Source: Chlorobium sp. (lineage in GTDB: Bacteria > Bacteroidota > Chlorobiia > Chlorobiales > Chlorobiaceae). Taken from it: 64,000 nucleotides of DNA. Positions 1 to 64,000 of the stretch are shown piece by piece. The position numbers and the translations under genes are program-made. The DNA lies in assembly GCA_005862225.1 (NCBI GenBank), contig SZXV01000002.1, positions 496,001-560,000 of the forward strand, in the 5' to 3' direction. How positions within the stretch are numbered: the stretch's first letter is position 1; each line of letters starts with the position of its first letter. The notes beneath the pieces are model-generated. The model was not told where the DNA came from. It searched no databases and saw nothing but the letters and a program-made list of their open reading frames with translations.

Positions 1-96
1 TATTGGATGAAAAAAAGGATATACACCCTGAGATTTTACCTCATCGGCAATTGTATACTCAACGCATTTTTTAAATAAGTCTTTAATGTTCTCCAC
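1..96 (-). CDS. N-terminus of an AONS/serine-palmitoyltransferase-type PLP enzyme (partial)
   Basis: The gene runs off the left edge of the window and only its first 32 codons are visible. They encode a peptide with the pattern KDLFKKC, then [16 protein letters not shown]. This resembles the N-terminus of alpha-oxoamine synthase family proteins (8-amino-7-oxononanoate synthase or serine-palmitoyltransferase-like) of the Bacteroidetes/Chlorobi type, where an ADE-K--G-YP-F-PI motif is common. The start is a GTG at 94-96: an in-frame TAA lies five codons upstream with no ATG in between. The family assignment comes from the N-terminal motif only; the catalytic lysine is outside the window. Confidence 0.55.
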
Positions 97-338
97 AGGA
101 ATACAATTTTACTTCAGCTACAGATAAAAAAGCTGGAATTTCTTGATTTACGGTCGCCTCTTTTTGATTGATTTGACCAAGGGATACTTGTTTATGGAAG
201 CAAAATTCGCTCATAAACCGAAATGTATTAAAAATTTTTATTTTTTTCTGTTAATAACCGGTACGGTTTTTTGGAGATGGAGAAGCTAACCGTTCTAATG
301 GCAGTGGGTGTGCCTGATAAAATGGAGTTGTCCTGGAT

Positions 339-1331
339 ATGGGTGAAAAAATATTGGTGACTGGTTCAACCGGTTTTATTGGCAAGCGGCTCCTGAAATA
401 TCTTTTGGGAGAAGGAGAGAGAGTCAGGGTTTTTCTTCGCCCTGAAAGTAAGGCAGAAGCTTTGCCGGCAGGTATAGAGGTCGTTCGGGGTAGTTTCAGC
501 AATCTTGATGATCTTGGCCGTGCGGTCAGCGATGTTGATTGTATAGTGCACCTTGCGGGGGTAACCAAAGCGCTTGATGAAGCAGGATATGATGCAGGCA
601 ATGTGATGCCGGTGCAAAACTTGCTGATTGCCGTCAGGGAGCATAACCCGGATCTCAAGCGTTTTCTTTACGTCTCTTCGCTGACGGTTGGTGGCCCGGC
701 ATCTGAAGGTACATACGGAGTCAGAGAGTCTGATCGCCCATGTCCGGTAAGTGCCTATGGACGCAGTAAATTAAAGGCTGAAAACCTTTGTATGGAAAGT
801 TCGGCTCGTCTTCCTGTTACTATTGTGCGTCCTCCCGCAGTGTATGGGCCGGGGGATCAGGACGTGTTTCAGGTATTTCAGATGCTTGCCAAAGGGTTTC
901 TTGTTTCTGCCGGTAACCAGTCGAGACAGCGTTTCAGCATGATTTATGTTGACGATCTTGTGAACGGTATGATGGCAGCGGCTCGTTCAGAGAAGGCGGT
1001 TGGCCACATATATTATATCACGTCTCCCCGCTCATATTCATGGGATGATGTGATTGCCGCTTCGCGACCGACGCTCGGCTTTACCAAACTTCACAAAATT
1101 TCTCTGCCTCAATCGCTTGTGTTTATCCTTGGCACAGTGATTGGTTCTGCGGGTTATCTGTTGGGTAAGCCTGTGCTTGTCAATCGTGACAAGGCGAATG
1201 AACTGGTGCAGGACTATTGGGTCTGTTCTCCAGAGCAGGCAGCTCAGGATTTCGGCTTTAGCGCAAAAACCCCTCTTGCCGATGGTGTGGCAAAAACGAT
1301 TGCCTGGTACAGGCGCAAAGGGTGGTTGTGA
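339..1331 (+). CDS. NAD-dependent epimerase/dehydratase (extended SDR)
   Basis: A 330-residue extended short-chain dehydrogenase. The Rossmann motif TGSTGFIG lies at residues 8-15 and the catalytic pair Y140-x3-K144 is intact (SAYGRSK). The family oxidises or epimerises nucleotide sugars or reduces related hydroxy-ketones with NAD(P). The exact substrate cannot be read from the sequence. The C-terminal part is longer and more hydrophobic than the nucleotide-binding core, as in the family members that act on lipid-linked or steroid-like substrates. It converges on holA with a 10-bp gap. An unrelated second epimerase lies at 14.8 kb. Confidence 0.9.
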   Translation: MGEKILVTGSTGFIGKRLLKYLLGEGERVRVFLRPESKAEALPAGIEVVRGSFSNLDDLGRAVSDVDCIVHLAGVTKALDEAGYDAGNVMPVQNLLIAVREHNPDLKRFLYVSSLTVGGPASEGTYGVRESDRPCPVSAYGRSKLKAENLCMESSARLPVTIVRPPAVYGPGDQDVFQVFQMLAKGFLVSAGNQSRQRFSMIYVDDLVNGMMAAARSEKAVGHIYYITSPRSYSWDDVIAASRPTLGFTKLHKISLPQSLVFILGTVIGSAGYLLGKPVLVNRDKANELVQDYWVCSPEQAAQDFGFSAKTPLADGVAKTIAWYRRKGWL

Positions 1332-1341
1332 GTGCTGTCGG

Positions 1342-2382
1342 TTATCCTAGCAGTTTTTGCATGAGTTGCAGAAGCAGATATTTTTCGTCCGGGTAGGATC
1401 GCAGTCCTTTCAGTGCGGCATCAGTTTCCTGCAGGACGGATAACGCCTGCTCGGCATCTTTTTGTGAAAACGATTTGATGTAGGCAAGATAGTTTTTTAC
1501 AAAGTACTCCTGTTTACCGAACATGCCAAGGGTTTTGGCAATTTCAGCATGGGGCATTTTCTGGACCTCGGGTAACGACAGTTTCCAGATTCGGATAAAA
1601 AAAGTTGTAAGGAATCGGATGATATTCCCAAGCCCCTCTTTCTGCCCTTCCTGATCCATGATCATGAGTGAGATGCCGCTGCAGAGCCTCAGGCTTCGTT
1701 CAGCAAGGGCTTTCTCAAGCTCAAAGACATTGTAGGTTCGTGATATACCGACGCAGTCATACACATCATGAGCTGTTATGTGTCTCTCTCCGTTTCGGGT
1801 AGACGCATACATGATGATCTTTTCGATTTCGTGGCATATTTCTCTTGCCGATGGCTGGATATACGCAGTAAATGCTTTCAGCGCGTCGGCATCAAATTCC
1901 CATCCGGAAGCTTTTGCTCTGTTATAGGCAAAAAGGTCGGGGGATTTGATGACGGGAAATTCGTGACGAAATTTTTTAAAGGCACTGAACGGGAGTTTTT
2001 CTATCTCCTTTTTATCGATCTGGTCCGAGTCGCAGATCAGAACAGTAAATTCTGCAGGGTTGGCGATATAGCGGCTGAGTTTTTCGTCGTGCTGTTTCTG
2101 CTGTTCTTTTGTCGAGGGTTTTTTGATTTTTTCAAACTGCCGGACAATAATAAGTTGTTTTTGGGTAAACATCGGGTACTCGGATGCTTTCGACACAAGC
2201 TCACCGATGGTGAGATCGGTGCCATAAAAGATGTGCGTATTACATGCGGCATCGCTTTCGGAGGGGAAAATGGCGTTCCTGATCATGCTTGCAACCTCTT
2301 CTTTCAGGTAGCTTTCGGGGCCGTACAGGAGATAAACCGGAGAAATGGCGCCAGCGGAGATATTTTTTTTCAGTGCCTCCAT
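1342..2382 (-). CDS. holA: DNA polymerase III subunit delta
   Basis: A 346-residue protein matching the delta subunit of the replicative clamp loader, which opens the beta sliding clamp and works in the gamma/tau-delta-delta' complex. The N-terminal signature YLLYGPESYLKEE is typical of HolA. It is followed by the AAA-like fold without a usable Walker A motif and the C-terminal helical collar domain ending in a leucine-rich LLLQLMQKLLG. Length matches the family (about 330-350). The gene is transcribed leftwards, 59 bp downstream of ssb, and may be in the same transcript. Confidence 0.85.
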   Translation of the reverse strand: MEALKKNISAGAISPVYLLYGPESYLKEEVASMIRNAIFPSESDAACNTHIFYGTDLTIGELVSKASEYPMFTQKQLIIVRQFEKIKKPSTKEQQKQHDEKLSRYIANPAEFTVLICDSDQIDKKEIEKLPFSAFKKFRHEFPVIKSPDLFAYNRAKASGWEFDADALKAFTAYIQPSAREICHEIEKIIMYASTRNGERHITAHDVYDCVGISRTYNVFELEKALAERSLRLCSGISLMIMDQEGQKEGLGNIIRFLTTFFIRIWKLSLPEVQKMPHAEIAKTLGMFGKQEYFVKNYLAYIKSFSQKDAEQALSVLQETDAALKGLRSYPDEKYLLLQLMQKLLG

Positions 2383-2441
2383 TATGGGATGTCAAATTAT
2401 AGTGTCAGGGCGTACCGGAGTACGCCCTGAAGATTAATAAA

Positions 2442-2939
2442 TCAGAAAGGGAGATCGTCCTTTTCATTTTCAAGCATCGAAGCTGAGGATGGAGAGGTTT
2501 GCGATGTATTGCCCTGTGGATAATCATGCTGGACCGGATTGATCTGTGGTCGATCATAATTTTGAGTCCCCTCATAACTTCCTTGCCCACTTCCCTGATC
2601 TCTTTGCCCGCCAAGCATCTGCATATCGGAACAGACAATCTCTGTTGTATATTTTTTTTCACCGCTTTTGGCATCGTCCCAGCTTCTGGTCTGAAGACGC
2701 CCCTCAATATAGACTTGTCGCCCCTTTTTCAGGTATTGGTTGCATATTTCAGCAAGTTTACCCCATGTGATAATTCTGTGCCATTCAGTCCTCTCCTGCA
2801 GGTTGCCATTGCTGTCCTTGAAGTTTTCGTTAGTGGCTAAAGTGAAATTGGCCACTGACTGACCGGACGAGGTTGTTCTTAATTCAGGATCGTTGCCGAG
2901 ATGACCGATCAGCATTACTTTGTTGAGCCCTTTTGCCAT
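2442..2939 (-). CDS. ssb: Single-stranded DNA-binding protein
   Basis: A 165-residue SSB. The N-terminal OB fold starts [20 protein letters not shown] and covers about residues 1-108. A glycine/glutamine/proline-rich flexible linker follows, and the acidic tip ends DDLPF, the conserved C-terminal peptide that recruits replication and repair partners. Length and tail are standard for a bacterial housekeeping SSB. It lies just upstream of holA, so replication functions are grouped. Confidence 0.97.
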
Positions 2940-3030
2940 AGTCGTTTAGCGGTTCGTTGAGAAAAAAAGTCGAGGAATGCCTTGATTGTTTTTGTTATTA
3001 CCAAAAGCAATTATACTATTAATATACGTC

Positions 3031-3837
3031 TTATGCTATTAATAATTTTGCATTAATGACGGGGCCTTCCCGGCAGAGCAGAATGGTTCGAATCCCTTCG
3101 TCAGGAGCCATGACTTCAACACTGCAGCCATAACAAATGCCGATGCCGCAGCCCATTACCGATTCAAGTGAGACATCACATGAAAGCTGGTGTTCATGGC
3201 ATAATCGGGTAAGTGCCTTCAGCATTGGATTTGGCCCGCAAGCAAAAACCTTGAGAGTGCCCTCTTTTTTCAGATCATGGAGGAAGACATCAAGCAGCTC
3301 CACGACAGTGCCTTTGAACCCGGCGGAACCATCATCAGTCGCAATACGGCAGTTGGCAAGGTTTTGGGAGAGGATGTCATCCTTTGTTCGTCCACCGATA
3401 AGATTGATCACTTTTCTGCCTTCTGCGGCAAGTGTTTTTTCAAGAAAAAGCATAGGAGCAGTACCGATTCCGCCGGAGACAAGCAATGCTGTCTCAAATT
3501 CAGGGTTTGTTCGGTTGAAGCTGTTTCCCAGCGGTCCAAGCACCGATACTGCTGAACCCTCAGTGATCTGACAGAAAAGAGTCGTACCGGCTCCGACTGT
3601 TTTCACCATGATATCGATGAGTGGGCCACGGATGTTATGAATCGAAAACGGTCTTCTGAGCAGAGGCTGCGTCGAGCTGTTAATCTTCACATTAACAAAG
3701 TTACCAGGTTGTGCTGCTGCAGCAATTACAGGGCACTCGATGGTGATGATGCTGACATCACTGCTGATTCGGCGTACCTGAACGACTGTTGCCCGGATAT
3801 CGGCAATGGCCACAGACTCGCACTGATGAGTTTGCAT
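3031..3837 (-). CDS. pyrK: Dihydroorotate dehydrogenase electron-transfer subunit
   Basis: An FAD/NAD-binding ferredoxin-reductase-like protein of about 268 residues. The FAD-binding RRPFSIH motif, the NAD-binding GGIGTAPMLFL loop and a C-terminal [2Fe-2S] cysteine set (C-GIGIC-GC followed by a distal C) are visible, as in PyrK. PyrK passes electrons from the PyrD flavin to NAD+ in pyrimidine synthesis. The open frame extends 15 codons further upstream. I prefer the start at 3837 because a CAGGA ribosome site sits about 9 nt before that ATG, while the upstream ATGs have none. No pyrD is adjacent. Confidence 0.9.
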   Translation of the reverse strand: MQTHQCESVAIADIRATVVQVRRISSDVSIITIECPVIAAAAQPGNFVNVKINSSTQPLLRRPFSIHNIRGPLIDIMVKTVGAGTTLFCQITEGSAVSVLGPLGNSFNRTNPEFETALLVSGGIGTAPMLFLEKTLAAEGRKVINLIGGRTKDDILSQNLANCRIATDDGSAGFKGTVVELLDVFLHDLKKEGTLKVFACGPNPMLKALTRLCHEHQLSCDVSLESVMGCGIGICYGCSVEVMAPDEGIRTILLCREGPVINAKLLIA

Positions 3838-4021
3838 ATTCTGATTTCCTGCGTTGTTGTTTTTCTGGAGCATGATTGCCATGCACGAACAGTTTCACAC
3901 AATATGGCCAAAATAATTAAATTAAAGAGTGTGTGCCTTATCTTTTGTAGTGTCAGCTTAGAGTTATATCTTTGACTTTTTCTGATTTTCGCACTGCATT
4001 TCCAAATCCAAAGTTCGGTTC

Positions 4022-5248
4022 ATGCGTATTTTAACATTTACAGGTAAAGGCGGAGTAGGCAAAACCAGTGTGTCTGCTGCTACGGCTGTCCGCTTGTCAG
4101 AGCTTGGCTATCGGACCCTTGTCCTTTCTACTGATCCAGCACATAGTTTATCGGATTCGTTTAACCTGCCTCTTGGCGCAGAACCAACAAAGATCAAGGA
4201 GAATCTTCATGCCATTGAGGTCAATCCTTATGTTGATCTCAAGCAGAACTGGCAGTCTGTCCAAAAATATTATACAAGGATATTTATGGCTCAGGGTATT
4301 TCCGGAGTCATGGCTGATGAAATGACCATCCTCCCTGGCATGGAAGAGCTTTTTTCCCTTTTGAGGATAAAACGCTATAAAGCCTCTGGTCTTTATGATG
4401 TCCTTGTTCTTGATACGGCGCCTACCGGCGAAACCCTGCGTTTGCTCTCCCTTCCCGATACCCTGTCATGGGGTATGAAAGCTGTAAAAAACGTCAACAA
4501 ATATCTGATCAAGCCTTTGAGCAAGCCGCTCTCAAAAATGTCTGATAAAATTGCCTTTTTTATTCCACCGGCAGATGCTATAGAATCGGTTGACCAGGTT
4601 TTTGATGAGCTTGAGGATATTCGTGATATTCTTACGGACAATCAGAAATCGACGGTTCGGCTGGTCATGAATGCAGAGAAAATGTCGATCAAGGAGACGA
4701 TGCGCGCTTTGACCTACCTGAACCTTTACGGTTTCAAGGTGGACATGGTGCTTGTCAATCGTTTGCTTGATACCAACGAAGATAGTGGGTATCTTGAAAA
4801 CTGGAAAGCTATTCAGCAGAAGTACCTTGGAGAGATCGAAGAGGGATTTTCGCCACTTCCGGTAAAAAAACTCAGGATGTACGAGCAGGAAATTGTCGGT
4901 CTCAAATCACTTGAGATGTTTGCCAAAGACATGTACGGCGATACTGATCCGTCCGATATGATGTATGACGAGCCACCGATCAAGTTTGTCCGTAACGGTG
5001 ATGTCTATGAGGTACAGTTGAAGCTTATGTTTGCCAATCCAGTTGATATTGATGTATGGGTGACCGGTGATGAGTTATTTGTACAAATCGGCAATCAACG
5101 CAAAATCATCACGCTTCCTATCAGTCTGACTGGGCTTGAACCTGGCGATGCTGTTTTCAAAGACAAATGGCTTCACATTCCCTTTGATCTTGATCGTCAG
5201 AATCACAGCCGGTCACAAAAGGAACAAAATGCGTACGATAGAGGATAA
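4022..5248 (+). CDS. ArsA/Get3-type ATPase with C-terminal Hsp20-like domain (copy 1)
   Basis: A 408-residue P-loop ATPase of the anion-transporting ATPase (ArsA/GET3) family. The deviant Walker [10 protein letters not shown] is at residues 8-16, the switch II region reads LDTAPTGETLRLL, and the last 70-80 residues look like the alpha-crystallin/Hsp20-type domain often fused to bacterial ArsA homologues. It contains no cysteine at all, so it lacks the metalloid-binding cysteines of arsenite pumps and the CxxC of eukaryotic Get3. A role in arsenite export is therefore unlikely. It sits immediately upstream of csmC-csmA, and a paralogue sits downstream of csmA. I infer a part in handling chlorosome or membrane proteins. 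Confidence 0.9.
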   Translation: MRILTFTGKGGVGKTSVSAATAVRLSELGYRTLVLSTDPAHSLSDSFNLPLGAEPTKIKENLHAIEVNPYVDLKQNWQSVQKYYTRIFMAQGISGVMADEMTILPGMEELFSLLRIKRYKASGLYDVLVLDTAPTGETLRLLSLPDTLSWGMKAVKNVNKYLIKPLSKPLSKMSDKIAFFIPPADAIESVDQVFDELEDIRDILTDNQKSTVRLVMNAEKMSIKETMRALTYLNLYGFKVDMVLVNRLLDTNEDSGYLENWKAIQQKYLGEIEEGFSPLPVKKLRMYEQEIVGLKSLEMFAKDMYGDTDPSDMMYDEPPIKFVRNGDVYEVQLKLMFANPVDIDVWVTGDELFVQIGNQRKIITLPISLTGLEPGDAVFKDKWLHIPFDLDRQNHSRSQKEQNAYDRG

Positions 5249-5375
5249 CGACACCTGGGGAGGAGTATTTGTATAGATCAAAATTTATGTTTAAATTTCA
5301 CAAAAGTAATCTCATTAGTCGTTAATTTTAACAGGGGCTTCGATTGACAAGAGCCTCATTTCCAGGGAGAATAAT

Positions 5376-5795
5376 ATGTCGGAATCTTACCAGAAACTGC
5401 GTCAGGATTTTAAAGAGCTTGATTTTACAGATCGCCTTACTTTTCTTGCCGAAAGTGTACTCTTGACCGGACAGAGCGCTGTTGTTGGCGGCCTGAATCT
5501 TGCCGGTAATCTTTTTGATACAGTAACCGGCACAGTGGGCGCAGTTATCGATGCTTCGGGTGTTGGTAATCTGCTGGGCAATACCAGTGGCGTCGTTGGT
5601 GAAACTATTGACCGTGTTGCTATTACCGTTAAAGATGCATCAAGAACTGCAAGTGAATTGTATGTCAGCGCAGTTGAGAGTGTTGAAAATGTCACCGGAA
5701 ATGCAGCTACTGCTGTTGGTGATGCAGGGGTATCTGCTGCTGAAGTCGTCAAGAATTTTGCAGGCTCTTTTCAAAAAGGTCCTGTAAGAAAATAA
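5376..5795 (+). CDS. csmC: Chlorosome envelope protein C
   Basis: A 139-residue protein recognised as CsmC, a component of the lipid-monolayer envelope of the chlorosome. It begins [17 protein letters not shown] and then has a long small-residue-rich amphipathic/hydrophobic stretch ([20 protein letters not shown] and onwards) that would lie in the monolayer. A clear ribosome site AGGGAG lies about 7 nt before the ATG. csmA follows 142 bp downstream, the classic csmC-csmA order of green sulfur bacteria. Confidence 0.93.
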
Positions 5796-5937
5796 AGAAG
5801 GTCACTGTTTTTTTTGGGCATAGCTGTTCAAAAGAGAAAACTTTTTCTTGTTTTTGTTTTTTATTACCGTAAATTAGTTAAAGAATACCGTTTTAAATTC
5901 TGATAACTTTTCAATAATTAAATTTCGAGGAGGAACT

Positions 5938-6180
5938 ATGAGTGGTGGTGGCGTTTTTACCGATATCCTGGCCGCAGCCGGACGTATTTTTGAAGTCATG
6001 GTTGAAGGGCACTGGGAAACTGTAGGTATGTTGTTTGATTCACTGGGCAAAGGCACCATGAGAATCAATCGCAATGCTTATGGCAGCATGGGTGGAGGCA
6101 CAAGCCTTCGCGGATCATCACCTGAAGTTTCAGGTTATGCTGTTCCAACCAAAGCTGTTGAATCAAAGTTCGCAGAGTAA
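5938..6180 (+). CDS. csmA: Chlorosome baseplate protein A precursor
   Basis: The 80-residue precursor of CsmA, the BChl a-binding protein that builds the paracrystalline chlorosome baseplate and passes energy to the FMO protein. The sequence is nearly invariant in the family: [20 protein letters not shown] at the start and His25 (EGHWETV), the accepted BChl a ligand. The last 20 or so residues (from about [12 protein letters not shown]) form the C-terminal propeptide removed on maturation. The ribosome site GGAGGA precedes the start, and a strong terminator follows. This one gene places the window in the green sulfur bacteria. Confidence 0.98.
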
Positions 6181-6204
6181 GCTGAGCTGAAACGCTCTTT
6201 ACGC

Positions 6205-6246
6205 AGGCAGTGAAAAGCTCAAGGCTTTCACTGCCTTTTTTATTTT
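6205..6246 (+). terminator. Rho-independent terminator of csmC-csmA
   Basis: A stem formed by AGGCAGTGAAAAGC and GCTTTCACTGCCT with a short loop is followed by a run of T residues (6236-6246). It lies 24 bp after the csmA stop, so it should end the abundant csmA transcript and isolate it from the 508-residue gene downstream. Confidence 0.9.
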
Positions 6247-6354
6247 TACAAAAAAGCGCTCTTTTTCGGCAGGTTGAGTAATTTCTGTTTATTATAAAAA
6301 TTTCATAAATTTCATTTCAATCGGCCGGGGAAATTAAGCGAACGGGTATGGGTA

Positions 6355-7881
6355 ATGGGTAATGTTTCTGTGTACATTTCGGGTCAGACCGAACAGAGTG
6401 ATGTTCATGAGTTTTTTCAGAAAGGGCTCATGACTGCCGGTGAAAATCCGATTGCATTTTTTGAAGGGGTTTTTTATGAATCACATCAGGAACGTGTTGG
6501 TAATATTGCCTTTCAGGATTATTTGATCTATACCGACAAGGCGGTTTATCTGTGGGCAAGAGGCTTGAATAAAGATTATCTTGACCGCTTTAACCTTGGT
6601 TCCCTTTCTATGAACAGTCGCAATAAAGATCATGATTTTGCGACGATCAATCTCAAGGTTCGCCGGGAAGATAAAGAGCCCGTCTATGTGATTTTTGATA
6701 TGGTTGAACTTCGGGAAGCCGACTTGATTACCAGGCTTCACACCGTTATTGAATCTATTATCGAAGAGCATCTTGGTCTTAATTTCCGAAAAAATATTCC
6801 TGATGCCGTTTCTGCACGTATTCTGCAAGGGGCAAGGGGAGTTTGCGTACCCCAGGTTATTTCTTTTCGATTTGAAACGCCAGACCCTGTACAGCAGGAG
6901 AGTCATATAGGTTATGGCCAGGATCTTCTGGAGCAATATAAAGCCAGTCTTGGTTATGCGCCAGAGGAACGTCCTCAACAGCCGGCAGGCGGTCACAAGC
7001 AGGAGAGTTTTTCTCCGGCAGATGCCATCAAGGGTATTGAGAACATGCTGCCAACAGATCCGGCATCACTGAAAAGAATAGCAGGATCATTAAAAGAGCT
7101 GATTGGCGATGCTCCCTTCAAGATTCGTGATCAGGTCAAGAATGATCTTCAGCATGTTCCCGGGATGCTCACGGCGCTCAATGAACTGCTGAACAGTATA
7201 GCGGATAACCCGCAGGCCGAGCGATTTGTTATAAATATCGTTAAAACAGCCGTGCGAAATGACGGGATGATCGGATCGGTTGGGAAGCTGTTGAGGCTCT
7301 CTTCCAATTTTGGCGATAATTCCAAGAAAAGGGCGCAAAGATCCTCAAAAGCTGATCATGCAGAATCCAGTGATGATGCCTCTCCAGGGAGAAGACGTAA
7401 GGGTGATGATGGTCATGACTCTTTTTCCAAAAGAAAGAGCATTCATATTACAAGCGATGACGATGTGACACTGAATGATGATTGTTTTAACAGCAATGAT
7501 GCTGTTGTTGAAAAGAGCAGAAAGTCAGTGGTTGCTGGAGTTGAAAAAACAAGGATAAAGGAGGACATAGGGGCCGCTGACGTACCCGCCCGTAAAAGTA
7601 TTGCCATTAAATCTCTTGACGAGAACATGCCATCAATTGTGAAAAGCATGATGAGTATGGATGATGCTTCTGGAAAGCCAGTGACATCCGGTGAACCTGA
7701 TCCTGTTGCAACTGTTTCAAGAAAAAAAATCCAGATCAGATCCGCTGAAGATACAGGTAATGTTCTTGCTGATGAAAAGGTCGTTTCCGCAGAATTGCCT
7801 GGAGATTCGGCGGAGTCCAGAGTATCTGATACCAGTCACGTTGCTGGTCATGAAAACGATACGGAAGGAGCAAATCGATAA
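6355..7881 (+). CDS. Unknown 508-residue protein between csmA and the second ArsA ATPase
   Basis: Not recognised as a named family. Residues 1-150 look like a compact beta-rich domain that could be PH-like (TDKAVYLWARG, VRREDKEPVYVIFD). Residues 220-320 are helical. The rest is polar, charged and probably disordered. Within this tail a short motif recurs at about residues 360, 412 and 456: KRKSIHITSDDD, ARKSIAIKSLDEN and SRKKIQIRSAED. The start at 6355 avoids an upstream ATG that stops after four codons. There is no signal peptide and no membrane segment. Its position between csmA and an ArsA-like ATPase suggests, but does not prove, a link to chlorosome biogenesis. Confidence 0.75.
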   Translation: MGNVSVYISGQTEQSDVHEFFQKGLMTAGENPIAFFEGVFYESHQERVGNIAFQDYLIYTDKAVYLWARGLNKDYLDRFNLGSLSMNSRNKDHDFATINLKVRREDKEPVYVIFDMVELREADLITRLHTVIESIIEEHLGLNFRKNIPDAVSARILQGARGVCVPQVISFRFETPDPVQQESHIGYGQDLLEQYKASLGYAPEERPQQPAGGHKQESFSPADAIKGIENMLPTDPASLKRIAGSLKELIGDAPFKIRDQVKNDLQHVPGMLTALNELLNSIADNPQAERFVINIVKTAVRNDGMIGSVGKLLRLSSNFGDNSKKRAQRSSKADHAESSDDASPGRRRKGDDGHDSFSKRKSIHITSDDDVTLNDDCFNSNDAVVEKSRKSVVAGVEKTRIKEDIGAADVPARKSIAIKSLDENMPSIVKSMMSMDDASGKPVTSGEPDPVATVSRKKIQIRSAEDTGNVLADEKVVSAELPGDSAESRVSDTSHVAGHENDTEGANR

Positions 7882-7928
7882 AGAGCTTTCATTCAATCAA
7901 GTCCACTCAATAGTTTTTGATCATCAAC

Positions 7929-9083
7929 ATGAGAATTATTCTTTACCTGGGTAAGGGAGGGGTAGGAAAGACTACCGTTTCAGCTTCATCTGCAACAGCA
8001 ATTGCCCGAAGAGGACAAAGGGTTCTGATTATGAGCACTGATGTCGCTCACAGTTTGGCAGATGCCTTGAATGCTGAGCTTTCATCAACACCAGTCGAAG
8101 TTGAAAAAAATCTCTTTGCCATGGAGGTGAATGTCCTTGCTGAAATCAGGGAAAACTGGACAGAACTTTATTCCTATTTCTCATCGATTTTAATGCATGA
8201 TGGCGCTAATGAAGTTGTTGCAGAAGAGCTTGCAATCATGCCCGGTATGGAGGAGATGATCAGTCTTCGCTATATCTGGAAAGCGGCAAAATCAGGTAAT
8301 TATGATGTCGTGGTTGTTGATGCAGCGCCTACAGGTGAAACCATGCGTTTGCTTGGTATGCCCGAATCTTATGGATGGTATGCGGATAAAATTGGTGGAT
8401 GGCATGCCAAAGCTATTGGTTTTGCAGCGCCTCTTCTGAACAAGTTTATGCCGAAGAAGAATATTTTCAAGCTGATGCCAGAGGTGAATGATCACATGAA
8501 AGAGCTTCATGCCATGCTTCAGGATAAAGCCATAACGACTTTCAGGGTTGTTCTTAATCCTGAAAATATGGTTATCAAGGAAGCATTACGGGTACAGACC
8601 TACCTCAACTTGTTTGGCTATAAGCTGGATGCGGCGGTAGTCAACAAAATTTTACCCGAAAGCTCTTCCGACAACTATCTGCAGAGTCTTATTGATATTC
8701 AAAGCAAGTATCTCAAAGTGATTGAAAACTGTTTTTATCCTGTGCCGATTTTCAGGGTAAAACAATCCACAGCAGAAATTATCAATACCGACAGGCTTTA
8801 TACGTTAAGCCAGGAGATGTTTGGCGACAAAAACCCGGCAGATATTCTTTACAGTAGTGACAAGACCCAGATGTTGGACAAAATTAACGGAAAATATGTT
8901 TTGAGCCTTTATCTGCCGAATGTTGAGGTGAAAAAGCTTAATGTGAATATCAAAGGAGATGAACTGCTTGTGGATATCAATAATTTCCGCAAAAGCATTA
9001 TTCTTCCAAACGTTCTTGTGGGTCGAAAAACTGAAGGCGCTGATTTTATTGAAGGCAACCTCAATATTACATTTGCCAACTGA
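7929..9083 (+). CDS. ArsA/Get3-type ATPase with C-terminal Hsp20-like domain (copy 2)
   Basis: A 384-residue paralogue of the ATPase at 4.0 kb, opening [20 protein letters not shown]. The deviant Walker A and the [16 protein letters not shown] switch II segment are intact, and the C-terminal 70 residues again look Hsp20-like. There is one cysteine only (in IENCFYPVP), so metalloid coordination by a cysteine triad is not possible. Four codons upstream is another ATG (7917); the start at 7929 aligns with the start of copy 1. It begins 47 bp after the 508-residue gene and is probably co-transcribed with it. Confidence 0.9.
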
Positions 9084-9124
9084 GCGAACAGAACAGGTTT
9101 TTCACGATTCATTTCTTTTACCGG

Positions 9125-9159
9125 GCAGACTGCTTTAATGGGCAGTCTGCTTTTTTTTT
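9125..9159 (+). terminator. Terminator shared by the ArsA-like gene and folK
   Basis: A perfect 9-bp stem (GCAGACTGC and GCAGTCTGC, loop of 8) is followed by nine T residues. It ends the rightward ArsA-like transcript. The stem overlaps the last codons and stop of folK on the other strand, so the two convergent genes share the element. Confidence 0.9.
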
Positions 9160-9662
9160 ATCTCTACCGTTTGTTTTATCCTGATCAGTACCGATCGGTC
9201 GTCACAGCATTCGAGAATCTGCCGAATGCTTTGCTGCATGACGGGGTGAACAGGATTGGCTATGTCAAGCAGAGGGACAAGAACAAATTTTCGACGGTGC
9301 AGCTCGGGATGTGGTATGACGAGTGTTTCGGTATGAAGACACATATTGTCATAGAGCAGAATATCAAGGTCAATAACTCTTGAGCTCCATCGAGGATAGG
9401 TGACAGGTCGTCCCAGCTCCTGTTCAATAGTCTTGCACTGTTGCCGGAGCTTTTCAGGAGCAAGTCCGGTCTCCAGCAGGATAACGCCATTAAAGAACCG
9501 ATTTTGCTCGGTTACACCGATTGGTTCTGTCATATAAACAGATGACACTGCACAGAGAGATGTTTCTTCGAGACAAGCGAGCTGGTCGACGGCTTCCTGC
9601 AGATAGCAGAGCCGTTTCCCGATATTGGAGCCTATTCCTATAAATACCTGGTGTGTCGGCAT
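9135..9662 (-). CDS. folK: 2-amino-4-hydroxy-6-hydroxymethyldihydropteridine pyrophosphokinase
   Basis: A 175-residue HPPK that transfers pyrophosphate from ATP to 6-hydroxymethyl-7,8-dihydropterin in folate synthesis. Family marks are the N-terminal VFIGIGSNIGKR, the central PRWSSRVIDLDILLYD (metal-binding DxD within RVIDLDIL) and IPHPELHRRKFVLVPL. It follows folB by 5 bp on the same strand and forms a folB-folK operon. Its 3' end overlaps a bidirectional terminator. Confidence 0.95.
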   Translation of the reverse strand: MPTHQVFIGIGSNIGKRLCYLQEAVDQLACLEETSLCAVSSVYMTEPIGVTEQNRFFNGVILLETGLAPEKLRQQCKTIEQELGRPVTYPRWSSRVIDLDILLYDNMCLHTETLVIPHPELHRRKFVLVPLLDIANPVHPVMQQSIRQILECCDDRSVLIRIKQTVEIKKKQTAH

Positions 9663-9667
9663 GAATG

Positions 9668-10045
9668 TCAGTGACGGATAGCAGAATAACAGGCTTCGGC
9701 ATAATCACAGATGCCGTCAACGGGAGGATTTCGTTTTCGGACATTTATGGTGGATTTGTCGAGAACCGGAAAGTCACGAAGAAGGTCGCAGGCGATTTCA
9801 TAGGCGACTGCTTCAATAAGAAAAAATTTCTTCAGGGTCAGTGCTTCTCGTATTGTTCTGTAGACAATGCCGTAATCAATAGTTTTCGTAATGTCGTCAT
9901 GTTCAGCGGCATCAGTAAAGTTGAAAACAAGCTCAGCATCGACCTCATATTTTGCGCCAACGGTATGCTCTTCCTTCAAAACGCCGTGGTGTGCATAAAA
10001 AACCATGTTGACAAGCCGGACGTATGAGTGAGCGTGCCGAGTCAT
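9668..10045 (-). CDS. folB: Dihydroneopterin aldolase
   Basis: A 125-residue FolB that cleaves 7,8-dihydroneopterin to 6-hydroxymethyl-dihydropterin and glycolaldehyde, the step before FolK. It shows the N-terminal [18 protein letters not shown] segment, the DYGIVY motif, [12 protein letters not shown] (the conserved glutamate region) and a terminal [10 protein letters not shown]. Length is standard. Its ATG shares one base with the stop of the YopX-like gene upstream (TAATG), so translation is probably coupled. Confidence 0.94.
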
Positions 10046-10380
10046 TATGGCTTGACCCTCTTTTCATATTTGTTACCGATTACTGTACACTCGGGTAAAC
10101 AAAACCAGAGAAGCATGTCGGAGTTCCCGTCATTCAGTACCCTGAAACTCCCGGAAGAGTAGACGACTTCAACGACAAACTTATCCCAGCGCAAAAGATC
10201 GCCCTCAAAAATTTCATGGCCATTCTTGTCATGCAAGCCGGTAAACTGCAACCATTCAGAGCGTTGTCTGAAATGGACAAAATCGACGTCATGGGTATTA
10301 ACCGTAGAAAAACGCCAAACATCTTGCAGTGAGGCAATGTCCTGAAATAATGCCTTAAATCTGATGTTATTGATATCCAT
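10045..10380 (-). CDS. YopX-like protein coupled to folB
   Basis: A protein of about 111 residues. The segment [20 protein letters not shown] is the hallmark of the YopX family, small proteins of unknown function mostly encoded by phages of Firmicutes and Bacteroidetes. The ATG at 10380 has a GAGG ribosome site 5 nt upstream. The open frame could extend to a GTG at 10389. Its stop overlaps the folB start by one base (TAATG), which would make it the first gene of a folate operon. A phage gene captured ahead of folB is the likely history; no other phage gene is near. Confidence 0.7.
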
Positions 10381-10597
10381 GTTCCTCACAGTAAAAAAGC
10401 CCCAAAACCGGACAGTGCTTCGAGATTATTGTGTAAATTGATAAGCTGCCCCCTATCAGAAAATCATATTAATATAACAATTCTCTATCTCGTTATACCA
10501 TTGGGGATAAAATCACTCCATCATGGATCATCGAGAGTATAAAAATCATTACCTTTATTAACAGATTTTTTTTCAATGTATCAAGAGTGCGGTAAAT

Positions 10598-11476
10598 ATG
10601 AAGAACAGCGTGCGTCACGATTTTTATGAAGGGTGTCGAACAAGAGCCATGATGCTTGCTCTTGAAGAAGATCGCTATACCGGGGATATTACCACTCAGG
10701 CAACCATAGATCCGCAGCAGGAGGGGAGCGCGGTTATGAAGGCCAAGGAGGATGGCGTGCTGGGTGGGGTGGATGTGGCCGCGATGGTTTTTGCTGCTTG
10801 CGATCCGACTCTCCGAGTTTTGCAACATCGCAAGGATGGCGACGTTCTGCGTTCTGGTGATATGATTCTTGAAGTCGAGGGTAAGTTGGCTCCTCTTCTC
10901 ATCGGTGAACGCACTGCTCTGAATTTTATGCAGCGCATGTCGGGGATAGCGACCAAAACAAGGAGCTACGTTGATACCATAAGCCATACCGGTGTAAAAA
11001 TTCTTGATACACGGAAAACAGCCCCGGGGTTACGCTATTTCGACAAGGAGGCCGTCAGAATAGGCGGCGGGGTAAATCATCGTTTTGGCCTGTTTGATAT
11101 GATTCTCATCAAGGATAACCATATCGATGCCTCTGGTGGAATTGCTGCTGCGATTCGTCGTGCACAGATCTATCGCGAACAGCAAAATCTCGATGTCAAC
11201 ATTGAAACCGAGGTTCGTTCGATGGAGGAGTTAAGCAAGGCACTGGTATGCCTGCCGGATATTATTCTGCTTGACAATTTCACTCCTGAACTGCTGAAGG
11301 AGGCGGTTGATTATGTCAGGAGGGTATCCAGCACTATTCTGCTCGAAGCCTCAGGCAATATTGGTATGCACAATGTGTTGGCAGTGGCCGAAACCGGGGT
11401 TGATTATATTTCAATTGGTGAACTGACGCACAGTGTCAAGTCACTTGATCTTTCCCTGAAAATAGCGCTTGCCTGA
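10598..11476 (+). CDS. nadC: Nicotinate-nucleotide pyrophosphorylase (carboxylating)
   Basis: A 292-residue quinolinate phosphoribosyltransferase that makes nicotinate mononucleotide from quinolinate and PRPP in NAD synthesis. Visible family blocks are EDRYTGDITTQATID, ERTALNFMQRMSGIATKT, DTRKTAPGLRYFDKEAVRIG, NHRFGLFDMILIKDNHI and the C-terminal VDYISIGELTHS. It is 11 bp upstream of acpS and the two are probably co-transcribed. The 217 bp before the gene are AT-rich and likely hold its promoter. Confidence 0.96.
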   Translation: MKNSVRHDFYEGCRTRAMMLALEEDRYTGDITTQATIDPQQEGSAVMKAKEDGVLGGVDVAAMVFAACDPTLRVLQHRKDGDVLRSGDMILEVEGKLAPLLIGERTALNFMQRMSGIATKTRSYVDTISHTGVKILDTRKTAPGLRYFDKEAVRIGGGVNHRFGLFDMILIKDNHIDASGGIAAAIRRAQIYREQQNLDVNIETEVRSMEELSKALVCLPDIILLDNFTPELLKEAVDYVRRVSSTILLEASGNIGMHNVLAVAETGVDYISIGELTHSVKSLDLSLKIALA

Positions 11477-11487
11477 ACGGGAGGAAT

Positions 11488-11853
11488 ATGGAAATCGGAG
11501 TGGATATCGTTGATCTTGACAGGATTGAAAAACTCTACAGCCGTTACGGGACAAAGTTTCTCCAACGGTTTCTTTCCGACGAAGAGATTGAAATCTGTTT
11601 GCGGAAACCCCAGATTATTGCAAGTATTGCAGGTCGATTTGCGGCGAAAGAGGCAGTAGTCAAGGCTCTCGGGACGGGATTTTCAGCGGGAGTCCACTGG
11701 AAAAGCTTTGCAATACTCAATGATGAAAGGGGGCGTCCTTATGTGCGACCTGCCGATGGACAAAATTTCCCTTCAGGGTGCTCCATTAAGCTTTCAATTT
11801 CTCACGACAGTCAAGCTGCCATTGCGACAGTGCTGATTGAGAGTTCGGGGTGA
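11488..11853 (+). CDS. acpS: Holo-acyl-carrier-protein synthase
   Basis: A 121-residue AcpS that attaches 4'-phosphopantetheine from CoA to ACP. The family motif GVDIVDLDRIEKL is at the N-terminus and GRFAAKEAVVKALGTGF provides the Mg2+/CoA-binding glutamate and lysine. The end reads SISHDSQAAIATV. A strong GGGAGG ribosome site precedes the ATG. A weak inverted repeat (AGCAGAAGT with ACTCCTGCT) follows the stop and may end both this gene and the convergent tig. Confidence 0.95.
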   Translation: MEIGVDIVDLDRIEKLYSRYGTKFLQRFLSDEEIEICLRKPQIIASIAGRFAAKEAVVKALGTGFSAGVHWKSFAILNDERGRPYVRPADGQNFPSGCSIKLSISHDSQAAIATVLIESSG

Positions 11854-11916
11854 GTAAAAAAAGCAGAAGTGTCGTGAACAACTCCTGCTTTGTAGTGCTT
11901 TATGATGATCGAAATA

Positions 11917-13200
11917 TCAGTTTTTCTGAACTGGTACAGACTTCTCTTCTTCAGTGATTGTCACCTTCGATTTAATAACATCGTAGATCTTTTCTTTGAG
12001 GATGGAGTCGGTGATGTAATCCCTGAATTCGGTTGACTTATAGCTTTCCAGGAGATCGTCAGCATTCACAGCTCCGTTATTTCCGGCCTCTTTTTCCGCG
12101 TAAGCCTTGATGTCTTCGTCCGATACTGAAAGCTCAGAAAGTTCGGCGATTTTCTGGCTGATGAGAAGCCATTGGGCATGTTTTTCAGCATTCGGTCTCA
12201 TGGCAAGACGGAACTGATTTTCATCCAACTCTTTCGGGAAGTGGCCGCCAATTTGCCGTTTGGCATTTTCAACGAGCATGTTCGAAAAAGATTCAATCAT
12301 GGACTTCGGCGCAGGGACAGGATTTTCTTCAATCAGCTTTGCGGATATTGCTTCAATCAGCTCTTCATCGGATTTCGATAAAAAGTGCTGTTCAAGCTGA
12401 ATCCTGACATCCGAAGTGAAGTCGGCCACTGAATCAAATCGTTTTCCGGTGATCTCCTTGACCAGTTCATCGTTAAGCTCGGGCAGCTCCATTCGTTTGA
12501 TTTCGCTAATCGAAACACGGAAACGTGATGGTTCTGCATCACCCTCGTTCATGGTGTTTTCAACGTCAACAACGTCACCGGCTTTTTTCCCTGTCAGCGC
12601 CTTTCGGAAAGGGTTTTCCTCCGGAAGGTACTCAAGGGAGAAGTGGTGGTTTTCAGTTTTCTGCTCCTCTTCGGGCTCACCGGCTTCATTGAGTCTGTAG
12701 ACATCACCAATAACGGTATCGGTCGATGAAGCGGCCTCATCAACACTGATCATGGTTCCATGACTTTTCAGCACAAGATTGATTTCGCGTGCCACATCCT
12801 CATCAGTAATCACATAACGAGCTTTGGTGAACGTATATTCGCTATAATCCTTGAGCTCAATTGCGGGATGAATTTCGTAGGACAGCTTGATTGTCAGTTG
12901 ATCAGGTGTATAAGAGAAGTCAATGATCTGGGCGCGGCTTGCCGGCTTGATGTTTTCGGCATCAGCAATTTCCCCAAAATATTTTGATGCCATCTTTTCG
13001 GCAACAGTCGTCTCTATCGAAGGGCCAGCCAGTTTTTTTATCAGGCTTTCCGGTGCATGTCCTTTTCTGAATCCCTTGATCTGTATGTTTCTCTTTGCTT
13101 CTTCCAGCTCCTGTTTATATTCGGCACCAAATTCATCACTGGACAGAATAATTTCCAGGATCTGTTCGGTTTCGCTGACGTTCGTGATATTCTTTTGCAA
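11917..13200 (-). CDS. tig: Trigger factor
   Basis: A 427-residue ribosome-associated chaperone and peptidyl-prolyl isomerase. The ribosome-binding loop appears as IKGFRKGHAPESLIKKL (residues about 37-53; GFRKG is the signature). The FKBP-like domain follows at about 150-245 and the long helical C-terminal arms after it. The start is a TTG at 13200 preceded by an AAGAG ribosome site; there is no ATG nearby and an ATG start would remove the ribosome-binding tail. Confidence 0.93.
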   Translation of the reverse strand: MQKNITNVSETEQILEIILSSDEFGAEYKQELEEAKRNIQIKGFRKGHAPESLIKKLAGPSIETTVAEKMASKYFGEIADAENIKPASRAQIIDFSYTPDQLTIKLSYEIHPAIELKDYSEYTFTKARYVITDEDVAREINLVLKSHGTMISVDEAASSTDTVIGDVYRLNEAGEPEEEQKTENHHFSLEYLPEENPFRKALTGKKAGDVVDVENTMNEGDAEPSRFRVSISEIKRMELPELNDELVKEITGKRFDSVADFTSDVRIQLEQHFLSKSDEELIEAISAKLIEENPVPAPKSMIESFSNMLVENAKRQIGGHFPKELDENQFRLAMRPNAEKHAQWLLISQKIAELSELSVSDEDIKAYAEKEAGNNGAVNADDLLESYKSTEFRDYITDSILKEKIYDVIKSKVTITEEEKSVPVQKN

Positions 13201-13296
13201 GGCTCTTTTGGTTAATTATTCATTGTGAAAAATTAAAAGTAAAGAAGGTACGAATAATTCCTGTTTTTTTAAAATAGAGCTTTGTTGCTCTCTTGC

Positions 13297-14577
13297 TTAT
13301 CGTCCCGGTTTATAAACCAGTGTTGCATAAGGAGCATCATGGAGTATTCGGCTGGCAGCGTCAGCGATGTTGTCTGCATTGACCGCTTCGATAGCGGCTG
13401 TTTTTTCGGAAGGTTCAATATAACGGCCGAAATAGGAGATGTCGGAAGCTGTCTGTGACATTCGTCGTGTCATTTTTTCCATACCCATAATATGTGAACC
13501 GAGCAGTTTTGTTTTCGCCGCCCGCAGCTCTTCCGGGTCAGGATGTTGCAAGGCATCACTCTGGAGCAGCTCCCTGACGAGTTCAAGGGTGACCTTGATT
13601 TTGTTGCTGTCTGTGCCTGCATAAATATTGATGGCAGTCAGATCATCAAAAAAGGTGATTGAAGAATAGACGTTGTACGCCAGTCCCCGCTTTTCCCGAA
13701 GTTCCAGATTGAGAAGTGAGCTCATGCCGTTACCAAGCATCGAGTTAAGCACCATCAGACTGTAAAAATGCGGGTCATGCCGTGGTATGGCGGTGCCGAG
13801 TACAATCTGGGCCTGGCAGATCCTTTTTTTCAGTGTTAACGTAAAGGGCGTGTAATGTTCCGGTAAAAATGACTGGCGCACGTATTGGCTTTCAGGCTTT
13901 TCGCCAAGTGAGCCGAGAAATCGTTCGCCAAGTCGCATGATCTGGTCGTGATCCACCTTGCCTGTTGCCGTTAGCAACATTTTTTTTGGAACATAGTGCT
14001 GCAGCATGAAGTTTTTCAGATCATCGTCCGAAAAGTTGGTAACACTCTCTTCTGTGCCAAGAATCGGCTTGCCAAGAGGATGAGACGGAAACGAACGCAA
14101 ATCAAACTCCTCAAAAATAAGCTCTTCAGGCGTGTCGTTGACACTGCTGATTTCCTCAATGACAACCTCTTTTTCTTTTTCGATCTCTTCAGGAGGGAAA
14201 ATCGGATCGCAGACGAGATCAGAGAGCAGCTCAAACGAAGGCTCCAGATGTTCAGGCAGACAGCGAAGAAAGATGCAGGTTTGCTCCTTGGTGGTGTAGG
14301 CATCAAGGTAACCGCCGTTTTTTTCGATGTTTTTGGCTATATCAATATAGGTGCGCCGCTTTGTCCCTTTAAAAATTGCATGTTCAATAAAATGGGCCAG
14401 ACCCGGACTCTTTTCAGGGTCATCCCGTGAGCCGGCATCGATTTGTATGCCGAGAGTAATGCTATGGACTGAAGGGACCGCATCAGTGACAATTCTCAGT
14501 TTATTGTCAAGAGCCCCCTGATGAACCGATCCTTCAGAAAAGGGAGTTGCAGGATGCTGCCGATTATCTATTGTCAT
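13297..14577 (-). CDS. M16-family zinc peptidase (processing-peptidase-like)
   Basis: A 426-residue inverzincin. The inverted zinc motif HFIEH is at residues 62-66 and the downstream glutamate region EKEVVIEEISS completes the site. The protein carries the usual two-domain M16B architecture, closest to bacterial homologues of mitochondrial processing peptidase beta (PqqL/YmxG type). There is no signal peptide, so a cytoplasmic location is likely. Substrates are not known. It lies 96 bp upstream of tig on the same strand. Confidence 0.9.
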   Translation of the reverse strand: MTIDNRQHPATPFSEGSVHQGALDNKLRIVTDAVPSVHSITLGIQIDAGSRDDPEKSPGLAHFIEHAIFKGTKRRTYIDIAKNIEKNGGYLDAYTTKEQTCIFLRCLPEHLEPSFELLSDLVCDPIFPPEEIEKEKEVVIEEISSVNDTPEELIFEEFDLRSFPSHPLGKPILGTEESVTNFSDDDLKNFMLQHYVPKKMLLTATGKVDHDQIMRLGERFLGSLGEKPESQYVRQSFLPEHYTPFTLTLKKRICQAQIVLGTAIPRHDPHFYSLMVLNSMLGNGMSSLLNLELREKRGLAYNVYSSITFFDDLTAINIYAGTDSNKIKVTLELVRELLQSDALQHPDPEELRAAKTKLLGSHIMGMEKMTRRMSQTASDISYFGRYIEPSEKTAAIEAVNADNIADAASRILHDAPYATLVYKPGR

Positions 14578-14808
14578 TGCAGGATGATTTTCTGATGCGT
14601 ATAAGCGGAATTGAATGCAATGTAGTTTTAATTCTTATTTTTATGAACAATCAAGCTTTGCCATCGGTTATATTCCTGTAACGTTATGGCTTATTTTATG
14701 GGCGAAAAACGAAAAAATAAAGTATTTTGCTGTAGAGGAAGTAACGGTTATTTTCAGAGCTTTCTCGACGTTGAGTATCAGGCAAAAAAGGGAGAAATAT
14801 AGCGATTA

Positions 14809-15798
14809 ATGTCCAAGTCATCAATTCTCATAACCGGCGCTACCGGGTATATAGGATCGCAGATTGTTTTTGCTTTGCTTTCACAGTGTTCAGGAGAAGT
14901 TAACTGTCGGGTGATTGTGCGAGAAAGTTCGAACTCATCCTTTCTTGAAGGATTACCAGTTGAAATTGTCAGGGCTGACATTCTTGATCCTCTGGCGCTC
15001 AATGAGGCGTTCCGGGGAGTGGATACGGTTTTTCATTGTGCAGGGTTGATCGCGTATACCAGGAATTTTCGTAACGCACTGTATGATATCAATGTGCTTG
15101 GAACGCGCAATGTTGTCAATGCCTCCCTGTTCAATAATGTTCGCAGGGTTGTTCTGACCAGTTCTATCGCGGCTATTGGCGCCACTGAAGATGGTTCCCA
15201 GGCCAGTGAGTCGACAACATTCCAGGAGTGGCAGCGAAGGAACGGATATATGGAGGCCAAGCATCTTGCTGAACTTGAGGCGTTGCGTGGCCTGGCTGAG
15301 GGACTTGAAGTTGTGATGGTCAATCCCGGAGTTGTTATTGGCGTTGACAGGCAGAACCCTGCCTCAGTCAGCTCGTCCAATAAGGTGCTGAGGTTGATGT
15401 ATCAGGGGAAATTGCCGTTTTTACCATCAGGAGCCACCGGTTTTGTTGATGTTCGTGATGTGGCTGATGCCCATATCGCGGCATGGAAAAAGGGGCGTTC
15501 TGGTGAACGATATATTCTTGTTGGTCATAATCTTGCTTTTCTGGATCTTTTTGACAATATCAGGGCTCGTGCTGGCAGCAACGCCGGGCAGCCGATTATG
15601 GTGCCTGATGGTCTGGGATGGCTTGCCGGCCTTGGAGGTGAATGCTGGTCGATGTTGTCGCAGCGCGCCTCTTTTATCAGTCTGGAGAGCATACGTGCCT
15701 CTTCAAGGAAGCTTGCTTACAGTAACACGAGGTCTGTAGAGGAGTTAAGCTTGTGTTACCGGGAGTTGTCGGAAACGCTCACGAGCATTATTGCCTGA
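14809..15798 (+). CDS. NAD-dependent epimerase/dehydratase
   Basis: A 329-residue extended SDR beginning with [15 protein letters not shown] (NAD-binding TGxxGxxG). The catalytic YMEAK (YxxxK) follows the SSIAAIG strand, and the terminal domain is of the dihydroflavonol-reductase/hopanoid-associated epimerase type. It is not close to the epimerase at 0.3 kb. It ends 38 bp before recA. Substrate unknown; a sugar-nucleotide or isoprenoid role is possible. Confidence 0.88.
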
Positions 15799-15836
15799 GT
15801 GAACCATTTTTTCTCCAATTATATCATGCTTGTATT

Positions 15837-16883
15837 ATGGATATCCAAAAAACTGAACAGAAAGCAGTCGCTGTTGATCCGGCAAAACTGAAACAATTGA
15901 ACCTTGCTGTGGAGGCTCTTGAAAAACAGTTCGGCAAAGGCGCTATCATGCGGATGGGCGACGATTCTGCCGGCATGAAAGTTCAGTCAATTTCAACAGG
16001 CTCAATGGCGCTTGATTTTGCACTTGGAGTCGGCGGCCTTCCTCGTGGAAGGGTCACTGAAATTTATGGCCCGGAATCTTCGGGCAAGACAACCCTTGCT
16101 TTACATGTTATTGCAGAAGCACAGAAAGAGGGCGGCATTGCGGCGATCGTTGATGCTGAACATGCTTTTGATCCTACCTACGCCCGCAAACTTGGGGTTG
16201 ACATCAATGCTCTTCTTATCAGTCAGCCGGAATCAGGCGAGCAGGCGCTTTCCATTGTTGAGACGCTTGTCAGGAGCGGCGCTATTGATGTTGTTGTGGT
16301 TGATTCCGTTGCAGCACTGGTGCCGCAGGCCGAGCTTGAGGGAGAGATGGGCGACAGCGTCATGGGGTTGCAGGCGAGGCTCATGAGCCAGGCGTTGCGC
16401 AAACTGACCGGCGCGATCTCAAAATCTTGCGCAGTCTGTATTTTCATCAACCAGCTTCGCGATAAAATCGGAGTCATGTACGGCAGCCCGGAGACAACAA
16501 CCGGCGGCAAGGCACTGAAGTTTTATGCCTCGGTACGTCTTGATATTCGTAAAATTGCCCAGATCAAGGATGGTGAGGAGAGCACCGGCAATCGCACAAG
16601 GGTCAAGGTTGTCAAAAACAAAGTGGCGCCTCCCTTCAAGAGCGCCGAGTTTGATATTCTTTACGGCGAAGGTATATCGGCCATAGGCGAGCTGATTGAT
16701 CTTGGTGTTGAATTCGGGGTGATCAAAAAGGCAGGATCATGGTTCAGTTACGGGCAGGAAAAACTTGGGCAGGGGCGTGAAACGGTCAAAAAAATCCTTC
16801 GTGAAGATCCTCTGCTCTATAAAAAGATTCATGTGCAGGTCAAGGAGCTGATGACAGGGCCAGCGGAGATTATTACCGGATAA
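15837..16883 (+). CDS. recA: Recombinase RecA
   Basis: A 348-residue RecA with Walker [10 protein letters not shown] (residues 78-86), VDAEHAFDP, the loop L1/L2 regions ([36 protein letters not shown]) and a C-terminal domain of normal size. I chose the ATG of MDIQKTEQ. The longer open frame to 15753 would overlap the preceding epimerase gene and add 28 residues unlike any RecA. RecA drives homologous recombination and SOS induction; no SOS box was recognised upstream. Confidence 0.97.
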
Positions 16884-16885
16884 GG

Positions 16886-17929
16886 ATGAAAATCGGAACT
16901 CTTGATATAGACCGTCCTGTCATGCTTGCACCGATGGAAGATGTCACCGACAGAGCGTTCAGGCAACTGTGCAAACGCCACGGAGCGGATATTGTCTATA
17001 CCGAGTTCATCAGCGCTGAAGCCCTGCGCCGGGGCGTTGAAAAATCTTTGCGCAAGCTGAAGACCGATGCCATTGAGAGGCCATTTGCCATACAGATTTT
17101 TGGCAACAGTGTTGATTCGATGGTGGAGGCGGCGGTGATTGCCGAAGAGTATTGCCCCGACTATCTCGATATCAATTTCGGCTGCCCCACCAAGAAGGTT
17201 GCCGGCAAGGGGGCTGGAGCAGCGCTGCTGAGGGAACCAGAGAAGATGGCGCAGATTTCCGAAGCGGTTGTGAAGGCGGTGAACATTCCGGTGACAGCCA
17301 AAACAAGAATTGGCTGGGATATGGAATCAATCAATATTCTTGATATTCTTCCCCGGCTTGAGGATGCCGGTATTCAGGCGCTGGCGCTGCATGGGCGCAC
17401 GCGGAGCCAGATGTACAAGGGGAGGGCCGACTGGAGCTGGATTCGTGCGGCAAAAGAGCAGGCACGAATCCCGATTATTGCCAATGGCGATATCTGGTCA
17501 GCCGAGGATGCGGTGGCGATGTTTGCCGAGACAGGAGCGGACGGGGTGATGATTGGCCGGGGCTCAATTGGCAACCCCTTTATTTTTGAACAGGCAAAGC
17601 AGCTTATCCAAACAGGAAAGCCGATGCCGTTGCCCGATTTTCGCGAGAGGATTGAGGCGGCCATAGAGCATTTGAAGCTCTCGGTGCAGTTCAAGGGGGA
17701 AAAATATGGCGTGCTTGAGATGCGTCGCCACTATTCGACCTACCTGAAAGGGCTCCCGATGGTATCACGTGTGCGCAACAAACTGGTGCGCGAGGATGGG
17801 TGGGAGCAGCTTATCGATATTCTTCTGGCCTACCGCCAGGAGTGCGAGGGATATGAGCGGGAGGGAAAGATTCACGACGGCGCAGAATATCTCAATGATC
17901 ATTCAGAGAAACTAATTTTGAATTATTAA
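16886..17929 (+). CDS. dusB: tRNA-dihydrouridine synthase
   Basis: A 347-residue FMN enzyme that reduces uridines in the tRNA D-loop. The N-terminal motif VMLAPMEDVTDRAFRQLC binds FMN. The catalytic cysteine lies in NFGCPTKKVAGKGAGAAL, and the lysine/histidine motifs TAKTRIGW and ALHGRTRSQMYKG are intact. Its ATG is 2 bp past the recA stop with an AAGG site overlapping that stop, so it should be co-translated with recA. Confidence 0.94.
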   Translation: MKIGTLDIDRPVMLAPMEDVTDRAFRQLCKRHGADIVYTEFISAEALRRGVEKSLRKLKTDAIERPFAIQIFGNSVDSMVEAAVIAEEYCPDYLDINFGCPTKKVAGKGAGAALLREPEKMAQISEAVVKAVNIPVTAKTRIGWDMESINILDILPRLEDAGIQALALHGRTRSQMYKGRADWSWIRAAKEQARIPIIANGDIWSAEDAVAMFAETGADGVMIGRGSIGNPFIFEQAKQLIQTGKPMPLPDFRERIEAAIEHLKLSVQFKGEKYGVLEMRRHYSTYLKGLPMVSRVRNKLVREDGWEQLIDILLAYRQECEGYEREGKIHDGAEYLNDHSEKLILNY

Positions 17930-17940
17930 AAGATCGTGTT

Positions 17941-18960
17941 ATGAGTAGTTCGGATTTCCGCTGCAGAGTGGCGGTGCTTGGTGCAACTGGCCTGGTTGGC
18001 CGCACCATGATCAAGGTGCTTGAAGAGAGAAAATTTCCGGTAACCGACTTTGTTCCGATCGCTTCAGCAAGAAGCGCCGGTCAGTCGGTGGCCTTCAATG
18101 GCAAGGAGTACATCATCCGTGAGCCATCAGCCGAAGCGTTCCGTGGTGTCGATATTGCACTCTTTTCCGCAGGCGCAACCGCCAGCAAAGAGTGGGCGCC
18201 GGTTGCCGCCGCCGAAGGGGCCATTGTGATCGATAACTCATCGGCATTCCGCATGGATCTGGATGTTCCCCTGGTTGTGCCCGAAGTGAATCCCGGAGAC
18301 ATTTTTAAAGCGGATGGCACGCCTGAGTCAATTATTGCCAACCCCAACTGTTCGACCATTCAGATGGTTGTGGTGCTCAAGCCGTTGTACGACCACTTTG
18401 GCATCAAGAGAGTGGTTGTTTCGACCTATCAGTCCGTGACTGGCAAAGGCAAGGCCGGGCGCGACGCTCTCGAAAGCGAGCTTGCCGGAGATGAACAGGA
18501 GCAGTTTACCCATTTTCACCAGATTGCCTTCAATGCCGTGCCGCAGATTGATGCGTTCACGGAGAACGGCTACACAAAGGAGGAGATGAAGATGGTGAAC
18601 GAGACCCGCAAGATCATGGGCGACGATGCTATCAGTGTTTCTCCCACGACTGTCCGCATTCCTGTGTACGGTGGCCACGGTGAGTCGCTCAACATTGAGC
18701 TTGCAAAAGATTTCGACATCGACGAAGTGCGTGAGCTTCTTCGCACGTCGCCGGGCATTATCATGCAGGATGATCCGTCGGCACGTCTCTATCCCATGCC
18801 GCTGACCTCCTACGAGCGTGACGATGTTTTTGTCGGGCGAATTCGCCGCGATTACTGGCACCCGCAGACGCTGAATATGTGGATTGTGGCCGATAACCTG
18901 CGCAAAGGCGCCGCCACCAACGCGGTGCAGATTGCCGAGGTGATTGCCGCGCGATGGTAG
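17941..18960 (+). CDS. asd: Aspartate-semialdehyde dehydrogenase
   Basis: A 339-residue enzyme that reduces aspartyl phosphate with NADPH, feeding lysine, diaminopimelate, threonine and methionine synthesis. The NADP-binding GATGLVGRTM is at the N-terminus and the catalytic cysteine is Cys137 in NPNCSTIQ. The later histidine lies in VPVYGGHGESLNIEL-like sequence (IPVYGGHGES). It follows dusB by 11 bp. Confidence 0.96.
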   Translation: MSSSDFRCRVAVLGATGLVGRTMIKVLEERKFPVTDFVPIASARSAGQSVAFNGKEYIIREPSAEAFRGVDIALFSAGATASKEWAPVAAAEGAIVIDNSSAFRMDLDVPLVVPEVNPGDIFKADGTPESIIANPNCSTIQMVVVLKPLYDHFGIKRVVVSTYQSVTGKGKAGRDALESELAGDEQEQFTHFHQIAFNAVPQIDAFTENGYTKEEMKMVNETRKIMGDDAISVSPTTVRIPVYGGHGESLNIELAKDFDIDEVRELLRTSPGIIMQDDPSARLYPMPLTSYERDDVFVGRIRRDYWHPQTLNMWIVADNLRKGAATNAVQIAEVIAARW

Positions 18961-18981
18961 CAAATGCCTGATTATGCCGAA

Positions 18982-19010
18982 AGAGCCATCAGCGCCCTGC
19001 TGGTGGCTCT
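18982..19010 (+). terminator. Hairpin after asd
   Basis: A 12-bp stem with one G-T pair (AGAGCCATCAGC with GCTGGTGGCTCT, 5-nt loop) lies 21 bp after the asd stop. The T tract is weak, so it may be an intrinsic terminator of low efficiency or an mRNA-stabilising stem. Its right arm recurs in front of the second TIR gene at about 23.2 kb. Confidence 0.6.
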
Positions 19011-19084
19011 TCTTGGTGAGGCAGACTGAGTTTTATTAATGTTGCTCGACTTCAGGTAACGTTCACTCTCTCAATGGTGAATCA

Positions 19085-22000
19085 ATGGCAGCCTCTTTTC
19101 TCTATGATGTTTTTCTGAGCCACAATCAGGCGGATAAACCGAAGGTGCGGCGGCTTGCGGAACGGTTGCGCTCGGCTGGTGTGCGGGTGTGGTTTGATGA
19201 GTGGGTTATCAAGGCGGGCGACATCATTTCGTTGAAGGTGGATGAGGGGTTGGAACAGTCGCGGGTGCTGCTGCTCTGCATCTCTCCTGAGGCGCTGGCC
19301 TCGGGTTGGGTGGCGCTGGAGCGAAGCACCGCCATTCATCGCGACCCCTCCAATGCAGGCCGCCGTTTTATTCCGCTCCTGCTTGCCGAGTGTGACCTTC
19401 CCGATACACTTGCGAAGTACAAGTATCTCGATTTCCGAGAGGAGTCTGAGGCGGCTTTTTCGGAGCTGCTGCCCACCTGTTGCTCTGAAGAGGACGCTGT
19501 GCATTCATCTTTGCAGTCGAAGCCTCAAAAGCCTTTGGCAAAGAAAAAACTAAAGTCGGTCAAGCCGTTGGCTGTGATGAGGTGCAAGCTCAAAGGACAC
19601 AAGCTTTGGGTACGAAGCTTGGCCGTCAGTCCAGATGGGACATGGATAGCATCAGGTGCGGATGATAAAATGGTGAAGATTTGGGATTTGGTGAACCGTA
19701 AATGTCGGGCGACGTTGATAGGGCATACTGATTCTGTGACTTCTATTGCGATTACAACGGATGGGACGCGTATTATTTCAGGATCTAATGATAAGACCAT
19801 TCGTGTTTGGAATGCAAGTTTGGGCAAGGAATTAGCAGTACTGTGTGGACATACGGATTGGGTCGTGTCTGTAGTAGCAATGCAGGACAATTCTCGCGTG
19901 CTGTCAGGAGGCTTAGACAGGAAGCTCAGGATGTGGGATATCAATTCAGGTTTATGTATCAAGACCATCGAGTGTGGCATGGAAATTTTCAATATTGCCG
20001 TTAGTCGGATGGACACTTGGGCGATTTCGGGGCATAGAGATGGAGGCGTTCGGTTATGGAACCTTGAATCTGGTGAATGTCTCATGACATTGAAAGGTCA
20101 TTCTGGAATTGTAAGGTCTGTTCAGATCACTATAGATGGGCTGTTTGCTGTGTCTGGTTCGGAAGACAAAACCATCAAAATCTGGGATTTGAAAGCAGGA
20201 AGCTGTTCAGGGACTCTTGAAGGTCATCAACATGGCGTGGATTCTGTTGTCATATCTCCTGACGGTACATTGATTGCCTCAACGGGCTGGCAGGACTTGA
20301 CCGTCCGACTTTGGGATTGGAAGTCGGGAGTTTGCCTACAGGTCATTACACTGCCGATAAACGACGATCCAATGTTTATCGCTTTCAGTCCAGATGGTTC
20401 ACGGCTTGTGTTTAGCACTAGTGATCACAATATCTACATTTACCGCCTTACCAGCGTGCGGTCTAAACCACCAGTCGAAGTAACGCGTCGCTATGTGAAT
20501 GCTAAGGTGGTGTTGCTTGGTGAGGGAACGGTAGGAAAGACCTCTCTTGCACATCGCTTGATCGAAGACAAATATGTCATTCGTGATCGAACGCATGGGA
20601 TGAATGTTTGGCGCTTGGAGCTGCTATTCTCGTCCGATGCCATGCTGGAGCGCGAGGCACTGCTTTGGGATCTTGCTGGTCAGGAGGATTATCGCCTCAT
20701 CCATCAGCTCTTTCTTGATCAAACGGCATTAGCTCTCTTGCTTATTAATCCGCAGAAGGAGGATCCTTTTGTTGAAGCGGGGGAGTGGCTCAAGGCTTTG
20801 AAGAGTGCTGCAGGTATGACCTTTGCTGCACGAGAAGCTGCTCGATTATTGATTTTTTCACAGGTTGATGTGGGCGGAATGAAGCTTAGCAATGCGAAAA
20901 TTGAGCGGTTTCGCGAAGAGCACGGTTTTCAGGGCTGGCTTCCCACTAGCGCCAAAACGGGCGAGAACTGTTCGGAAAGTGAGAATGGAGGCAAGCCTTC
21001 CAGACTGAAAGAGCTTATTGCTGCCAGCATTCCGTGGGATAAACTGCCGTGGACAACCACGCCGCGCCTCTTGGCTGAACTCAAGAAGGCTGTGATGGCG
21101 ATGCGGGATGAGTCAGACATTCGTTTACTCCGCTTTGCCGAGCTGGCGCAGCGGCTGGAGCAGATGCTGCCAAGTGAAAAGTTTGGTGAGTCAGACCTTC
21201 GTACTGCCGTGACTCTGCTGGCAAATCATGGTTTGGCTCGTCCTCTGAAATTTGGTGATCTCGTGCTGCTCCGCCCTGACCTTATCAACGGTTACGCCGG
21301 GGCGGTTATCCGCGCTGCTCGGGCGCACACCGATGAGATCGGTTGTGTGCTGGAGGCGGAAATTTACAGAGAGGAGTTTGATTTTACGGGGGTTGAGCGG
21401 CTGAAAAATCGTGCGGATGAGGAGCTGCTTCTGCGGGCCCTAGTGCAGACCTTTCTTGATCACTCCCTCTGCATTGCCGAGGAGACACCGAATGGTCGAC
21501 ATCTCGTTTTTCCTTCGCAATATCGCCGCGAAAAGGACACGCCAAAAAATCCCGATATTTTTGTCTCCTATACCTTCAGCGGTGAGTGGCAGACCGTATG
21601 GACAACGCTGGTGGTGCGTCTCTGGTACAGTCAAGAGTTTGAGAATCGCGAGTTGTGGCGAAATGCGGCCGAGTTCGCCTCCTCCAGAGGCCACACGTTG
21701 GGGCTGCTGATTAATAAAGAGGGGAATGGTGCTGCCACCATCAGTCTCTTCTTTGATGTGGAGGTTCCCGATGAGCTGAAAGTGATTTTCATCGAATATG
21801 TTCATCGCCATCTGGCGAAGTATGCCTGCGAGGTGACGCGCGACCGGCGCTACATTTGCCCTGAGTGCGGCAAGCCTGTGAAAGATATTGATGTAGTGCG
21901 AAAGAGATTAGATGCAAAAAAAGAGTTCATCACTTGCCAGGAGTGTGATGAGCGGGTGCCGCTTGTTGACTTTATTGAGCAGCGCCTTAAAAGCGACCCT

Positions 22001-22534
22001 GTTGCTCGCAAGATTCTCGCAATGGATGAGACCGCAACTCGCCAGCTTGATACCCAAGCGCAGGAACAGATCCTCATTGGCCATATGATGGCTATTTCGG
22101 GTGAAGCGAACCAGATCTTTCGCCCGGTGATGATGTTTGATTATGGCATTGACGGTGAAGTGGAGTTCAGGGATAATGACGGCAAGGCCAGCGGAAAAAA
22201 GATCTATGTGCAGCTTAAGATCGGCAACTCCTATCTCCGTACCCGTAAAGGCGATGGTTGCGAAGTGTTTGATGTTACGAACGAGCGCCATCTTGAATAT
22301 TGGGTCAAGCAGCCTGTGGATGTCTATCTTGTGATTCGCCAAAAGGAGGGGATGAGCAGTGACGGAACGATTCGATGGATGAATGTTACCCGTAATCTGA
22401 AAAACCGTGCAGACAAACAGAGCCGACAGATCATCTTTGCTGGCGAGAAGCTCGATGCTTCGGCTGTATGGAAGGTTAGGGATCAAATTCTTTTTCCACC
22501 CAAGGAACAAAAAAGTTATAAGAAAAGGTTTTAG
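19085..22534 (+). CDS. TIR-WD40-Roc GTPase-DUF4365 conflict protein (copy 1)
   Basis: An 1149-residue multidomain protein. Residues 4-135 are a TIR domain (YDVFLSHN; SPEALASGWVALE places a glutamate where TIR NADases have theirs). Residues 165-455 hold seven WD40 repeats, one full propeller (repeated GHxxxV, SPDGTWIASG and KIWDL-type elements). A Roc/Ras-like GTPase follows (P-loop GEGTVGKTS at about 479, switch II WDLAGQEDYR at about 528), then a helical/winged region. A zinc ribbon with two CxxC pairs lies at about 925-960. A DUF4365 domain from about 1000 (FDYGIDGEVEF then VQLK) looks like a PDDEXK-type nuclease fold. It is probably a cytoplasmic defence or conflict sensor with two candidate effector domains. 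Function is inferred from domains only. Confidence 0.9.
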   Translation: MAASFLYDVFLSHNQADKPKVRRLAERLRSAGVRVWFDEWVIKAGDIISLKVDEGLEQSRVLLLCISPEALASGWVALERSTAIHRDPSNAGRRFIPLLLAECDLPDTLAKYKYLDFREESEAAFSELLPTCCSEEDAVHSSLQSKPQKPLAKKKLKSVKPLAVMRCKLKGHKLWVRSLAVSPDGTWIASGADDKMVKIWDLVNRKCRATLIGHTDSVTSIAITTDGTRIISGSNDKTIRVWNASLGKELAVLCGHTDWVVSVVAMQDNSRVLSGGLDRKLRMWDINSGLCIKTIECGMEIFNIAVSRMDTWAISGHRDGGVRLWNLESGECLMTLKGHSGIVRSVQITIDGLFAVSGSEDKTIKIWDLKAGSCSGTLEGHQHGVDSVVISPDGTLIASTGWQDLTVRLWDWKSGVCLQVITLPINDDPMFIAFSPDGSRLVFSTSDHNIYIYRLTSVRSKPPVEVTRRYVNAKVVLLGEGTVGKTSLAHRLIEDKYVIRDRTHGMNVWRLELLFSSDAMLEREALLWDLAGQEDYRLIHQLFLDQTALALLLINPQKEDPFVEAGEWLKALKSAAGMTFAAREAARLLIFSQVDVGGMKLSNAKIERFREEHGFQGWLPTSAKTGENCSESENGGKPSRLKELIAASIPWDKLPWTTTPRLLAELKKAVMAMRDESDIRLLRFAELAQRLEQMLPSEKFGESDLRTAVTLLANHGLARPLKFGDLVLLRPDLINGYAGAVIRAARAHTDEIGCVLEAEIYREEFDFTGVERLKNRADEELLLRALVQTFLDHSLCIAEETPNGRHLVFPSQYRREKDTPKNPDIFVSYTFSGEWQTVWTTLVVRLWYSQEFENRELWRNAAEFASSRGHTLGLLINKEGNGAATISLFFDVEVPDELKVIFIEYVHRHLAKYACEVTRDRRYICPECGKPVKDIDVVRKRLDAKKEFITCQECDERVPLVDFIEQRLKSDPVARKILAMDETATRQLDTQAQEQILIGHMMAISGEANQIFRPVMMFDYGIDGEVEFRDNDGKASGKKIYVQLKIGNSYLRTRKGDGCEVFDVTNERHLEYWVKQPVDVYLVIRQKEGMSSDGTIRWMNVTRNLKNRADKQSRQIIFAGEKLDASAVWKVRDQILFPPKEQKSYKKRF

Positions 22535-22708
22535 AGTCCGATCACTGTTGCTGAACGGCGGGGTGCTTTTTTTGCGAGGGCCATCAGTGCCGAGTTGATG
22601 GCTTGTCGATTGGTGTGGATTTCGTACCCGGTGGTACTGGTTCATCAGAATGGTCACCCATTAAAAACCAAGTTGACGGATACTAAATTATTTTGATGAG
22701 ATAGCAAT

Positions 22709-22954
22709 ATGCCTGAAATCAGCAGCTTTCTTTGAATCATTATACGGATGTATATTTGCGAACACACTCTGCCACATTTCATGCCGAATATGGCGAATAT
22801 GAAATTACTGTGGATATTGAAACCGGGGTGGTAACCGGCAAGAGCATTGATTGCCGTGCTTGATTGGTACCCTCTTCATCAGCAGGAGCTTATGGCAAAT
22901 TGGGAAGCAGCAGTGAACAGAAAGCCACGATCGAAAATTAAGCCACTGGAGTAA
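22709..22954 (+). pseudogene. Decayed DUF4160 gene
   Basis: Pieced across frames, the region reads MPEISSF, then IIIRMYI, PHFHAEYGEYEI, DWYPLHQQELMANWEAAVNRK and ends at a TAA. These are the landmarks of DUF4160, a small family usually encoded directly upstream of DUF2442. Three lesions are visible: an in-frame TGA at the ninth codon, a one-base loss in the PHFHAEY segment, and another frameshift near the RAL/DWYPLH junction. The following DUF2442 gene begins 3 bp later. The pair was therefore once intact and its first member has been lost. Confidence 0.8.
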
Positions 22955-22957
22955 ATC

Positions 22958-23212
22958 ATGTTTATGCACGTTATACAAGCCAGATATTGCGGTGACTACA
23001 AGGTATGGGTTGCGTTCAATGACGGCGTGGAGGGGGAGATTGATTTATCTTCCGAGTTGTATGGTGAACTGTTTGAACCACTCAAGGACAAGGAGTTTTT
23101 TCGTTCGTTCACTCTTGAAGGCCACACCTTGAGCTGGAGCAATGGAACTGATTTTGCCCCTGAGTTTCTGAGGGAGCAAATCTCCTGCACTTCCGAGCCT
23201 GTGCATCATTGA
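22958..23212 (+). CDS. DUF2442 protein
   Basis: An 84-residue protein with the DUF2442 pattern: a basic-acidic start (KVWVAFNDGVEGEIDLS), LKDKEFFRSFTLEG, and the terminal LSWSNGTDFAPEFLRE. DUF2442 members often sit next to DUF4160 and are suspected of forming toxin-antitoxin-like pairs; biochemical proof is lacking. Here the DUF4160 partner just upstream is broken, so this gene may be an orphan. It lies between the two giant TIR genes. Confidence 0.85.
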   Translation: MFMHVIQARYCGDYKVWVAFNDGVEGEIDLSSELYGELFEPLKDKEFFRSFTLEGHTLSWSNGTDFAPEFLREQISCTSEPVHH

Positions 23213-23221
23213 CGATAAACG

Positions 23222-23314
23222 GTGTCCTGCTGGTGGTTCTTCTGGTCACAGGCCGACCGGATTTGGCTAATGTTTTTAGTTTAAGGTAATGTTCACTTTC
23301 TCAATGGTGAGTCA
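23222..23314 (+). repeat. Duplicated upstream region of the TIR gene
   Basis: The 90 or so bases before the second TIR gene resemble those before the first (about 18994-19084). Shared blocks include CCTGCTGGTGG followed by CTTCT near the left end, and, close to the start codon, GGTAA-GTTCACT then TCTCAATGGTGA and TCAATGGCAG. The left block is the right arm of the asd hairpin, so the duplication junction lies inside that hairpin. This shows the second gene copied the first together with its leader. Confidence 0.75.
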
Positions 23315-26300
23315 ATGGCAGATTCTTTCATCTATGATGTTTTTCTGAGCCACAACAAGGCGGATAAACCGAAGGTGCGGCGGCTGGCGGAGCGGTTGCG
23401 CTCGGCGGGTGTGCGGGTCTGGTTTGATGAGTGGGTTGTCAAGGCGGGTGAAATCATTCCGCTGAAGGTGGATGAGGGGCTGGAGCAGTCTCGGGTGCTG
23501 TTACTTTGCATCTCCCCTGAGGCCCTTGCTTCGGGATGGGTGGCCCAGGAGCGGAGCACTGCTGTTCACCGTGACCCCTCCAATGCAGGTCGCCGTTTTA
23601 TTCCGCTGCTGCTTGCCGAGTGTGACCTGCCTGATACACTTGCGAAATATAAGTATCTGGATTTCCGTGAGGAGTCAGATTCAACCTTTGCTGAGCTGTT
23701 GACCTCTTGCAAGCCTGAAACAGATTCTCTCCCCTCATCTTTCCTGCCTGAGGTTCAGAAGAGTCCTGAAAAGAAATCCTTAAAGCAACCAATAGCGAAA
23801 AAGCCCACACCGGCAACGTCACCGGAGGAGAGCGAGCCGCTGGCTGTAATGGAGCGCAAGCTTGAGGGGCATTCGGGTTGGGTTAATAGTGTGGCTGTCA
23901 GCCCGGATGGAAAATGGGCAGCATCTGGTTCTGCAGACAAAACAGTTAAGATTTGGGATCTGGAGAGCGGAGATTGCCGGACGACGTTGGAAGGACATAC
24001 GGATAATGTCAAATCTGTTGCGATCACGCCGGACGGAAAGCGTATCTTTTCGGGTTCTTCAGACAACTCTGTTCGTGTTTGGGATGCAAGCTCGGGTCAG
24101 GAATTGGCCAAGCTGGATGGTCATACAAACAGGGTATGGTCAGTGGTTGCTTTACAGGAAAAAGCCTTGGTATTGTCAGGGCGATTTGATGACACACTTC
24201 GACTGTGGGATCTTGCATCGAATTCGTGCAACAAAATTATTAAGTGCGGAGAGGACAGCCGAGAGAACAGCGCAGACGATATTTTCACCAGCGCCGTTAA
24301 TCGGACGGGAAGCCAGGTACTGACTGGGCATCGGGACGGACGTATTTTGCTCTGGAACCTCAATACAGGTGAGTACCTGGCTATGTTCAAGGGGCATTCG
24401 AGGTGTGTGTATTCTGTGCAGATCACGCCAGATGGTTGCTTCGCTGTTTCGGGTTCAGAAGACAAAACTGTTAAAATCTGGGATTTGAAATCTGGGAGCT
24501 GTGTAGGAACACTCGAAGGTCATCAAAAAAGTGTGATGTCCGTTGCCATCTCTCCCGATGGTACCTTGATCGCCTCAACGGGGTTAACGGACTACACTGT
24601 TCGGTTCTGGGATTTGAAATCAGGGGCCTGTTTGCAGGAGATTACGCTTGCTTTTCCGATGGCGCCGATATCCGTTGCCTTCACTCCCGATGGATTGCGG
24701 CTCATAGTGGGAATTGCAGACAATGCCGGGCGAATTTACGTTTATCGTCTTACCGGAGTCAGCACTCAATTATCCGTTGAGGCAACGCGCCGATATGTGA
24801 ATGCCAAGGTGGTTCTGCTTGGGGAGGGAACGGTGGGCAAGACTTCGCTGGCGCATCGTTTGATTGAGGATAAATATGTTGTCAAGGATCGCACTCACGG
24901 GATGAATGTCTGGCCGTTGAAGTTGCCGCTGCCTCCTGATGCAACGCTGGAGCGAGAGGCGCTGCTTTGGGATCTTGCCGGGCAGGAGGATTATCGCCTT
25001 GTTCATCAGCTCTTTCTGGAGCAGACAGCACTGGCGCTCTTGCTTGTCAATCCGCAAAAGGACGATCCCTTTGTTGAAGCGGGGGAGTGGCTCAAGGCTT
25101 TGAAAACCGCTGCAAACATGAGCTCTTCTGCCAAAGAAGCAGCGCGGTTGTTGCTTTTTTCCCAGATTGATGTTGGCGGGATGAAGGTGAGCAATGCAAA
25201 GATTGAACGGTTTTGTGAGCAGCATGGCTTTGCCAACTGGCTTCCCACCAGTGCCAAGACAGGTGAGAACTGCTCCGACATGGAAAATAGCGGTGTCCCT
25301 TCAAAGCTGAAGCAGCTCATAGCAGAGAGCATTCCGTGGGCGAAGTTATCGTGGACCAGTACGCCGCGCCTGCTGGCGGAGCTTAAGAGTGCCGTGATGG
25401 CGATGCGTGACGAGTCGGACATCCGTTTGCTCCGCTTTGCCGAGCTGGCACAGCGGATTGAGCAGTTGCTGCCGGAGGAGAAATTTGTTGAGTCTGACCT
25501 TCGCACGGCGGTGGCACTGCTCAGCAATCATGGTCTGGTTCGCTTGCTGAAGTTTGGCGATCTGGTATTATTGCGTCCCGACCTCATCAATGGCTATGCC
25601 GGGGCGGTTATCCGCGCGGCGCGGGCCCATACCGATGAGATTGGCTGCGTGCTGGAGGCCGATATTTACAAAGAGGATTTCGATTTCACGGGGGTTGAAC
25701 GGCTGAGGCATCGCCCGGATGAGGAGCTGCTTTTGCGTGCTTTGGTGCAGACCTTCCTCGATCACTCGCTTTGCATTGCCGAGGAGACACCGCACGGTCG
25801 TCATCTTGTTTTTCCGTCGCAATACCGTCGGGAGAAAGATCTTCCGCATGAACCGGATATTTTTGTCTCCTACACCTTCAGCGGTGAGTGGCAGACGGTC
25901 TGGACTACGCTGGTGGTGCGTCTCTGGTACAGTCAGGAATTTGAGCACAAAGAGTTATGGCGCAATGCTGCCGAGTTTGAATCGTCAAAAAAGCAAACCT
26001 TGGGGTTAAAGGTTACGAAGGAGGGTGACGGCGCAGCAACTATCAGTCTCTATTTTGACCATAAAGTGCCGGATGAGTTGAAGGTCATCTTTATCGAGTA
26101 TGTTCACCGTCATCTGGCGAAGTATGCCTGTGAGGTGATGCGTGACCGGCGGTATGTTTGTTGTGGTTGTGGTCGTCCATTCAAAGATTTAGAACTCATT
26201 CGGGAACTGCTGAACGATGGAGAGAAGACCATTGTCTGCCAGAAATGCAGGACAGAGGTTGAATTGATTGACTTCATAGAGCAGCGGCTCAAGAGTGATC

Positions 26301-26803
26301 CTGTTGCCCAAAAGATTCTCGCGATGGAGCAGGCCGCCACCCGCGAACTTGGCAACCAGGCGCTGGAGCAGATCCTTATTGGTCATGCAATGGCAATCAC
26401 CGGCGAGGCGAACCAGATTTTCCGACCGGTGACCATGTTTGACTACGGCATTGATGGCGAAGTGGAGTTCAGGGACAACGATGGCAAGCCGAGCGGTCAA
26501 AAGATATACGTGCAACTCAAGAGCGGCAATTCCTACCTCCGCACCCGCAAAGGCGATGGCAGCGAGGTTTTCGATGTCACGAATGAGCGCCATCTGGAAT
26601 ACTGGATTCAGCAGCCGGTGGATGTCTATCTCGTTATCCGCCAGAGCGATGAGATGAGTGGTCAGGAGGTTATCCGCTGGATGAACGTGACCCGCTATCT
26701 GAAGAGCCGGAAGAATCAAAAGAGCCGCCAGATCATTTTTGCGGGCGAAAAGCTGGATGCTTCAGCCGTATGGAGAGTGCGCGATCAATTTTTTAAGCCC
26801 TGA
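23315..26803 (+). CDS. TIR-WD40-Roc GTPase-DUF4365 conflict protein (copy 2)
   Basis: A 1162-residue tandem paralogue of the 19.1-kb gene with the same domain order. TIR covers residues 4-135, seven WD40 repeats span about 179-480, and the Roc P-loop GEGTVGKTS is near 503 with switch II WDLAGQEDYR. The zinc ribbon has a changed first half (CCGCGRP then CQKC), and DUF4365 follows from about 1010 (YGIDGEVEF, VQLKSGNSYL). The TIR, GTPase and C-terminal parts are nearly identical between copies by eye, while the WD40 propeller and the linker before it diverge most. All key motifs are intact, so both genes look functional. Confidence 0.9.
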   Translation: MADSFIYDVFLSHNKADKPKVRRLAERLRSAGVRVWFDEWVVKAGEIIPLKVDEGLEQSRVLLLCISPEALASGWVAQERSTAVHRDPSNAGRRFIPLLLAECDLPDTLAKYKYLDFREESDSTFAELLTSCKPETDSLPSSFLPEVQKSPEKKSLKQPIAKKPTPATSPEESEPLAVMERKLEGHSGWVNSVAVSPDGKWAASGSADKTVKIWDLESGDCRTTLEGHTDNVKSVAITPDGKRIFSGSSDNSVRVWDASSGQELAKLDGHTNRVWSVVALQEKALVLSGRFDDTLRLWDLASNSCNKIIKCGEDSRENSADDIFTSAVNRTGSQVLTGHRDGRILLWNLNTGEYLAMFKGHSRCVYSVQITPDGCFAVSGSEDKTVKIWDLKSGSCVGTLEGHQKSVMSVAISPDGTLIASTGLTDYTVRFWDLKSGACLQEITLAFPMAPISVAFTPDGLRLIVGIADNAGRIYVYRLTGVSTQLSVEATRRYVNAKVVLLGEGTVGKTSLAHRLIEDKYVVKDRTHGMNVWPLKLPLPPDATLEREALLWDLAGQEDYRLVHQLFLEQTALALLLVNPQKDDPFVEAGEWLKALKTAANMSSSAKEAARLLLFSQIDVGGMKVSNAKIERFCEQHGFANWLPTSAKTGENCSDMENSGVPSKLKQLIAESIPWAKLSWTSTPRLLAELKSAVMAMRDESDIRLLRFAELAQRIEQLLPEEKFVESDLRTAVALLSNHGLVRLLKFGDLVLLRPDLINGYAGAVIRAARAHTDEIGCVLEADIYKEDFDFTGVERLRHRPDEELLLRALVQTFLDHSLCIAEETPHGRHLVFPSQYRREKDLPHEPDIFVSYTFSGEWQTVWTTLVVRLWYSQEFEHKELWRNAAEFESSKKQTLGLKVTKEGDGAATISLYFDHKVPDELKVIFIEYVHRHLAKYACEVMRDRRYVCCGCGRPFKDLELIRELLNDGEKTIVCQKCRTEVELIDFIEQRLKSDPVAQKILAMEQAATRELGNQALEQILIGHAMAITGEANQIFRPVTMFDYGIDGEVEFRDNDGKPSGQKIYVQLKSGNSYLRTRKGDGSEVFDVTNERHLEYWIQQPVDVYLVIRQSDEMSGQEVIRWMNVTRYLKSRKNQKSRQIIFAGEKLDASAVWRVRDQFFKP

Positions 26804-27197
26804 AGGCAGCAATGGAAGTGGTTTTGCTATTGCGTTTTAATTCCCTGACGTTATGCAAAAATAAAATTATCGGCAGGAACCATCAAGCAAACTGTTACAG
26901 TGTAGCCTAAATGTCAAGTTGTTGGATATCACGGTCGAATTGAGCTTATTCAGGATCGTGCAATCTGCGTTTTTCGTGGCGTTGTTAAAGGCATCAATAC
27001 TGATTTTGAGAGAACGAAAGAGAGTGAAAAGATATGCTTGTAACCGCGATTGACTTATCGGGATGCCACCTGTTTGGCAATCAGTAGTAACATTCAATTC
27101 GAGCAGAGTCAAAAGTGGAGGGTAGCATCGCTGGTGAGGTACTTAATCCAAGTCAGCTAAAGAAAAATCTGAACACAGATTGATAAATGTGAATCCT
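26804..27197. other. Gene-free stretch between the TIR island and the DUF1016 gene
   Basis: About 390 bp with no convincing gene, repeat or structured element. An 81-codon reverse frame exists but has no ribosome site and no family resemblance. The sequence may be eroded accessory DNA and probably carries the promoter of the DUF1016 gene. Confidence 0.4.
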
Positions 27198-28346
27198 ATG
27201 AACTACAACCAGTTACTTGCCCTCTTCAAAGAGACTCACCGGGAGTTACAGCACCGAGCAGCCCGGTCGGTCGACACCTCCCTTGTGATCCGGAACTGGC
27301 TGTTCGGTTGGTACATTGTTGAGTTTGAACAGGGTGGCGCAGACAGAGCTGAGTATGGAGCCAATTTATTAAAGAAAATCGCTGCTCAGTTGAAGATCAA
27401 GGGCTGTTCAGAACGAAGCCTTGCGCTCTGCTGTAAATTCTATCTCACCTATTCAGGAATTTTGCAGACGGTGTCTGCAAAATCTTCTGGTAACCGTTTC
27501 GGGCTTCAGGATATGCAACAGGCGGTGCCGATTACATCTTATGAGGCCATTGCCAATGCACCCAAGGTGCTGCGGGAACTTTCCGCGACATTGGCTGGCA
27601 GCTTCTCTCTGGGGTGGTCGCACTACGTTACTCTGCTGACAATCTCGAATGCGGATGAACGCAGGTTTTACGAAATTGAAACACAAGAAAACAGTTGGGG
27701 GGTAAGGGAATTGAATAGACAGATATCGGCCTCACTCTTTGAACGGTTGGCACTCAGTCGGGACAAGGAAGGTATCAGGCAGCTCTCACAGAAGGGGCTG
27801 GTTATTGAAAAGGTGAGTGATGTTATCAAGAACCCTTTCGTGCTTGAGTTTCTGGAACTGGAAGAGAAGAGCGCTTATTCGGAACATGCACTTGAAACCG
27901 CGATTATTGATCACCTTGAACACTTCCTGCTCGAATTGGGCAAGGGGTTTCTCTTTGAGGCTCGTCAGAAACGGTTCACTTTTGATAACGACCACTTCTA
28001 TGTGGATCTGGTCTTTTACAATCGCCTTTTGCGTTGCTATGTGCTCATTGATCTCAAACGCGACAAGCTGACTCATCAGGACTTGGGTCAGATGCAGATG
28101 TATGTGAACTACTTTGACCGGTATGTCAAAACAGGGGATGAACTGCCGACAATCGGCATTCTGTTGTGCCATCGCAAGCATGATGCCTTGGTTGAACTGA
28201 CTCTCCCCAAAGATTCGAATATTTTTGCGTCGAAGTATCAGCTCTATCTCCCCTCAAAAGAGGAGCTGAAGAGGCAACTGGAAGAGGCGGCAGGCATTCA
28301 GCATCCCAAAATTCCAGATCAGCAGGATATTGACGCTGGTCAATAA
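27198..28346 (+). CDS. DUF1016 / YhcG-type PDDEXK nuclease
   Basis: A protein of about 382 residues. The N-terminal half is the DUF1016 helical domain (VIRNWLFGWYIVEFEQGG). The C-terminal half is a PDDEXK nuclease domain with the active-site pattern in FYVDLVFYNR followed by YVLIDLKRDKLTHQDLGQMQ (D, then D-x-K). YhcG-like proteins are common in defence islands and next to restriction systems; their biological role is unsettled. A TTG 18 bp upstream is an alternative start. It stands alone behind the TIR pair, suggesting membership of the same accessory island. Confidence 0.9.
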   Translation: MNYNQLLALFKETHRELQHRAARSVDTSLVIRNWLFGWYIVEFEQGGADRAEYGANLLKKIAAQLKIKGCSERSLALCCKFYLTYSGILQTVSAKSSGNRFGLQDMQQAVPITSYEAIANAPKVLRELSATLAGSFSLGWSHYVTLLTISNADERRFYEIETQENSWGVRELNRQISASLFERLALSRDKEGIRQLSQKGLVIEKVSDVIKNPFVLEFLELEEKSAYSEHALETAIIDHLEHFLLELGKGFLFEARQKRFTFDNDHFYVDLVFYNRLLRCYVLIDLKRDKLTHQDLGQMQMYVNYFDRYVKTGDELPTIGILLCHRKHDALVELTLPKDSNIFASKYQLYLPSKEELKRQLEEAAGIQHPKIPDQQDIDAGQ

Positions 28347-28356
28347 CTGGGCCCGG

Positions 28357-29223
28357 CTATTGTGCCAGAGCCGTCAGCGCTGTGCCGATGGTTTTTACCA
28401 CTACGGATGAAGAGATGTCAAATTCTTGAGGGTTCCCGATAAAAATTGATGCTGGTAATCTGAGTGGATTCAGGATCAGTGACGTTTCGTTACTGATCAG
28501 TGTGGTCATCGCCTTGTCAGCCATTGCGCCGCTGACCATGATGCCTTTTTCACGACAGATCGGGTTGTTGACCAGCTCTCTTATGGCAAAATATTCGGTT
28601 TCCTCACGGCTTTTTACCTGACGGCAGGAAAATTTTTCTATTCTTCCATTGATTGTTATGGTAAAAATGACAGCGTCGCGTTCAAGTTCAAGGAGAATCT
28701 GCGGTTCTCCGGCAAACCTTGAGAGGTGAATAAGAGGGAGTTGCGTCGAGTTCCTGAAGACTATCCGGTGATTGACAGACAGAAAATCTGAAATGGTTTT
28801 GCAGGGTTCTGCCGGATAGAAAAGCAGAAGATGTTTTTCATGCAGTCCCTCAACGCTTCCATAGTCCGTACAATCGCAAAGGTACTCTTCAGGTTTGGTT
28901 AAAAAGTATTCGGCTTCAATTTTGCAATACTTTTGATACTCTTCGGGAGATGCCCCGGCAGGAAAACTGGCAGGAAGAGGGAGCCAGGTTTTTGCAGCGA
29001 TACTCAGAGCCAATTCATCAGCTTTCCACTCTTTGAGGTACTTCTCAAGTTTTTTCAGAAAGCGCATTCCTTTGCCCGGAGCAAAGTCATTAATGCCGAA
29101 AGGCAAAGTTTTACAGGCACTCAGAATATAGCCGTTGCCACCGGAGGTTTTCAACCGGACAATGGCTGAGACTGTCGTGTCGATAGAGCATGCTATCAGG
29201 CTTTTACTCGTCACTTGAGACAT
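28357..29223 (-). CDS. Unknown protein, possibly actin-fold PilM-like
   Basis: A 288-residue protein that I do not recognise with confidence. It starts SLIACSIDTTVSAIVRL, a beta strand with an acidic residue as in the phosphate-1 region of actin-like ATPases. A late segment GIMVSGAMADKAMTTL could be the adenosine motif. The composition and its coupling to a ComEA-like gene (stop and start share one base) would fit a degenerate PilM/actin-fold protein of a type IV pilus or competence system. No signal peptide or membrane segment is seen. Confidence 0.55.
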   Translation of the reverse strand: MSQVTSKSLIACSIDTTVSAIVRLKTSGGNGYILSACKTLPFGINDFAPGKGMRFLKKLEKYLKEWKADELALSIAAKTWLPLPASFPAGASPEEYQKYCKIEAEYFLTKPEEYLCDCTDYGSVEGLHEKHLLLFYPAEPCKTISDFLSVNHRIVFRNSTQLPLIHLSRFAGEPQILLELERDAVIFTITINGRIEKFSCRQVKSREETEYFAIRELVNNPICREKGIMVSGAMADKAMTTLISNETSLILNPLRLPASIFIGNPQEFDISSSVVVKTIGTALTALAQ

Positions 29224-29738
29224 TATTCAAGGGTAAAATGTTTACTGAGAAACTCAAGCTTTTTTTTGCCGATTCCCTTGACTTCAAGAAAGTCCTGAAA
29301 TTGCAGCACTTTTCCTCCTTTTGCCTTTCTGAAGGTGATCAGCCGTTCGGCCATAACCGGGCCTATTCCCGGAACGCTCTGTAGCTGTTTGATCGTGGCT
29401 CTGTTGAACGGGATGGTTCCTGTAAAAACCTTCTTTTCCGAAACCCGGCGGGAGGTTCTCTTTTCAGTGGCGGCGTCAGCTTTTTCTCCTTCAATGCTTT
29501 GCATGACATCCGCTTTGACCGTCGTCTGAGCTATGGCAGCAAGAGAGATCAAGCTGTCAACCTCGGCTTCCCGGTAACGGGAGGCTTCAACTTTTTTGAC
29601 AAGAGTCTCCGCCTTCTCTACCGAATTGATATTTTTCAGGATACCACCAAGCACAAGAAAGATCAGAAGCACCGAAACCAGCGAGATTTCAGCTTTGGTA
29701 AAACTGAGCGTGACGGCCAATTTTTCGAGTACCTTCAT
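29223..29738 (-). CDS. ComEA-like helix-hairpin-helix protein
   Basis: A 171-residue protein with one N-terminal membrane segment (ISLVSVLLIFLVLGGIL, about residues 18-34). A polar spacer follows, and a C-terminal tandem helix-hairpin-helix DNA-binding domain: FNRATIKQLQSVPGIGPVMA and later FLEVKGIGKKKLEFLSKHF. This is the layout of ComEA, the membrane-tethered DNA receptor for natural transformation. It overlaps alr by 4 bp (ATGA) upstream and abuts the unknown gene downstream, so the three form an operon. Other competence genes are not in the window. Confidence 0.85.
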   Translation of the reverse strand: MKVLEKLAVTLSFTKAEISLVSVLLIFLVLGGILKNINSVEKAETLVKKVEASRYREAEVDSLISLAAIAQTTVKADVMQSIEGEKADAATEKRTSRRVSEKKVFTGTIPFNRATIKQLQSVPGIGPVMAERLITFRKAKGGKVLQFQDFLEVKGIGKKKLEFLSKHFTLE

Positions 29739-30886
29739 AAAAAAACACGTTTAACCCTTGAAGAAACTGAGCAAAGCGTCTCATAGCTGATCGTGCCGGT
29801 GATTGCGGCAAGATCATCGGCCGCAGGCCCTTCCCACCCAAACAGAACAGCTCTGTCGCCTCTTTTGACGTCGTGCTCTGTGCCGAGGTCAACCATCATC
29901 TGATCCATGGTGACAATGCCGACCTGTGGATATGCTTTGCCGTTGATCATCACTGTGGCTTTGCCCGAGAGTGCTCTTGCATAGCCATCGGCATATCCAG
30001 CGGCAATAGTTGCAATATGGTGCGCTCCGGGAGCAGTCCAGGTTCGGTTATAACTGATTGTTTTGCCTGCATTCACTTGTTTGATGAAGATAACCCTTGA
30101 CTCGAACTGCATCACCGGTTTGACATCAAGAGTGCAGGGAGTGTTTTTTGCTGGATGGTAACCATAAAGCAGAATGCCAGGACGTACCATATCAAGCCAG
30201 GAGGATTCAGCCGAAAGGATAGCGCCGCTGTTGGCCGCATGTTTGCAGGTCGTTGTGGAGGCAGCATGTTCATATTCTGTTGTCAGCGCCTTGAAGGTTT
30301 CAAGCTGATGAAGCGTGAAGCCGCCAGGTGTGGCGCTTTCCGCAAAGTGAGTGTAGATGCCGTTCAGTTTCAGATGCGACGAGCGGTCAATCTCCCTGAG
30401 AAGCTCCATTGCCATCGAAGGAAAGGCGCCGAGTCGCCCCATCCCGGTATCAACTTTTACCTGCACTGCCAGCGTTTTACCGTGGGCGGCAGCAATCTGT
30501 TGCGCGGCATGGAGTGTGGCACTGTCGCAGATGGTCATGTCAATGCCGTATTTCAGAAAAAACTCTATATGAGAAGGGAGCGGGGAGGAAAAAGCAAGAA
30601 TTGTGGCAGGTTTTTTCAATGCACCGCCGGTTTTCAGCTCAATGGCTTCATGAATGTTTGCCACACCAAAATCACTGATCCCCGAGGCTGCGAGCGCTTC
30701 TGAGACCCTGTGAACATTATGGCCATAAGCATTTGCCTTGACAATGCCCATGATACGGGCCTTTCCGTTTATTCTTTCACGGATTAAACGCACATTCCGG
30801 GCAAGGTGCTCCATCGAGACAAGAGCCTCGGTCATATTTTCTGAGGGAAACTCGCCTGTCGACCTGGCGGTGGTTTGTTCATCCAT
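29735..30886 (-). CDS. alr: Alanine racemase
   Basis: A 383-residue PLP enzyme producing D-alanine for peptidoglycan. The PLP lysine is Lys50 in GIVKANAYGHN. The catalytic tyrosine motif appears as ISYNRTWTAPGAHHIATIAAGYADGY, quoted here only in part: SYNRTW and GYADGYARAL. The MDQMMVDLG segment near the C-terminus is also standard. The N-terminal 18 residues are an extra polar stretch. It leads the alr-comEA-like-unknown operon. Confidence 0.94.
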   Translation of the reverse strand: MDEQTTARSTGEFPSENMTEALVSMEHLARNVRLIRERINGKARIMGIVKANAYGHNVHRVSEALAASGISDFGVANIHEAIELKTGGALKKPATILAFSSPLPSHIEFFLKYGIDMTICDSATLHAAQQIAAAHGKTLAVQVKVDTGMGRLGAFPSMAMELLREIDRSSHLKLNGIYTHFAESATPGGFTLHQLETFKALTTEYEHAASTTTCKHAANSGAILSAESSWLDMVRPGILLYGYHPAKNTPCTLDVKPVMQFESRVIFIKQVNAGKTISYNRTWTAPGAHHIATIAAGYADGYARALSGKATVMINGKAYPQVGIVTMDQMMVDLGTEHDVKRGDRAVLFGWEGPAADDLAAITGTISYETLCSVSSRVKRVFL

Positions 30887-31128
30887 GAATCGAAGGCGAT
30901 TTTATCATTGACTTTTTGGTGAAGCTCTTTACTGCACGGTTCATTTGCAGTGTTCTTCCCGTCGGAACTTCACTCAAAAAAACATATTTTGTTTCTGAAT
31001 ATCAAGCAACAAAAGCGGTTATTCCGCCAGTGTCGTGAATTAATCAATTAATGTATATTTTCCGTTGAATTATGCATGGGGGTTTTCCGTAAACGTCCAC
31101 TCATGTATCACTTTTTTCAGTTACTACC

Positions 31129-32502
31129 ATGCCAAACCACGATATATTCGGGCTTGCAGCCGCAACACCTCTGGTTCGTCTCAAACAGATGGCTCGCAAC
31201 ATCAGGCCTCAGGTCATGGCCAAACTCGAGTACATGAATCCGGCATGTTCTCACTATTACCGGGTGGCATGTGCTATTGTCAAGGATGCTGAAGATCGTG
31301 ACCTGATTCATCCAGGAATGACCCTTGTGGACTGGAGCTTTGGCAACAGCGGTATTGCTCTTGCCATGGCTTGTGTCAGTCGCGGGTATAAGCTGCTGCT
31401 TGCCGCTCCTGATAAAATATCACGGGAAAAACAGGATATGCTCAGGGCTATTGGCGCCGAATTGGTTATTACGCCGTCGGATGCCCTGCCTGGAGAGCCC
31501 CGCAGTTGTATGAATGTGGCAGAGAGTCTCGTCAAAAGCATTCCAAACGCTTTTTTTACCGGAATGCACGAGAATCCGGTCAGTCTCAAGGTGCACAGCG
31601 AAGCAACTGGCAGCGAAATTTTTCAACAGACGGAAGGGCGTGTTACCCATGTGTTTGTGCCCATGGCATCTGGCGCCATGGTGTTCGGGGTCGGTCGCTT
31701 TCTGAAAGCACAGAATCCTGAAATTCGTATTATAGGTGTGGAGTCGCAAGGTTCAATCTATTCAGGGCTTTTCAAAGATGGAAAGCCGGGCGCTCCGGCA
31801 TTTTCCGAACTGGAGGAGATCGGCTCCCAGCAGGCTTCGGCATTCTGGGACCCTTCGGTTATCGATGATGTGGTGCAGATCAGTGATTATGACGCCTTCA
31901 ACTGCGGCAGGGAGCTGTTGCGGATGGAAGCTGTTTTTGCCGGAGGCGCATCGGGTGCGGCAATGGCAGCGGCGCTTCAGGCTGGCGCCGGATATCGAGA
32001 GAGCGACTGTCTTGTTGTGGTGATGAACGATTTTGGCGGCTACTATCTGAGCAAGATGTACCGTGACGACTGGATGCGCAAACGGGGCTTTTACCGCAAG
32101 GCCAAATCGGCTATCGAGCAGATTACCGCCGAGGATATTCTGCACTTGAAGGTGCGCCGAGATCTCATTTTCGCCTGTCCGGAAAACACCCTTGCCGAAG
32201 TGTTTGAGATGATGAAGCAGAGTGATGTCTCCCAAATGCCGATTGTCTCTTACAATGCCCCCATCGGCAGTATCAGCGAGAACAAGATTCTCTCTATTCT
32301 CATTGAAAACGACGATGCGATGAACTCAAAGGTTGTGGGTTTTATGGAGAAGCCATTTCCGGTTTGTCCGCTTGATGCCACCATTTCAGAATTATCGGCC
32401 AAATTGCAGCAAAGCGCATCTGGCGTGTTGATCAGCCTTTCGGATGGACGGCTACAATTGCTTACAAAATCAGATCTTATTGATGCGCTGACTCATAAGT
32501 GA
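31129..32502 (+). CDS. Cystathionine beta-synthase-like protein lacking the PLP lysine
   Basis: A 457-residue protein. Residues 1-325 align along their length with cystathionine beta-synthase/cysteine synthase (fold type II PLP enzymes); residues 335-457 contain two CBS domains. The active-site block normally reading GGSVKDR is ACSHYYR here, so the Schiff-base lysine is replaced by Tyr43. The phosphate-binding GTGGT loop is also changed (ASGAM), and SGNTG is FGNSG. The frame is uninterrupted and the rest of the fold (GVESQGS, GGASGAAMAAAL, DDWMRKRGF) is well kept. It is therefore probably a catalytically dead but maintained protein, perhaps a regulator sensing adenosyl ligands through the CBS pair (inference). 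Confidence 0.88.
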   Translation: MPNHDIFGLAAATPLVRLKQMARNIRPQVMAKLEYMNPACSHYYRVACAIVKDAEDRDLIHPGMTLVDWSFGNSGIALAMACVSRGYKLLLAAPDKISREKQDMLRAIGAELVITPSDALPGEPRSCMNVAESLVKSIPNAFFTGMHENPVSLKVHSEATGSEIFQQTEGRVTHVFVPMASGAMVFGVGRFLKAQNPEIRIIGVESQGSIYSGLFKDGKPGAPAFSELEEIGSQQASAFWDPSVIDDVVQISDYDAFNCGRELLRMEAVFAGGASGAAMAAALQAGAGYRESDCLVVVMNDFGGYYLSKMYRDDWMRKRGFYRKAKSAIEQITAEDILHLKVRRDLIFACPENTLAEVFEMMKQSDVSQMPIVSYNAPIGSISENKILSILIENDDAMNSKVVGFMEKPFPVCPLDATISELSAKLQQSASGVLISLSDGRLQLLTKSDLIDALTHK

Positions 32503-32639
32503 GCGCAGAAAAATTATATGGTTGTTTTTTTTGCGGGATTTACTTATTTAAGCAATCCTTAATATTCCTCTTTTTTCAGGCGCAATGCACTATATTGCGC
32601 AACTAAGCTGGAAAAATTGCACACAACCAGCATGATTAT

Positions 32640-33200
32640 ATGAAGGTAGAGTCGAGAAAAAGGCAGTTCATTTTGGAGGGTAAGATCAAGGCTTGCTTCT
32701 GTGAAGGATGTGGCAAGCTGACTGACAAGGTTTTTGTCGGCGAATGGATGCCGAGCGATAAGCCGAAGTATGACGATTTTCTGACGTCAGCTCCGGTGAA
32801 AAAGCATAAAGAAGGAAAAAATGTTGCGCTCAACGTTCAGCCATCGGCTGAAAATCAGTACTGGATTCGTTGCTCCGAGTGTAATCAGGTTTACCTCCTC
32901 AAGGAGTGGCAGATACAGATTGACCGGGAAGTCAGCCCGGAAGAGCTGAACCCGGAAGAGTGCCAGGTCTATTCTCCGCATGGTATTTACGCGAAAGGAG
33001 ATGCGCTCTATCATCAGGCGCTTGGAGAAGTTGGGGTGGTCCGGGAAAAGCAGGCGACCGGTAGTGGCGCTTTCGTGATTATTGTCGAATTCTCTAAAAG
33101 CGGCAGAAAACAGCTTCTCGAAAACGTGCAGATCAATGCTGTAAGCGGAAAGAGTTCGGAAAGCGTTACCGATATTATTAAACTTAAACTAAGACGTTAA
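32640..33200 (+). CDS. Unknown zinc-ribbon plus Tudor-like protein
   Basis: A 186-residue protein without a name I can support. The N-terminal part has two cysteine pairs (CFCEGCG at about 18-24 and RCSECNQ at about 79-85) that would form a split zinc ribbon. The C-terminal part ([18 protein letters not shown] then [12 protein letters not shown]) resembles the Tudor/KOW-like domain at the end of UvrD/PcrA helicases, which binds RNA polymerase. A role in transcription or translation is a guess supported only by these domains and by rpsU lying 41 bp downstream. Confidence 0.7.
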
Positions 33201-33241
33201 GTCTGAAGATTGTCGATCTTTTAAAAGGGGGTGAATTTACA

Positions 33242-33439
33242 TTGGTCAGTGTGCAGATAAATGATAATGAATCTATCGATAAAATGTTGAAGCGCTTCAA
33301 GAAGAAGTATGAGCGTGCAGGTATTTTAAAGGAGTTTCGTGCAAACGCATACTTTGTTAAACCTTCAGTAGATGGCCGTTTAAAACGATCAAGAAGCAGA
33401 AGGAGAGCCCAGCGGGCAAACGAAGAGCGCAATTCATGA
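33242..33439 (+). CDS. rpsU: 30S ribosomal protein S21
   Basis: A 65-residue basic protein with the S21 pattern: [20 protein letters not shown], then [10 protein letters not shown], and a lysine/arginine-rich tail ([15 protein letters not shown]). S21 sits on the 30S platform near the anti-Shine-Dalgarno and aids initiation. The start is TTG at 33242 with a GGGGG ribosome site about 8 nt before it. An intrinsic terminator follows the gene. Confidence 0.95.
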
Positions 33440-33466
33440 TCATGATGATCTGAAACGTTATGCAAG

Positions 33467-33497
33467 GCAGCTCCTTAACGGGAGTTGCTTTTTTTTT
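33467..33497 (+). terminator. Terminator after rpsU
   Basis: An 8-bp stem (GCAGCTCC with GGAGTTGC, one G-T pair, 6-nt loop) is followed by nine T residues. It separates rpsU from aroA. Confidence 0.88.
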
Positions 33498-33519
33498 GTC
33501 AACACCAACTTACTGACTC

Positions 33520-34824
33520 ATGCGAGTTTTCAAGGGTGAAGTTACAACATTGCCACCGGACAAATCGATCTCCCATCGGGCGGCTCTTATTGGCGCCTTG
33601 TCGGAAGGAACGACGGAGATCACAAACTTTTCCGGCGGGTTTGACAATCAGTCAACCCTCGGTGTTCTGAAAGATGCAGGAATCAAGCTTCAGCAGGAAG
33701 AGATAGAGGGCGCTTATGGGCGTCGCATCAGGCGGGTTGTGCTCGAATCACGGGGGCTATGGAGCTTTCAGTCGCCATCGGCTCCGTTGATGTGCAACAA
33801 CTCAGGCAGCACCATGCGCATGTTTGCAGGCATCCTTGCCGCCCAGCCCTTTGCAAGCGAGCTGATCGGCGACAGTTCGCTGATGAAGCGGCCCATGAAA
33901 AGAGTTGCTGATCCATTGCGCCTGATGGGCGTCGATATTGAACTGTCACCATCAGGAACTGCGCCAATCCTGATCAAGGGGACAAAAGCACTCAAGGCAA
34001 TTGAGTACCGTCTGCCAGTTCCCTCAGCGCAGGTGAAGTCACTGGTGGCCTTTGCCGCCCTTCATGCCGAGGGCGAAACCCGCATTATCGAGCCAGTGCG
34101 CTCCCGTGACCATACCGAATTGATGCTTGGCCTTGAAAGCATCGAATGCAACGGCGAAAAAGTTATTGTGGTGCCAGGCAGAAAAACTGTTTCCGCAAAG
34201 CCTTTTCTTATTCCGGCGGATCCATCTGCGGCATGTTTTATTGTTGCGCTTGGTTTGCTTGCCCGGGGTTCAGAAATCATCATCAGGGATGTCTGTCTCA
34301 ACCCTACCAGAGCAGCCTTTCTTGGTATCCTTTCAGAAGCCGGAGCAGGGTTATCCATTGAAAATCAGAGGGTGATCGGCGGCGAAACCATTGGCGACAT
34401 CCTTGTTCAGAATAACTCGGGGCTTGAACCCCTTGCCATCAGCGATCCGCAGCTTGTTGCCTTTATCATCGATGAAATACCGATGCTGGCCGTGCTTTCA
34501 GCCTTTGCCTCAGGCAGATTCGAGCTGCATAACGCCGCAGAGCTGAGAACAAAAGAGAGCGACCGGATTGACGCACTTGTCGTTAACCTTCAGCGCCTCG
34601 GTTTTGAGTGCGAGCAATATTCGGACGGTTTTGTGGTCAAGGGGCGCAAGATGACCCCTTCAAGCACCGTTGTGGTGGAGAGTTTTGACGATCACAGAAT
34701 AGCCATGAGCTTTGCCATTGCCAGCAAGGCAACCGGATGTGCCCTCGATATTACCGATATTGATGTGGTTGGCGTCTCGTTCCCTAACTTTTTTGAACTG
34801 CTTGAAAGTCTGGAAGTGAACTGA
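33520..34824 (+). CDS. aroA: 3-phosphoshikimate 1-carboxyvinyltransferase (EPSP synthase)
   Basis: A 434-residue EPSP synthase that joins shikimate-3-phosphate and phosphoenolpyruvate in the shikimate pathway. Family marks are [17 protein letters not shown] at the N-terminus, [15 protein letters not shown], the central [10 protein letters not shown], and the late [12 protein letters not shown] and [13 protein letters not shown]. The length is normal and all motifs are intact. Its 3' end overlaps the convergent hydrolase gene by 41 bp. Confidence 0.96.
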
Positions 34825-35593
34825 GATGCTCAAGCAGAGCGCGGTTGAACGCTTCGGGCTGTTCCATGTTTGAAATATGGCCAGCCCTTGCCAGCAACCG
34901 GAGTTGGGAGCCTGGAATATGAGCATGGATGCTTTCAGCCGTCTCCTTTGTTGTGAGCCTGTCCTCCTCGCCATTCAGTACCAGCACCGGGCAAGTGATA
35001 GCATCGAGGAGTGACGTTGCATCAAAACGAGCCATGATAGCCCGCATTGCCCCGTTGATGACCGCCGGCGACTGTTTTGTTATCATCTCTTCAGCCTGTG
35101 CGACCAGCTCCGGCCTTATGGTGTCGGTGCCGGCAGAAAAGTAATTCGGTATCATGCGTCCAGCAGCCTCTTTGGCACCCTTCATTTCCACTGCGCTGAT
35201 GAAATCCGCCCGTGCCGATCGTGCAGCGGGAGCATCAGCTTCAGCGCGGGTGTCGCACAGCACCAGTGAAGCAATTTTTTCGGGGTAGAGACGGTAAAAT
35301 TCAAAAGCCTGATATCCCCCCATCGAAAGGCCGACAACCGTTGTTTTTTCCACCTGCAGTGAGTCAAGCAGTGTTGCCAGCTCATGGGCATAATCGGTAA
35401 ACGTCCAACCCTCTTGTTCCGGTGATCCATCAATACCAAAAGAATTTGGCGCTATAACGGTATAACCAGCCGCGCCAAGGGCTTCAATCTGTGGTTTCCA
35501 CATCGCAGCAGAGAGCGGAAAAGCGTGTAAAAACAGAATAGCATGTTTTTTAACGCCACTCTTTGCGGTGTTTGCCTCGAGGTATGTCAGCAT
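34784..35593 (-). CDS. Alpha/beta hydrolase
   Basis: A 269-residue alpha/beta-fold hydrolase. The nucleophile elbow is GLSMGG, with the oxyanion region [13 protein letters not shown] near the N-terminus. The acid sits in LNGEEDRLT and the catalytic histidine in [11 protein letters not shown]. This is the common esterase/haloperoxidase-like type; its substrate is unknown. The ATG at 35593 is preferred over an in-frame TTG one codon earlier. It follows the YtxH gene with almost no gap, so the two are co-transcribed. Confidence 0.85.
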
Positions 35594-35596
35594 CAA

Positions 35597-35920
35597 TCAG
35601 TTTTCCTTGGCTTTTGTCTGACCCTTGATATCTCTGATAATACTGTTTGCCTCATTAAGAATTTTTTTTGCCTCGTCACGGGCAGTGTCGATGATCTCCT
35701 GCGAGCGGGTTTTTGCATCGTTGTGGTAGACGCCGTCCAGTTCATTGCTCTCGTATAAGTCCGTAGCCTTGTCGAGCATACTTTTGACCTTGCCGGAGAT
35801 CATCTGCTGCGTCTCTCTTCCCTTGTAAGGGGCAAAAAGCAATCCCATAACGGTTCCCACTGCTGCGCCAATAGCGGCACCCCAAAAAAGCCCTTTGTAA
35901 AACTTGTCCTGTTGTTCCAT
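35597..35920 (-). CDS. YtxH-family membrane protein
   Basis: A 107-residue protein with one membrane segment near the N-terminus (FWGAAIGAAVGTVMGLLFAP), then an amphipathic helical tail. The glycine/alanine-rich segment ending in LLFAPYKGRETR-like sequence (FAPYKGRET) is the hallmark of the YtxH family. Members are often stress-induced; no precise function is known. It is the first gene of a two-gene unit with the hydrolase. Confidence 0.82.
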   Translation of the reverse strand: MEQQDKFYKGLFWGAAIGAAVGTVMGLLFAPYKGRETQQMISGKVKSMLDKATDLYESNELDGVYHNDAKTRSQEIIDTARDEAKKILNEANSIIRDIKGQTKAKEN

Positions 35921-36180
35921 AGTGCTGTAATGTTTTGGTTTATACTCAATATAAAGATAAAGTGCGGAATGCTCTTTGCCTTTAGTGACTTTTTTGGAAG
36001 TAAACTGAACTCATGCGGGAAAGTCATTCCATCTGGTTTGGTTCTGCCCGGCAGGCCGACTCTCGCAATCTCCTTTGCTATGTTGAGAGTTGGTGCTTTT
36101 CACAAAACAGACAATGATTTTTGTATGAATGGCGTTACATTAAAAAAGAAACTCCTGCCTTATTACTTTTTTGGAAAGCT

Positions 36181-36470
36181 ATGAATACCATTCAGGTCAG
36201 AAATATTGCTCCATTAGCTGATTTCGAAAATAATATCGAAGGTATATGGATGAGCTGAGCGTCACTAAACAGCCGTTGCTTTTAACCCAGCAAGGAAAAA
36301 GTTCTGCAGTGCTGCTTGATGCGGAATTATATCAACAGATGCTTGATAAAATAGCGTTTATGCAATCGGTAACAGAAGGGCTTGAAGATTATTGTAACAA
36401 CCACACAGTGCCAGCCACGGAAGTTTTTGCTTCGCTTGAAAAGATTATTGCTGAAGCTGAAAAGGGATGA
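36181..36470 (+). pseudogene. Frameshifted Phd/YefM-type antitoxin
   Basis: The ATG at 36181 opens a frame reading MNTIQVRNIAPLADFENNIE that stops soon after. The next frame continues with the rest of a Phd/YefM antitoxin (MDELSVTKQPLLLTQQGKSS and AVLLDAELYQQMLDKI). One base is missing in GAAGGTATATGG, where GAAGGTTATATGG would restore the protein. Translation could in principle restart at the ATG at 36246, giving a 74-residue product without its DNA-binding N-terminus. No toxin follows: only a 26-codon frame starts at the overlapping ATGA. A sequencing error is the main alternative. Confidence 0.75.
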
Positions 36471-36481
36471 TTATAGAATTT

Positions 36482-36679
36482 TTAGAACAACTTTTTACTC
36501 TTGTTTATAAACAGCTCCCAAGCTTCCCTGTTGATTTCAAGGGGTGAAAACAAAGTGACAACGCAAGATATTATGGCGGCGGTAGAGGCTTCACAATCCA
36601 GAGAGTATGTGTCGTAGTCATAAATCAGTTTTTGGGTTGATGGTTGGTAAAGGCGGAAATAATGCAGCTTTTTTACCAC
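36482..36679 (-). CDS. Small hypothetical protein (doubtful)
   Basis: A 65-codon open frame in the gap between the broken antitoxin and the DGR island. Its translation (LHYFRLYQPSTQKLIYDYDT and onwards) has protein-like composition but no recognised family and no clear ribosome site. The remaining 130 bp to the first DGR target show no gene and probably contain its promoter. It may be a relic. Confidence 0.22.
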   Translation of the reverse strand: MVKKLHYFRLYQPSTQKLIYDYDTYSLDCEASTAAIISCVVTLFSPLEINREAWELFINKSKKLF

Positions 36680-36813
36680 ACCAGAAGCTCTGCGGAAAAG
36701 CTTTTCTGGGGTGGTTGGGCCGTTTCCGGTAGGTTAATGCCCGCAACCAATTTTTTTTTAATAGGTTGTTGGGATGCGCTACAAAACATTGCTAACGATT
36801 ACTTACTATCTTG

Positions 36814-39723
36814 ATGAAACTCTCTTTATTTTTTTTGATGGCCAAGGTTCTCTGGCTCTGCCTTTTTTTTGACGCAGGCAGCGTTGGTGTTGTTTGTGCC
36901 CAAGTTGATAGCGCCAGAAGAGTGGCTGTTGTGTCAGCATCGGTGCCAGAAATGGGCTTAGCTGGTATTGCTCAAACTCCTGAAGTGAAGAAAGAAGATG
37001 AAAAACCCAATATCCTGACTGGTGTAATCGCCTTCATTAGTGGAGTATGGGCTTTTTTTACATTTGTCTATCCACGCGTGCGAAGTTATTACAAAAAGAA
37101 TAAAGAGCTTCAACGATATCAAGCCTTTCTCAGAGAAGAGCTGGGTTATATTCGCCTGCTTGGCTTGTCGGGTGTCGAAAGCGTCAAGGTAAACCTTAAT
37201 GATGATACTTTTGTGCCATTGCGTCTTTCAGACAGACAAGAGACAGGTGTTACATCTTCAGAAAAGGATACCATGTCTGGGCGAAATGATGGGCAGGTTC
37301 TTTATCCTGATGAAATCATGAAGCGGGTATTTAACGCTCAAAGCGGTCGCCGGATGCTGCTTGTTATCGGTGATCCTGGTGCAGGAAAAACAACGCTACT
37401 CAAGTATTATGCCTTATCTGCTCTTGACCGAAAACGTTCCTTGCGACTTGGGTTTTCTGGTTTGGTCAACGTTTTTTATCTGCCGTTGCGGGATCTTGTT
37501 CGTGATGAAAAAGGGCATTATGATTCGTTGCCTGTAAACCTTGCATTCTGGTCGGAAAAGCATCATCATACTCTTGCTGCACAGTATTTTGATGATTGGC
37601 TTCAGAGTGGAACCGCACTTGTTTTGCTTGATGGTCTTGATGAAATCAGCAACGTTGCTGACAGAATACAAGTGTGTAAATGGATAGATAATGCCTGGAG
37701 TGGATTGAGCAATGTATTTTTTGTGGTTACATCACGGGCAACTGGTTATAACAGAGATGAAGGAATCGAACTTGCTGCTGACTATGAGAGGGCTAATGTA
37801 CAGGACTTTACTTCAGAGCAGCAGGAACGTTTTTTAACGAACTGGTTCAGTGCGGCTTTTTTGAAAGACCCCCGTGATGAAGGAATGGATAAAATTGAGT
37901 GGCAGCGATGCCAGAAGGCTAAAGCCCATGAACGAACCAGGAAAATAGTAGCGCTCCTTAAAGAAGAGAAAAACAAGGGGTTGCGGCAGCTTGCGGCAGT
38001 GCCGATGATTTTGCAGATCATGGCTATTCTCTGGAAAGACAGAGATTATCTACCCGAGAGTCGCGTCGATCTTTACAACGCAGTGCTTGATTATTTCCTT
38101 GAACTCAGGGATAAGCGCAGGGAGATTACGGTGCTGATTCCGGCAAAACGTGCGCGAATGGTGCTTGGCCCGGTATCGCTTTGGATGCAAGAAGAAATGA
38201 AAACTGACGAGGTTGAACGGGAAAAGATGCAAGCCAAGATGCAGGAACGGCTTGATATCTTGTGTGAGAAAAACTATACACCACCTTCTGTTGATGACTT
38301 TTGTACCTATCTGGTGAATCGGGCAGGATTGCTTGTTGAGTATGGTTCGACGGCTTACATTTTTCGGCACAAATCTTTCAGGGAATATCTTGCCGGTGTT
38401 GAGCTTGTCAGAACCGTGCTTCAAAATCCGGAATATCTTGATACACTGATTTCCGGGTTTGGCGTTGACTGGTGGGAGGAACCATTAAAATTTTTTGTTG
38501 CCCAGGTTGATGAAAAGACATTTGATCTTTTTATCGAAAAGTTTTTCAATTCAACGGTGAGTGCGACGTTAACGCCAAAGCAGCAGTTGTTGCTTCACAC
38601 GCTCATCGAGGAAGCGCCGCAGAAGAAGATTGATGCACTCTGCAAAAAGCTTCTTTTGCCTGCAACTGATGCCAGTCGCCAGCGGGTTATTCTTGATTGT
38701 CTCAAAATTATCGGTAAACTCTCAGCTCTTGAGACCTTGCAGCAGTTCAAGGCTGACGGGCTTGCAAAAAACACAGATGTTGCTGACAGGGCTGAAGAGG
38801 TGATTCTTGCTCTGGGCGATATGAAGCTGGTATCTGAATCGCAAAAATCTGAAACCGGGGAAAAAGAAATTCAGTTTACGACTGTTATTGCCCGCTTCGT
38901 ACAACTCAAATATCGTCAACCTTCTTTTCGTAATCCGAATGAACATTATGCAGAGTACATCAGGATTCCTGGTGGAAGTTTCCGGTATTCTGTGTCAGGG
39001 AAGAAAGAGCGTGCAGGGGATTTGTATTTCGCAAAATATCCGGTAACCAACAAGTTCTATCGTTCATTCATTGCTTATGTGCAGTCACAGGCACCTGATT
39101 ATGAAGCACGGTTGCCACTCTCGACGTTCAGGAATGCGATAACCGACATTGAAAAGCGCAATTTATGGGATGACGGATTTGCTGCCTATTTGAATGAAGG
39201 CAAGGACGACCTTGCGAGTCTCTTTCGTTCGAAGCGAGATGAAGACCGGAAATTCGATGGCGATGATCAGCCAGTGGTCAGCATTACTTGGTACGCCGCC
39301 AAGGCTTATTGCTTGTGGCTCTCATTGCTTGAGGGAGGCGAGGATGGACTCTACCGTCTGCCAACGGAACAGGAGTGGGAATTTGCTGCGGCAGGAAAAG
39401 AGGGGCGTGAATATCCGTGGCCAGAAGAGAGAGGAGAGCCTTCAGCTCAATTGGCGAACTATAATGAACATGTAGGCGCTACGACCCCGGTAGGCAGCTA
39501 TCCCGACGGTGCGACACCCGAAGGATTGTACGATATGGCGGGCAATGTGTGGGAGTGGATGGATTATAAATACAATAAAGACACATCTGCCCGCGCGGTG
39601 CGCGGCGGTTCGTGGTTCAATGATCCCGTCAGTCTGCGTTGCTCTGCCCGGCTCAACGACGTCCCGGCGGTCAGGAACGACGCTATCGGTTTTCGGGTTG
39701 TCCGTCCCAGTCCCTCTTCCTGA
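36814..39723 (+). CDS. DGR target 1: membrane-anchored NACHT NTPase with C-terminal FGE-sulfatase domain
   Basis: A 969-residue protein. It has an N-terminal hydrophobic signal (residues 1-30, ending VVCAQ) and a second membrane segment (GVIAFISGVWAFFTFVYP, about 70-88) followed by basic residues, which predicts a cytoplasmic body. The NACHT NTPase has Walker A IGDPGAGKTTLL (near 186) and Walker B LVLLDGLDEIS (near 269), then a helical/HEAT-like region. From about 715 comes an FGE-sulfatase (C-type-lectin-like) domain: IPGGSFRY, FAKYPVTNKFYR, YRLPTEQEWEFAAAG, YDMAGNVWEWMD. VR1 lies at the extreme C-terminus; variable residues start at 935. The ATG at 36814 is preferred over the TTG just before it because the 22-nt leader aligns with that of target 2. 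Confidence 0.93.
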   Translation: MKLSLFFLMAKVLWLCLFFDAGSVGVVCAQVDSARRVAVVSASVPEMGLAGIAQTPEVKKEDEKPNILTGVIAFISGVWAFFTFVYPRVRSYYKKNKELQRYQAFLREELGYIRLLGLSGVESVKVNLNDDTFVPLRLSDRQETGVTSSEKDTMSGRNDGQVLYPDEIMKRVFNAQSGRRMLLVIGDPGAGKTTLLKYYALSALDRKRSLRLGFSGLVNVFYLPLRDLVRDEKGHYDSLPVNLAFWSEKHHHTLAAQYFDDWLQSGTALVLLDGLDEISNVADRIQVCKWIDNAWSGLSNVFFVVTSRATGYNRDEGIELAADYERANVQDFTSEQQERFLTNWFSAAFLKDPRDEGMDKIEWQRCQKAKAHERTRKIVALLKEEKNKGLRQLAAVPMILQIMAILWKDRDYLPESRVDLYNAVLDYFLELRDKRREITVLIPAKRARMVLGPVSLWMQEEMKTDEVEREKMQAKMQERLDILCEKNYTPPSVDDFCTYLVNRAGLLVEYGSTAYIFRHKSFREYLAGVELVRTVLQNPEYLDTLISGFGVDWWEEPLKFFVAQVDEKTFDLFIEKFFNSTVSATLTPKQQLLLHTLIEEAPQKKIDALCKKLLLPATDASRQRVILDCLKIIGKLSALETLQQFKADGLAKNTDVADRAEEVILALGDMKLVSESQKSETGEKEIQFTTVIARFVQLKYRQPSFRNPNEHYAEYIRIPGGSFRYSVSGKKERAGDLYFAKYPVTNKFYRSFIAYVQSQAPDYEARLPLSTFRNAITDIEKRNLWDDGFAAYLNEGKDDLASLFRSKRDEDRKFDGDDQPVVSITWYAAKAYCLWLSLLEGGEDGLYRLPTEQEWEFAAAGKEGREYPWPEERGEPSAQLANYNEHVGATTPVGSYPDGATPEGLYDMAGNVWEWMDYKYNKDTSARAVRGGSWFNDPVSLRCSARLNDVPAVRNDAIGFRVVRPSPSS
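39585..39708 (+). repeat. Variable repeat 1 (VR1)
   Basis: 124 bp at the 3' end of target 1 aligned without gaps to the template repeat. The first 31 bp and all non-adenine positions are identical. Fifteen positions differ and all are A in the template (to T, G or C). Ten of the 13 AAY/GAC-type template codons are altered (e.g. AAC to TTC, AAC to GTC, AAT to GCT). The 3' invariant block ATCGGTTTTCGGGTTGTCC, which ends in CGTCCC, corresponds to the initiation-of-homology region. Confidence 0.96.
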
Positions 39724-39769
39724 AATTCTGATCATCTGTTTTCTGGAACTCTGAAAAGAATTTTTTTTC

Positions 39770-40105
39770 ATGCAGAATCATGAAATGCTGATTGTCAAAA
39801 AGGCGTACGATTTTTCCAAATGGCTGTTGCTGCATACCGGGAAATTTCCGAAAAGCTACCGGTTCAGCATTGCGGTTCGTATTGAAAATGCAGCGCTGGA
39901 GTTTACCGAGCTTGTGGCGGTTGCCAATATGCGGAACGAAAAACGGCCATTACTGGAGCAGGCTGATGAGGTGCTGACTCGGTTGCGCATTCTTGTTCGA
40001 TTGAGTTTTGACATGCAGTTTATCAGCCTGAACTCCTATGAATTTGCGAGCAGCCAGATTGCAGAATTGGGGAAGATGCTTGGTGGCTGGATAAAAAAAG
40101 CTTGA
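39770..40105 (+). CDS. avd: DGR accessory variability determinant (four-helix bundle)
   Basis: A 111-residue basic, all-helical protein of the Avd/four-helix-bundle (S23-like) family: LIVKKAYDFSKWLLLHTGKF, ENAALEFTELVAVANMRN and LEQADEVLTRLRILVRLSFD are typical. Avd forms a pentameric barrel that binds the RT and the template RNA and is required for mutagenic retrohoming. It sits 46 bp after target 1 and 62 bp before TR, the standard DGR arrangement, and is probably transcribed with TR. Confidence 0.9.
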   Translation: MQNHEMLIVKKAYDFSKWLLLHTGKFPKSYRFSIAVRIENAALEFTELVAVANMRNEKRPLLEQADEVLTRLRILVRLSFDMQFISLNSYEFASSQIAELGKMLGGWIKKA

Positions 40106-40167
40106 AGAAGTTGCCGATAAATGGTAATTATTGTTTGTTCTGAATGATGGAAAAGAGCCGGTAACTG

Positions 40168-40291
40168 ATCTGCCCGCGCGGTGCGCGGCGGTTCGTGGAA
40201 CAATAATCCCGACAATCTGCGTTGCTCTGCCCGGAACAACAACAACCCGGCGAACAGGAACAACAATATCGGTTTTCGGGTTGTCCGTCCC
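40168..40291 (+). repeat. DGR template repeat (TR)
   Basis: A 124-bp non-coding copy of the VRs. It is rich in AAC/AAT codons in the VR reading frame (e.g. GGAACAACAACAACCCGG), so that A-mutagenesis can yield many residues but no stop codon. VR homology begins at ATCTGCCCGCGCGG and ends at CGTCCC; beyond this TR and VRs diverge. It lies between avd and rt. The template is unmutated by definition, which gives the direction of change. Confidence 0.97.
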
Positions 40292-40440
40292 AATCATGCC
40301 CGTTTCAATGCTTGCTAAAGCCCATTATGATGCCGTTCTTTCAAGGAATAACGGACAATTTTCTGGGCATGACATCTTGGCTCTTTCTCCTGCGGCATGT
40401 TGCCATTGCTTTCACTGGGGCATGCACAAACAGTACCCAT

Positions 40441-40487
40441 AAAACAGGTCGCTTGAGTAAGCAATTGAAAAAGCGCCCTGTTTTTTT
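40441..40487 (+). terminator. Terminator hairpin between TR and the reverse transcriptase
   Basis: A 14-nt arm AAAACAGGTCGCTT pairs with AAGCGCCCTGTTTT (one mismatch, 16-nt loop) and is followed by T-rich sequence. It should end the avd-TR RNA about 190 nt after TR, setting the 3' end of the template RNA. The rt gene starts 22 bp further on and would depend on read-through or its own promoter. Confidence 0.8.
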
Positions 40488-40508
40488 GTTTTTTTCCTGG
40501 AAAAACTG

Positions 40509-41546
40509 ATGAAAACCAGTAAACACCTTTTTGAGCGCATCATCACCTTCGAAAATGTGCTTTCGTCAGCATACAAAGCAGCGAAAGGGAAGCGCGAAAA
40601 CCAGTCGGTGCTGAGCTATTTCTCTCATCTTGAAGAGAACCTCTGGCAGATTATTGAGGAGTTGAAGAGCAAAACCTGGCAACCCGGTTTGTACACGACT
40701 TTCAACATCTACAAGCCGAAACCGAGGCAGATCAGCGCAGCTCCCTTCAGGGATCGGGTGGTGCATCACGCCCTCATTGCTTTGGTCGGGCCTATTCTTG
40801 AACGAAGCTTTATTTTCGACACCTACGCCAATCGAACGGCCAAAGGAACACACAAGGCGATAGAGCGTTATCAGCACTACCTGACGCAGTATGATTATGT
40901 GTTGAAGTGCGATATCAGAAAATATTTTCCATCCATCGATCACGAAATACTCAAATCCCTGCTTCGCAGAAAAATAGCCTGTGCTGATACCCTTTGGCTG
41001 ATTGACACCATCATCGATAACAGTAACCTGCAAACCGAGCATTTTCACTATTTCCCTGGGGATACCCTTTTTACGCCGCAAGAACGCAGAAAAGGGCTGC
41101 CGATCGGCAACCTGACCAGCCAGTTTTTTGCCAACTACTATCTCAGTTTTCTGGATCACTACGTTAAAGAGGTGTTGCGATGCAAGGGTTACGTCAGATA
41201 CGTTGATGATTATGTCTTGTTCTCAAATTCCAGGTCCGAATTGTGGGAGTGGAAAACGGCAATCGAAAAGTTTTTGGTGAAATTCAGGCTGATCCTCAAT
41301 ACAACAAGAACAGAACTTTATCCAACAACAGAAGGAAAGCGCTTTTTGGGGCAGATAGTCTTTCAGACCTACCGGCGGCTCCCTTCTGAAAATGTGCGCC
41401 GGGCGAAAAAACGGATACATTGTGTTATGTTGGATAAACCCGAAACCATGCAGAAAAGCCTTGCGGGATGGGTTGGTCATGCCCGGCAGGCAGATACGCA
41501 TAACCTTTTGCAGTCGTTGGGGTTGGCTGTGAGAAGTAATAAATAA
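40509..41546 (+). CDS. DGR reverse transcriptase
   Basis: A 345-residue RT. The catalytic box is YVDD (residues 231-234, in YVRYVDDYVLFS). Motif 4 reads GLPIGNLTSQFFANYYL (residues 196-212), where the IGxxxSQ form distinguishes DGR RTs from the QGxxxSP of group II introns and retrons. Earlier motifs include FRDRVVHHAL, the DTYANRTAKGTHKAI segment and CDIRKYFPSIDH (motif A aspartates). There is no maturase or endonuclease domain, and the length is normal for DGR RTs. The low-fidelity copying of TR adenines is its known family role. Confidence 0.96.
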   Translation: MKTSKHLFERIITFENVLSSAYKAAKGKRENQSVLSYFSHLEENLWQIIEELKSKTWQPGLYTTFNIYKPKPRQISAAPFRDRVVHHALIALVGPILERSFIFDTYANRTAKGTHKAIERYQHYLTQYDYVLKCDIRKYFPSIDHEILKSLLRRKIACADTLWLIDTIIDNSNLQTEHFHYFPGDTLFTPQERRKGLPIGNLTSQFFANYYLSFLDHYVKEVLRCKGYVRYVDDYVLFSNSRSELWEWKTAIEKFLVKFRLILNTTRTELYPTTEGKRFLGQIVFQTYRRLPSENVRRAKKRIHCVMLDKPETMQKSLAGWVGHARQADTHNLLQSLGLAVRSNK

Positions 41547-41574
41547 ACATAACTAACGGTTACTCTATATCTCT

Positions 41575-44502
41575 ATGGGACTTTTTTCTTTTGCCAAGCA
41601 GGGAAGGGCTCTTTGGCTTTTTGTGTTTCTTTGCATCGGAGCTTCCGGTATTGGCTGTGCTCAACGTGATAGTGCGAAGTCGCAGGTTGTTGCTCAAACA
41701 GCGGTATCAGGGGGTACAACAATGGTGGATTTGTCAGCAGCGGAGTCTTCAGCGTCTTCTGCTCAAAATGAAGGGACTCTGCGCAATGCTGAAATGGGAG
41801 TAGCAAGTGGCCTGCCGGGATTGCTGGGCTATGCTCTGACTGCGGTAATTGCCGCTGTCGGTTGGATATTGTTCTTCTATCAACGAAAAAATATTAAACC
41901 CGATGCAGCGAAAAAAACAGAGGGTGAGTTAGAAGCAAAACAGCAATTTGTCGAGAAGGAACAAGAGAGGCGGGCTAAAACAGATTACGAATGTTATCAG
42001 GAAGCTCTGAAAGAAGAGCTTGGTACTATCAGCCTTTTGGGTACCCATGCCCTCGAGAACATACCAGTATCATTGACCAGTGTTTTTGTCTCTTTACGTC
42101 TTTCTGATACTTGGCGTAGCGAAACACGGTTTTATCCTGACACTTGTCATGCCCCGCAAACAGAAGGGTCTGTTCGTTCTCCGGAAGAGGTGATGCGCCT
42201 GGTCTTTGAAAAAAATCGTCTTTTGCTAGTTATTGGCGATCCCGGTTCAGGCAAAACAACGCTGATAAAATATTATGCACTTTCTTGTTTTGAAAACGCG
42301 CATTATAAAAAGCTTGGCTTTAAAAAACCGGTTCATGTTTTTTATATCCCGTTGCGCGAACTTACAATGACAGGTACAGATTACGCATCGCTTCCCAAAT
42401 GCTTGTCTGTTTGGGCAGGGAAACATTCAATGGATATTCCGGAAACGTTTTTTTCTGATTGGCTTCACAAGCAAACAACACTTGTTCTGCTTGACGGGCT
42501 CGATGAAATCAGCGATCAGGAACAAAGGGTAAAAGCTTGTGCCTGGATTGATCGTCTTGTTGTTGGCTTTAAGAAATCACGCTTTGTTGTAACTTCCCGT
42601 TATACCGGATACAGAAAAGGGGATGGTATTGAGCTAAAATCTCAGCATACCCGGGCTGATATTATGGATTTTACTGACAAACAGCAGTCGGAATTTTTGG
42701 GGAAATGGTTCCTGGCTGCTTATATGAGCGAGCTCCTACCGGCGGGTAAAAATCAGCAAGAGTGGGAAAGCAATCAGCAACGAAAAGCCGACGAAAAAAC
42801 AGTTGCGATTATCGCTTTTTTGAACAAAGAGGAAAACAAAAGTTTACAGTTATTGGCCGCAGTTCCCATGTTGTTGCAGATTATGGCGATTCTGTGGAAA
42901 GAGCGTCAATATCTTCCTGAAACCCGGGTGGAATTGTATAATGCGGCGGTGAATTATATTCTCGATTATCGTGACAGGCAAAGAGAGCTTTATCCCCTTT
43001 TGAGTGCAGAAGATGCCCGGCGAGTTCTGGCCCCGCTATCGCTCTGGATGCAGGAGGAGCTGGAAAAAGATGAAGCGGAGAAAGCTGAAGTGCAGCAAAA
43101 GATGCAAATTGAGCTGGATACCCTTAACAAGTCAGTTACTGCCCCGGATTTTTGTAAAAATCTTGTTGATCGAGCTGGGTTGTTGGTCGACTATGGCGAT
43201 AAGGAGTACAGGTTTCGCCACAAATCATTTCGCGAATACTTGGCAGGCGTTCAGCTTGAGAAAAAAATGCATCGAACACTTGGTGAGCTTGATGCGTTGA
43301 TAGGGCATTTTGGTGATGATTGGTGGGAAGAACCGCTCCGTTTTTTTATTGGCCAAGTTGATGCTGAGATTTTTGATGCCTTTATGGAAAGGCTTTTCGA
43401 TTCCTCACTCAGTGAAGAGTTGACGCAAAAGCAGCAGGATTTGCTGATCACTCTTATTCAGGAAGCGCCGCAGAAAAAAATCTCGGCTCTGCAAAAGAAA
43501 CTGCTGCACCCTCAAACCTCCCCTAATCAGCAGCGGTATTTGCTGGAATGTATGAAAACTATCGGCAAGCCTGAGGCTTTTGATACAGTCCGAAAGTTTA
43601 CGGAAGCGGCTCTTGCTAAAGATACCGGGATTCTGCGCCGGGCGACAGAAATCTCAGAAAACAAAGAGTCGCCAGTTAAAGGATTAAGGGGTGGGGTTGG
43701 TGCTGAGAGATTGGCTGACGTTGTTGTGGATACCCAAGGGGCACAATATATCCTGATCAAGGGCGGTTCCTTCACCTATTCCATCACGAAGACGTTGGAA
43801 CCGATGCCTGACCTTTATGTGGCAAAATTCACGGTTACCAACGCGCTTTATCGTCAATTTATCAGCTATCTGGGTTCAAGAGAGTCTGCTTCAGCCAAGG
43901 TTGTGCCTGTCGAACTTTATGTACAAGCCTTGCGGGCAAAGGCTGCTCCTGTCGAGGGATTCGCCGATTATCTACAGACCGAAATGTCTTTGGCTAAACT
44001 TTTTGCCTCCAATTATGATGCCGACAAGCGGTTCAACAAAAATGATCAGCCCGTGGTTGGTGTAACTTGGTATGCTTCCCGTGCATATTGCCTGTGGCTC
44101 TCACTTTTGGAGAGCAATGGTCGTGATACCGATATCTATCGTCTTCCATCAGAGAAGGAGTGGGAGTATGCAGCAGCGGGATCGGAACGTCGTCAATATC
44201 CCTGGGGAAATTCAGAGCCAACAAAAACACTTGCCAATTATAATGAGCATGAGGGAGCCACAACCCCGGTGGGACGTTATCCTGATGGTGTGACACCTGA
44301 AGGATTGTACGATATGGCAGGCAATGTGTGGGAGTGGATGAATAATAAATACGAAGAAAACACATCTGCCCGCGCGGTGCGCGGCGGTTCGTGGTACAAT
44401 AATCCCGACAGTCTGCGTTGCTCTGCCCGGTACCTCAACCTCCCGGCGCTCAGGTACGACCTTATCGGTTTTCGGGTTGTCCGTCCCAGTCCCTCTTCCT
44501 GA
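41575..44502 (+). CDS. DGR target 2: membrane-anchored NACHT NTPase with C-terminal FGE-sulfatase domain
   Basis: A 975-residue paralogue of target 1. The N-terminal hydrophobic stretch (LWLFVFLCIGASGIGCAQ) is followed by a linker and a second membrane segment (LLGYALTAVIAAVGWILFFY, about 82-101), then basic residues. Walker A IGDPGSGKTTLI is near 220 and Walker B LVLLDGLDEIS near 303. The FGE-sulfatase domain starts at about 725 (LIKGGSFTYS, VAKFTVTNALYRQF, YRLPSEKEWEYAAAG, YDMAGNVWEWMN), with VR2 at the end. The N-terminal linker and the mid-region differ much more from target 1 than the NACHT core and the FGE domain. It starts 28 bp after the RT stop. Confidence 0.93.
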   Translation: MGLFSFAKQGRALWLFVFLCIGASGIGCAQRDSAKSQVVAQTAVSGGTTMVDLSAAESSASSAQNEGTLRNAEMGVASGLPGLLGYALTAVIAAVGWILFFYQRKNIKPDAAKKTEGELEAKQQFVEKEQERRAKTDYECYQEALKEELGTISLLGTHALENIPVSLTSVFVSLRLSDTWRSETRFYPDTCHAPQTEGSVRSPEEVMRLVFEKNRLLLVIGDPGSGKTTLIKYYALSCFENAHYKKLGFKKPVHVFYIPLRELTMTGTDYASLPKCLSVWAGKHSMDIPETFFSDWLHKQTTLVLLDGLDEISDQEQRVKACAWIDRLVVGFKKSRFVVTSRYTGYRKGDGIELKSQHTRADIMDFTDKQQSEFLGKWFLAAYMSELLPAGKNQQEWESNQQRKADEKTVAIIAFLNKEENKSLQLLAAVPMLLQIMAILWKERQYLPETRVELYNAAVNYILDYRDRQRELYPLLSAEDARRVLAPLSLWMQEELEKDEAEKAEVQQKMQIELDTLNKSVTAPDFCKNLVDRAGLLVDYGDKEYRFRHKSFREYLAGVQLEKKMHRTLGELDALIGHFGDDWWEEPLRFFIGQVDAEIFDAFMERLFDSSLSEELTQKQQDLLITLIQEAPQKKISALQKKLLHPQTSPNQQRYLLECMKTIGKPEAFDTVRKFTEAALAKDTGILRRATEISENKESPVKGLRGGVGAERLADVVVDTQGAQYILIKGGSFTYSITKTLEPMPDLYVAKFTVTNALYRQFISYLGSRESASAKVVPVELYVQALRAKAAPVEGFADYLQTEMSLAKLFASNYDADKRFNKNDQPVVGVTWYASRAYCLWLSLLESNGRDTDIYRLPSEKEWEYAAAGSERRQYPWGNSEPTKTLANYNEHEGATTPVGRYPDGVTPEGLYDMAGNVWEWMNNKYEENTSARAVRGGSWYNNPDSLRCSARYLNLPALRYDLIGFRVVRPSPSS
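44364..44487 (+). repeat. Variable repeat 2 (VR2)
   Basis: 124 bp at the 3' end of target 2, aligned without gaps to the template repeat. Thirteen positions differ and all are A in the template. The pattern differs from VR1 (e.g. TAC, CTC, CTC and CTT codons where VR1 has TTC, AAC, GTC and GCT), so the two targets were diversified independently. Immediately 3' both VRs share a non-template sequence AGTCCCTCTTCCTGA that contains the stop codon. Confidence 0.96.
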
Positions 44503-44681
44503 AATTCTGATTTCTGTTCTCTGGAACTCTGAAAGGATTTTTTTTTTGGTTTTTAGTCAACCTTTAAGCATTTCTTTGTCATCGTTTAAGAATCCCGGGA
44601 GTACTTTGTTTTCAGTCAATCAAACAGGTTCACTGTAACCAACACGGTACTTTTTTCAACATTCTGAGAGTAAACGATACG

Positions 44682-44873
44682 ATGAATAAAAACGTCAAAT
44701 TCTGGAAAAATCCTTTTGCAATCGGCGCATTTATCCTTTTTGCAATCACTGGCCTGCTGGTTTTATTACATGCTGTAACAGGTATGTCACAGTCTACGCA
44801 ATTGTGGCTGAGCAGTTTGTTTGTGGTCGCTGTCTTGATTCACACGGCTGTTAACTGGAAGCAGTTTACTTGA
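44682..44873 (+). CDS. Small membrane protein (DUF4405-like)
   Basis: A 63-residue protein with two membrane segments (IGAFILFAITGLLVLLHAV and LWLSSLFVVAVLIHTAVNWK). The histidines at the segment ends and the closing HTAVNWKQF recall the DUF4405/cytochrome b561-like helices that bind haem, but the protein is only half the normal size. The ATG follows ACGATACG with no strong ribosome site. Function unknown. Confidence 0.6.
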   Translation: MNKNVKFWKNPFAIGAFILFAITGLLVLLHAVTGMSQSTQLWLSSLFVVAVLIHTAVNWKQFT

Positions 44874-45025
44874 GTTTTTTTTGCAGGTTGTGTCAATGCC
44901 TTTTTTATATTTTTCGGAAAAAGATCAGCAAGATAATAATGAGTATCTTGTAATGGCGAAATCCAAAGGGTGCCAGCACGAAGTACTCTACAAGCGAGGT
45001 CACTATAGAAAAGGTCAGCAGTAAC

Positions 45026-45811
45026 ATGGCAAAAACAGTAGTCATAACCGGCAGTACCCGTGGCATAGGCTTTGGCCTTGCCTGTTGCTTTCTTGAGAGA
45101 GGATACAATGTTGTGCTGAACGGCAGCTCTCCTGAAAGTACCCGCAAAGCAATGGAGCGGCTTCAGGGTAGTCGTGAACATCTGACTGCGGTTTCAGCCG
45201 ATATCAGCAGCAGGGCAGGGATTACCCGGCTTTATGACGAGGCGGTCAGCCATTTTGGCCGTGTGGATATCTGGATCAACAATGCGGGCATTGGCCATGA
45301 GATGCGCAACGCGTGGGAGGTTGACTCTCACGAACTCAGCCGGGTGCTGAGGGTCAATATTGACGGGGTTATTGCTGGCACGATTATCCCTTTCCAGCGA
45401 ATGAAAGAGCAGGGCGGAGGGAAGATTTGCAATATGGAGGGGCTTGGCAGTGACGGCTTTATGCTTGATGGCATGACCATTTACGGCACAACCAAACATG
45501 CCCTGACCTATTTTACCCGCTCTTTTGCCCATGAGGCTCGTGGCACCTCAGTGCAGATAGGAACGATCAGCCCGGGGATGGTGGTGACCGACATGCTTCG
45601 CCGAACGGTCAGTGACGGTTCTCCCGAAAGCCTCAAAAAAAGGCGATTTTTCAATATCATGGCTGATGATGTTGAGACTGTTGCCGCTTTTCTCACCGAC
45701 AAGATTCTTGCCGCGACGGCTCAATCTCCAAGAATACGATGGCTGACCAAGCCAAGAATGGCAGGCAAAATTCTTATGGCGCTTTTCAGGAAACGGAACC
45801 TCTTTTCCTGA
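45026..45811 (+). CDS. Short-chain dehydrogenase resembling chlorophyll(ide) b reductase
   Basis: A 261-residue classical SDR. NAD(P) motif TGSTRGIGFG at the N-terminus, NNAG (in VDIWINNAGIGHE) and the active-site YGTTK. The stretches KICNMEGLGSDG and TISPGMVVTDML resemble plant and bacterial NYC1/NOL, the SDRs that reduce the 7-formyl of chlorophyll b. It converges on bciB, 12 bp apart. A role in bacteriochlorophyll modification or turnover is a reasonable inference but the substrate cannot be read from the sequence. Confidence 0.82.
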   Translation: MAKTVVITGSTRGIGFGLACCFLERGYNVVLNGSSPESTRKAMERLQGSREHLTAVSADISSRAGITRLYDEAVSHFGRVDIWINNAGIGHEMRNAWEVDSHELSRVLRVNIDGVIAGTIIPFQRMKEQGGGKICNMEGLGSDGFMLDGMTIYGTTKHALTYFTRSFAHEARGTSVQIGTISPGMVVTDMLRRTVSDGSPESLKKRRFFNIMADDVETVAAFLTDKILAATAQSPRIRWLTKPRMAGKILMALFRKRNLFS

Positions 45812-45823
45812 TCTCCTTTTTTT

Positions 45824-47083
45824 TCAAAGGGGAAGCCCGTACTCCTCAAGGATAACCCTGACATGCCGTGGAACCAGCTTTTCCAGCCGTTCCGGGTGAC
45901 GGAATTTGAGGTAGTAGTAATGCCTGATCAGATGAAAATCAACCGAATAGTGGGCAAACCCGACTCCTTTCGGTCCAATCATGCCAAGCAGGCCGGCAAG
46001 GATATTGCCAAGCCAGAGTGGTATCTTGCTGTTTGAGGAATATTCTTTTTTCTCCGCTTTCATGCCCTCGATAATGCGCTTCGTGGTGTTCTGAACAAAC
46101 GAGCGGCACTCCCACTTTCCGGATTCCGGAAAACGTTCGAGCTCAGCTTCAATCAGCTTCAGCAGTTTGCGCCCTGTTTCTGTCCGTACCAGAATCCACT
46201 GTCTCTTTTGATCCGGCAGCAGTTCTGCTCCGATATAGCCCACGGTAATGTCGGCCAGACTGTTGAGATAGTCAAAGCAGCTCATACATGCAGAGGGAAA
46301 AATATCGGGATTGGAAAGCTCCTCTGGAAGGCTGAAGAAGGGGACTTTTTCAATGCTGCCGTTTTCGTGCCTGATGTGAATCCTGAAATCCTGCATGAAC
46401 TCCATAAAACATGCGGTATCGGGCGATTGCGACATTCGCTCCAGAATCCACGGCCATTTTGACCGTGCCACATTGTCAACGCAGGGAATCCCGATGGTCA
46501 GGATCTCCATCTCCCTGAGGTATGCGAAGCGCTCATGAAAATCCCGGAGTGTGTGCAGGTGACATGCCGCTCCGATGACAAGGACTTTTTTCATTCCCTG
46601 ACGCCAGGCGCTTTCAAGGGAGTATAAAACAGGGGAGAGCACCGGTTTATTGCCTCGTGTCGCATAAATCTCATCTGGATTTTTGGCCAGAACCGGTTGA
46701 GAGAAAAAATGGTGGCCGGGAGTGTGCTGCAGCGACACAACACCATCCACAAGCTTCTCTTCAAAGGCCCTCATGGCCATTCGGGTAATGATGCCGCTCC
46801 ACTGAGAACCGGGTACGGGGTTCTTCAGTTGAGCGGTGAAGCGCTCAAGCGTCATGCCAAAACGCATTTCAACCGGATCATCAAGGCTTCGCTCCCGTCC
46901 GAACAGCTTTTTCTCCCTTTCGCCGAGCCATCCGTTTTTAAAAACACAGCTTTTGATGCTTTGCTCTGCTGGCCAGGCCTGAATGGAACAGAGACCGCAT
47001 GAACTGCAGAGGCCGTTTTCCCTCAGTTTGTAGCCCTGTTCAGGAGTGGTTGCTTCAATGCTGGTCATGGTGGTGTTGTTCAT
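45824..47083 (-). CDS. bciB: Ferredoxin-dependent divinyl-(proto)chlorophyllide 8-vinyl reductase
   Basis: About 419 residues of the FrhB/HCAR/BciB family. The strings [67 protein letters not shown] and [13 protein letters not shown] (each shown in parts here, none longer than 20 residues in a run) match cyanobacterial BciB closely. BciB uses ferredoxin, FAD and [4Fe-4S] clusters (cysteines in CSSCGLC and CMSC) to reduce the C8 vinyl group in (bacterio)chlorophyll synthesis. The start is uncertain: 47083 is taken, with longer (47110) and shorter (47068) options. HCAR (7-hydroxymethyl-chlorophyll reductase) is the close alternative within the family. Confidence 0.85.
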
Positions 47084-47182
47084 GAAAATTTGATTCAAAT
47101 GGAATGACACTGCGGTTGATGTTCAGGTAGCGAGCAGAATATTTTCATTGCAGGTCATCTATACCAACTATAGAACACAAGT

Positions 47183-48604
47183 TTATCGAAACAGGTCAAG
47201 ATCATTGGCCATCAGACACATGATGGCTTCGCGTGACTCCACAATGTGCTCAACCAGATCGGGGTGGCAGAGCAGCCTGAACTTTTTGGTGTACCGCTCA
47301 AACGCAAGAATAAAGTCTGACTGAAAGACCGACTCATGCAGATCATCAAACCGGACATACTCTGACGTACACTGCATGGCGTAGTGAATGTGCTCCGAGC
47401 GTGTCGGGTAGACCCGAAGCTCTTTCAGGTCGGCGTAATCGAAAATATCCTTCTTTGAGGGTGGATCAATCAGCACCTCATGGCCATGCAGCCCGAGATG
47501 GTAGCGCTTGTTGAGAAATTCACAAATCTCCAGCTCCATGGCGCGGCGCTTCTTGTTGTCACTGTTGTAGACAAACCACCGCTCATCCTCTTTGGCTGAG
47601 TCGTTCAGATAGGGCTGCACCGTTATCGCCCTTTTATAGACTCGCCGCATGAGAATATCATCAAGCAGGGCAGAGATCGGATGATCCTTCTCCGGCAGCA
47701 GTTGCTTCAGTTCATGCAGCACGCGGTCATCGGCATTGCCGTAAAAAAGCTCACGTAATGCTGCTGGCGAGAGCATCCCTTCACCGGCAATATCCTGCAA
47801 CAGCCTGCGGAGCATGGCTGAGAGTGCCCGGCTGGTATGGTGCCAATAGACATTGCGCATCATCATGTACTTCGAAAACATAAGGCTCTCAAGCGGCGCA
47901 ATGCCCTTTTCGGTGATGGCAAACCGCTCGCGCTGCGGGTCGGGCACAAACGACTCAATCAGCCGCTCAATATCAATGCTCCCGTAAGGAATATTGCAGT
48001 GGTGCGCGTCACGCATGAGGTAATCCATTTTGTCAGGGTCGAGCGTGCCGCTGATCAGCTTGCTGAAGCGCGTTTTGCCCGCAATCAGCTCAATAACCGA
48101 TTCGGGCGCCACCTGCCACTCATTGTGCAGAATTTCGGCAATTGTCGGAACCCCTTGATGTTGCTCATAGATAAAGTGACGGCAAAGCTCCTCATGATGC
48201 GAAAAGACCGGCTCTTTGCCGAATTGCGGAATCTGCTCTTCAATGATATGAGCATGGGGAAAGTGGCCAATATCGTGCAAGAGTGAGGCTGAAAGCAGCA
48301 CCCGGCAGTTGTGGTCGTCAAACCGGAACTGCTCATCCTGAAGGCTCTGTGCCAGAGAGCTGGTCAACATGCGCTGCAAAATCAGCTTCATCAGATGATA
48401 GACCCCGATCGAGTGCTCAAATCGCGTGTGCGTTGCGCCGGGGTAGACCTGCTGCGAAAACGAGAGCTGCCGAATCCCCTTGAGTCGCAGGAACGAAGGA
48501 TGAGAAAGAATTTTTTTGAGCGGCCCGCTCAGAGGGATATGACCCCAGATCGGGATACGAATAAATCCTCCGTCAGATTGAAAAAGCAGGTGTTCGGCTA
48601 TCAT
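47183..48604 (-). CDS. HD-domain phosphohydrolase
   Basis: A 473-residue protein of the dGTPase/SAMHD1-like HD superfamily (COG1078 type). The metal site is seen as TRFEHSIGVYHL near the N-terminus, then HDIGHFPHAH, and an aspartate in SGTLDPDKMDYLMRDA. It probably hydrolyses dNTPs or a nucleotide signal; the exact substrate is unknown. The 5' end of this gene with its leader is repeated at 50.2 kb on the far side of the toxin-antitoxin genes. Confidence 0.9.
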   Translation of the reverse strand: MIAEHLLFQSDGGFIRIPIWGHIPLSGPLKKILSHPSFLRLKGIRQLSFSQQVYPGATHTRFEHSIGVYHLMKLILQRMLTSSLAQSLQDEQFRFDDHNCRVLLSASLLHDIGHFPHAHIIEEQIPQFGKEPVFSHHEELCRHFIYEQHQGVPTIAEILHNEWQVAPESVIELIAGKTRFSKLISGTLDPDKMDYLMRDAHHCNIPYGSIDIERLIESFVPDPQRERFAITEKGIAPLESLMFSKYMMMRNVYWHHTSRALSAMLRRLLQDIAGEGMLSPAALRELFYGNADDRVLHELKQLLPEKDHPISALLDDILMRRVYKRAITVQPYLNDSAKEDERWFVYNSDNKKRRAMELEICEFLNKRYHLGLHGHEVLIDPPSKKDIFDYADLKELRVYPTRSEHIHYAMQCTSEYVRFDDLHESVFQSDFILAFERYTKKFRLLCHPDLVEHIVESREAIMCLMANDLDLFR

Positions 48605-48665
48605 GGGGGTGCTCAGGGTTTATGAGGTTGAACTGAAAGATACGCAAGAAAGTGGGGGGCGGCAA
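48588..48665. repeat. 78-bp direct repeat, copy A (start region of HD gene)
   Basis: This segment contains the start codon of the HD gene (CAT at 48602-48604) and its leader. It aligns without gaps to 50206-50283 at 64 of 78 positions by eye. Shared blocks include AGGTGTTCGGC, TCATGGGGG and GTGGGGGG. Confidence 0.8.
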
Positions 48666-48793
48666 ATGGTTGGCAAACTGGCTGGGGCTCGGCGTTCCCG
48701 GGGAGCGAGAGAACCATGGCGCTGATGGTGTAATACAATTTGTTAAACAATATTTTTCTTGGTACGATATTCTTACTCCATTACTATTTTTAT

Positions 48794-49030
48794 ATGAATG
48801 CCATGTTAGCCAAAATTACCAGCAAGAATCAGTTGACCTTGCCTAAATCGATTGTAACCTCAATTCCTGAAACGGATTACTTTGAAGTGGAAGTTGAGAA
48901 TGGTCGCATCATGCTTACGCCGGTGCGTATCCAGCAAGCAGATGCTGTGCGTGCCAAAGTAAAAGCTTTGGGTATTAATAAAAAGGATGTTCTTGATGCA
49001 ATACAGTGGGCAAGAAAAAGTCAGTCGTGA
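48794..49030 (+). CDS. AbrB/SpoVT-type (VapB-like) antitoxin
   Basis: A protein of 78 residues (75 if started at the ATG at 48803). The N-terminal swapped-hairpin beta barrel is typical: LAKITSKNQLTLPKSIV, followed by DYFEVEVENGRIMLTPV. Such antitoxins bind their own promoter and neutralise PIN-domain toxins. Its stop overlaps the GTG start of the PIN gene, an arrangement that couples toxin synthesis to that of the antitoxin. Confidence 0.88.
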   Translation: MNAMLAKITSKNQLTLPKSIVTSIPETDYFEVEVENGRIMLTPVRIQQADAVRAKVKALGINKKDVLDAIQWARKSQS

Positions 49031-49449
49031 GCTATCGCATCGTGCTTGATACGAACTGCATTATTTCTCCATTGATATTTTCACGCCAAAAGATGGCATG
49101 GTTGCGTTATAGCTGGCAGTCCGAGGCTATCATCCCATTAGTCAGCAAGGAAACGGCCAATGAACTTTTAAAAGTGTTGGCCTATCCAAAATTCAGGCTC
49201 ACTAAAACGGAGCGATTGTTATTACTGGCTGATTTTCTGCCTTACGCTGAAACGGTCACTTCGCTTGATGTGCCACTTGACGTACCTGTAATTCGAGATA
49301 AAGCGGATCAAATATTTTTAACGTTAGCTGTAGTTGGCAAGGCGGATGCTTTAGTGACTGGTGATAATGACCTGCTTGTTCTTAAGGATGTTTTTAAAAC
49401 TCCGCCAATTATGTCGCTCAGTGAATTTGAGCAATGGCAAAAAAGCTGA
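49027..49449 (+). CDS. PIN-domain toxin
   Basis: A 140-residue PIN ribonuclease of the COG1569 type. The acidic residues are visible in RIVLDTNCIIS, in SKETANELLKVL (glutamate) and in VTGDNDLLVL. The GTG at 49027 overlaps the antitoxin stop (GTGA) and gives the canonical MSYRIVLDTN start; a second GTG seven codons earlier is possible. VapC-like PIN toxins cut tRNA or mRNA when free of antitoxin. Confidence 0.87.
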   Translation: MSYRIVLDTNCIISPLIFSRQKMAWLRYSWQSEAIIPLVSKETANELLKVLAYPKFRLTKTERLLLLADFLPYAETVTSLDVPLDVPVIRDKADQIFLTLAVVGKADALVTGDNDLLVLKDVFKTPPIMSLSEFEQWQKS

Positions 49450-49538
49450 GGCGACGATTTTGCTGGTTGCGTTCGTGCGTTTTTGTTGCTATTTGCGGAA
49501 ACCGACCAGCAATTATGGAAAAGTTGTTGGAAGAATTC

Positions 49539-49820
49539 CTATGAGTCACCATAATGACCTCTGAGGGAAAGAACCTGCACGGTTACTACTGAATCAATAA
49601 TTTTGTAGATGATTCGCTCTTTCTTATTCACTCTTCTTGACCAATACCCCGATAAATACCCTCGCAGTCGTTCAGCTTTACCTGTACCTGTGTCAGGATG
49701 CTCAGAGAGTTCAAGTAAAATTTTTTCAATCTTTCTGAGGGTTGACTTGTCTCCAATTTTATGCCAAATCCTCAATTCTTCCGTTGCTACTGGTGTCAGA
49801 ATTACAGTATACTTGCCCAT
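49539..49820 (-). CDS. Txe/YoeB-RelE-type toxin
   Basis: A 93-residue protein of the RelE/YoeB superfamily of ribosome-dependent mRNA endonucleases. The pattern [20 protein letters not shown] opens the fold. [20 protein letters not shown] and [22 protein letters not shown] are very close to YoeB-like toxins (conserved W-S-R-R and the terminal HY). It overlaps the antitoxin gene upstream by 19 bp. Confidence 0.9.
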
Positions 49821-50059
49821 ATATTTTTTGGGTCTTTAATTTCAGTAAACCTTCCAGCAGCAACATCCTCCTCCCCTCTTTTCAATACCTCCAACAACCT
49901 CGTATTGTCGAAGGCTTCATCTTTCACCGTAATTTTTTCCCCAGGCACTATCTCAACAGTCTCAATTTTGTTAAACCGAACCACAACTTTTTCCCTGGTT
50001 GCCAAATTCAGGTATTTCTTGAGATTTTTGCGTAATTCTGTTGTGCTGATCGCTATCAT
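49802..50059 (-). CDS. Phd/YefM-type antitoxin
   Basis: An 85-residue antitoxin beginning [20 protein letters not shown] with the N-terminal DNA-binding fold of the Phd/YefM family; the C-terminal tail ([16 protein letters not shown]) would wrap the toxin. The ATG at 50059 has a GGAGAG ribosome site 6 nt away. The longer open frame to 50161 lacks both. It lies upstream of and overlaps its toxin. Confidence 0.85.
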
Positions 50060-50205
50060 GATTATCTCTCCTGCATTGTATTTTACAGTATGTTGCAAGA
50101 AGTATAGACATTTTTTCGTCAAAACCCTCAAAGAGCTGCGGCCGGAAATGGTTGCCGCCAAGAGCTGATAAGTAACTCACACAATATCAAAGGATTGTTA
50201 TAAGG

Positions 50206-50283
50206 AGGTGTTCGGCAGTCATGGGGGCGCTAAGTTTTTATGGAGTCGAAGTGGAAGATACGCAGAAAAGTGGGGGGTGGCAA
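50206..50283. repeat. 78-bp direct repeat, copy B (relic start of an HD gene)
   Basis: This is the second copy of the HD-gene start region, about 82% identical by eye to 48588-48665. It keeps a start codon (CAT) and the first few codons but no gene body follows. The two toxin-antitoxin modules at 48.8-50.1 kb lie exactly between the copies, consistent with insertion by duplication of a target region or unequal recombination. Confidence 0.75.
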
Positions 50284-50355
50284 CCAGGCGCAAGGGAGTT
50301 TTGGGGGGAGGTTCTATTTTGTAGTATGATTGAATGATGGTGTAATCGCCACGTT

Positions 50356-50499
50356 CATCATATTCATGCGCGCTGTCAAGGGAAAAAAGTTTCGGTAGCT
50401 CTTGATGACGGTCGTCTTCTTGCCGGAGATTTTCCGCTACGGCAGCTTCGGATGGTGCAGGTGTGGGTAGACATTCACCATGATGAACTTATGGCTTGA
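50356..50499 (+). pseudogene. DUF4160 relic
   Basis: A frame of 47 codons reads HHIHARCQGKKVSVALDDGR, then LLAGDFPLRQLRMVQVWVDI and HHDELMA before a TGA. This is the central and C-terminal part of a DUF4160 protein. The family's expected HxPHxHAR opening lies in a different frame upstream (DGVIATFI), so a frameshift has removed the start. It is a second DUF4160 relic in the window, unrelated in position to that at 22.7 kb; no DUF2442 gene follows here. Confidence 0.7.
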
Positions 50500-50535
50500 A
50501 ACTTTATCCGTCAAACTCTCTTTGAGGAGATCAAG

Positions 50536-51024
50536 TCAGTGAGTCAGGGCAAAATCGATAACATTTTGGCTGAGCCAAATACCGTGCTCGCGCATCCGGC
50601 TTATTGCATCAGTCATTGATACTTGATACCCCCTGGATTTTGCCTTGAGCAGTACGCCGATAGCACCAGTAACATTCAGGTTTGACAAACGAGCCGCACG
50701 CCTGCCAAGTATTTCATCAATGCATACCAGATTGATGCCAAACTGTAAGGCCGTTTGTATGACAGATGCCTCTCCGCTATCGAGCGTGTTTTGCAGATAG
50801 GGCATGAGCGCTATTGGCTCAGGACTAATGTCTAACCAGGATGCCTGCTCAAACACCTCGATCCCAAAAGCATCACGACCACCAGACCTGATTTCTTTGG
50901 CCACCTCATAGGGCACGATTACCCTTGAATACAGACAACGAAGTACGTCAAGGTTACCGGTTGCTGCAGTCAAGGCAATAAGCGGTGTGGTGTTGATAAC
51001 AACCACTTTAGTTTGATCAGGCAT
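50536..51024 (-). CDS. DUF3368 PIN-like toxin
   Basis: A 162-residue protein of the DUF3368 family, PIN-like nucleases commonly paired with UPF0175. The N-terminal VVVINTTPLIALTAATGNLD carries asparagine where classical PIN domains have the first aspartate, a variant seen in this family. The later acidic residues (DSGEASVIQTA and VCIDEILGRRAARL) are intact. The ATG at 51024 overlaps the end of the UPF0175 gene by 8 bp. Toxicity is inferred from the pairing. Confidence 0.86.
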   Translation of the reverse strand: MPDQTKVVVINTTPLIALTAATGNLDVLRCLYSRVIVPYEVAKEIRSGGRDAFGIEVFEQASWLDISPEPIALMPYLQNTLDSGEASVIQTALQFGINLVCIDEILGRRAARLSNLNVTGAIGVLLKAKSRGYQVSMTDAISRMREHGIWLSQNVIDFALTH

Positions 51025-51265
51025 TGCTGACATCCTGGGCAAGTTCATTCTGATCCAAATCAATCATTGGTACACCGTACCGGTGCAGATCAGCAAGAAA
51101 TTCAACCCTGCTCATCCCAATAAACGCAGCAGCCATTCCCGACGACAGCCGGTTCATTTCAAAAAGTTTGATGGCCATGGCCAGTTTGGCCTCTTTTATG
51201 AATTGCTGCGGTGTGCATTGTGCTGCATCAGGCAGATTGCTTGGCACTTCAAGAAGGAGTTGCAT
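51017..51265 (-). CDS. UPF0175 antitoxin-like protein
   Basis: An 82-residue UPF0175 protein with the helix-turn-helix region KLFEMNRLSSGMAAAFIGMS, then RVEFLADLHRYGVPMIDLD. It forms a module with the DUF3368 gene just downstream. Such pairs are widespread in cyanobacteria and green sulfur bacteria and are regarded as toxin-antitoxin systems. Confidence 0.87.
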   Translation of the reverse strand: MQLLLEVPSNLPDAAQCTPQQFIKEAKLAMAIKLFEMNRLSSGMAAAFIGMSRVEFLADLHRYGVPMIDLDQNELAQDVSNA

Positions 51266-54138
<2,873 letters not shown>

Positions 54139-54140
54139 GA

Positions 54141-54875
54141 TTAATACCTGTCAAGCGTAAATTTTTCGCCGAGGTACATTTTTCTGACCTCTGGATTGGC
54201 AGCGATCTCTTCCGAGGTGCCCTGCATGAAGATGCTTCCGTCAAAAAGCAGGTATGCGTGGCTGGTAATGGAGAGGGTTTCATGGACGTTATGGTCGGTG
54301 ATCAGCACACCAATGTTTCGTTTAGCCAGTCCGTTGACGATCTGCTGGATATCTTCGACGGCAATGGGGTCTACACCGGCAAATGGCTCGTCAAGCAGAA
54401 TAAATTTGGGGTTCAGCGCCAGGGCTCTTGCAATTTCGGTGCGCCGCCGCTCGCCGCCGGATAATGCATAACCCATGCTTTTGCGGATATGAGCTATATT
54501 AAGCTCTTCGAGCATGACGTCGGTTCTCTGCTTTCTTTCCGTTTTTGAGAGTGAGGTGAATTCGAGAACGCCAAGAATGTTCTCTTCGACGGTCAGGTTG
54601 CGGAACACTGAGGCCTCCTGGGGAAGATAGCCTATTCCGAGGCGTGCCCGCTTGTACATGGGCAGGCGGGTGATATTTGTCGAGTCAAGAAACACTTCAC
54701 CTCCGTCTGGCCGTACCAGTCCGACAATCATGTAGAATGTCGTTGTTTTGCCTGCGCCGTTTGGTCCGAGAAGCCCTACAATGTCACCTTGCTTCACCTC
54801 AATGGATGAGCTTTTAACAACTGCCCGTTTATTATAGACCTTCTTTAACTGCTTGCAGCTTAGTGTTGCTTTCAT
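54141..54875 (-). CDS. lptB: LPS export ABC transporter ATP-binding protein
   Basis: A 244-residue ABC ATPase. Walker [10 protein letters not shown] (37-45), Q-loop YLPQEASVF, signature [15 protein letters not shown], Walker [12 protein letters not shown] and the H-loop region [11 protein letters not shown] are all intact. [15 protein letters not shown]-like sequence and [11 protein letters not shown] near the end mark it as LptB, the motor that drives lipopolysaccharide from the inner to the outer membrane with LptFG. LptFG are not nearby. Confidence 0.94.
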
Positions 54876-54911
54876 GCCGATAAAGTTAATTTCCCGGTTT
54901 GAGAGTACAAT

Positions 54912-54940
54912 AAAAAACGAGGCTCCAGACCTCGTTTTTT
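54912..54940 (-). terminator. Bidirectional terminator after csmE
   Basis: A stem AAAACGAGG with CCTCGTTTT, loop of about 7 nt, flanked by A and T tracts on both sides. It lies between csmE (leftward) and lptB (also leftward) and should end the csmE transcript. Confidence 0.87.
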
Positions 54941-54989
54941 AAAGACATTAACGATAGACAGGAAAAACTCTGTCAGAAACCGGTTATGG

Positions 54990-55241
54990 TCAATCGTTGA
55001 ACCGCTGTCCAACTTCCTTTGTTGGTTGTGCATAACCCGATTTTTCAGGAGAAGAACCCCTCAATCCCGATGAGGATCCTCCGTAAAGATGGGGATAGGC
55101 ATTGGCTCCAAGCCTTTTGGTGGTTTTTCCGACGTTTTCGAGAGCGTCGCCAACAACCCACCAGTGCCCATCAATGAAAACTTCAAGGAATCTACCATAG
55201 GCAGAAGCTGCATCGGTAAAAGCGCCTGATATATTAGCCAT
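54990..55241 (-). CDS. csmE: Chlorosome envelope protein E
   Basis: An 83-residue homologue of CsmA. It shares with CsmA the layout of an N-terminal amphipathic helix, a central histidine (His26 in DGHWWVVGD; CsmA has His25) and a C-terminal RGSSPEKSGYAQPTK segment that matches the CsmA propeptide region almost exactly. CsmE is a minor chlorosome envelope protein. It stands alone with its own terminator, 200 bp from the gamma-carbonic anhydrase on the other strand. Confidence 0.95.
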   Translation of the reverse strand: MANISGAFTDAASAYGRFLEVFIDGHWWVVGDALENVGKTTKRLGANAYPHLYGGSSSGLRGSSPEKSGYAQPTKEVGQRFND

Positions 55242-55498
55242 CTTCGCTTGTTTAGAGGTTTAATTCGTTCTTAAATAAACTTAATAAATCTCCTCATCAA
55301 TAAAAAATATTTTATGTTCAGGAGAAGAGATAATTTTTTAACTCTTTTGTGACAGAGGGTGGAAGGGCGATGAACGGCGCCGACGGATGCGGGTATTAAC
55401 AAACGTTTTTTTGCCGCGCATGCCGTCATACACCGCATGATGGTCTCTGCCGGATATATTTTTTAATGCTATACGATTTCATAGTTATGGGAAAAGTA

Positions 55499-56014
55499 AT
55501 GTCGTACAAGGGGATATGGCCAACAATTCATGAAACGGTTTTTATGACGGACGGGGCCTATGTTATTGGTGATGTGCATATTGGCGCATATTCGAGTGTC
55601 TGGTTCAATTCGGTTGTCCGTGGAGATGTCTGTCCGATTCGTATCGGAGAGAAAACCAGTGTGCAGGATAATGTGACACTGCATGTCACGCATGATACCG
55701 GTCCGCTGAATATCGGGAACTGTGTGACTATCGGTCATGGTGCAGTGCTTCATGCCTGTACGGTGAAAGATTATGTGCTGATCGGAATGGGTGCGGTTCT
55801 GCTTGATGACTGTGTGGTTGAGCCATGGTCGATTGTGGCAGCCGGATCGCTGGTCAGGCAAGGTTTTACCGTCCCTTCAGGGATGCTGGTTGCCGGTGTT
55901 CCTGCAAAAGTCATGCGTCCGATTACTGAAGACGAGCGGCTTAATATTCAGGAATCGCCCGAAAATTATGTTCGTTATTCGCAAAACTATCGGGAAGAGG
56001 AAAAACAGCTCTAA
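55499..56014 (+). CDS. Gamma-class carbonic anhydrase-like hexapeptide protein
   Basis: A 171-residue left-handed beta-helix protein with hexapeptide repeats (IGDVHIGAYSSVWFNSVV, IRIGEKTSVQDNVTLHV). The zinc histidines are in TLHVTH and GHGAVLH, as in the YrdA/PaaY/gamma-carbonic anhydrase family. It may hydrate CO2 or act as a scaffold; activity cannot be told from sequence. The start at 55499 follows a GGGAAA site; an ATG 12 bp upstream is an alternative. Confidence 0.9.
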   Translation: MSYKGIWPTIHETVFMTDGAYVIGDVHIGAYSSVWFNSVVRGDVCPIRIGEKTSVQDNVTLHVTHDTGPLNIGNCVTIGHGAVLHACTVKDYVLIGMGAVLLDDCVVEPWSIVAAGSLVRQGFTVPSGMLVAGVPAKVMRPITEDERLNIQESPENYVRYSQNYREEEKQL

Positions 56015-56154
56015 TTGAAGCGGTCTTCTTCCCTGATTTCACTAAATTGCACCGGAAGTTTTTGAAGGTATTGAATTCTTCTGGTATACATGGAGACTGT
56101 TGTCATGTCTTGCCAGTTCTTTTTTCACAGTTATCTTGTAACTCTTTGTCTGTT

Positions 56155-57348
56155 ATGATGCAAAACGATGTTGTTGTTGTTGGTGGCGGTATAAGCGGCT
56201 TGAGCCTTGCCTATTATAGTGTTGAGGCTGGTATGAAAACCACGCTGCTTGAAAAGGGTGATACTCTTGGAGGCTCTTTTGCCTCTCCCCAGTACAGCGC
56301 AAACGGAAAAAAATTCTGGCTGGAACTTGGCGCGCACACCTGTTACAGCTCTTACCAGAATCTGCTTGATATTGTTGAGGCGTGCGGAATAACAGATTCA
56401 ATTATTCCTCGGGAAAAGGTTCCGTTTACCCTGCTTGTCAATGACCACATCAAATCTATTGTTTCTCAGCTCAATATTCTGGAACTGCTTCTTGCGGCAC
56501 CCAATTTTTTCAAACTGAAGAAAGATGGCTTGAGCGTGAAGTCGTATTACTCAAAAATTGTTGGAGAGAAGAATTACAATGAGGTGATCAGTCACTTCTT
56601 TAATGCGGTGCCTTCACAGAAAACTGATGATTTTCCTGCTGACATGATGTTCAAAAGCAGAGAAAAAAGAAAAGAAATGCTCAAGAACTACACCTTCAAG
56701 GGTGGAATGCAGAGTGTTGCACGGGTGATTGCCGCAAAAAGCGGTTTGAACGTGTTTACCAGTCAGGATGTGAACTCGATCAAGTTTGAGAACGGGTTGT
56801 ATGTGATCAGAAGCGCCAATGGAGGCGAATATTCAGCTAAAACGCTTGTTCTGGCCACTCCATCATCGGTTGCTTCAAAGCTTCTGTGGGATATCAATCC
56901 CGATATTGCGAACCATCTGGGTCAGCTCAAGGCTGCCGAGGTTGATTCGGTAGGGGTTATTGTTCGCAAGGATACAGTGAAGCTCAAACCGGTTGCAGCC
57001 ATTATTTCTCCAAACGACGTGTTTTTCTCGATAGTTTCACGCGATACGGTTCTTGACGAGAACTATCGTGGCTTTACGTTCCATTTCAAGCCGGGCCTTG
57101 ATGACAAGACCAAAAGAAGCCGGATAACCGAGGTACTCGGGGTGAGCTTTGCAAAGATAGAACATACTGTCTCTAAAATCAATACGGTTCCTTCGCTCTG
57201 GATGGGGCATCATCAGTGGCTTGAAAAGACTGATATGCTGCTGAAAGGGAAAAAGAATCTTCTGTTGACCGGCAACTATTTTGGTGGTATGGCCATTGAG
57301 GATTGTGTCAGCCGGTCTAAAAGTGAATCAGAGCGATTGAAAGGGTAG
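56155..57348 (+). CDS. FAD-dependent protoporphyrinogen oxidase-like protein
   Basis: About 397 residues. The FAD dinucleotide-binding motif is VVVVGGGISGLSLAYYS, then TLLEKGDTLGGSF. The C-terminal segment GNYFGGMAIEDCVSRS is the second FAD-binding signature of the HemG/HemY-type amine-oxidase fold. HemY-like enzymes oxidise protoporphyrinogen in haem and (bacterio)chlorophyll synthesis; carotenoid desaturases are a more distant alternative. The start at 56155 begins at the Rossmann strand; the longer open frame has an unrelated cysteine-rich N-terminus. Confidence 0.82.
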   Translation: MMQNDVVVVGGGISGLSLAYYSVEAGMKTTLLEKGDTLGGSFASPQYSANGKKFWLELGAHTCYSSYQNLLDIVEACGITDSIIPREKVPFTLLVNDHIKSIVSQLNILELLLAAPNFFKLKKDGLSVKSYYSKIVGEKNYNEVISHFFNAVPSQKTDDFPADMMFKSREKRKEMLKNYTFKGGMQSVARVIAAKSGLNVFTSQDVNSIKFENGLYVIRSANGGEYSAKTLVLATPSSVASKLLWDINPDIANHLGQLKAAEVDSVGVIVRKDTVKLKPVAAIISPNDVFFSIVSRDTVLDENYRGFTFHFKPGLDDKTKRSRITEVLGVSFAKIEHTVSKINTVPSLWMGHHQWLEKTDMLLKGKKNLLLTGNYFGGMAIEDCVSRSKSESERLKG

Positions 57349-57391
57349 GTTGGTTCGACAACCTGTTTGAATAGCCAATGGAGGGGATGCG

Positions 57392-58456
57392 ATGAATGTA
57401 TGGAATTCGCTTCAGGGAGTTTATCTGATCCCTTCTCTTGTTGTGTTGCTTGTGCTCTTGTTTTACTTTGGCGCAAATACTCTTTTTGGCAAGATTATTG
57501 CCCGGATTCGTTCGGCGATCAGAGGGTTCAGTATTCCGCTGGAATTTTTGGCTTTGCCTTTCCGGTTGCTGGCATTCCTCATAGGTCTTGCGATACTTAT
57601 CCAGTATCTTCCACTCTCTTCTTATGCTGCTGAGCTGTTCAGACATGCTCTCCTTGTTCTTGCCATCATTGGGGTATCATGGTTTATGATACGATCACTT
57701 GTCGTACTGGAGCAGTTTATTCTTCAGTATTACTCGGCAAAAGTGCGTGAAAACGAGACGGCACGAAAAATTGCAACACACATCAGTCTGGCCCGCAAGA
57801 TTCTGAATGCGCTTTGTGTTCTTCTTACGATTGCCGGTGTGTTGATGACCTTTGATACGGTTCGCCAGGTCGGGTTGAGTATTCTTGCTTCGGCTGGAAT
57901 TGTGAGTGTGATGTTTGGCTTTGCCGCCCAGAAAAGCCTGACAACCCTTATTTCAGGTATTCAGATTGCCATAACCCAGCCAATCAGCATTGGTGATGAG
58001 GTTGTTGTTGAAAACGAAAAGGGGAAGATTGAGGAGATAACTCTTACATACGTGGTTGTGCAACTTTGGGATCAGCGGCGCATGATTGTGCCGATTACCT
58101 GGTTTATTGAACGACCTTTCCAGAACTGGAGCAGAACTTCTCCTGAACTGCTTGGGACGGTTTTTTTTTACATTGATTATGCCATTTCGCCAGAAACGCT
58201 CCGTCAGGAATTTGAGAGGATCGTTGCCGCAACACCGCTCTGGGACAAGCGGGTGGCAAGGATGCAGGTGACCAGTTCAACCGAAAAATCGGTCGAAATT
58301 CGGGCGCTGGTGAGTGCGGCGAACTCTGCTGAACTGTGGGATCTGCGTTGTCTCGTGCGTGAAGAGCTCATTGCATTTCTGAGAATCAACTATCCCGGTT
58401 TGCTGCCGAAAGTGACGGCCGGGATTGATCAGGCTCCGGGTAGCGGAGGGTCATGA
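57392..58456 (+). CDS. MscS-family mechanosensitive channel
   Basis: A 354-residue protein with four to five membrane segments in the first 200 residues, among them LIPSLVVLLVLLFYFGANTL and LALPFRLLAFLIGLAILI. The pore/beta-domain signature GIVSVMFGFAAQKSLTTLI is followed by GIQIAITQPISIGDEVVVEN. It opens under membrane tension to protect against hypo-osmotic shock. A strong GGAGGGG ribosome site precedes the ATG by 5 nt. Confidence 0.92.
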   Translation: MNVWNSLQGVYLIPSLVVLLVLLFYFGANTLFGKIIARIRSAIRGFSIPLEFLALPFRLLAFLIGLAILIQYLPLSSYAAELFRHALLVLAIIGVSWFMIRSLVVLEQFILQYYSAKVRENETARKIATHISLARKILNALCVLLTIAGVLMTFDTVRQVGLSILASAGIVSVMFGFAAQKSLTTLISGIQIAITQPISIGDEVVVENEKGKIEEITLTYVVVQLWDQRRMIVPITWFIERPFQNWSRTSPELLGTVFFYIDYAISPETLRQEFERIVAATPLWDKRVARMQVTSSTEKSVEIRALVSAANSAELWDLRCLVREELIAFLRINYPGLLPKVTAGIDQAPGSGGS

Positions 58457-58510
58457 AAATTTGTTCATAATGGTTCACTTGTTTTGATAAGCATAAAAAG
58501 GAGGAGTTGT

Positions 58511-58939
58511 ATGGCGCAGGCAAAAAAAGGGGATACGGTCAAAGTTCATTATACCGGAACCCTTGATGATGGCACGATGTTCGACACATCGGCAGAGCGT
58601 GAACCGTTGAAGTTTACGATCGGTGAAGGTCAGGTTATTCCCGGATTCGATAATGCCCTCATTGATATGGAGCCTGGTGATGTGAGGATTACCGTTATCC
58701 CCGCCGAGGAGGCCTATGGAGAGCACAGCACAGAGCTGGTCACGGATGTGGATCGTGAGAGATTCCCGGCAGACATGGAACTTGAGATCGGTCAACAGCT
58801 TCAGGTTGGACTGGCTGATGGAGAGCAGGCGGTCGTCATGATTGTCGACCTGACCGATACATCGGTGACGCTTGATGCAAATCACCCGCTTGCGGGTCAG
58901 CAGCTCACCTTTGAGATTGAGCTTGTTGAGATTCTGTAA
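58511..58939 (+). CDS. SlyD-like FKBP-type peptidyl-prolyl isomerase
   Basis: A 142-residue FKBP. The N-terminus [20 protein letters not shown] and the block [20 protein letters not shown] are the catalytic half. The segment [14 protein letters not shown] leads to the insert-in-flap domain that ends at [19 protein letters not shown]. The layout is that of SlyD, but the metal-binding histidine tail is absent. It is preceded by AAGGAGGAG. Possibly a maturation or folding helper for the hydrogenase encoded next to it (SlyD aids nickel insertion in E. coli), which is inference. Confidence 0.92.
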
Positions 58940-58946
58940 GTTTGGT

Positions 58947-58977
58947 ATGCAGGGAAGCGGTTGTCGTTTCCCTGCAT
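58947..58977 (+). terminator. Perfect hairpin between the FKBP and hydrogenase genes
   Basis: A 10-bp perfect stem (ATGCAGGGAA with TTCCCTGCAT, loop of 11) sits between the two convergent stops. There is no T tract on either strand, so it may end transcription weakly or stabilise 3' ends. Confidence 0.55.
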
Positions 58978-58987
58978 TCCTGCATGC

Positions 58988-60262
58988 TCAATGCACTGAG
59001 CAAGAAATACAGGGGTCATAAGATCGTACCGCCATCTCACAGAGCTTTGTTATCTCCCCGTCATTTTTTCCCTCACTGAGCGCCTGTTCAACGAGTGCCC
59101 GCAGATCATCATGGATATTTCCATTGTTCTGCGTCGTTGGAATGATGCAATCAGCTTTTTCCACTTTGCCCTGCTCATCAATTGAGATATGGTGATAGAG
59201 TACCCCTCGTGGAGCTTCAACAGCTCCCGTGGCTGTGCCGGCTTTTGAAACGTAAGGAGTTTTTATCTCCGCAAGATTACTGTCGAGCAGTGAGTTAACA
59301 AGATTCTCGGCATCTTCAAGTATATGAACACATTCCACAAGCTGGGCGATGTTGTTCATGAAGGGGTTGTGGCACACCGGGTGAAGCCCGAAACTTTCCG
59401 CGCACTCCCTGGCTTTCGGGTGCAGGAGATGAGAGTTGTTGTTGAAACGGGCCAGGGCGCCTGCCGCAGAGGATTCTCTGCTGAGTCTGGTGAACTTTGA
59501 TGTCGAAAAATCTCTGGTGTACTCGTTGGTCATCAGGAGATAGTCATTTTCATCCTTGTTCACTCCGTCCGATGAGACAAGACGTCCACCTATTGAAGGA
59601 TAGGTTGAACCGTTTGCGAGTGAAATAAATTCCGTTTCACGGCTGAAAGCGGGAATGGTGAGTGAGTGGAAAAATGAGCAGGTTTGCTCAAGGGCCGGTT
59701 TTCTCTCATGAATCATCGCAAGAAGGTTCAGCAATCTTTGCTTGTCGGGAGCTTTGCTTAACCCCCCAACCACGAGGCTGACCGGATGGGTGCAGCGTCC
59801 GGTTGTTACGGTGCTTATCTCGTTGCCAAGCTCTTTGAGCTGAAGCCCCGCCCTGACCAGATCAGGGTGAGATTGCAATAAAGGCAGAGCGCTGGGAATG
59901 CCAGCAAAATCGGGAGCCATCAGAAAGAAGAGATGCAGCGCGTGGCTTTGCAGGGTTTCGCCGTGCATAGCCAGCAGCCGTGTTGTCTCTGCCAAAACCG
60001 GCGGCACAATGTCCATTGCCCGTTCAACGGCCCTGATGCTTGCAAGCGAGTGGCTGATTGAGCAGATCCCGCAGATTCGTGAAGTCAGAAAAGGAACCAG
60101 CTCGGCGCTCATCCCCTTGAGCATGACCTCAAAAAATCGCGGAGTTTCCACAATAGCCCAGCGGGCATCAAGAAGCTGACCATCCCTGACGGTGATCCGA
60201 ATGTTGGCGTGCCCTTCCACTCTGGTCAGGTGACGGATATCAAGTGAGTAGTCACGTTTCAT
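58988..60262 (-). CDS. hydA: NiFe hydrogenase (group 3b) large subunit alpha
   Basis: A 424-residue large subunit. The nickel ligands are in RICGIC (Cys64, Cys67) and the C-terminal DPCISC (Cys418, Cys421). Together with beta, gamma and delta it forms a cytoplasmic NAD(P)-linked hydrogenase (sulfhydrogenase) that can couple H2 to NADP+ or reduce sulfur. The protein ends SVH, right after the second cysteine pair, so there is no C-terminal extension for a maturation protease to remove; most homologues have one. The start at 60262 overlaps delta by 11 bp. Confidence 0.93.
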
Positions 60263-61016
60263 CAGTAGCGAGAGGTTCAAAGGCGTTATAAAAGGAAAGC
60301 TTTTCGGTCAGATGTTCAAGGCTGAGCCCCCTTTCTTTCACCAGGTCAAGAAAAGCAGGCATATTGAGCTCCTCTGCCGGGCCACGGCATCCGAGACAGG
60401 GAGTTTTGCCTGTTGGGCACACTGCGTCGCATCCGGCCCTTGAGATGGGGCCAAGGCAAATTTCGCCAAGGTCGAACAGGCAGGTGTTGAGGCGCTGCTT
60501 ACAGTCCACACAGACAGGGTACGTCGGCAGGCTGACCTGCGATCGGGTGACAATACCAACAAGAATCCTCTCAACCTCATCTTTCGAAACCGGGCAACCG
60601 GGAATGGAGAGATCAACCTGGACAATATCGCTGATTTTCAGGGAGGGCATCGTCTCGACAGCTTTGCCTTTATAGACCTCCATAATGGCTTCTGCCTGCG
60701 GGATTCGGTTTTTGAGACTGTTGACTCCTCCGAAACAGGCGCAGGTACCAAAGGCGACAAGAATTTTAGCCTGTGCACGGATTGCTTTGAGGCGTTCGAT
60801 TTCGTCGCGGCGAGTGATGCTCCCTTCAACAAAGGCGATGTCGTAGTCGTCGTGTCGCTCCGATGATATTTCCCTGAAGTTGCGGATATCAAGAAGAGCA
60901 AGAAAATCGGGAAGAGTAGATTCCTTGTTGGCCAACTGCAGTTGGCATCCCTCGCAACAGGTAAAGTCGAACGACCCGATCTTTACCCTTTCCATTTCAA
61001 AGCCAAGATGGTTCAT
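60252..61016 (-). CDS. hydD: NiFe hydrogenase (group 3b) small subunit delta
   Basis: A 254-residue small subunit carrying the proximal [4Fe-4S] cluster: [11 protein letters not shown] near the N-terminus, [13 protein letters not shown] in the middle and [17 protein letters not shown]-terminal set ([33 protein letters not shown]-like; here [19 protein letters not shown]) likely adds the medial and distal clusters, as in sulfhydrogenase delta. The ATG seven codons later is an alternative start. Confidence 0.92.
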
Positions 61017-61026
61017 GTCTGTTTGT

Positions 61027-61944
61027 CTAAATCGCTTCCTTGAGGTTCATAACCGACCAGTAGTCAAACACGGGGCCGTCCAGACAGGTAAATGTTGAGC
61101 CAACCATGCATCGGCAACACTTGCCCATGCCGCAGTGCATGCGGCGCTCCAGCGAGACAAACATCCTGTTCATCGGAATGCCCATCCGGTCAAGGTGGCT
61201 GCAGACAAATTTGAACATGACTGGAGGGCCGCAGACGATTGCGTAGGTCTCCTTGGAGTCAAAGGTAAATTCATCGAGCAGAGCGGTAATCATGCCGCTT
61301 CGTCCAGTCCATGATTCATCAGGTTTCTCAACGATAGTTCTCATCTGAACATGGCTGACCTTCTTCCACTCCTCGAACTGGTAGGTGAAAAGCATCTGAG
61401 AGGGCTCTTTTGCTCCGTAGAGCAGGAAAACATCTTTATACTTGTCGCGGTGGTCGTTGATCCAGAAGAGTGGGGCTCTCATCGGGGCTATACCAAGCCC
61501 TCCTGCAATCAGCAGGACGTTATGATCCTGCATCTCCGTCATCGGAAAGTCTGTGCCGAAAGGCCCCCTGACGGAGACGAACGCTCCCTGGCGGGCTTCG
61601 AAGAGTGCAGAGGTTACATGACCAGCCTTGCGGACACAAAGCTCGATGAACTCGTGGTTGCTGGTCGAACTTGATATTGATATCGGCGATTCGCCGTATC
61701 CCGGCACTTCGAGCATGAGGAACTGACCGGGTCTGAAGTTGAAAACTTCTCGTTCGAACGGATCAATGATGCGGAGCTGGAAGAGCCGTTCGAGCCTGGA
61801 GAGCGGCACAATATTTGTGATCCGGCACTTGTAGCCCTTGTCGGTGATCATGACCTCGGACTTTTTCTGAAAGTCCGGAATCTTGACTGCGAAAGGTTCG
61901 CGGTTCAGGTCTTGTCCGGGGATTGTGAAACGCATATCATGCAT
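61027..61944 (-). CDS. hydG: Hydrogenase gamma subunit (FAD/NAD(P)-binding)
   Basis: About 305 residues of the ferredoxin-NADP reductase type. FAD binding is seen in [23 protein letters not shown](P) binding in [15 protein letters not shown], and a C-terminal [2Fe-2S] set in [13 protein letters not shown] with a further C in FTCLDGPVF. It passes electrons between NAD(P)H and the iron-sulfur chain. The start at 61944 (MHDMRF) overlaps beta by 40 bp; the open frame extends further but into sequence unlike the family. Confidence 0.9.
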
Positions 61945-62984
61945 GATTCTCGCTCCAGTCTGAGGTCGTTGATGACGTCTTTCGGGTTGATGTCGGCAAG
62001 GCAGGCTCGTCCGCAACGGTTGCAACCGACGCAGATCTGCTGGTTGTCATTGGCCGCAAATCCTCTATAATGATGATAGTAGCGGTACTTGAGGCGGTCG
62101 CCGGTTTTCGGTCTGAAGTTGTGTCCGCCAGTGACCTGCGCGAAATCAACAAGATTGCACGAATAAAGATGGTTCTGCCTTGTCGATCCTTTGAGATTAA
62201 TATCGAAACGCTCTTCAACACTGTAGCAGTAACAAGTTGGGCAGACCATCGCGCAGGAGCCGCAACTGAGGCATTTGTCGCCCCATTTTTGCCAAATCGG
62301 AGAGTCGAATTCAATGTCGAGGAAGCAGGGAAGTCCGGATACTTCAATCTTGGTTTCAAAGCTATGCTTGATGTCCTTGCGCCGTTCTATAAGACGGCAG
62401 TTATCTTCGTATGCAGGTTCCTGAATGTTGAACTCTTTGAGAAAGCTGAAGGCTTTAGAGGAGTTGATCGACAGGTAGTAGCTGTCACCGATGTCGGAAC
62501 AGAAGAGGTTGAAGCCATGATTGACGGTGTGCCGGTTCATCGAATGGCAGAAACAGTCAGGAAGGGGCAGATGGTCCATGCCGATGATAAAAGTATTTTT
62601 CCTGCGGGCAAGATAGTAGGGAGAGGGATACGCGCCATGGAGCATTACATCGTCAAGAATATTGACGGCATTGATATCGCAGGGCCTGAGTCCGATAAGA
62701 ATGATGGGTTGTACGTCGTATCGTATCTCTTGTTCCCAGTTTCCCTCACTAAAACTGAAGCTGGAAAGTTCGTCCCGGAAAGGCAGAAAAAAGTGTTTGG
62801 CCGATGAGTGGGTTACGGTGTAATCGAAATCAATTTCGTCGGCGGATTTTACCGGCATGAACTGGTAGATCGGTTTACCGTCACTGCCGGTATCTACCTT
62901 TTGTGGTCCGTAGGAGCTGTTACTCTGGACAAGTGTATCAATAAAAGCCTTGAACTCCGTTTTGGAAATGACTTTGTAGATCAT
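61905..62984 (-). CDS. hydB: Hydrogenase beta subunit (4Fe-4S)
   Basis: A 359-residue protein homologous to the beta subunit of archaeal sulfhydrogenase and the anaerobic sulfite reductase A subunit. Two cysteine clusters for [4Fe-4S] centres are visible: [16 protein letters not shown] and [20 protein letters not shown]. The N-terminal half is a mixed alpha/beta domain ([19 protein letters not shown]). It is the first gene of the leftward hydB-hydG-hydD-hydA operon, with overlaps throughout suggesting translational coupling. Confidence 0.9.
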
Positions 62985-63133
62985 TGTTCATGTTCCCGAT
63001 TCAGGCATTGCAGAGAAGCGCTGTAACAACATGGAGACCAATGAATAAAGCTAAACAAAAGGGAGGGTAATTGAAAACACAAAATGCCATTTTCGGGCAG
63101 ATGCTATAGCTTTTTCCTGTTTTTGCAAAGAAC

Positions 63134-63169
63134 AAAAAAGCCACCGGCCGAATTGCTAGGGCGGTGGCT
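63134..63169 (-). terminator. Terminator after the outer-membrane protein gene
   Basis: On the minus strand AGCCACCG pairs with CGGTGGCT (loop of about 15, partly self-pairing) and is followed by a T tract. It lies 30 bp after the stop of the beta-barrel protein and before the hydB start region. Confidence 0.85.
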
Positions 63170-63198
63170 GTAAATGAGTTCAGAATCTGTTTAATTCC

Positions 63199-63804
63199 TT
63201 AAAATCCATAACGAACACCAGCAAGGATATTGCTGCTGGAAGCGGTGTACTCACCATAACTATCGCTGAATTTTGATGGCTTCAGGTAGCGATATCCAAG
63301 ATCTACAGTGAGGTTATCTGTTGCTTTAACGCCAATACCAGCGCCAATCTGCCATGCAAAGACAGATGTTGATATTTCTTCTGCTGGATGAAGAATATCG
63401 GCAGCATTTTTTGCAGTAATACTTGCCCCGCCAAGACCAGCCATCACATACGGAGAAATGCTTTTACTTTTTACATCAACATCATAGTAGCCATTGACCA
63501 TGTAAGTGAATGTCGAAACCGAGCTACCAGGATCGGCGTCACCTTCAAATGTCTTTACATCATTTGTCTGATAACCGAGAGCAGCTTCAACCCGGAAAGC
63601 TTCCTGCTTGAGACCGATAGCACCACCAAAAGGCACTCCTGTTTTGTAGGTTACGCCATCGCTACTAGTTGTTCCATCAGGATTCTTAACATCACCGTTG
63701 GCAAAAAATCCAATACCAACCGATCCGCTAACATAAGGAGTAGCGGCTAAAGCCGGAGCTGCCGATATGCCAGCAATCAATGCAGTCAATAATAATTTTT
63801 TCAT
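63199..63804 (-). CDS. Outer-membrane beta-barrel protein
   Basis: A 201-residue protein with a clear signal peptide (MKKLLLTALIAGISAAPALA, cleavage after ALA). The mature part is an eight-stranded barrel of the OmpA/opacity-porin-like type: VSGSVGIGFFANGDV near the start, alternating hydrophobic strands, and a terminal NILAGVRYGF ending in phenylalanine as outer-membrane assembly requires. The ATG at 63804 is chosen because the signal peptide starts there; a TTG 18 bp upstream is the alternative. The 180 bp to the window edge are AT-rich and probably hold its promoter. Confidence 0.9.
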   Translation of the reverse strand: MKKLLLTALIAGISAAPALAATPYVSGSVGIGFFANGDVKNPDGTTSSDGVTYKTGVPFGGAIGLKQEAFRVEAALGYQTNDVKTFEGDADPGSSVSTFTYMVNGYYDVDVKSKSISPYVMAGLGGASITAKNAADILHPAEEISTSVFAWQIGAGIGVKATDNLTVDLGYRYLKPSKFSDSYGEYTASSSNILAGVRYGF

Positions 63805-64000
63805 TGCTCTGTTTTTTTTCAAAATAATTAATAATCAACACTACAGATAACTACATAACTCTATCTATAATTTCCAAAATAATTACTTTTTTTCAAAAAA
63901 GTCTTTATGAATTGAAATTGATTTTGTTATGCTTTTTTCGGTGTCGAAAATACATGCTTCGTTCAGAGATCTTCTTGATCGGATGAAAGCTTGCTCGCGA

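Follow-up and report, generated by a model that had tools for sequence, protein, structure and literature searches.

A cystathionine β-synthase homolog of the Chlorobiaceae that has lost its PLP-binding residues: a probable regulatory pseudoenzyme

What can be the role of a gene that similarity annotation would label cystathionine β-synthase (CBS), when most of the residues expected to hold its PLP cofactor have been replaced? Such a label would ascribe to the green sulfur bacteria a transsulfuration reaction that is impossible here by the known mechanism. The gene lies at positions 31129-32502 (+ strand) of the window, by which we mean the whole 64,000-nucleotide stretch of Chlorobium sp. DNA that was analysed. 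As an earlier note on this DNA had claimed, the open reading frame is intact and of full length: it encodes 457 amino acids, comprising a PALP core (approximately residues 5-322) and then a C-terminal Bateman module. The Pfam PALP profile (PF00291) matches with 189 bits against a cut-off of 35, the Pfam CBS profile (PF00571) matches residues 342-392 with 45 bits, and the NCBIfam model TIGR01137 (cysta_beta) aligns with residues 4-452 at 323 bits (322.7), short of its equivalog cut-off of 510.25 bits. Both profile and fold place the protein in the PALP superfamily (fold type II), and the arrangement of a PALP core with tandem CBS domains is that of CBS, with which it shares common descent; the best sequence match in the PDB is CBS from Mycobacterium tuberculosis, Rv1077 (3.6e-72). 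The AlphaFold model (mean pLDDT 89, pTM 0.72) was matched over its full length by Foldseek to human, Toxoplasma and mycobacterial CBS with an rmsd of about 17 Å, a value consistent with a differing predicted placement of the Bateman module. The earlier statement that both CBS domains are kept stands for CBS1, which alone exceeds the Pfam cut-off; CBS2 falls below it, and is backed instead by a conserved T446-x-x-D449 motif, by the AlphaFold secondary structure and by the full-length Foldseek matches to CBS.

In human CBS (hCBS), the PLP ligands are Lys119, Asn149, Ser349, which contacts the ring nitrogen, and Gly256-Thr260 (PMC7277093); the equivalent residues in the Chlorobium protein are 43, 73, 274 and 180-184, respectively. 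The Schiff-base lysine is replaced by Tyr43 (31255-31257), within an SHYYR block (residues 41-45; 31249-31263) in which Tyr44 also takes the place of Asp; in alignment, NPACSHYYR is opposite NPGGSSKDR of Rv1077. The former GTGGT phosphate loop has become ASGAM (residues 180-184; 31666-31680). Both of these changes had been pointed out in the earlier note and are borne out; a third loss from the PLP site can now be added, since the serine that contacts the ring nitrogen is Ala274 (31948-31950; GGASG versus GGSSG). Elsewhere in the former active site, the TSGNTG substrate loop reads SFGNSG (residues 70-75; 31336-31353), Met146 (31564-31566) occupies a position at which Gln is invariant in active homologs, and Glu230 (31816-31818) stands where the VEG(I/M)G loop, here LEEIG, otherwise has an invariant Gly.

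These substitutions are shared by the family. A search for orthologs across the Chlorobiaceae, proposed beforehand as a check, found the lysine restored in none: at residue 43, the 76 distinct full-length sequences have Tyr (74), Asp (one) or Ser (one), and the Schiff-base Lys is present in all 74 of the other CBS homologs examined. Likewise, G180, T181, G183 and T184 are replaced clade-wide, giving xSGAM in place of GTGGT, and the Ser to Ala change at residue 274 extends across the clade; Asn73, the residue contacting O3', is kept in 51 of the 76. The protein is, then, an enzyme homolog with its catalytic residues lost, that is, a pseudoenzyme, and we refer to it as pseudo-CBS. Among 76 positions that are at least 95% invariant in active homologs, six of the eight PLP contacts, as defined from the literature, have been lost, compared with 14 of the 68 others (Fisher p=0.003); with the substrate loops added, which was done post hoc after the alignment had been seen, the figures are 12/18 versus 8/58 (p=3.5e-5). 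Moreover, several of the replacements are bulkier than the residues they supplant (G40 to C/W/F, K43 to Y, D44 to Y/C, G180 to A/I/V, T184 to M and G230 to E/D), which suggests that the pocket has been filled. A relocated Schiff-base lysine was also considered and rejected: no newly fixed Lys is found within the pocket motifs.

The gene was found in 79 of 86 Chlorobiaceae genomes, and is of full length in 76; the named carriers among the matches listed include Chlorobaculum, Pelodictyon luteolum and Chlorobium sp. The seven genomes without it are also without the adjacent gene for a 186-residue protein, which points to assembly gaps, even though one of them (G073) is rated 97% complete. No CBS devoid of the lysine was seen outside the Chlorobiaceae among the other named homologs in the matches listed, and no viral relatives of pseudo-CBS were found. 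One Chlorobiaceae bin holds, in addition, a distant full-length CBS homolog (L082; G042:C44:51483-52823; 28% identity), which sits on a long branch outside the pseudoenzyme clade and is perhaps a contaminant or a transferred gene.

The setting of the gene bears on its origin. Upstream, and divergently transcribed, lies alr (alanine racemase; 29735-30886, − strand), the position of which is conserved in the Chlorobiaceae; downstream are the gene for the 186-residue protein, which has two CxxC pairs (32640-33200, + strand), and aroA (33520-34824, + strand), the third gene of a conserved order. In two sister families of the same order (f3 and f4), the ortholog is 44-48% identical and has canonical NPGGS(I/V)KDR, GTGGT and GGSSG motifs, so that it is presumably catalytically active; the gene for the 186-residue protein comes next after CBS in most of these loci, and is then followed by aroA in 6/10. 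In a further family, f2, known from two genomes, the gene for the 186-residue protein adjoins aroA and CBS is absent; in one of these genomes (G087), 462 bp separate alr from the gene for the 186-residue protein and contain no CBS remnant, so the CBS gene has been deleted there. In the tree, the pseudoenzyme clade is monophyletic (support 100/100, stem 0.86) and joins the f3 and f4 orthologs at 100/99. Because of this clade support, and because a canonical CBS occupies the same locus in the sister families, we conclude that pseudo-CBS arose from an active CBS in a single event.

The 186-residue protein, which of all the neighbours accompanies pseudo-CBS most constantly, is itself uncharacterized and is conserved order-wide beside aroA; matches to it were looked for in Pfam and the PDB and none were found, and its AlphaFold model is poor (pLDDT 61). 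We considered it as an obligate partner of pseudo-CBS and rejected this, as its gene also occurs in the sister families and persists in f2 at the site from which CBS is missing.

The claim that the pseudoenzyme is under selection is upheld by the monophyly of the lysine-less clade, by the conserved synteny and by the rates of substitution. Nei-Gojobori (NG86) ω values, which are approximate given that dS is near 1, are 0.073 for pseudo-CBS in the window's genus (g1) and 0.109 in the other genus, compared with 0.152 and 0.194 for alr and 0.094 and 0.100 for aroA; purifying selection in g1 is thus stronger on pseudo-CBS than on either neighbour, and, within that genus, ω is 0.088 for the core and 0.044 for the Bateman module. 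In comparisons that ignore kinship among the sequences compared, the ratio of Bateman to core divergence is 0.45-0.54 in the pseudoenzyme clade (0.45 in g1) versus 1.56 in the sisters, the g1 pseudoenzymes and the sisters being taken at an equal mean core identity of 77%; similarly, the mean per-site entropy within the clade is 0.35 for the Bateman module, 0.50 for the former active-site loops and 0.84 for core positions outside the active site (loops versus other core positions, p=0.002). Judged from these sequences, constraint has moved from the catalytic core onto the Bateman module. The conservation of the former active-site loops is not required of a pure scaffold; the pocket may bind a ligand or contact the Bateman module.

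The Bateman module (residues 329-457; 32113-32499, + strand) is the most conserved part of the protein in the Chlorobiaceae. Within CBS2, there is the T-x-x-D ribose motif of adenosyl-binding Bateman modules: Asp449 is present in 77/77 sequences, and Thr446 in 71/77, with Asn in the other six. Additionally, Ser368 and Gln369 of a VSQ motif (residues 367-369) are kept. The counterparts of these two motifs in hCBS, FDQ and GVVTAID, contact AdoMet (PMC4276868). Because Phe443 and Asp444 of hCBS are replaced by Val and Ser, respectively, AdoMet is not assured as the ligand of pseudo-CBS. VSQ is, however, also found at the equivalents of Phe443 and Asp444 in M. tuberculosis CBS, where the Bateman module confers a response to SAM and the formation of tetramers (PMC9232105).

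Taken as a whole, pseudo-CBS is probably a former enzyme that now serves as a sensor or regulator. The reading that we favour, with a fair measure of confidence, is that of a PLP-free regulatory or sensor protein, in which the Bateman module would bind an adenosyl ligand and the core would serve as a dimerizing effector surface; the suggestion of a ligand sensor in the earlier note gains from the reversal of constraint, with ligand binding itself presumed. A more specific version, which we advance tentatively and with slightly less than even confidence, is that the only CBS of the Chlorobiaceae has become a PLP-free, adenosyl-responsive regulator of sulfur or methionine metabolism, in which the core acts as effector and constraint is greatest on the Bateman module. 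The ancestor of the Chlorobiales had a PLP-dependent CBS, presumably competent in catalysis and equipped with a Bateman module, the gene for which lay upstream of the gene for the 186-residue protein and aroA. On the stem of the Chlorobiaceae, the lysine, the phosphate loop and the ring-nitrogen serine were lost, several active-site positions being filled by bulkier residues, and the pseudoenzyme was then inherited vertically throughout the family. The protein would fold without PLP; on binding AdoMet or an adenine nucleotide, the Bateman module would switch its shape or state of oligomerization, and the signal would be relayed by the PALP core, presumably still a dimerizing scaffold, to a partner that plausibly acts in the metabolism of sulfur or methionine. 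A possible rationale is that these sulfide-rich phototrophs would make cysteine via CysE and CysK, rendering catalysis of transsulfuration dispensable. The deletion of CBS in f2 would fit with this; enzymes of the cystathionine γ-type family (PF01053) are present in all of the families examined, and, for that reason, their distribution is uninformative on dispensability.

That constraint is strongest on the Bateman module, and not on the core, also counts against the alternative that pseudo-CBS is a dead partner subunit, the core of which hetero-oligomerizes with, or directly regulates, CysK or another PALP enzyme. There are precedents: TSB-like of eudicots, a pseudoenzyme of a related PLP enzyme, activates its partner (PMC12727527), and the deoxyhypusine synthase (DHS) of trypanosomatids is activated by a dead DHS paralog (PMC3663545). 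The other PALP proteins in the window's genome are CysK, TrpB, TrpB2 and ThrC; there is no second CBS, which excludes, in this genome, the CBS partner suggested in the earlier note and leaves CysK for that note's other candidate, an OAS enzyme. CysK is the nearest active paralog; it retains NPGGSVKDR, and a serine acetyltransferase-like gene lies next to its own, but it is only about 34% identical to pseudo-CBS and is unlinked to it in the genome, and we regard such a partnership as unlikely, albeit worth keeping in mind.

The unexpected conservation of the former active-site loops could alternatively reflect a new function of the remodelled active site, as either a PLP-independent catalyst or a metabolite-binding pocket. 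Indeed, Tyr43, Ser74, Ser181, Met184, Ala274 and Phe302 are clade-specific and nearly fixed. However, bulky or inert residues account for most of the changes, and no new invariant constellation of catalytic Lys, Cys or His is seen in the pseudoenzyme clade: His42 and Tyr44 vary among the orthologs, and the fixed lysines of the core are either ancestral, being found in active enzymes too (residues 32, 101 and 193), or outside the pocket motifs (residue 88). We consider this explanation improbable.

Could PLP nonetheless be bound non-covalently, in a carrier or a low-activity enzyme? The retention of Asn73 and several pocket glycines in most orthologs, and the conservative nature of the Thr181 to Ser replacement, would be compatible with this, but it has to contend with clade-wide change at six of the eight contact positions, including the phosphate loop and the ring-nitrogen serine, and with the finding that mutation of the equivalent Lys44 by itself abolishes the PLP absorbance of M. 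tuberculosis CBS (PMC9232105). The likelihood of this seems small, and we infer that the Chlorobiaceae pseudo-CBS does not bind PLP. Lastly, a pseudogene or an assembly or sequencing error, which has the loss of catalytic residues and nothing further in its favour and to which we attach virtually no probability, is refuted by the presence of the same substitutions in 76 distinct orthologs, by full-length copies that are free of stops, by the ω of 0.07 and by the retention of synteny.

The regulatory or sensor protein that we prefer can be compared with known systems. It shares with Rv1077 its domain order, a similar length and the VSQ and T-x-x-D motifs of the Bateman module, but Rv1077 is an active PLP enzyme with Lys44, GTGGT and the GGS serine, all three of which are lost in the Chlorobiaceae protein (PMC9232105). 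The CBS proteins of f3 and f4 (L092-L101) are its direct positional orthologs, and differ in having canonical PLP motifs, a conserved core and a variable Bateman module. By fold, the closest solved structure to the core is that of CapA1 from Capnocytophaga ochracea (PDB code: 9k2p; 36% identity), on which the core of the AlphaFold model alone superposes with 1.3 Å in Foldseek; unlike pseudo-CBS, CapA1 has no Bateman module and retains the lysine in an SAKDR motif. In CBS-1 of Caenorhabditis elegans, a CBS protein in which a region is duplicated, one of the two copies is without the PLP residues, but, in contrast to the Chlorobiaceae protein, it is fused to the active region in one chain and is not a free-standing pseudoenzyme. 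The two catalytic regions of CBS-1 lie within one chain (PMC4133348).

Pseudoenzymes with the PLP fold are already known, as exemplified by plant TSB-like (PMC12727527). The latter likewise derives from a PLP enzyme, the β-subunit of tryptophan synthase, and persists for an allosteric role; that TrpB and CBS belong to one fold superfamily is supported by the PALP match of the TrpB from the window's genome. The difference is that TSB-like is a plant paralog beside an active TrpB, whereas the conversion in the Chlorobiaceae affected the sole CBS of a family of bacteria, with a Bateman module attached. No report of a free-standing bacterial CBS pseudoenzyme was found in the literature searched, the coverage of which takes in few subscription papers, and that literature yielded nothing relevant on CBS or cysteine metabolism in the Chlorobi. 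The locus offers a clean natural experiment, in that a presumably active ortholog, a pseudoenzyme and a clean loss are found at one syntenic position in neighbouring families, and the role of a regulatory module after the death of its enzyme is directly testable in a family that has cultured members.

An Rfam search of the window gave no matches, and a scan for promoters and terminators gave results near chance level. Between a ComEA-like gene and a gene for a YhcG-type protein, there is a gene for a 288-residue protein (28357-29223, − strand) that has no Pfam match and is poorly conserved, its relatives being 29-59% identical. The YhcG-type protein (27180-28346, + strand) is a DUF1016/PDDEXK nuclease (PF06250 and PF17761; PADLOC candidate PDC-S02), and its gene adjoins that for a 1162-residue protein (23315-26803, + strand) with an N-terminal TIR-like domain (PADLOC models of the ThsB and TIR-SAVED types). 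By eye, the latter also contains WD40-like repeats and a Ras/ROC-like GTPase stretch, and it is possibly a defence or signalling protein. A 970-residue protein (36811-39723, + strand) shows, again by eye, stretches resembling a NACHT-like NTPase and, at the C-terminus, a formylglycine-generating enzyme, and has a weak PADLOC match to mad8.

Follow-up and report, generated by a model that had tools for sequence, protein, structure and literature searches.

DGRs with paired NACHT-CLec targets were described by Dore et al. (2024; PMC10907252), who name the Chlorobi as one group of clade 5 hosts. In DGR 3 and DGR 6 of Thiohalocapsa PB-PSB1 (clade 5D), two targets lie round one reverse transcriptase (RT), each with a central NACHT or nSTAND1 domain and a C-terminal CLec/FGE domain carrying the variable repeat (VR), as in the locus reported here. 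One target of PB-PSB1 DGR 3 has cytoplasmic NACHT and CLec domains. The targets of these DGRs were proposed to be antigen sensors (PMC10907252), and DGR-based immunity has been proposed by Belalov et al. (2023; PMC10053308). The order effector-NACHT-sensor is also that of the bNACHT and Avs proteins, which act against phage (PMC12169576; PMC10907252). By host group and VR number, our locus is likened to the DGRs of Chlorobium phaeobacteroides DSM 266 and Pelodictyon phaeoclathratiforme BU-1, for which two and four VRs are listed in DiGReF (2012; PMC3521204); the available portion of that source does not describe NACHT targets, a TR-RNA structure or a post-VR element. We analysed a DGR from a Chlorobiaceae bacterium that has the target trait of clade 5D (two targets, a central STAND NTPase, a single C-terminal CLec domain), a likeness drawn by architecture.

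The locus, its repeats and a remote target

The window, a stretch of 64,000 nucleotides, corresponds to C4:496001-560000 in a 2.5-Mb genome. An initial annotation had placed a complete DGR at 36814-44502, and all of its parts were indeed found there on the same (+) strand. Target 1 (36814..39723; 969 aa from the ATG at 36814, within an ORF spanning 36811-39723) is followed by the accessory protein Avd (39770..40105; 111 aa; NF033474, E=6.5e-33, above cut-off; PF22296 (bAvd), E=4.8e-21), a single template repeat (TR), the RT (40509..41546; 345 aa; PF00078 (RVT_1) above cut-off) and target 2 (41575..44502; 975 aa), which is 47% identical to target 1. Both targets consist of a signal-peptide/TM N-terminus, a NACHT domain, a helical region and an FGE domain containing VR1 or VR2. 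The locus thus shows the DGR hallmarks: an RT with the DGR motif IGNLTSQ and an intact YVDD, A-limited TR/VR differences, Avd, and a VR at the 3' end of a gene encoding a ligand-binding fold. The closest relatives of the RT all belong to the Chlorobiaceae; its relatives overall come from Chlorobiaceae, KSB1, Deltaproteobacteria, Acidobacteria, Poribacteria and others. An Rfam search across the window gave no match, and no PADLOC system model fits the targets. The neighbouring genes encode AroA, a hydrolase, an SDR and an HD protein, and do not form a defence island.

We compared TR and VRs over a 123-nt core and assessed significance by a hypergeometric test. The TR core (40170..40292, +) contains 28 adenines and 12 AAY codons, none of which can be converted to a stop codon by substitution of A. 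All 15 differences between TR and VR1 (39587..39709, +; P 5.3e-12) and all 13 between TR and VR2 (44366..44488, +; P 3.0e-10) are at TR adenines; the counts made by hand in the initial annotation proved exact. Substitutions at non-A template positions, which that annotation had named as evidence against its reading, numbered zero in the VR cores, with 95 of 95 such positions identical to TR. An extra TR-A/VR-G difference at 40293, common to all VRs of this template, lies at the 3' boundary, outside the mutated core.

A search of the host's own genome with the TR revealed a fourth copy, VR3, at C4:611808-611933, outside the window and 75 kb from the TR. Again, all differences (17/17) are at TR adenines and the other 95 of 95 positions are identical (P 7e-14). 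The 60 nt just upstream of VR3 are only 73-80% identical to targets 1 and 2, and an exact match beside such a flank indicates that VR3 was copied from the TR and does not reflect common descent. VR3 ends the gene for a 1,922-aa protein with a ParA-like start, an Mrr_cat nuclease domain, NACHT, DUF4062, a second NACHT and FGE. A DUF4062 domain is reported to act as a TIR-like NADase in an antiphage system (2026 preprint, PMC13174449); that of the remote target is a putative NADase, and its Mrr domain is nuclease-like. Chance repeats or ordinary paralogue similarity were ruled out as the origin of the TR-VR relationship: pooled over the three VRs, 45 of 45 changes fall on a TR adenine, and the flanks are 12-27% diverged.

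A second DGR lies in the same genome at C4:265617-272082. DGR-2 comprises a NACHT-FGE target (1,056 aa), an HRDC protein, an RT that is 41% identical to that of the window, a template (TR2) and a membrane FGE target (430 aa). TR2 also has two VRs in trans, one in a TIR-TM-FGE protein (C4:168101) and one in a probably exported FGE protein (C3:58569), for which 16 of 20 and 18 of 23 differences, in that order, are at TR2 adenines. Since the loci of DGR-1 (the DGR in the window) and DGR-2 both clearly encode NACHT/FGE targets, two such systems are present in one genome. Therefore, the pair of diversified sensors postulated initially stands as regards the two cis targets, but the count has to be extended: the TR of DGR-1 serves at least three receptors, and a second DGR accompanies it.

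The NACHT core and its exchangeable N-termini

Each target had been annotated as a NACHT ATPase with a membrane anchor. The first part holds. NACHT (PF05729) was detected in target 1 at 37351..37854 (+; E=6.4e-12; Walker A GDPGAGKTT, Walker B LVLLDGLDE) and in target 2 at 42217..42714 (+; E=9.2e-15), and the C-terminal FGE-sulfatase domain (PF03781) at 38950..39705 (+; E=5.1e-45) and 43744..44484 (+; E=2.8e-43), all above the Pfam cut-offs. The catalytic residues of NACHT (Walker A, Walker B, sensor) are invariant across 18 Chlorobiaceae homologues. The anchor, as predicted by hydropathy alone, consists of a signal-peptide-like N-terminus and one more hydrophobic segment, in target 1 at 37009..37068 (+; ~aa 67-86) with K/R-rich residues following; as shown below, it is one of several exchangeable N-terminal modules and therefore not a defining feature of these proteins. 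The positive-inside pattern after the second hydrophobic segment predicts that the NACHT and FGE domains of both targets are cytoplasmic, which fits an intracellular sensor. In an AlphaFold2 model of target 1, the NACHT and helical regions were modelled well and the FGE part poorly. Structures matched by the NACHT-helical part are those of NLRC4 (E=5e-13), NLRP3 and, in its complex with phage portal, Avs4 (E=1e-5). Of the traits of NLR-like and antiviral STAND proteins, targets 1 and 2 therefore possess the NACHT P-loop, Walker B and the NLR-like fold, whereas no recognised N-terminal effector domain was found by Pfam, which left membrane segments only. The remote target differs from them in its recognised Mrr_cat and DUF4062 domains.

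The 18 Chlorobiaceae sequences align over a common NACHT-helical-FGE core that starts at about aa 100 of target 1, just past the membrane segment; upstream of this point, their N-termini differ. The signal peptide and TM segment of targets 1 and 2 recur in loci L046, L050 and L051. A DUF4062-like N-terminus is present in L040, the third target of L050 and DGR-2, and a second, TIR-like type starting with FIGHSDD in L049, the first target of L050 and L147; both assignments are by sequence resemblance and lie below the Pfam thresholds. L042 and L053 carry a metallophosphoesterase N-terminus (with a Pfam match in L042), and the remote target a composite one (ParA-Mrr-NACHT-DUF4062). The exchange is most direct in the sister loci L039 and L040, which resemble the window at 78-97% identity in Avd, RT and the upstream neighbour: their target 1 has a DUF4062-like N-terminus at the same site where the window has the signal peptide and TM segment. 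The L039 contig lacks the TR as well as the end of Avd, through either decay or assembly loss. Swapped N-termini over a kept core are what an effector-NTPase-sensor architecture predicts. Among targets from other phyla, FGE is paired with NACHT in 11 of 38, with nSTAND1 in 4 and with KAP in 3, and sometimes with caspase or trypsin domains.

We consider it probable that these proteins are DGR-diversified, NLR-like intracellular sensors with a NACHT switch and an N-terminal output, probably directed against phage. RT, Avd and one structured TR-RNA would copy the TR into cDNA with errors at adenines, and the mutated cDNA would overwrite the 3' end of at least three genes, those of targets 1 and 2 in cis and of the 1,922-aa protein in trans. 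In each target, the VR would form the ligand face of the FGE/C-type-lectin domain, behind the N-terminal output module and the NACHT ATPase with its helical region. We infer that binding of a matching ligand, most likely a cytoplasmic protein of a phage or other invader, would release NACHT autoinhibition, and that the freed NACHT would oligomerise and fire the N-terminal module. Targets 1 and 2 may act by perturbing the membrane or by signalling at it, and the remote target through nuclease action and/or NAD loss.

The same DGR could instead diversify NACHT-FGE targets that recognise kin, partner cells or self-made ligands, in aggregation, consortium formation or niche control. Such a role would suit the many green sulfur bacteria that live in consortia, nets or aggregates, and the concentration of clade 5 DGRs in multicellular hosts (PMC10907252). 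DGR-2 also has some targets that lack NACHT and are probably exported or membrane-bound FGE proteins. But the VR domain of targets 1 and 2 is predicted to be cytoplasmic, and both the relatives and the trans target bear modules of the kinds usual in abortive infection (nuclease, TIR, DUF4062). We therefore regard recognition of kin or self as unlikely relative to recognition of invaders, though it is the best of the alternatives.

Activity, a possible target mark and the variable domain

A comparison of the locus across relatives had been proposed as a check in the initial annotation. Two MAG contigs, L045 and L048, carry an identical TR and are 98.9% identical outside the repeats (~1.1% divergence), yet 11 of the 93 sites compared in their main VR differ, each of them at a TR adenine (Fisher p=2.8e-8). 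This VR divergence with an identical TR is indirect evidence that DGRs closely related to this one are active in nature. The upstream VR of the two contigs was left out because an indel breaks the ungapped comparison. L046 and L047 have identical VRs at 99.94% identity; they are probably the same strain binned twice and thus uninformative on activity. About 60 further TR/VR pairs in relatives follow the same A-limited pattern. When the TRs of six related loci are compared with one another, adenine is affected by 4 of 96 changes (P 5e-7), an avoidance which indicates that selection keeps the mutable adenines. Activity is therefore supported for the family, and we infer RT activity in the present strain from relatives whose RT is 76-78% identical.

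In 12 Chlorobiaceae loci, the 213 nt separating the TR from the RT show strong conservation. The fold of this interval comprises a helix closing the 3' end of the TR (40294..40372, +; 40294-40301 pairs with 40365-40372 around a covarying hairpin), two hairpins and a conserved terminator-like hairpin with a T run (40441..40484, +), which lies between the TR-RNA and the RT gene and was found by comparing loci. The structure contains 54 pairs, of which 8 show compensatory change, with 98.5% paired cells. Of 500 shuffles, none scored as high; slid controls reached 40-48%. As the alignment used for this test had also yielded the structure, the slid control is biased towards it, and the compensatory counts are the stronger evidence. 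A sigma-70/terminator scan remained at background level and did not list the conserved hairpin at 40441-40484.

It is rather improbable, given these observations, that the DGR is inactive or rarely active in this strain, with the VRs being frozen historical variants and the receptors fixed sensors. The strain is known from one genome, and the gap in the sister contig L039 indicates that decay or assembly loss does occur. However, the present locus retains an intact RT, Avd, TR-RNA fold and target reading frames as well as the TR adenines, full identity at the non-A positions of three VRs is not expected for frozen paralogues with flanks as diverged as these, and the main VR of L045 and L048 has diverged far beyond the rest of the locus.

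A conserved element follows the VRs, at 39715..39756 (+; TCTTCCTGAAATTCTGATCATCTGTTTTCTGGAACTCTGAAA) behind VR1 and at 44494..44534 (+) behind VR2. Its general form, TCTTCCTGAAAWTCTGATCNYCTGATWTCTGGAACTCTGAAA, with CTG about every 8 nt, was found after 20 of 21 Chlorobiaceae VR-type sequences, including that of the remote target, and is absent after the TR. The sole exception is L040c, an FGE gene that does not match the TR in the A-limited manner. The element occurs in differing reading frames and also in non-coding DNA, which, together with its absence after the TR, suggests a DNA-level mark of targets. Pairing of the DGR-1 spacer with this element was considered and dropped, as the complementarity was weak and inconsistent. 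In DGR-2, the flanks that follow TR and VR are reverse complements of each other and appear to covary across genomes. As a general DGR rule, inverted flank complementarity was ruled out: just 6 of 82 TR/VR pairs beat all shuffles, DGR-2-type loci being the strongest.

A more speculative extension, which we put forward tentatively and hold to be somewhat doubtful, is a genome-wide self-diversifying NLR-like repertoire. Two DGR templates would supply at least seven VRs at five loci. The outputs would differ (membrane anchor, nuclease plus putative NADase, TIR, exported), and several ways of killing would draw on the same diversity of sensing. Targets would be recognised by DNA marks beside the VRs, namely the CTG-periodic element in DGR-1 and, in DGR-2, base pairing of the flanks that guides retrohoming.

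That the targets end in an FGE-sulfatase/C-type-lectin scaffold carrying the VR, as annotated initially, is borne out by the PF03781 matches, by a sequence match of this domain to the DGR variable protein TvpA (2y3c; E=1.3e-7) and by its fold. Because of the poor FGE part in the full-length model, the domain was modelled by itself, with moderate confidence (pLDDT 68, pTM 0.78). Structure prediction of the VR surface, likewise suggested at the outset, thus succeeded in part: the model matches FGE-fold structures, including EgtB and FGE, but the VR loop has low confidence. FGE enzymes have two active cysteines in the region after RGGSW. The VR spans the loop region after this motif, where the TR has AAY codons, and the sole nearby cysteine is that of RCSAR. 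With AAY codons in place of the active cysteines, the domain probably displays a ligand face rather than catalysing a reaction. Although the family name covers enzymes and the fold matches include two of them, it is highly improbable that the NACHT-FGE targets work as FGE/EgtB-like catalysts or as signalling ATPases with no part in recognition, since the VR overwrites the very region of the active cysteines, hypermutation of an enzyme active site makes no sense, and the nearest DGR analogue, TvpA, is a ligand-display protein.

Comparison with described systems

If the sensing role is true, the locus would be the bacterial equivalent of somatic hypermutation, with NLR-type receptors as its substrate. 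In the trans target, a diversified sensor is coupled to nuclease-like and putative NADase domains; as DNA damage and NAD loss are outputs open to assay, the role of DGR-diversified STAND proteins becomes directly testable. The relatives supply natural module-swap variants and a near-identical locus pair with diverged VRs. Moreover, the post-VR element and the TR-RNA fold provide handles on how targets in cis and in trans are selected by a cellular DGR, a matter less understood than in Bordetella phage.

The DGR of Bordetella phage BPP-1 shares with ours the gene order Avd, TR, RT and a structured RNA between TR and RT, but it has a single phage tail-fibre target, whereas several cellular NACHT receptors are served here. 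TvpA of Treponema denticola (2y3c) likewise has an FGE-like C-type-lectin domain with the VR at its C-terminus, but is a surface lipoprotein without NACHT. The bNACHT/Avs STAND proteins (PMC12169576; 8dgf) agree with our targets in their effector - NACHT/STAND - sensor order and, for Avs4 as for NLRC4 and NLRP3, in fold; their known sensors are fixed repeat or helical domains, in contrast to the DGR-diversified FGE domain described here. The NACHT-FGE design of DGR targets is already known (PMC10907252). Compared with the clade 5D DGRs, the TR of the present system also serves a trans target 75 kb away with a nuclease-like, DUF4062-bearing N-terminus, and N-terminal modules are exchanged at one chromosomal site between sister genomes. 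This trans target and module swapping are new, as are the covarying TR-RNA structure and the suggested post-VR DNA mark.

Targets and flanking elements of the window DGR

The template repeat (TR) of the window DGR (DGR-1) also has a target in trans, encoded about 75 kb downstream on the same contig (L119:4192-9960, G000:C4). This protein of 1,922 aa has the domain order ParA/Mrr_cat/NACHT/DUF4062/NACHT/FGE and carries a third variable repeat, VR3, which differs from the window TR by 17 changes, all of them at a TR adenine (17/17). Each variable repeat (VR) of DGR-1 is directly abutted at its 3' side by a CTG-periodic element (window 39715-39756 and 44494-44534), which is kept across Chlorobiaceae whatever the reading frame.

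Upstream of target 1 lies a Phd/YefM-type antitoxin fragment (window 36246-36470), whose position is retained in the sister loci L039 and L040. Near 3732-4110 of L039, the TR is absent, the end of Avd is truncated, and two intact targets adjoin. This reflects either a true loss or repeats collapsed in the assembly.

A second DGR and its relatives

The source genome harbors a second complete DGR, DGR-2, of the HRDC type (L120:5618-12080; G000:C4:265617-272082), with one NACHT-FGE and one membrane-FGE target. Additional DGR-2 VRs are located in trans in a TIR-TM-FGE protein (L143:3777-5231) and in a probably exported FGE protein (L144:6573-7673).

The genome holds two further FGE genes. One, with 73% identity to the DGR-2 template TR2 and numerous non-A changes (L145:5592-6446, G000:C4), is probably a decayed DGR-2 target. 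The other encodes a NACHT-FGE protein of the DGR target family (L147:6570-9743, G000:C9), its FGE tail diverged from both TRs; it may be an orphan target, having either escaped from its DGR or lost it.

Complementary flanks in DGR-2

At L120, the DNA 3' of TR2 (near 10580-10615) is reverse-complementary to that 3' of the VR (near 8787-8823) in 29 of 36 columns. In L029 this complementarity is perfect (19/19), and both flanks there differ from those of the other genomes. This suggests that the target site base-pairs with the TR-RNA or cDNA. Such complementarity was also observed in L022, L030, L019, and L020.
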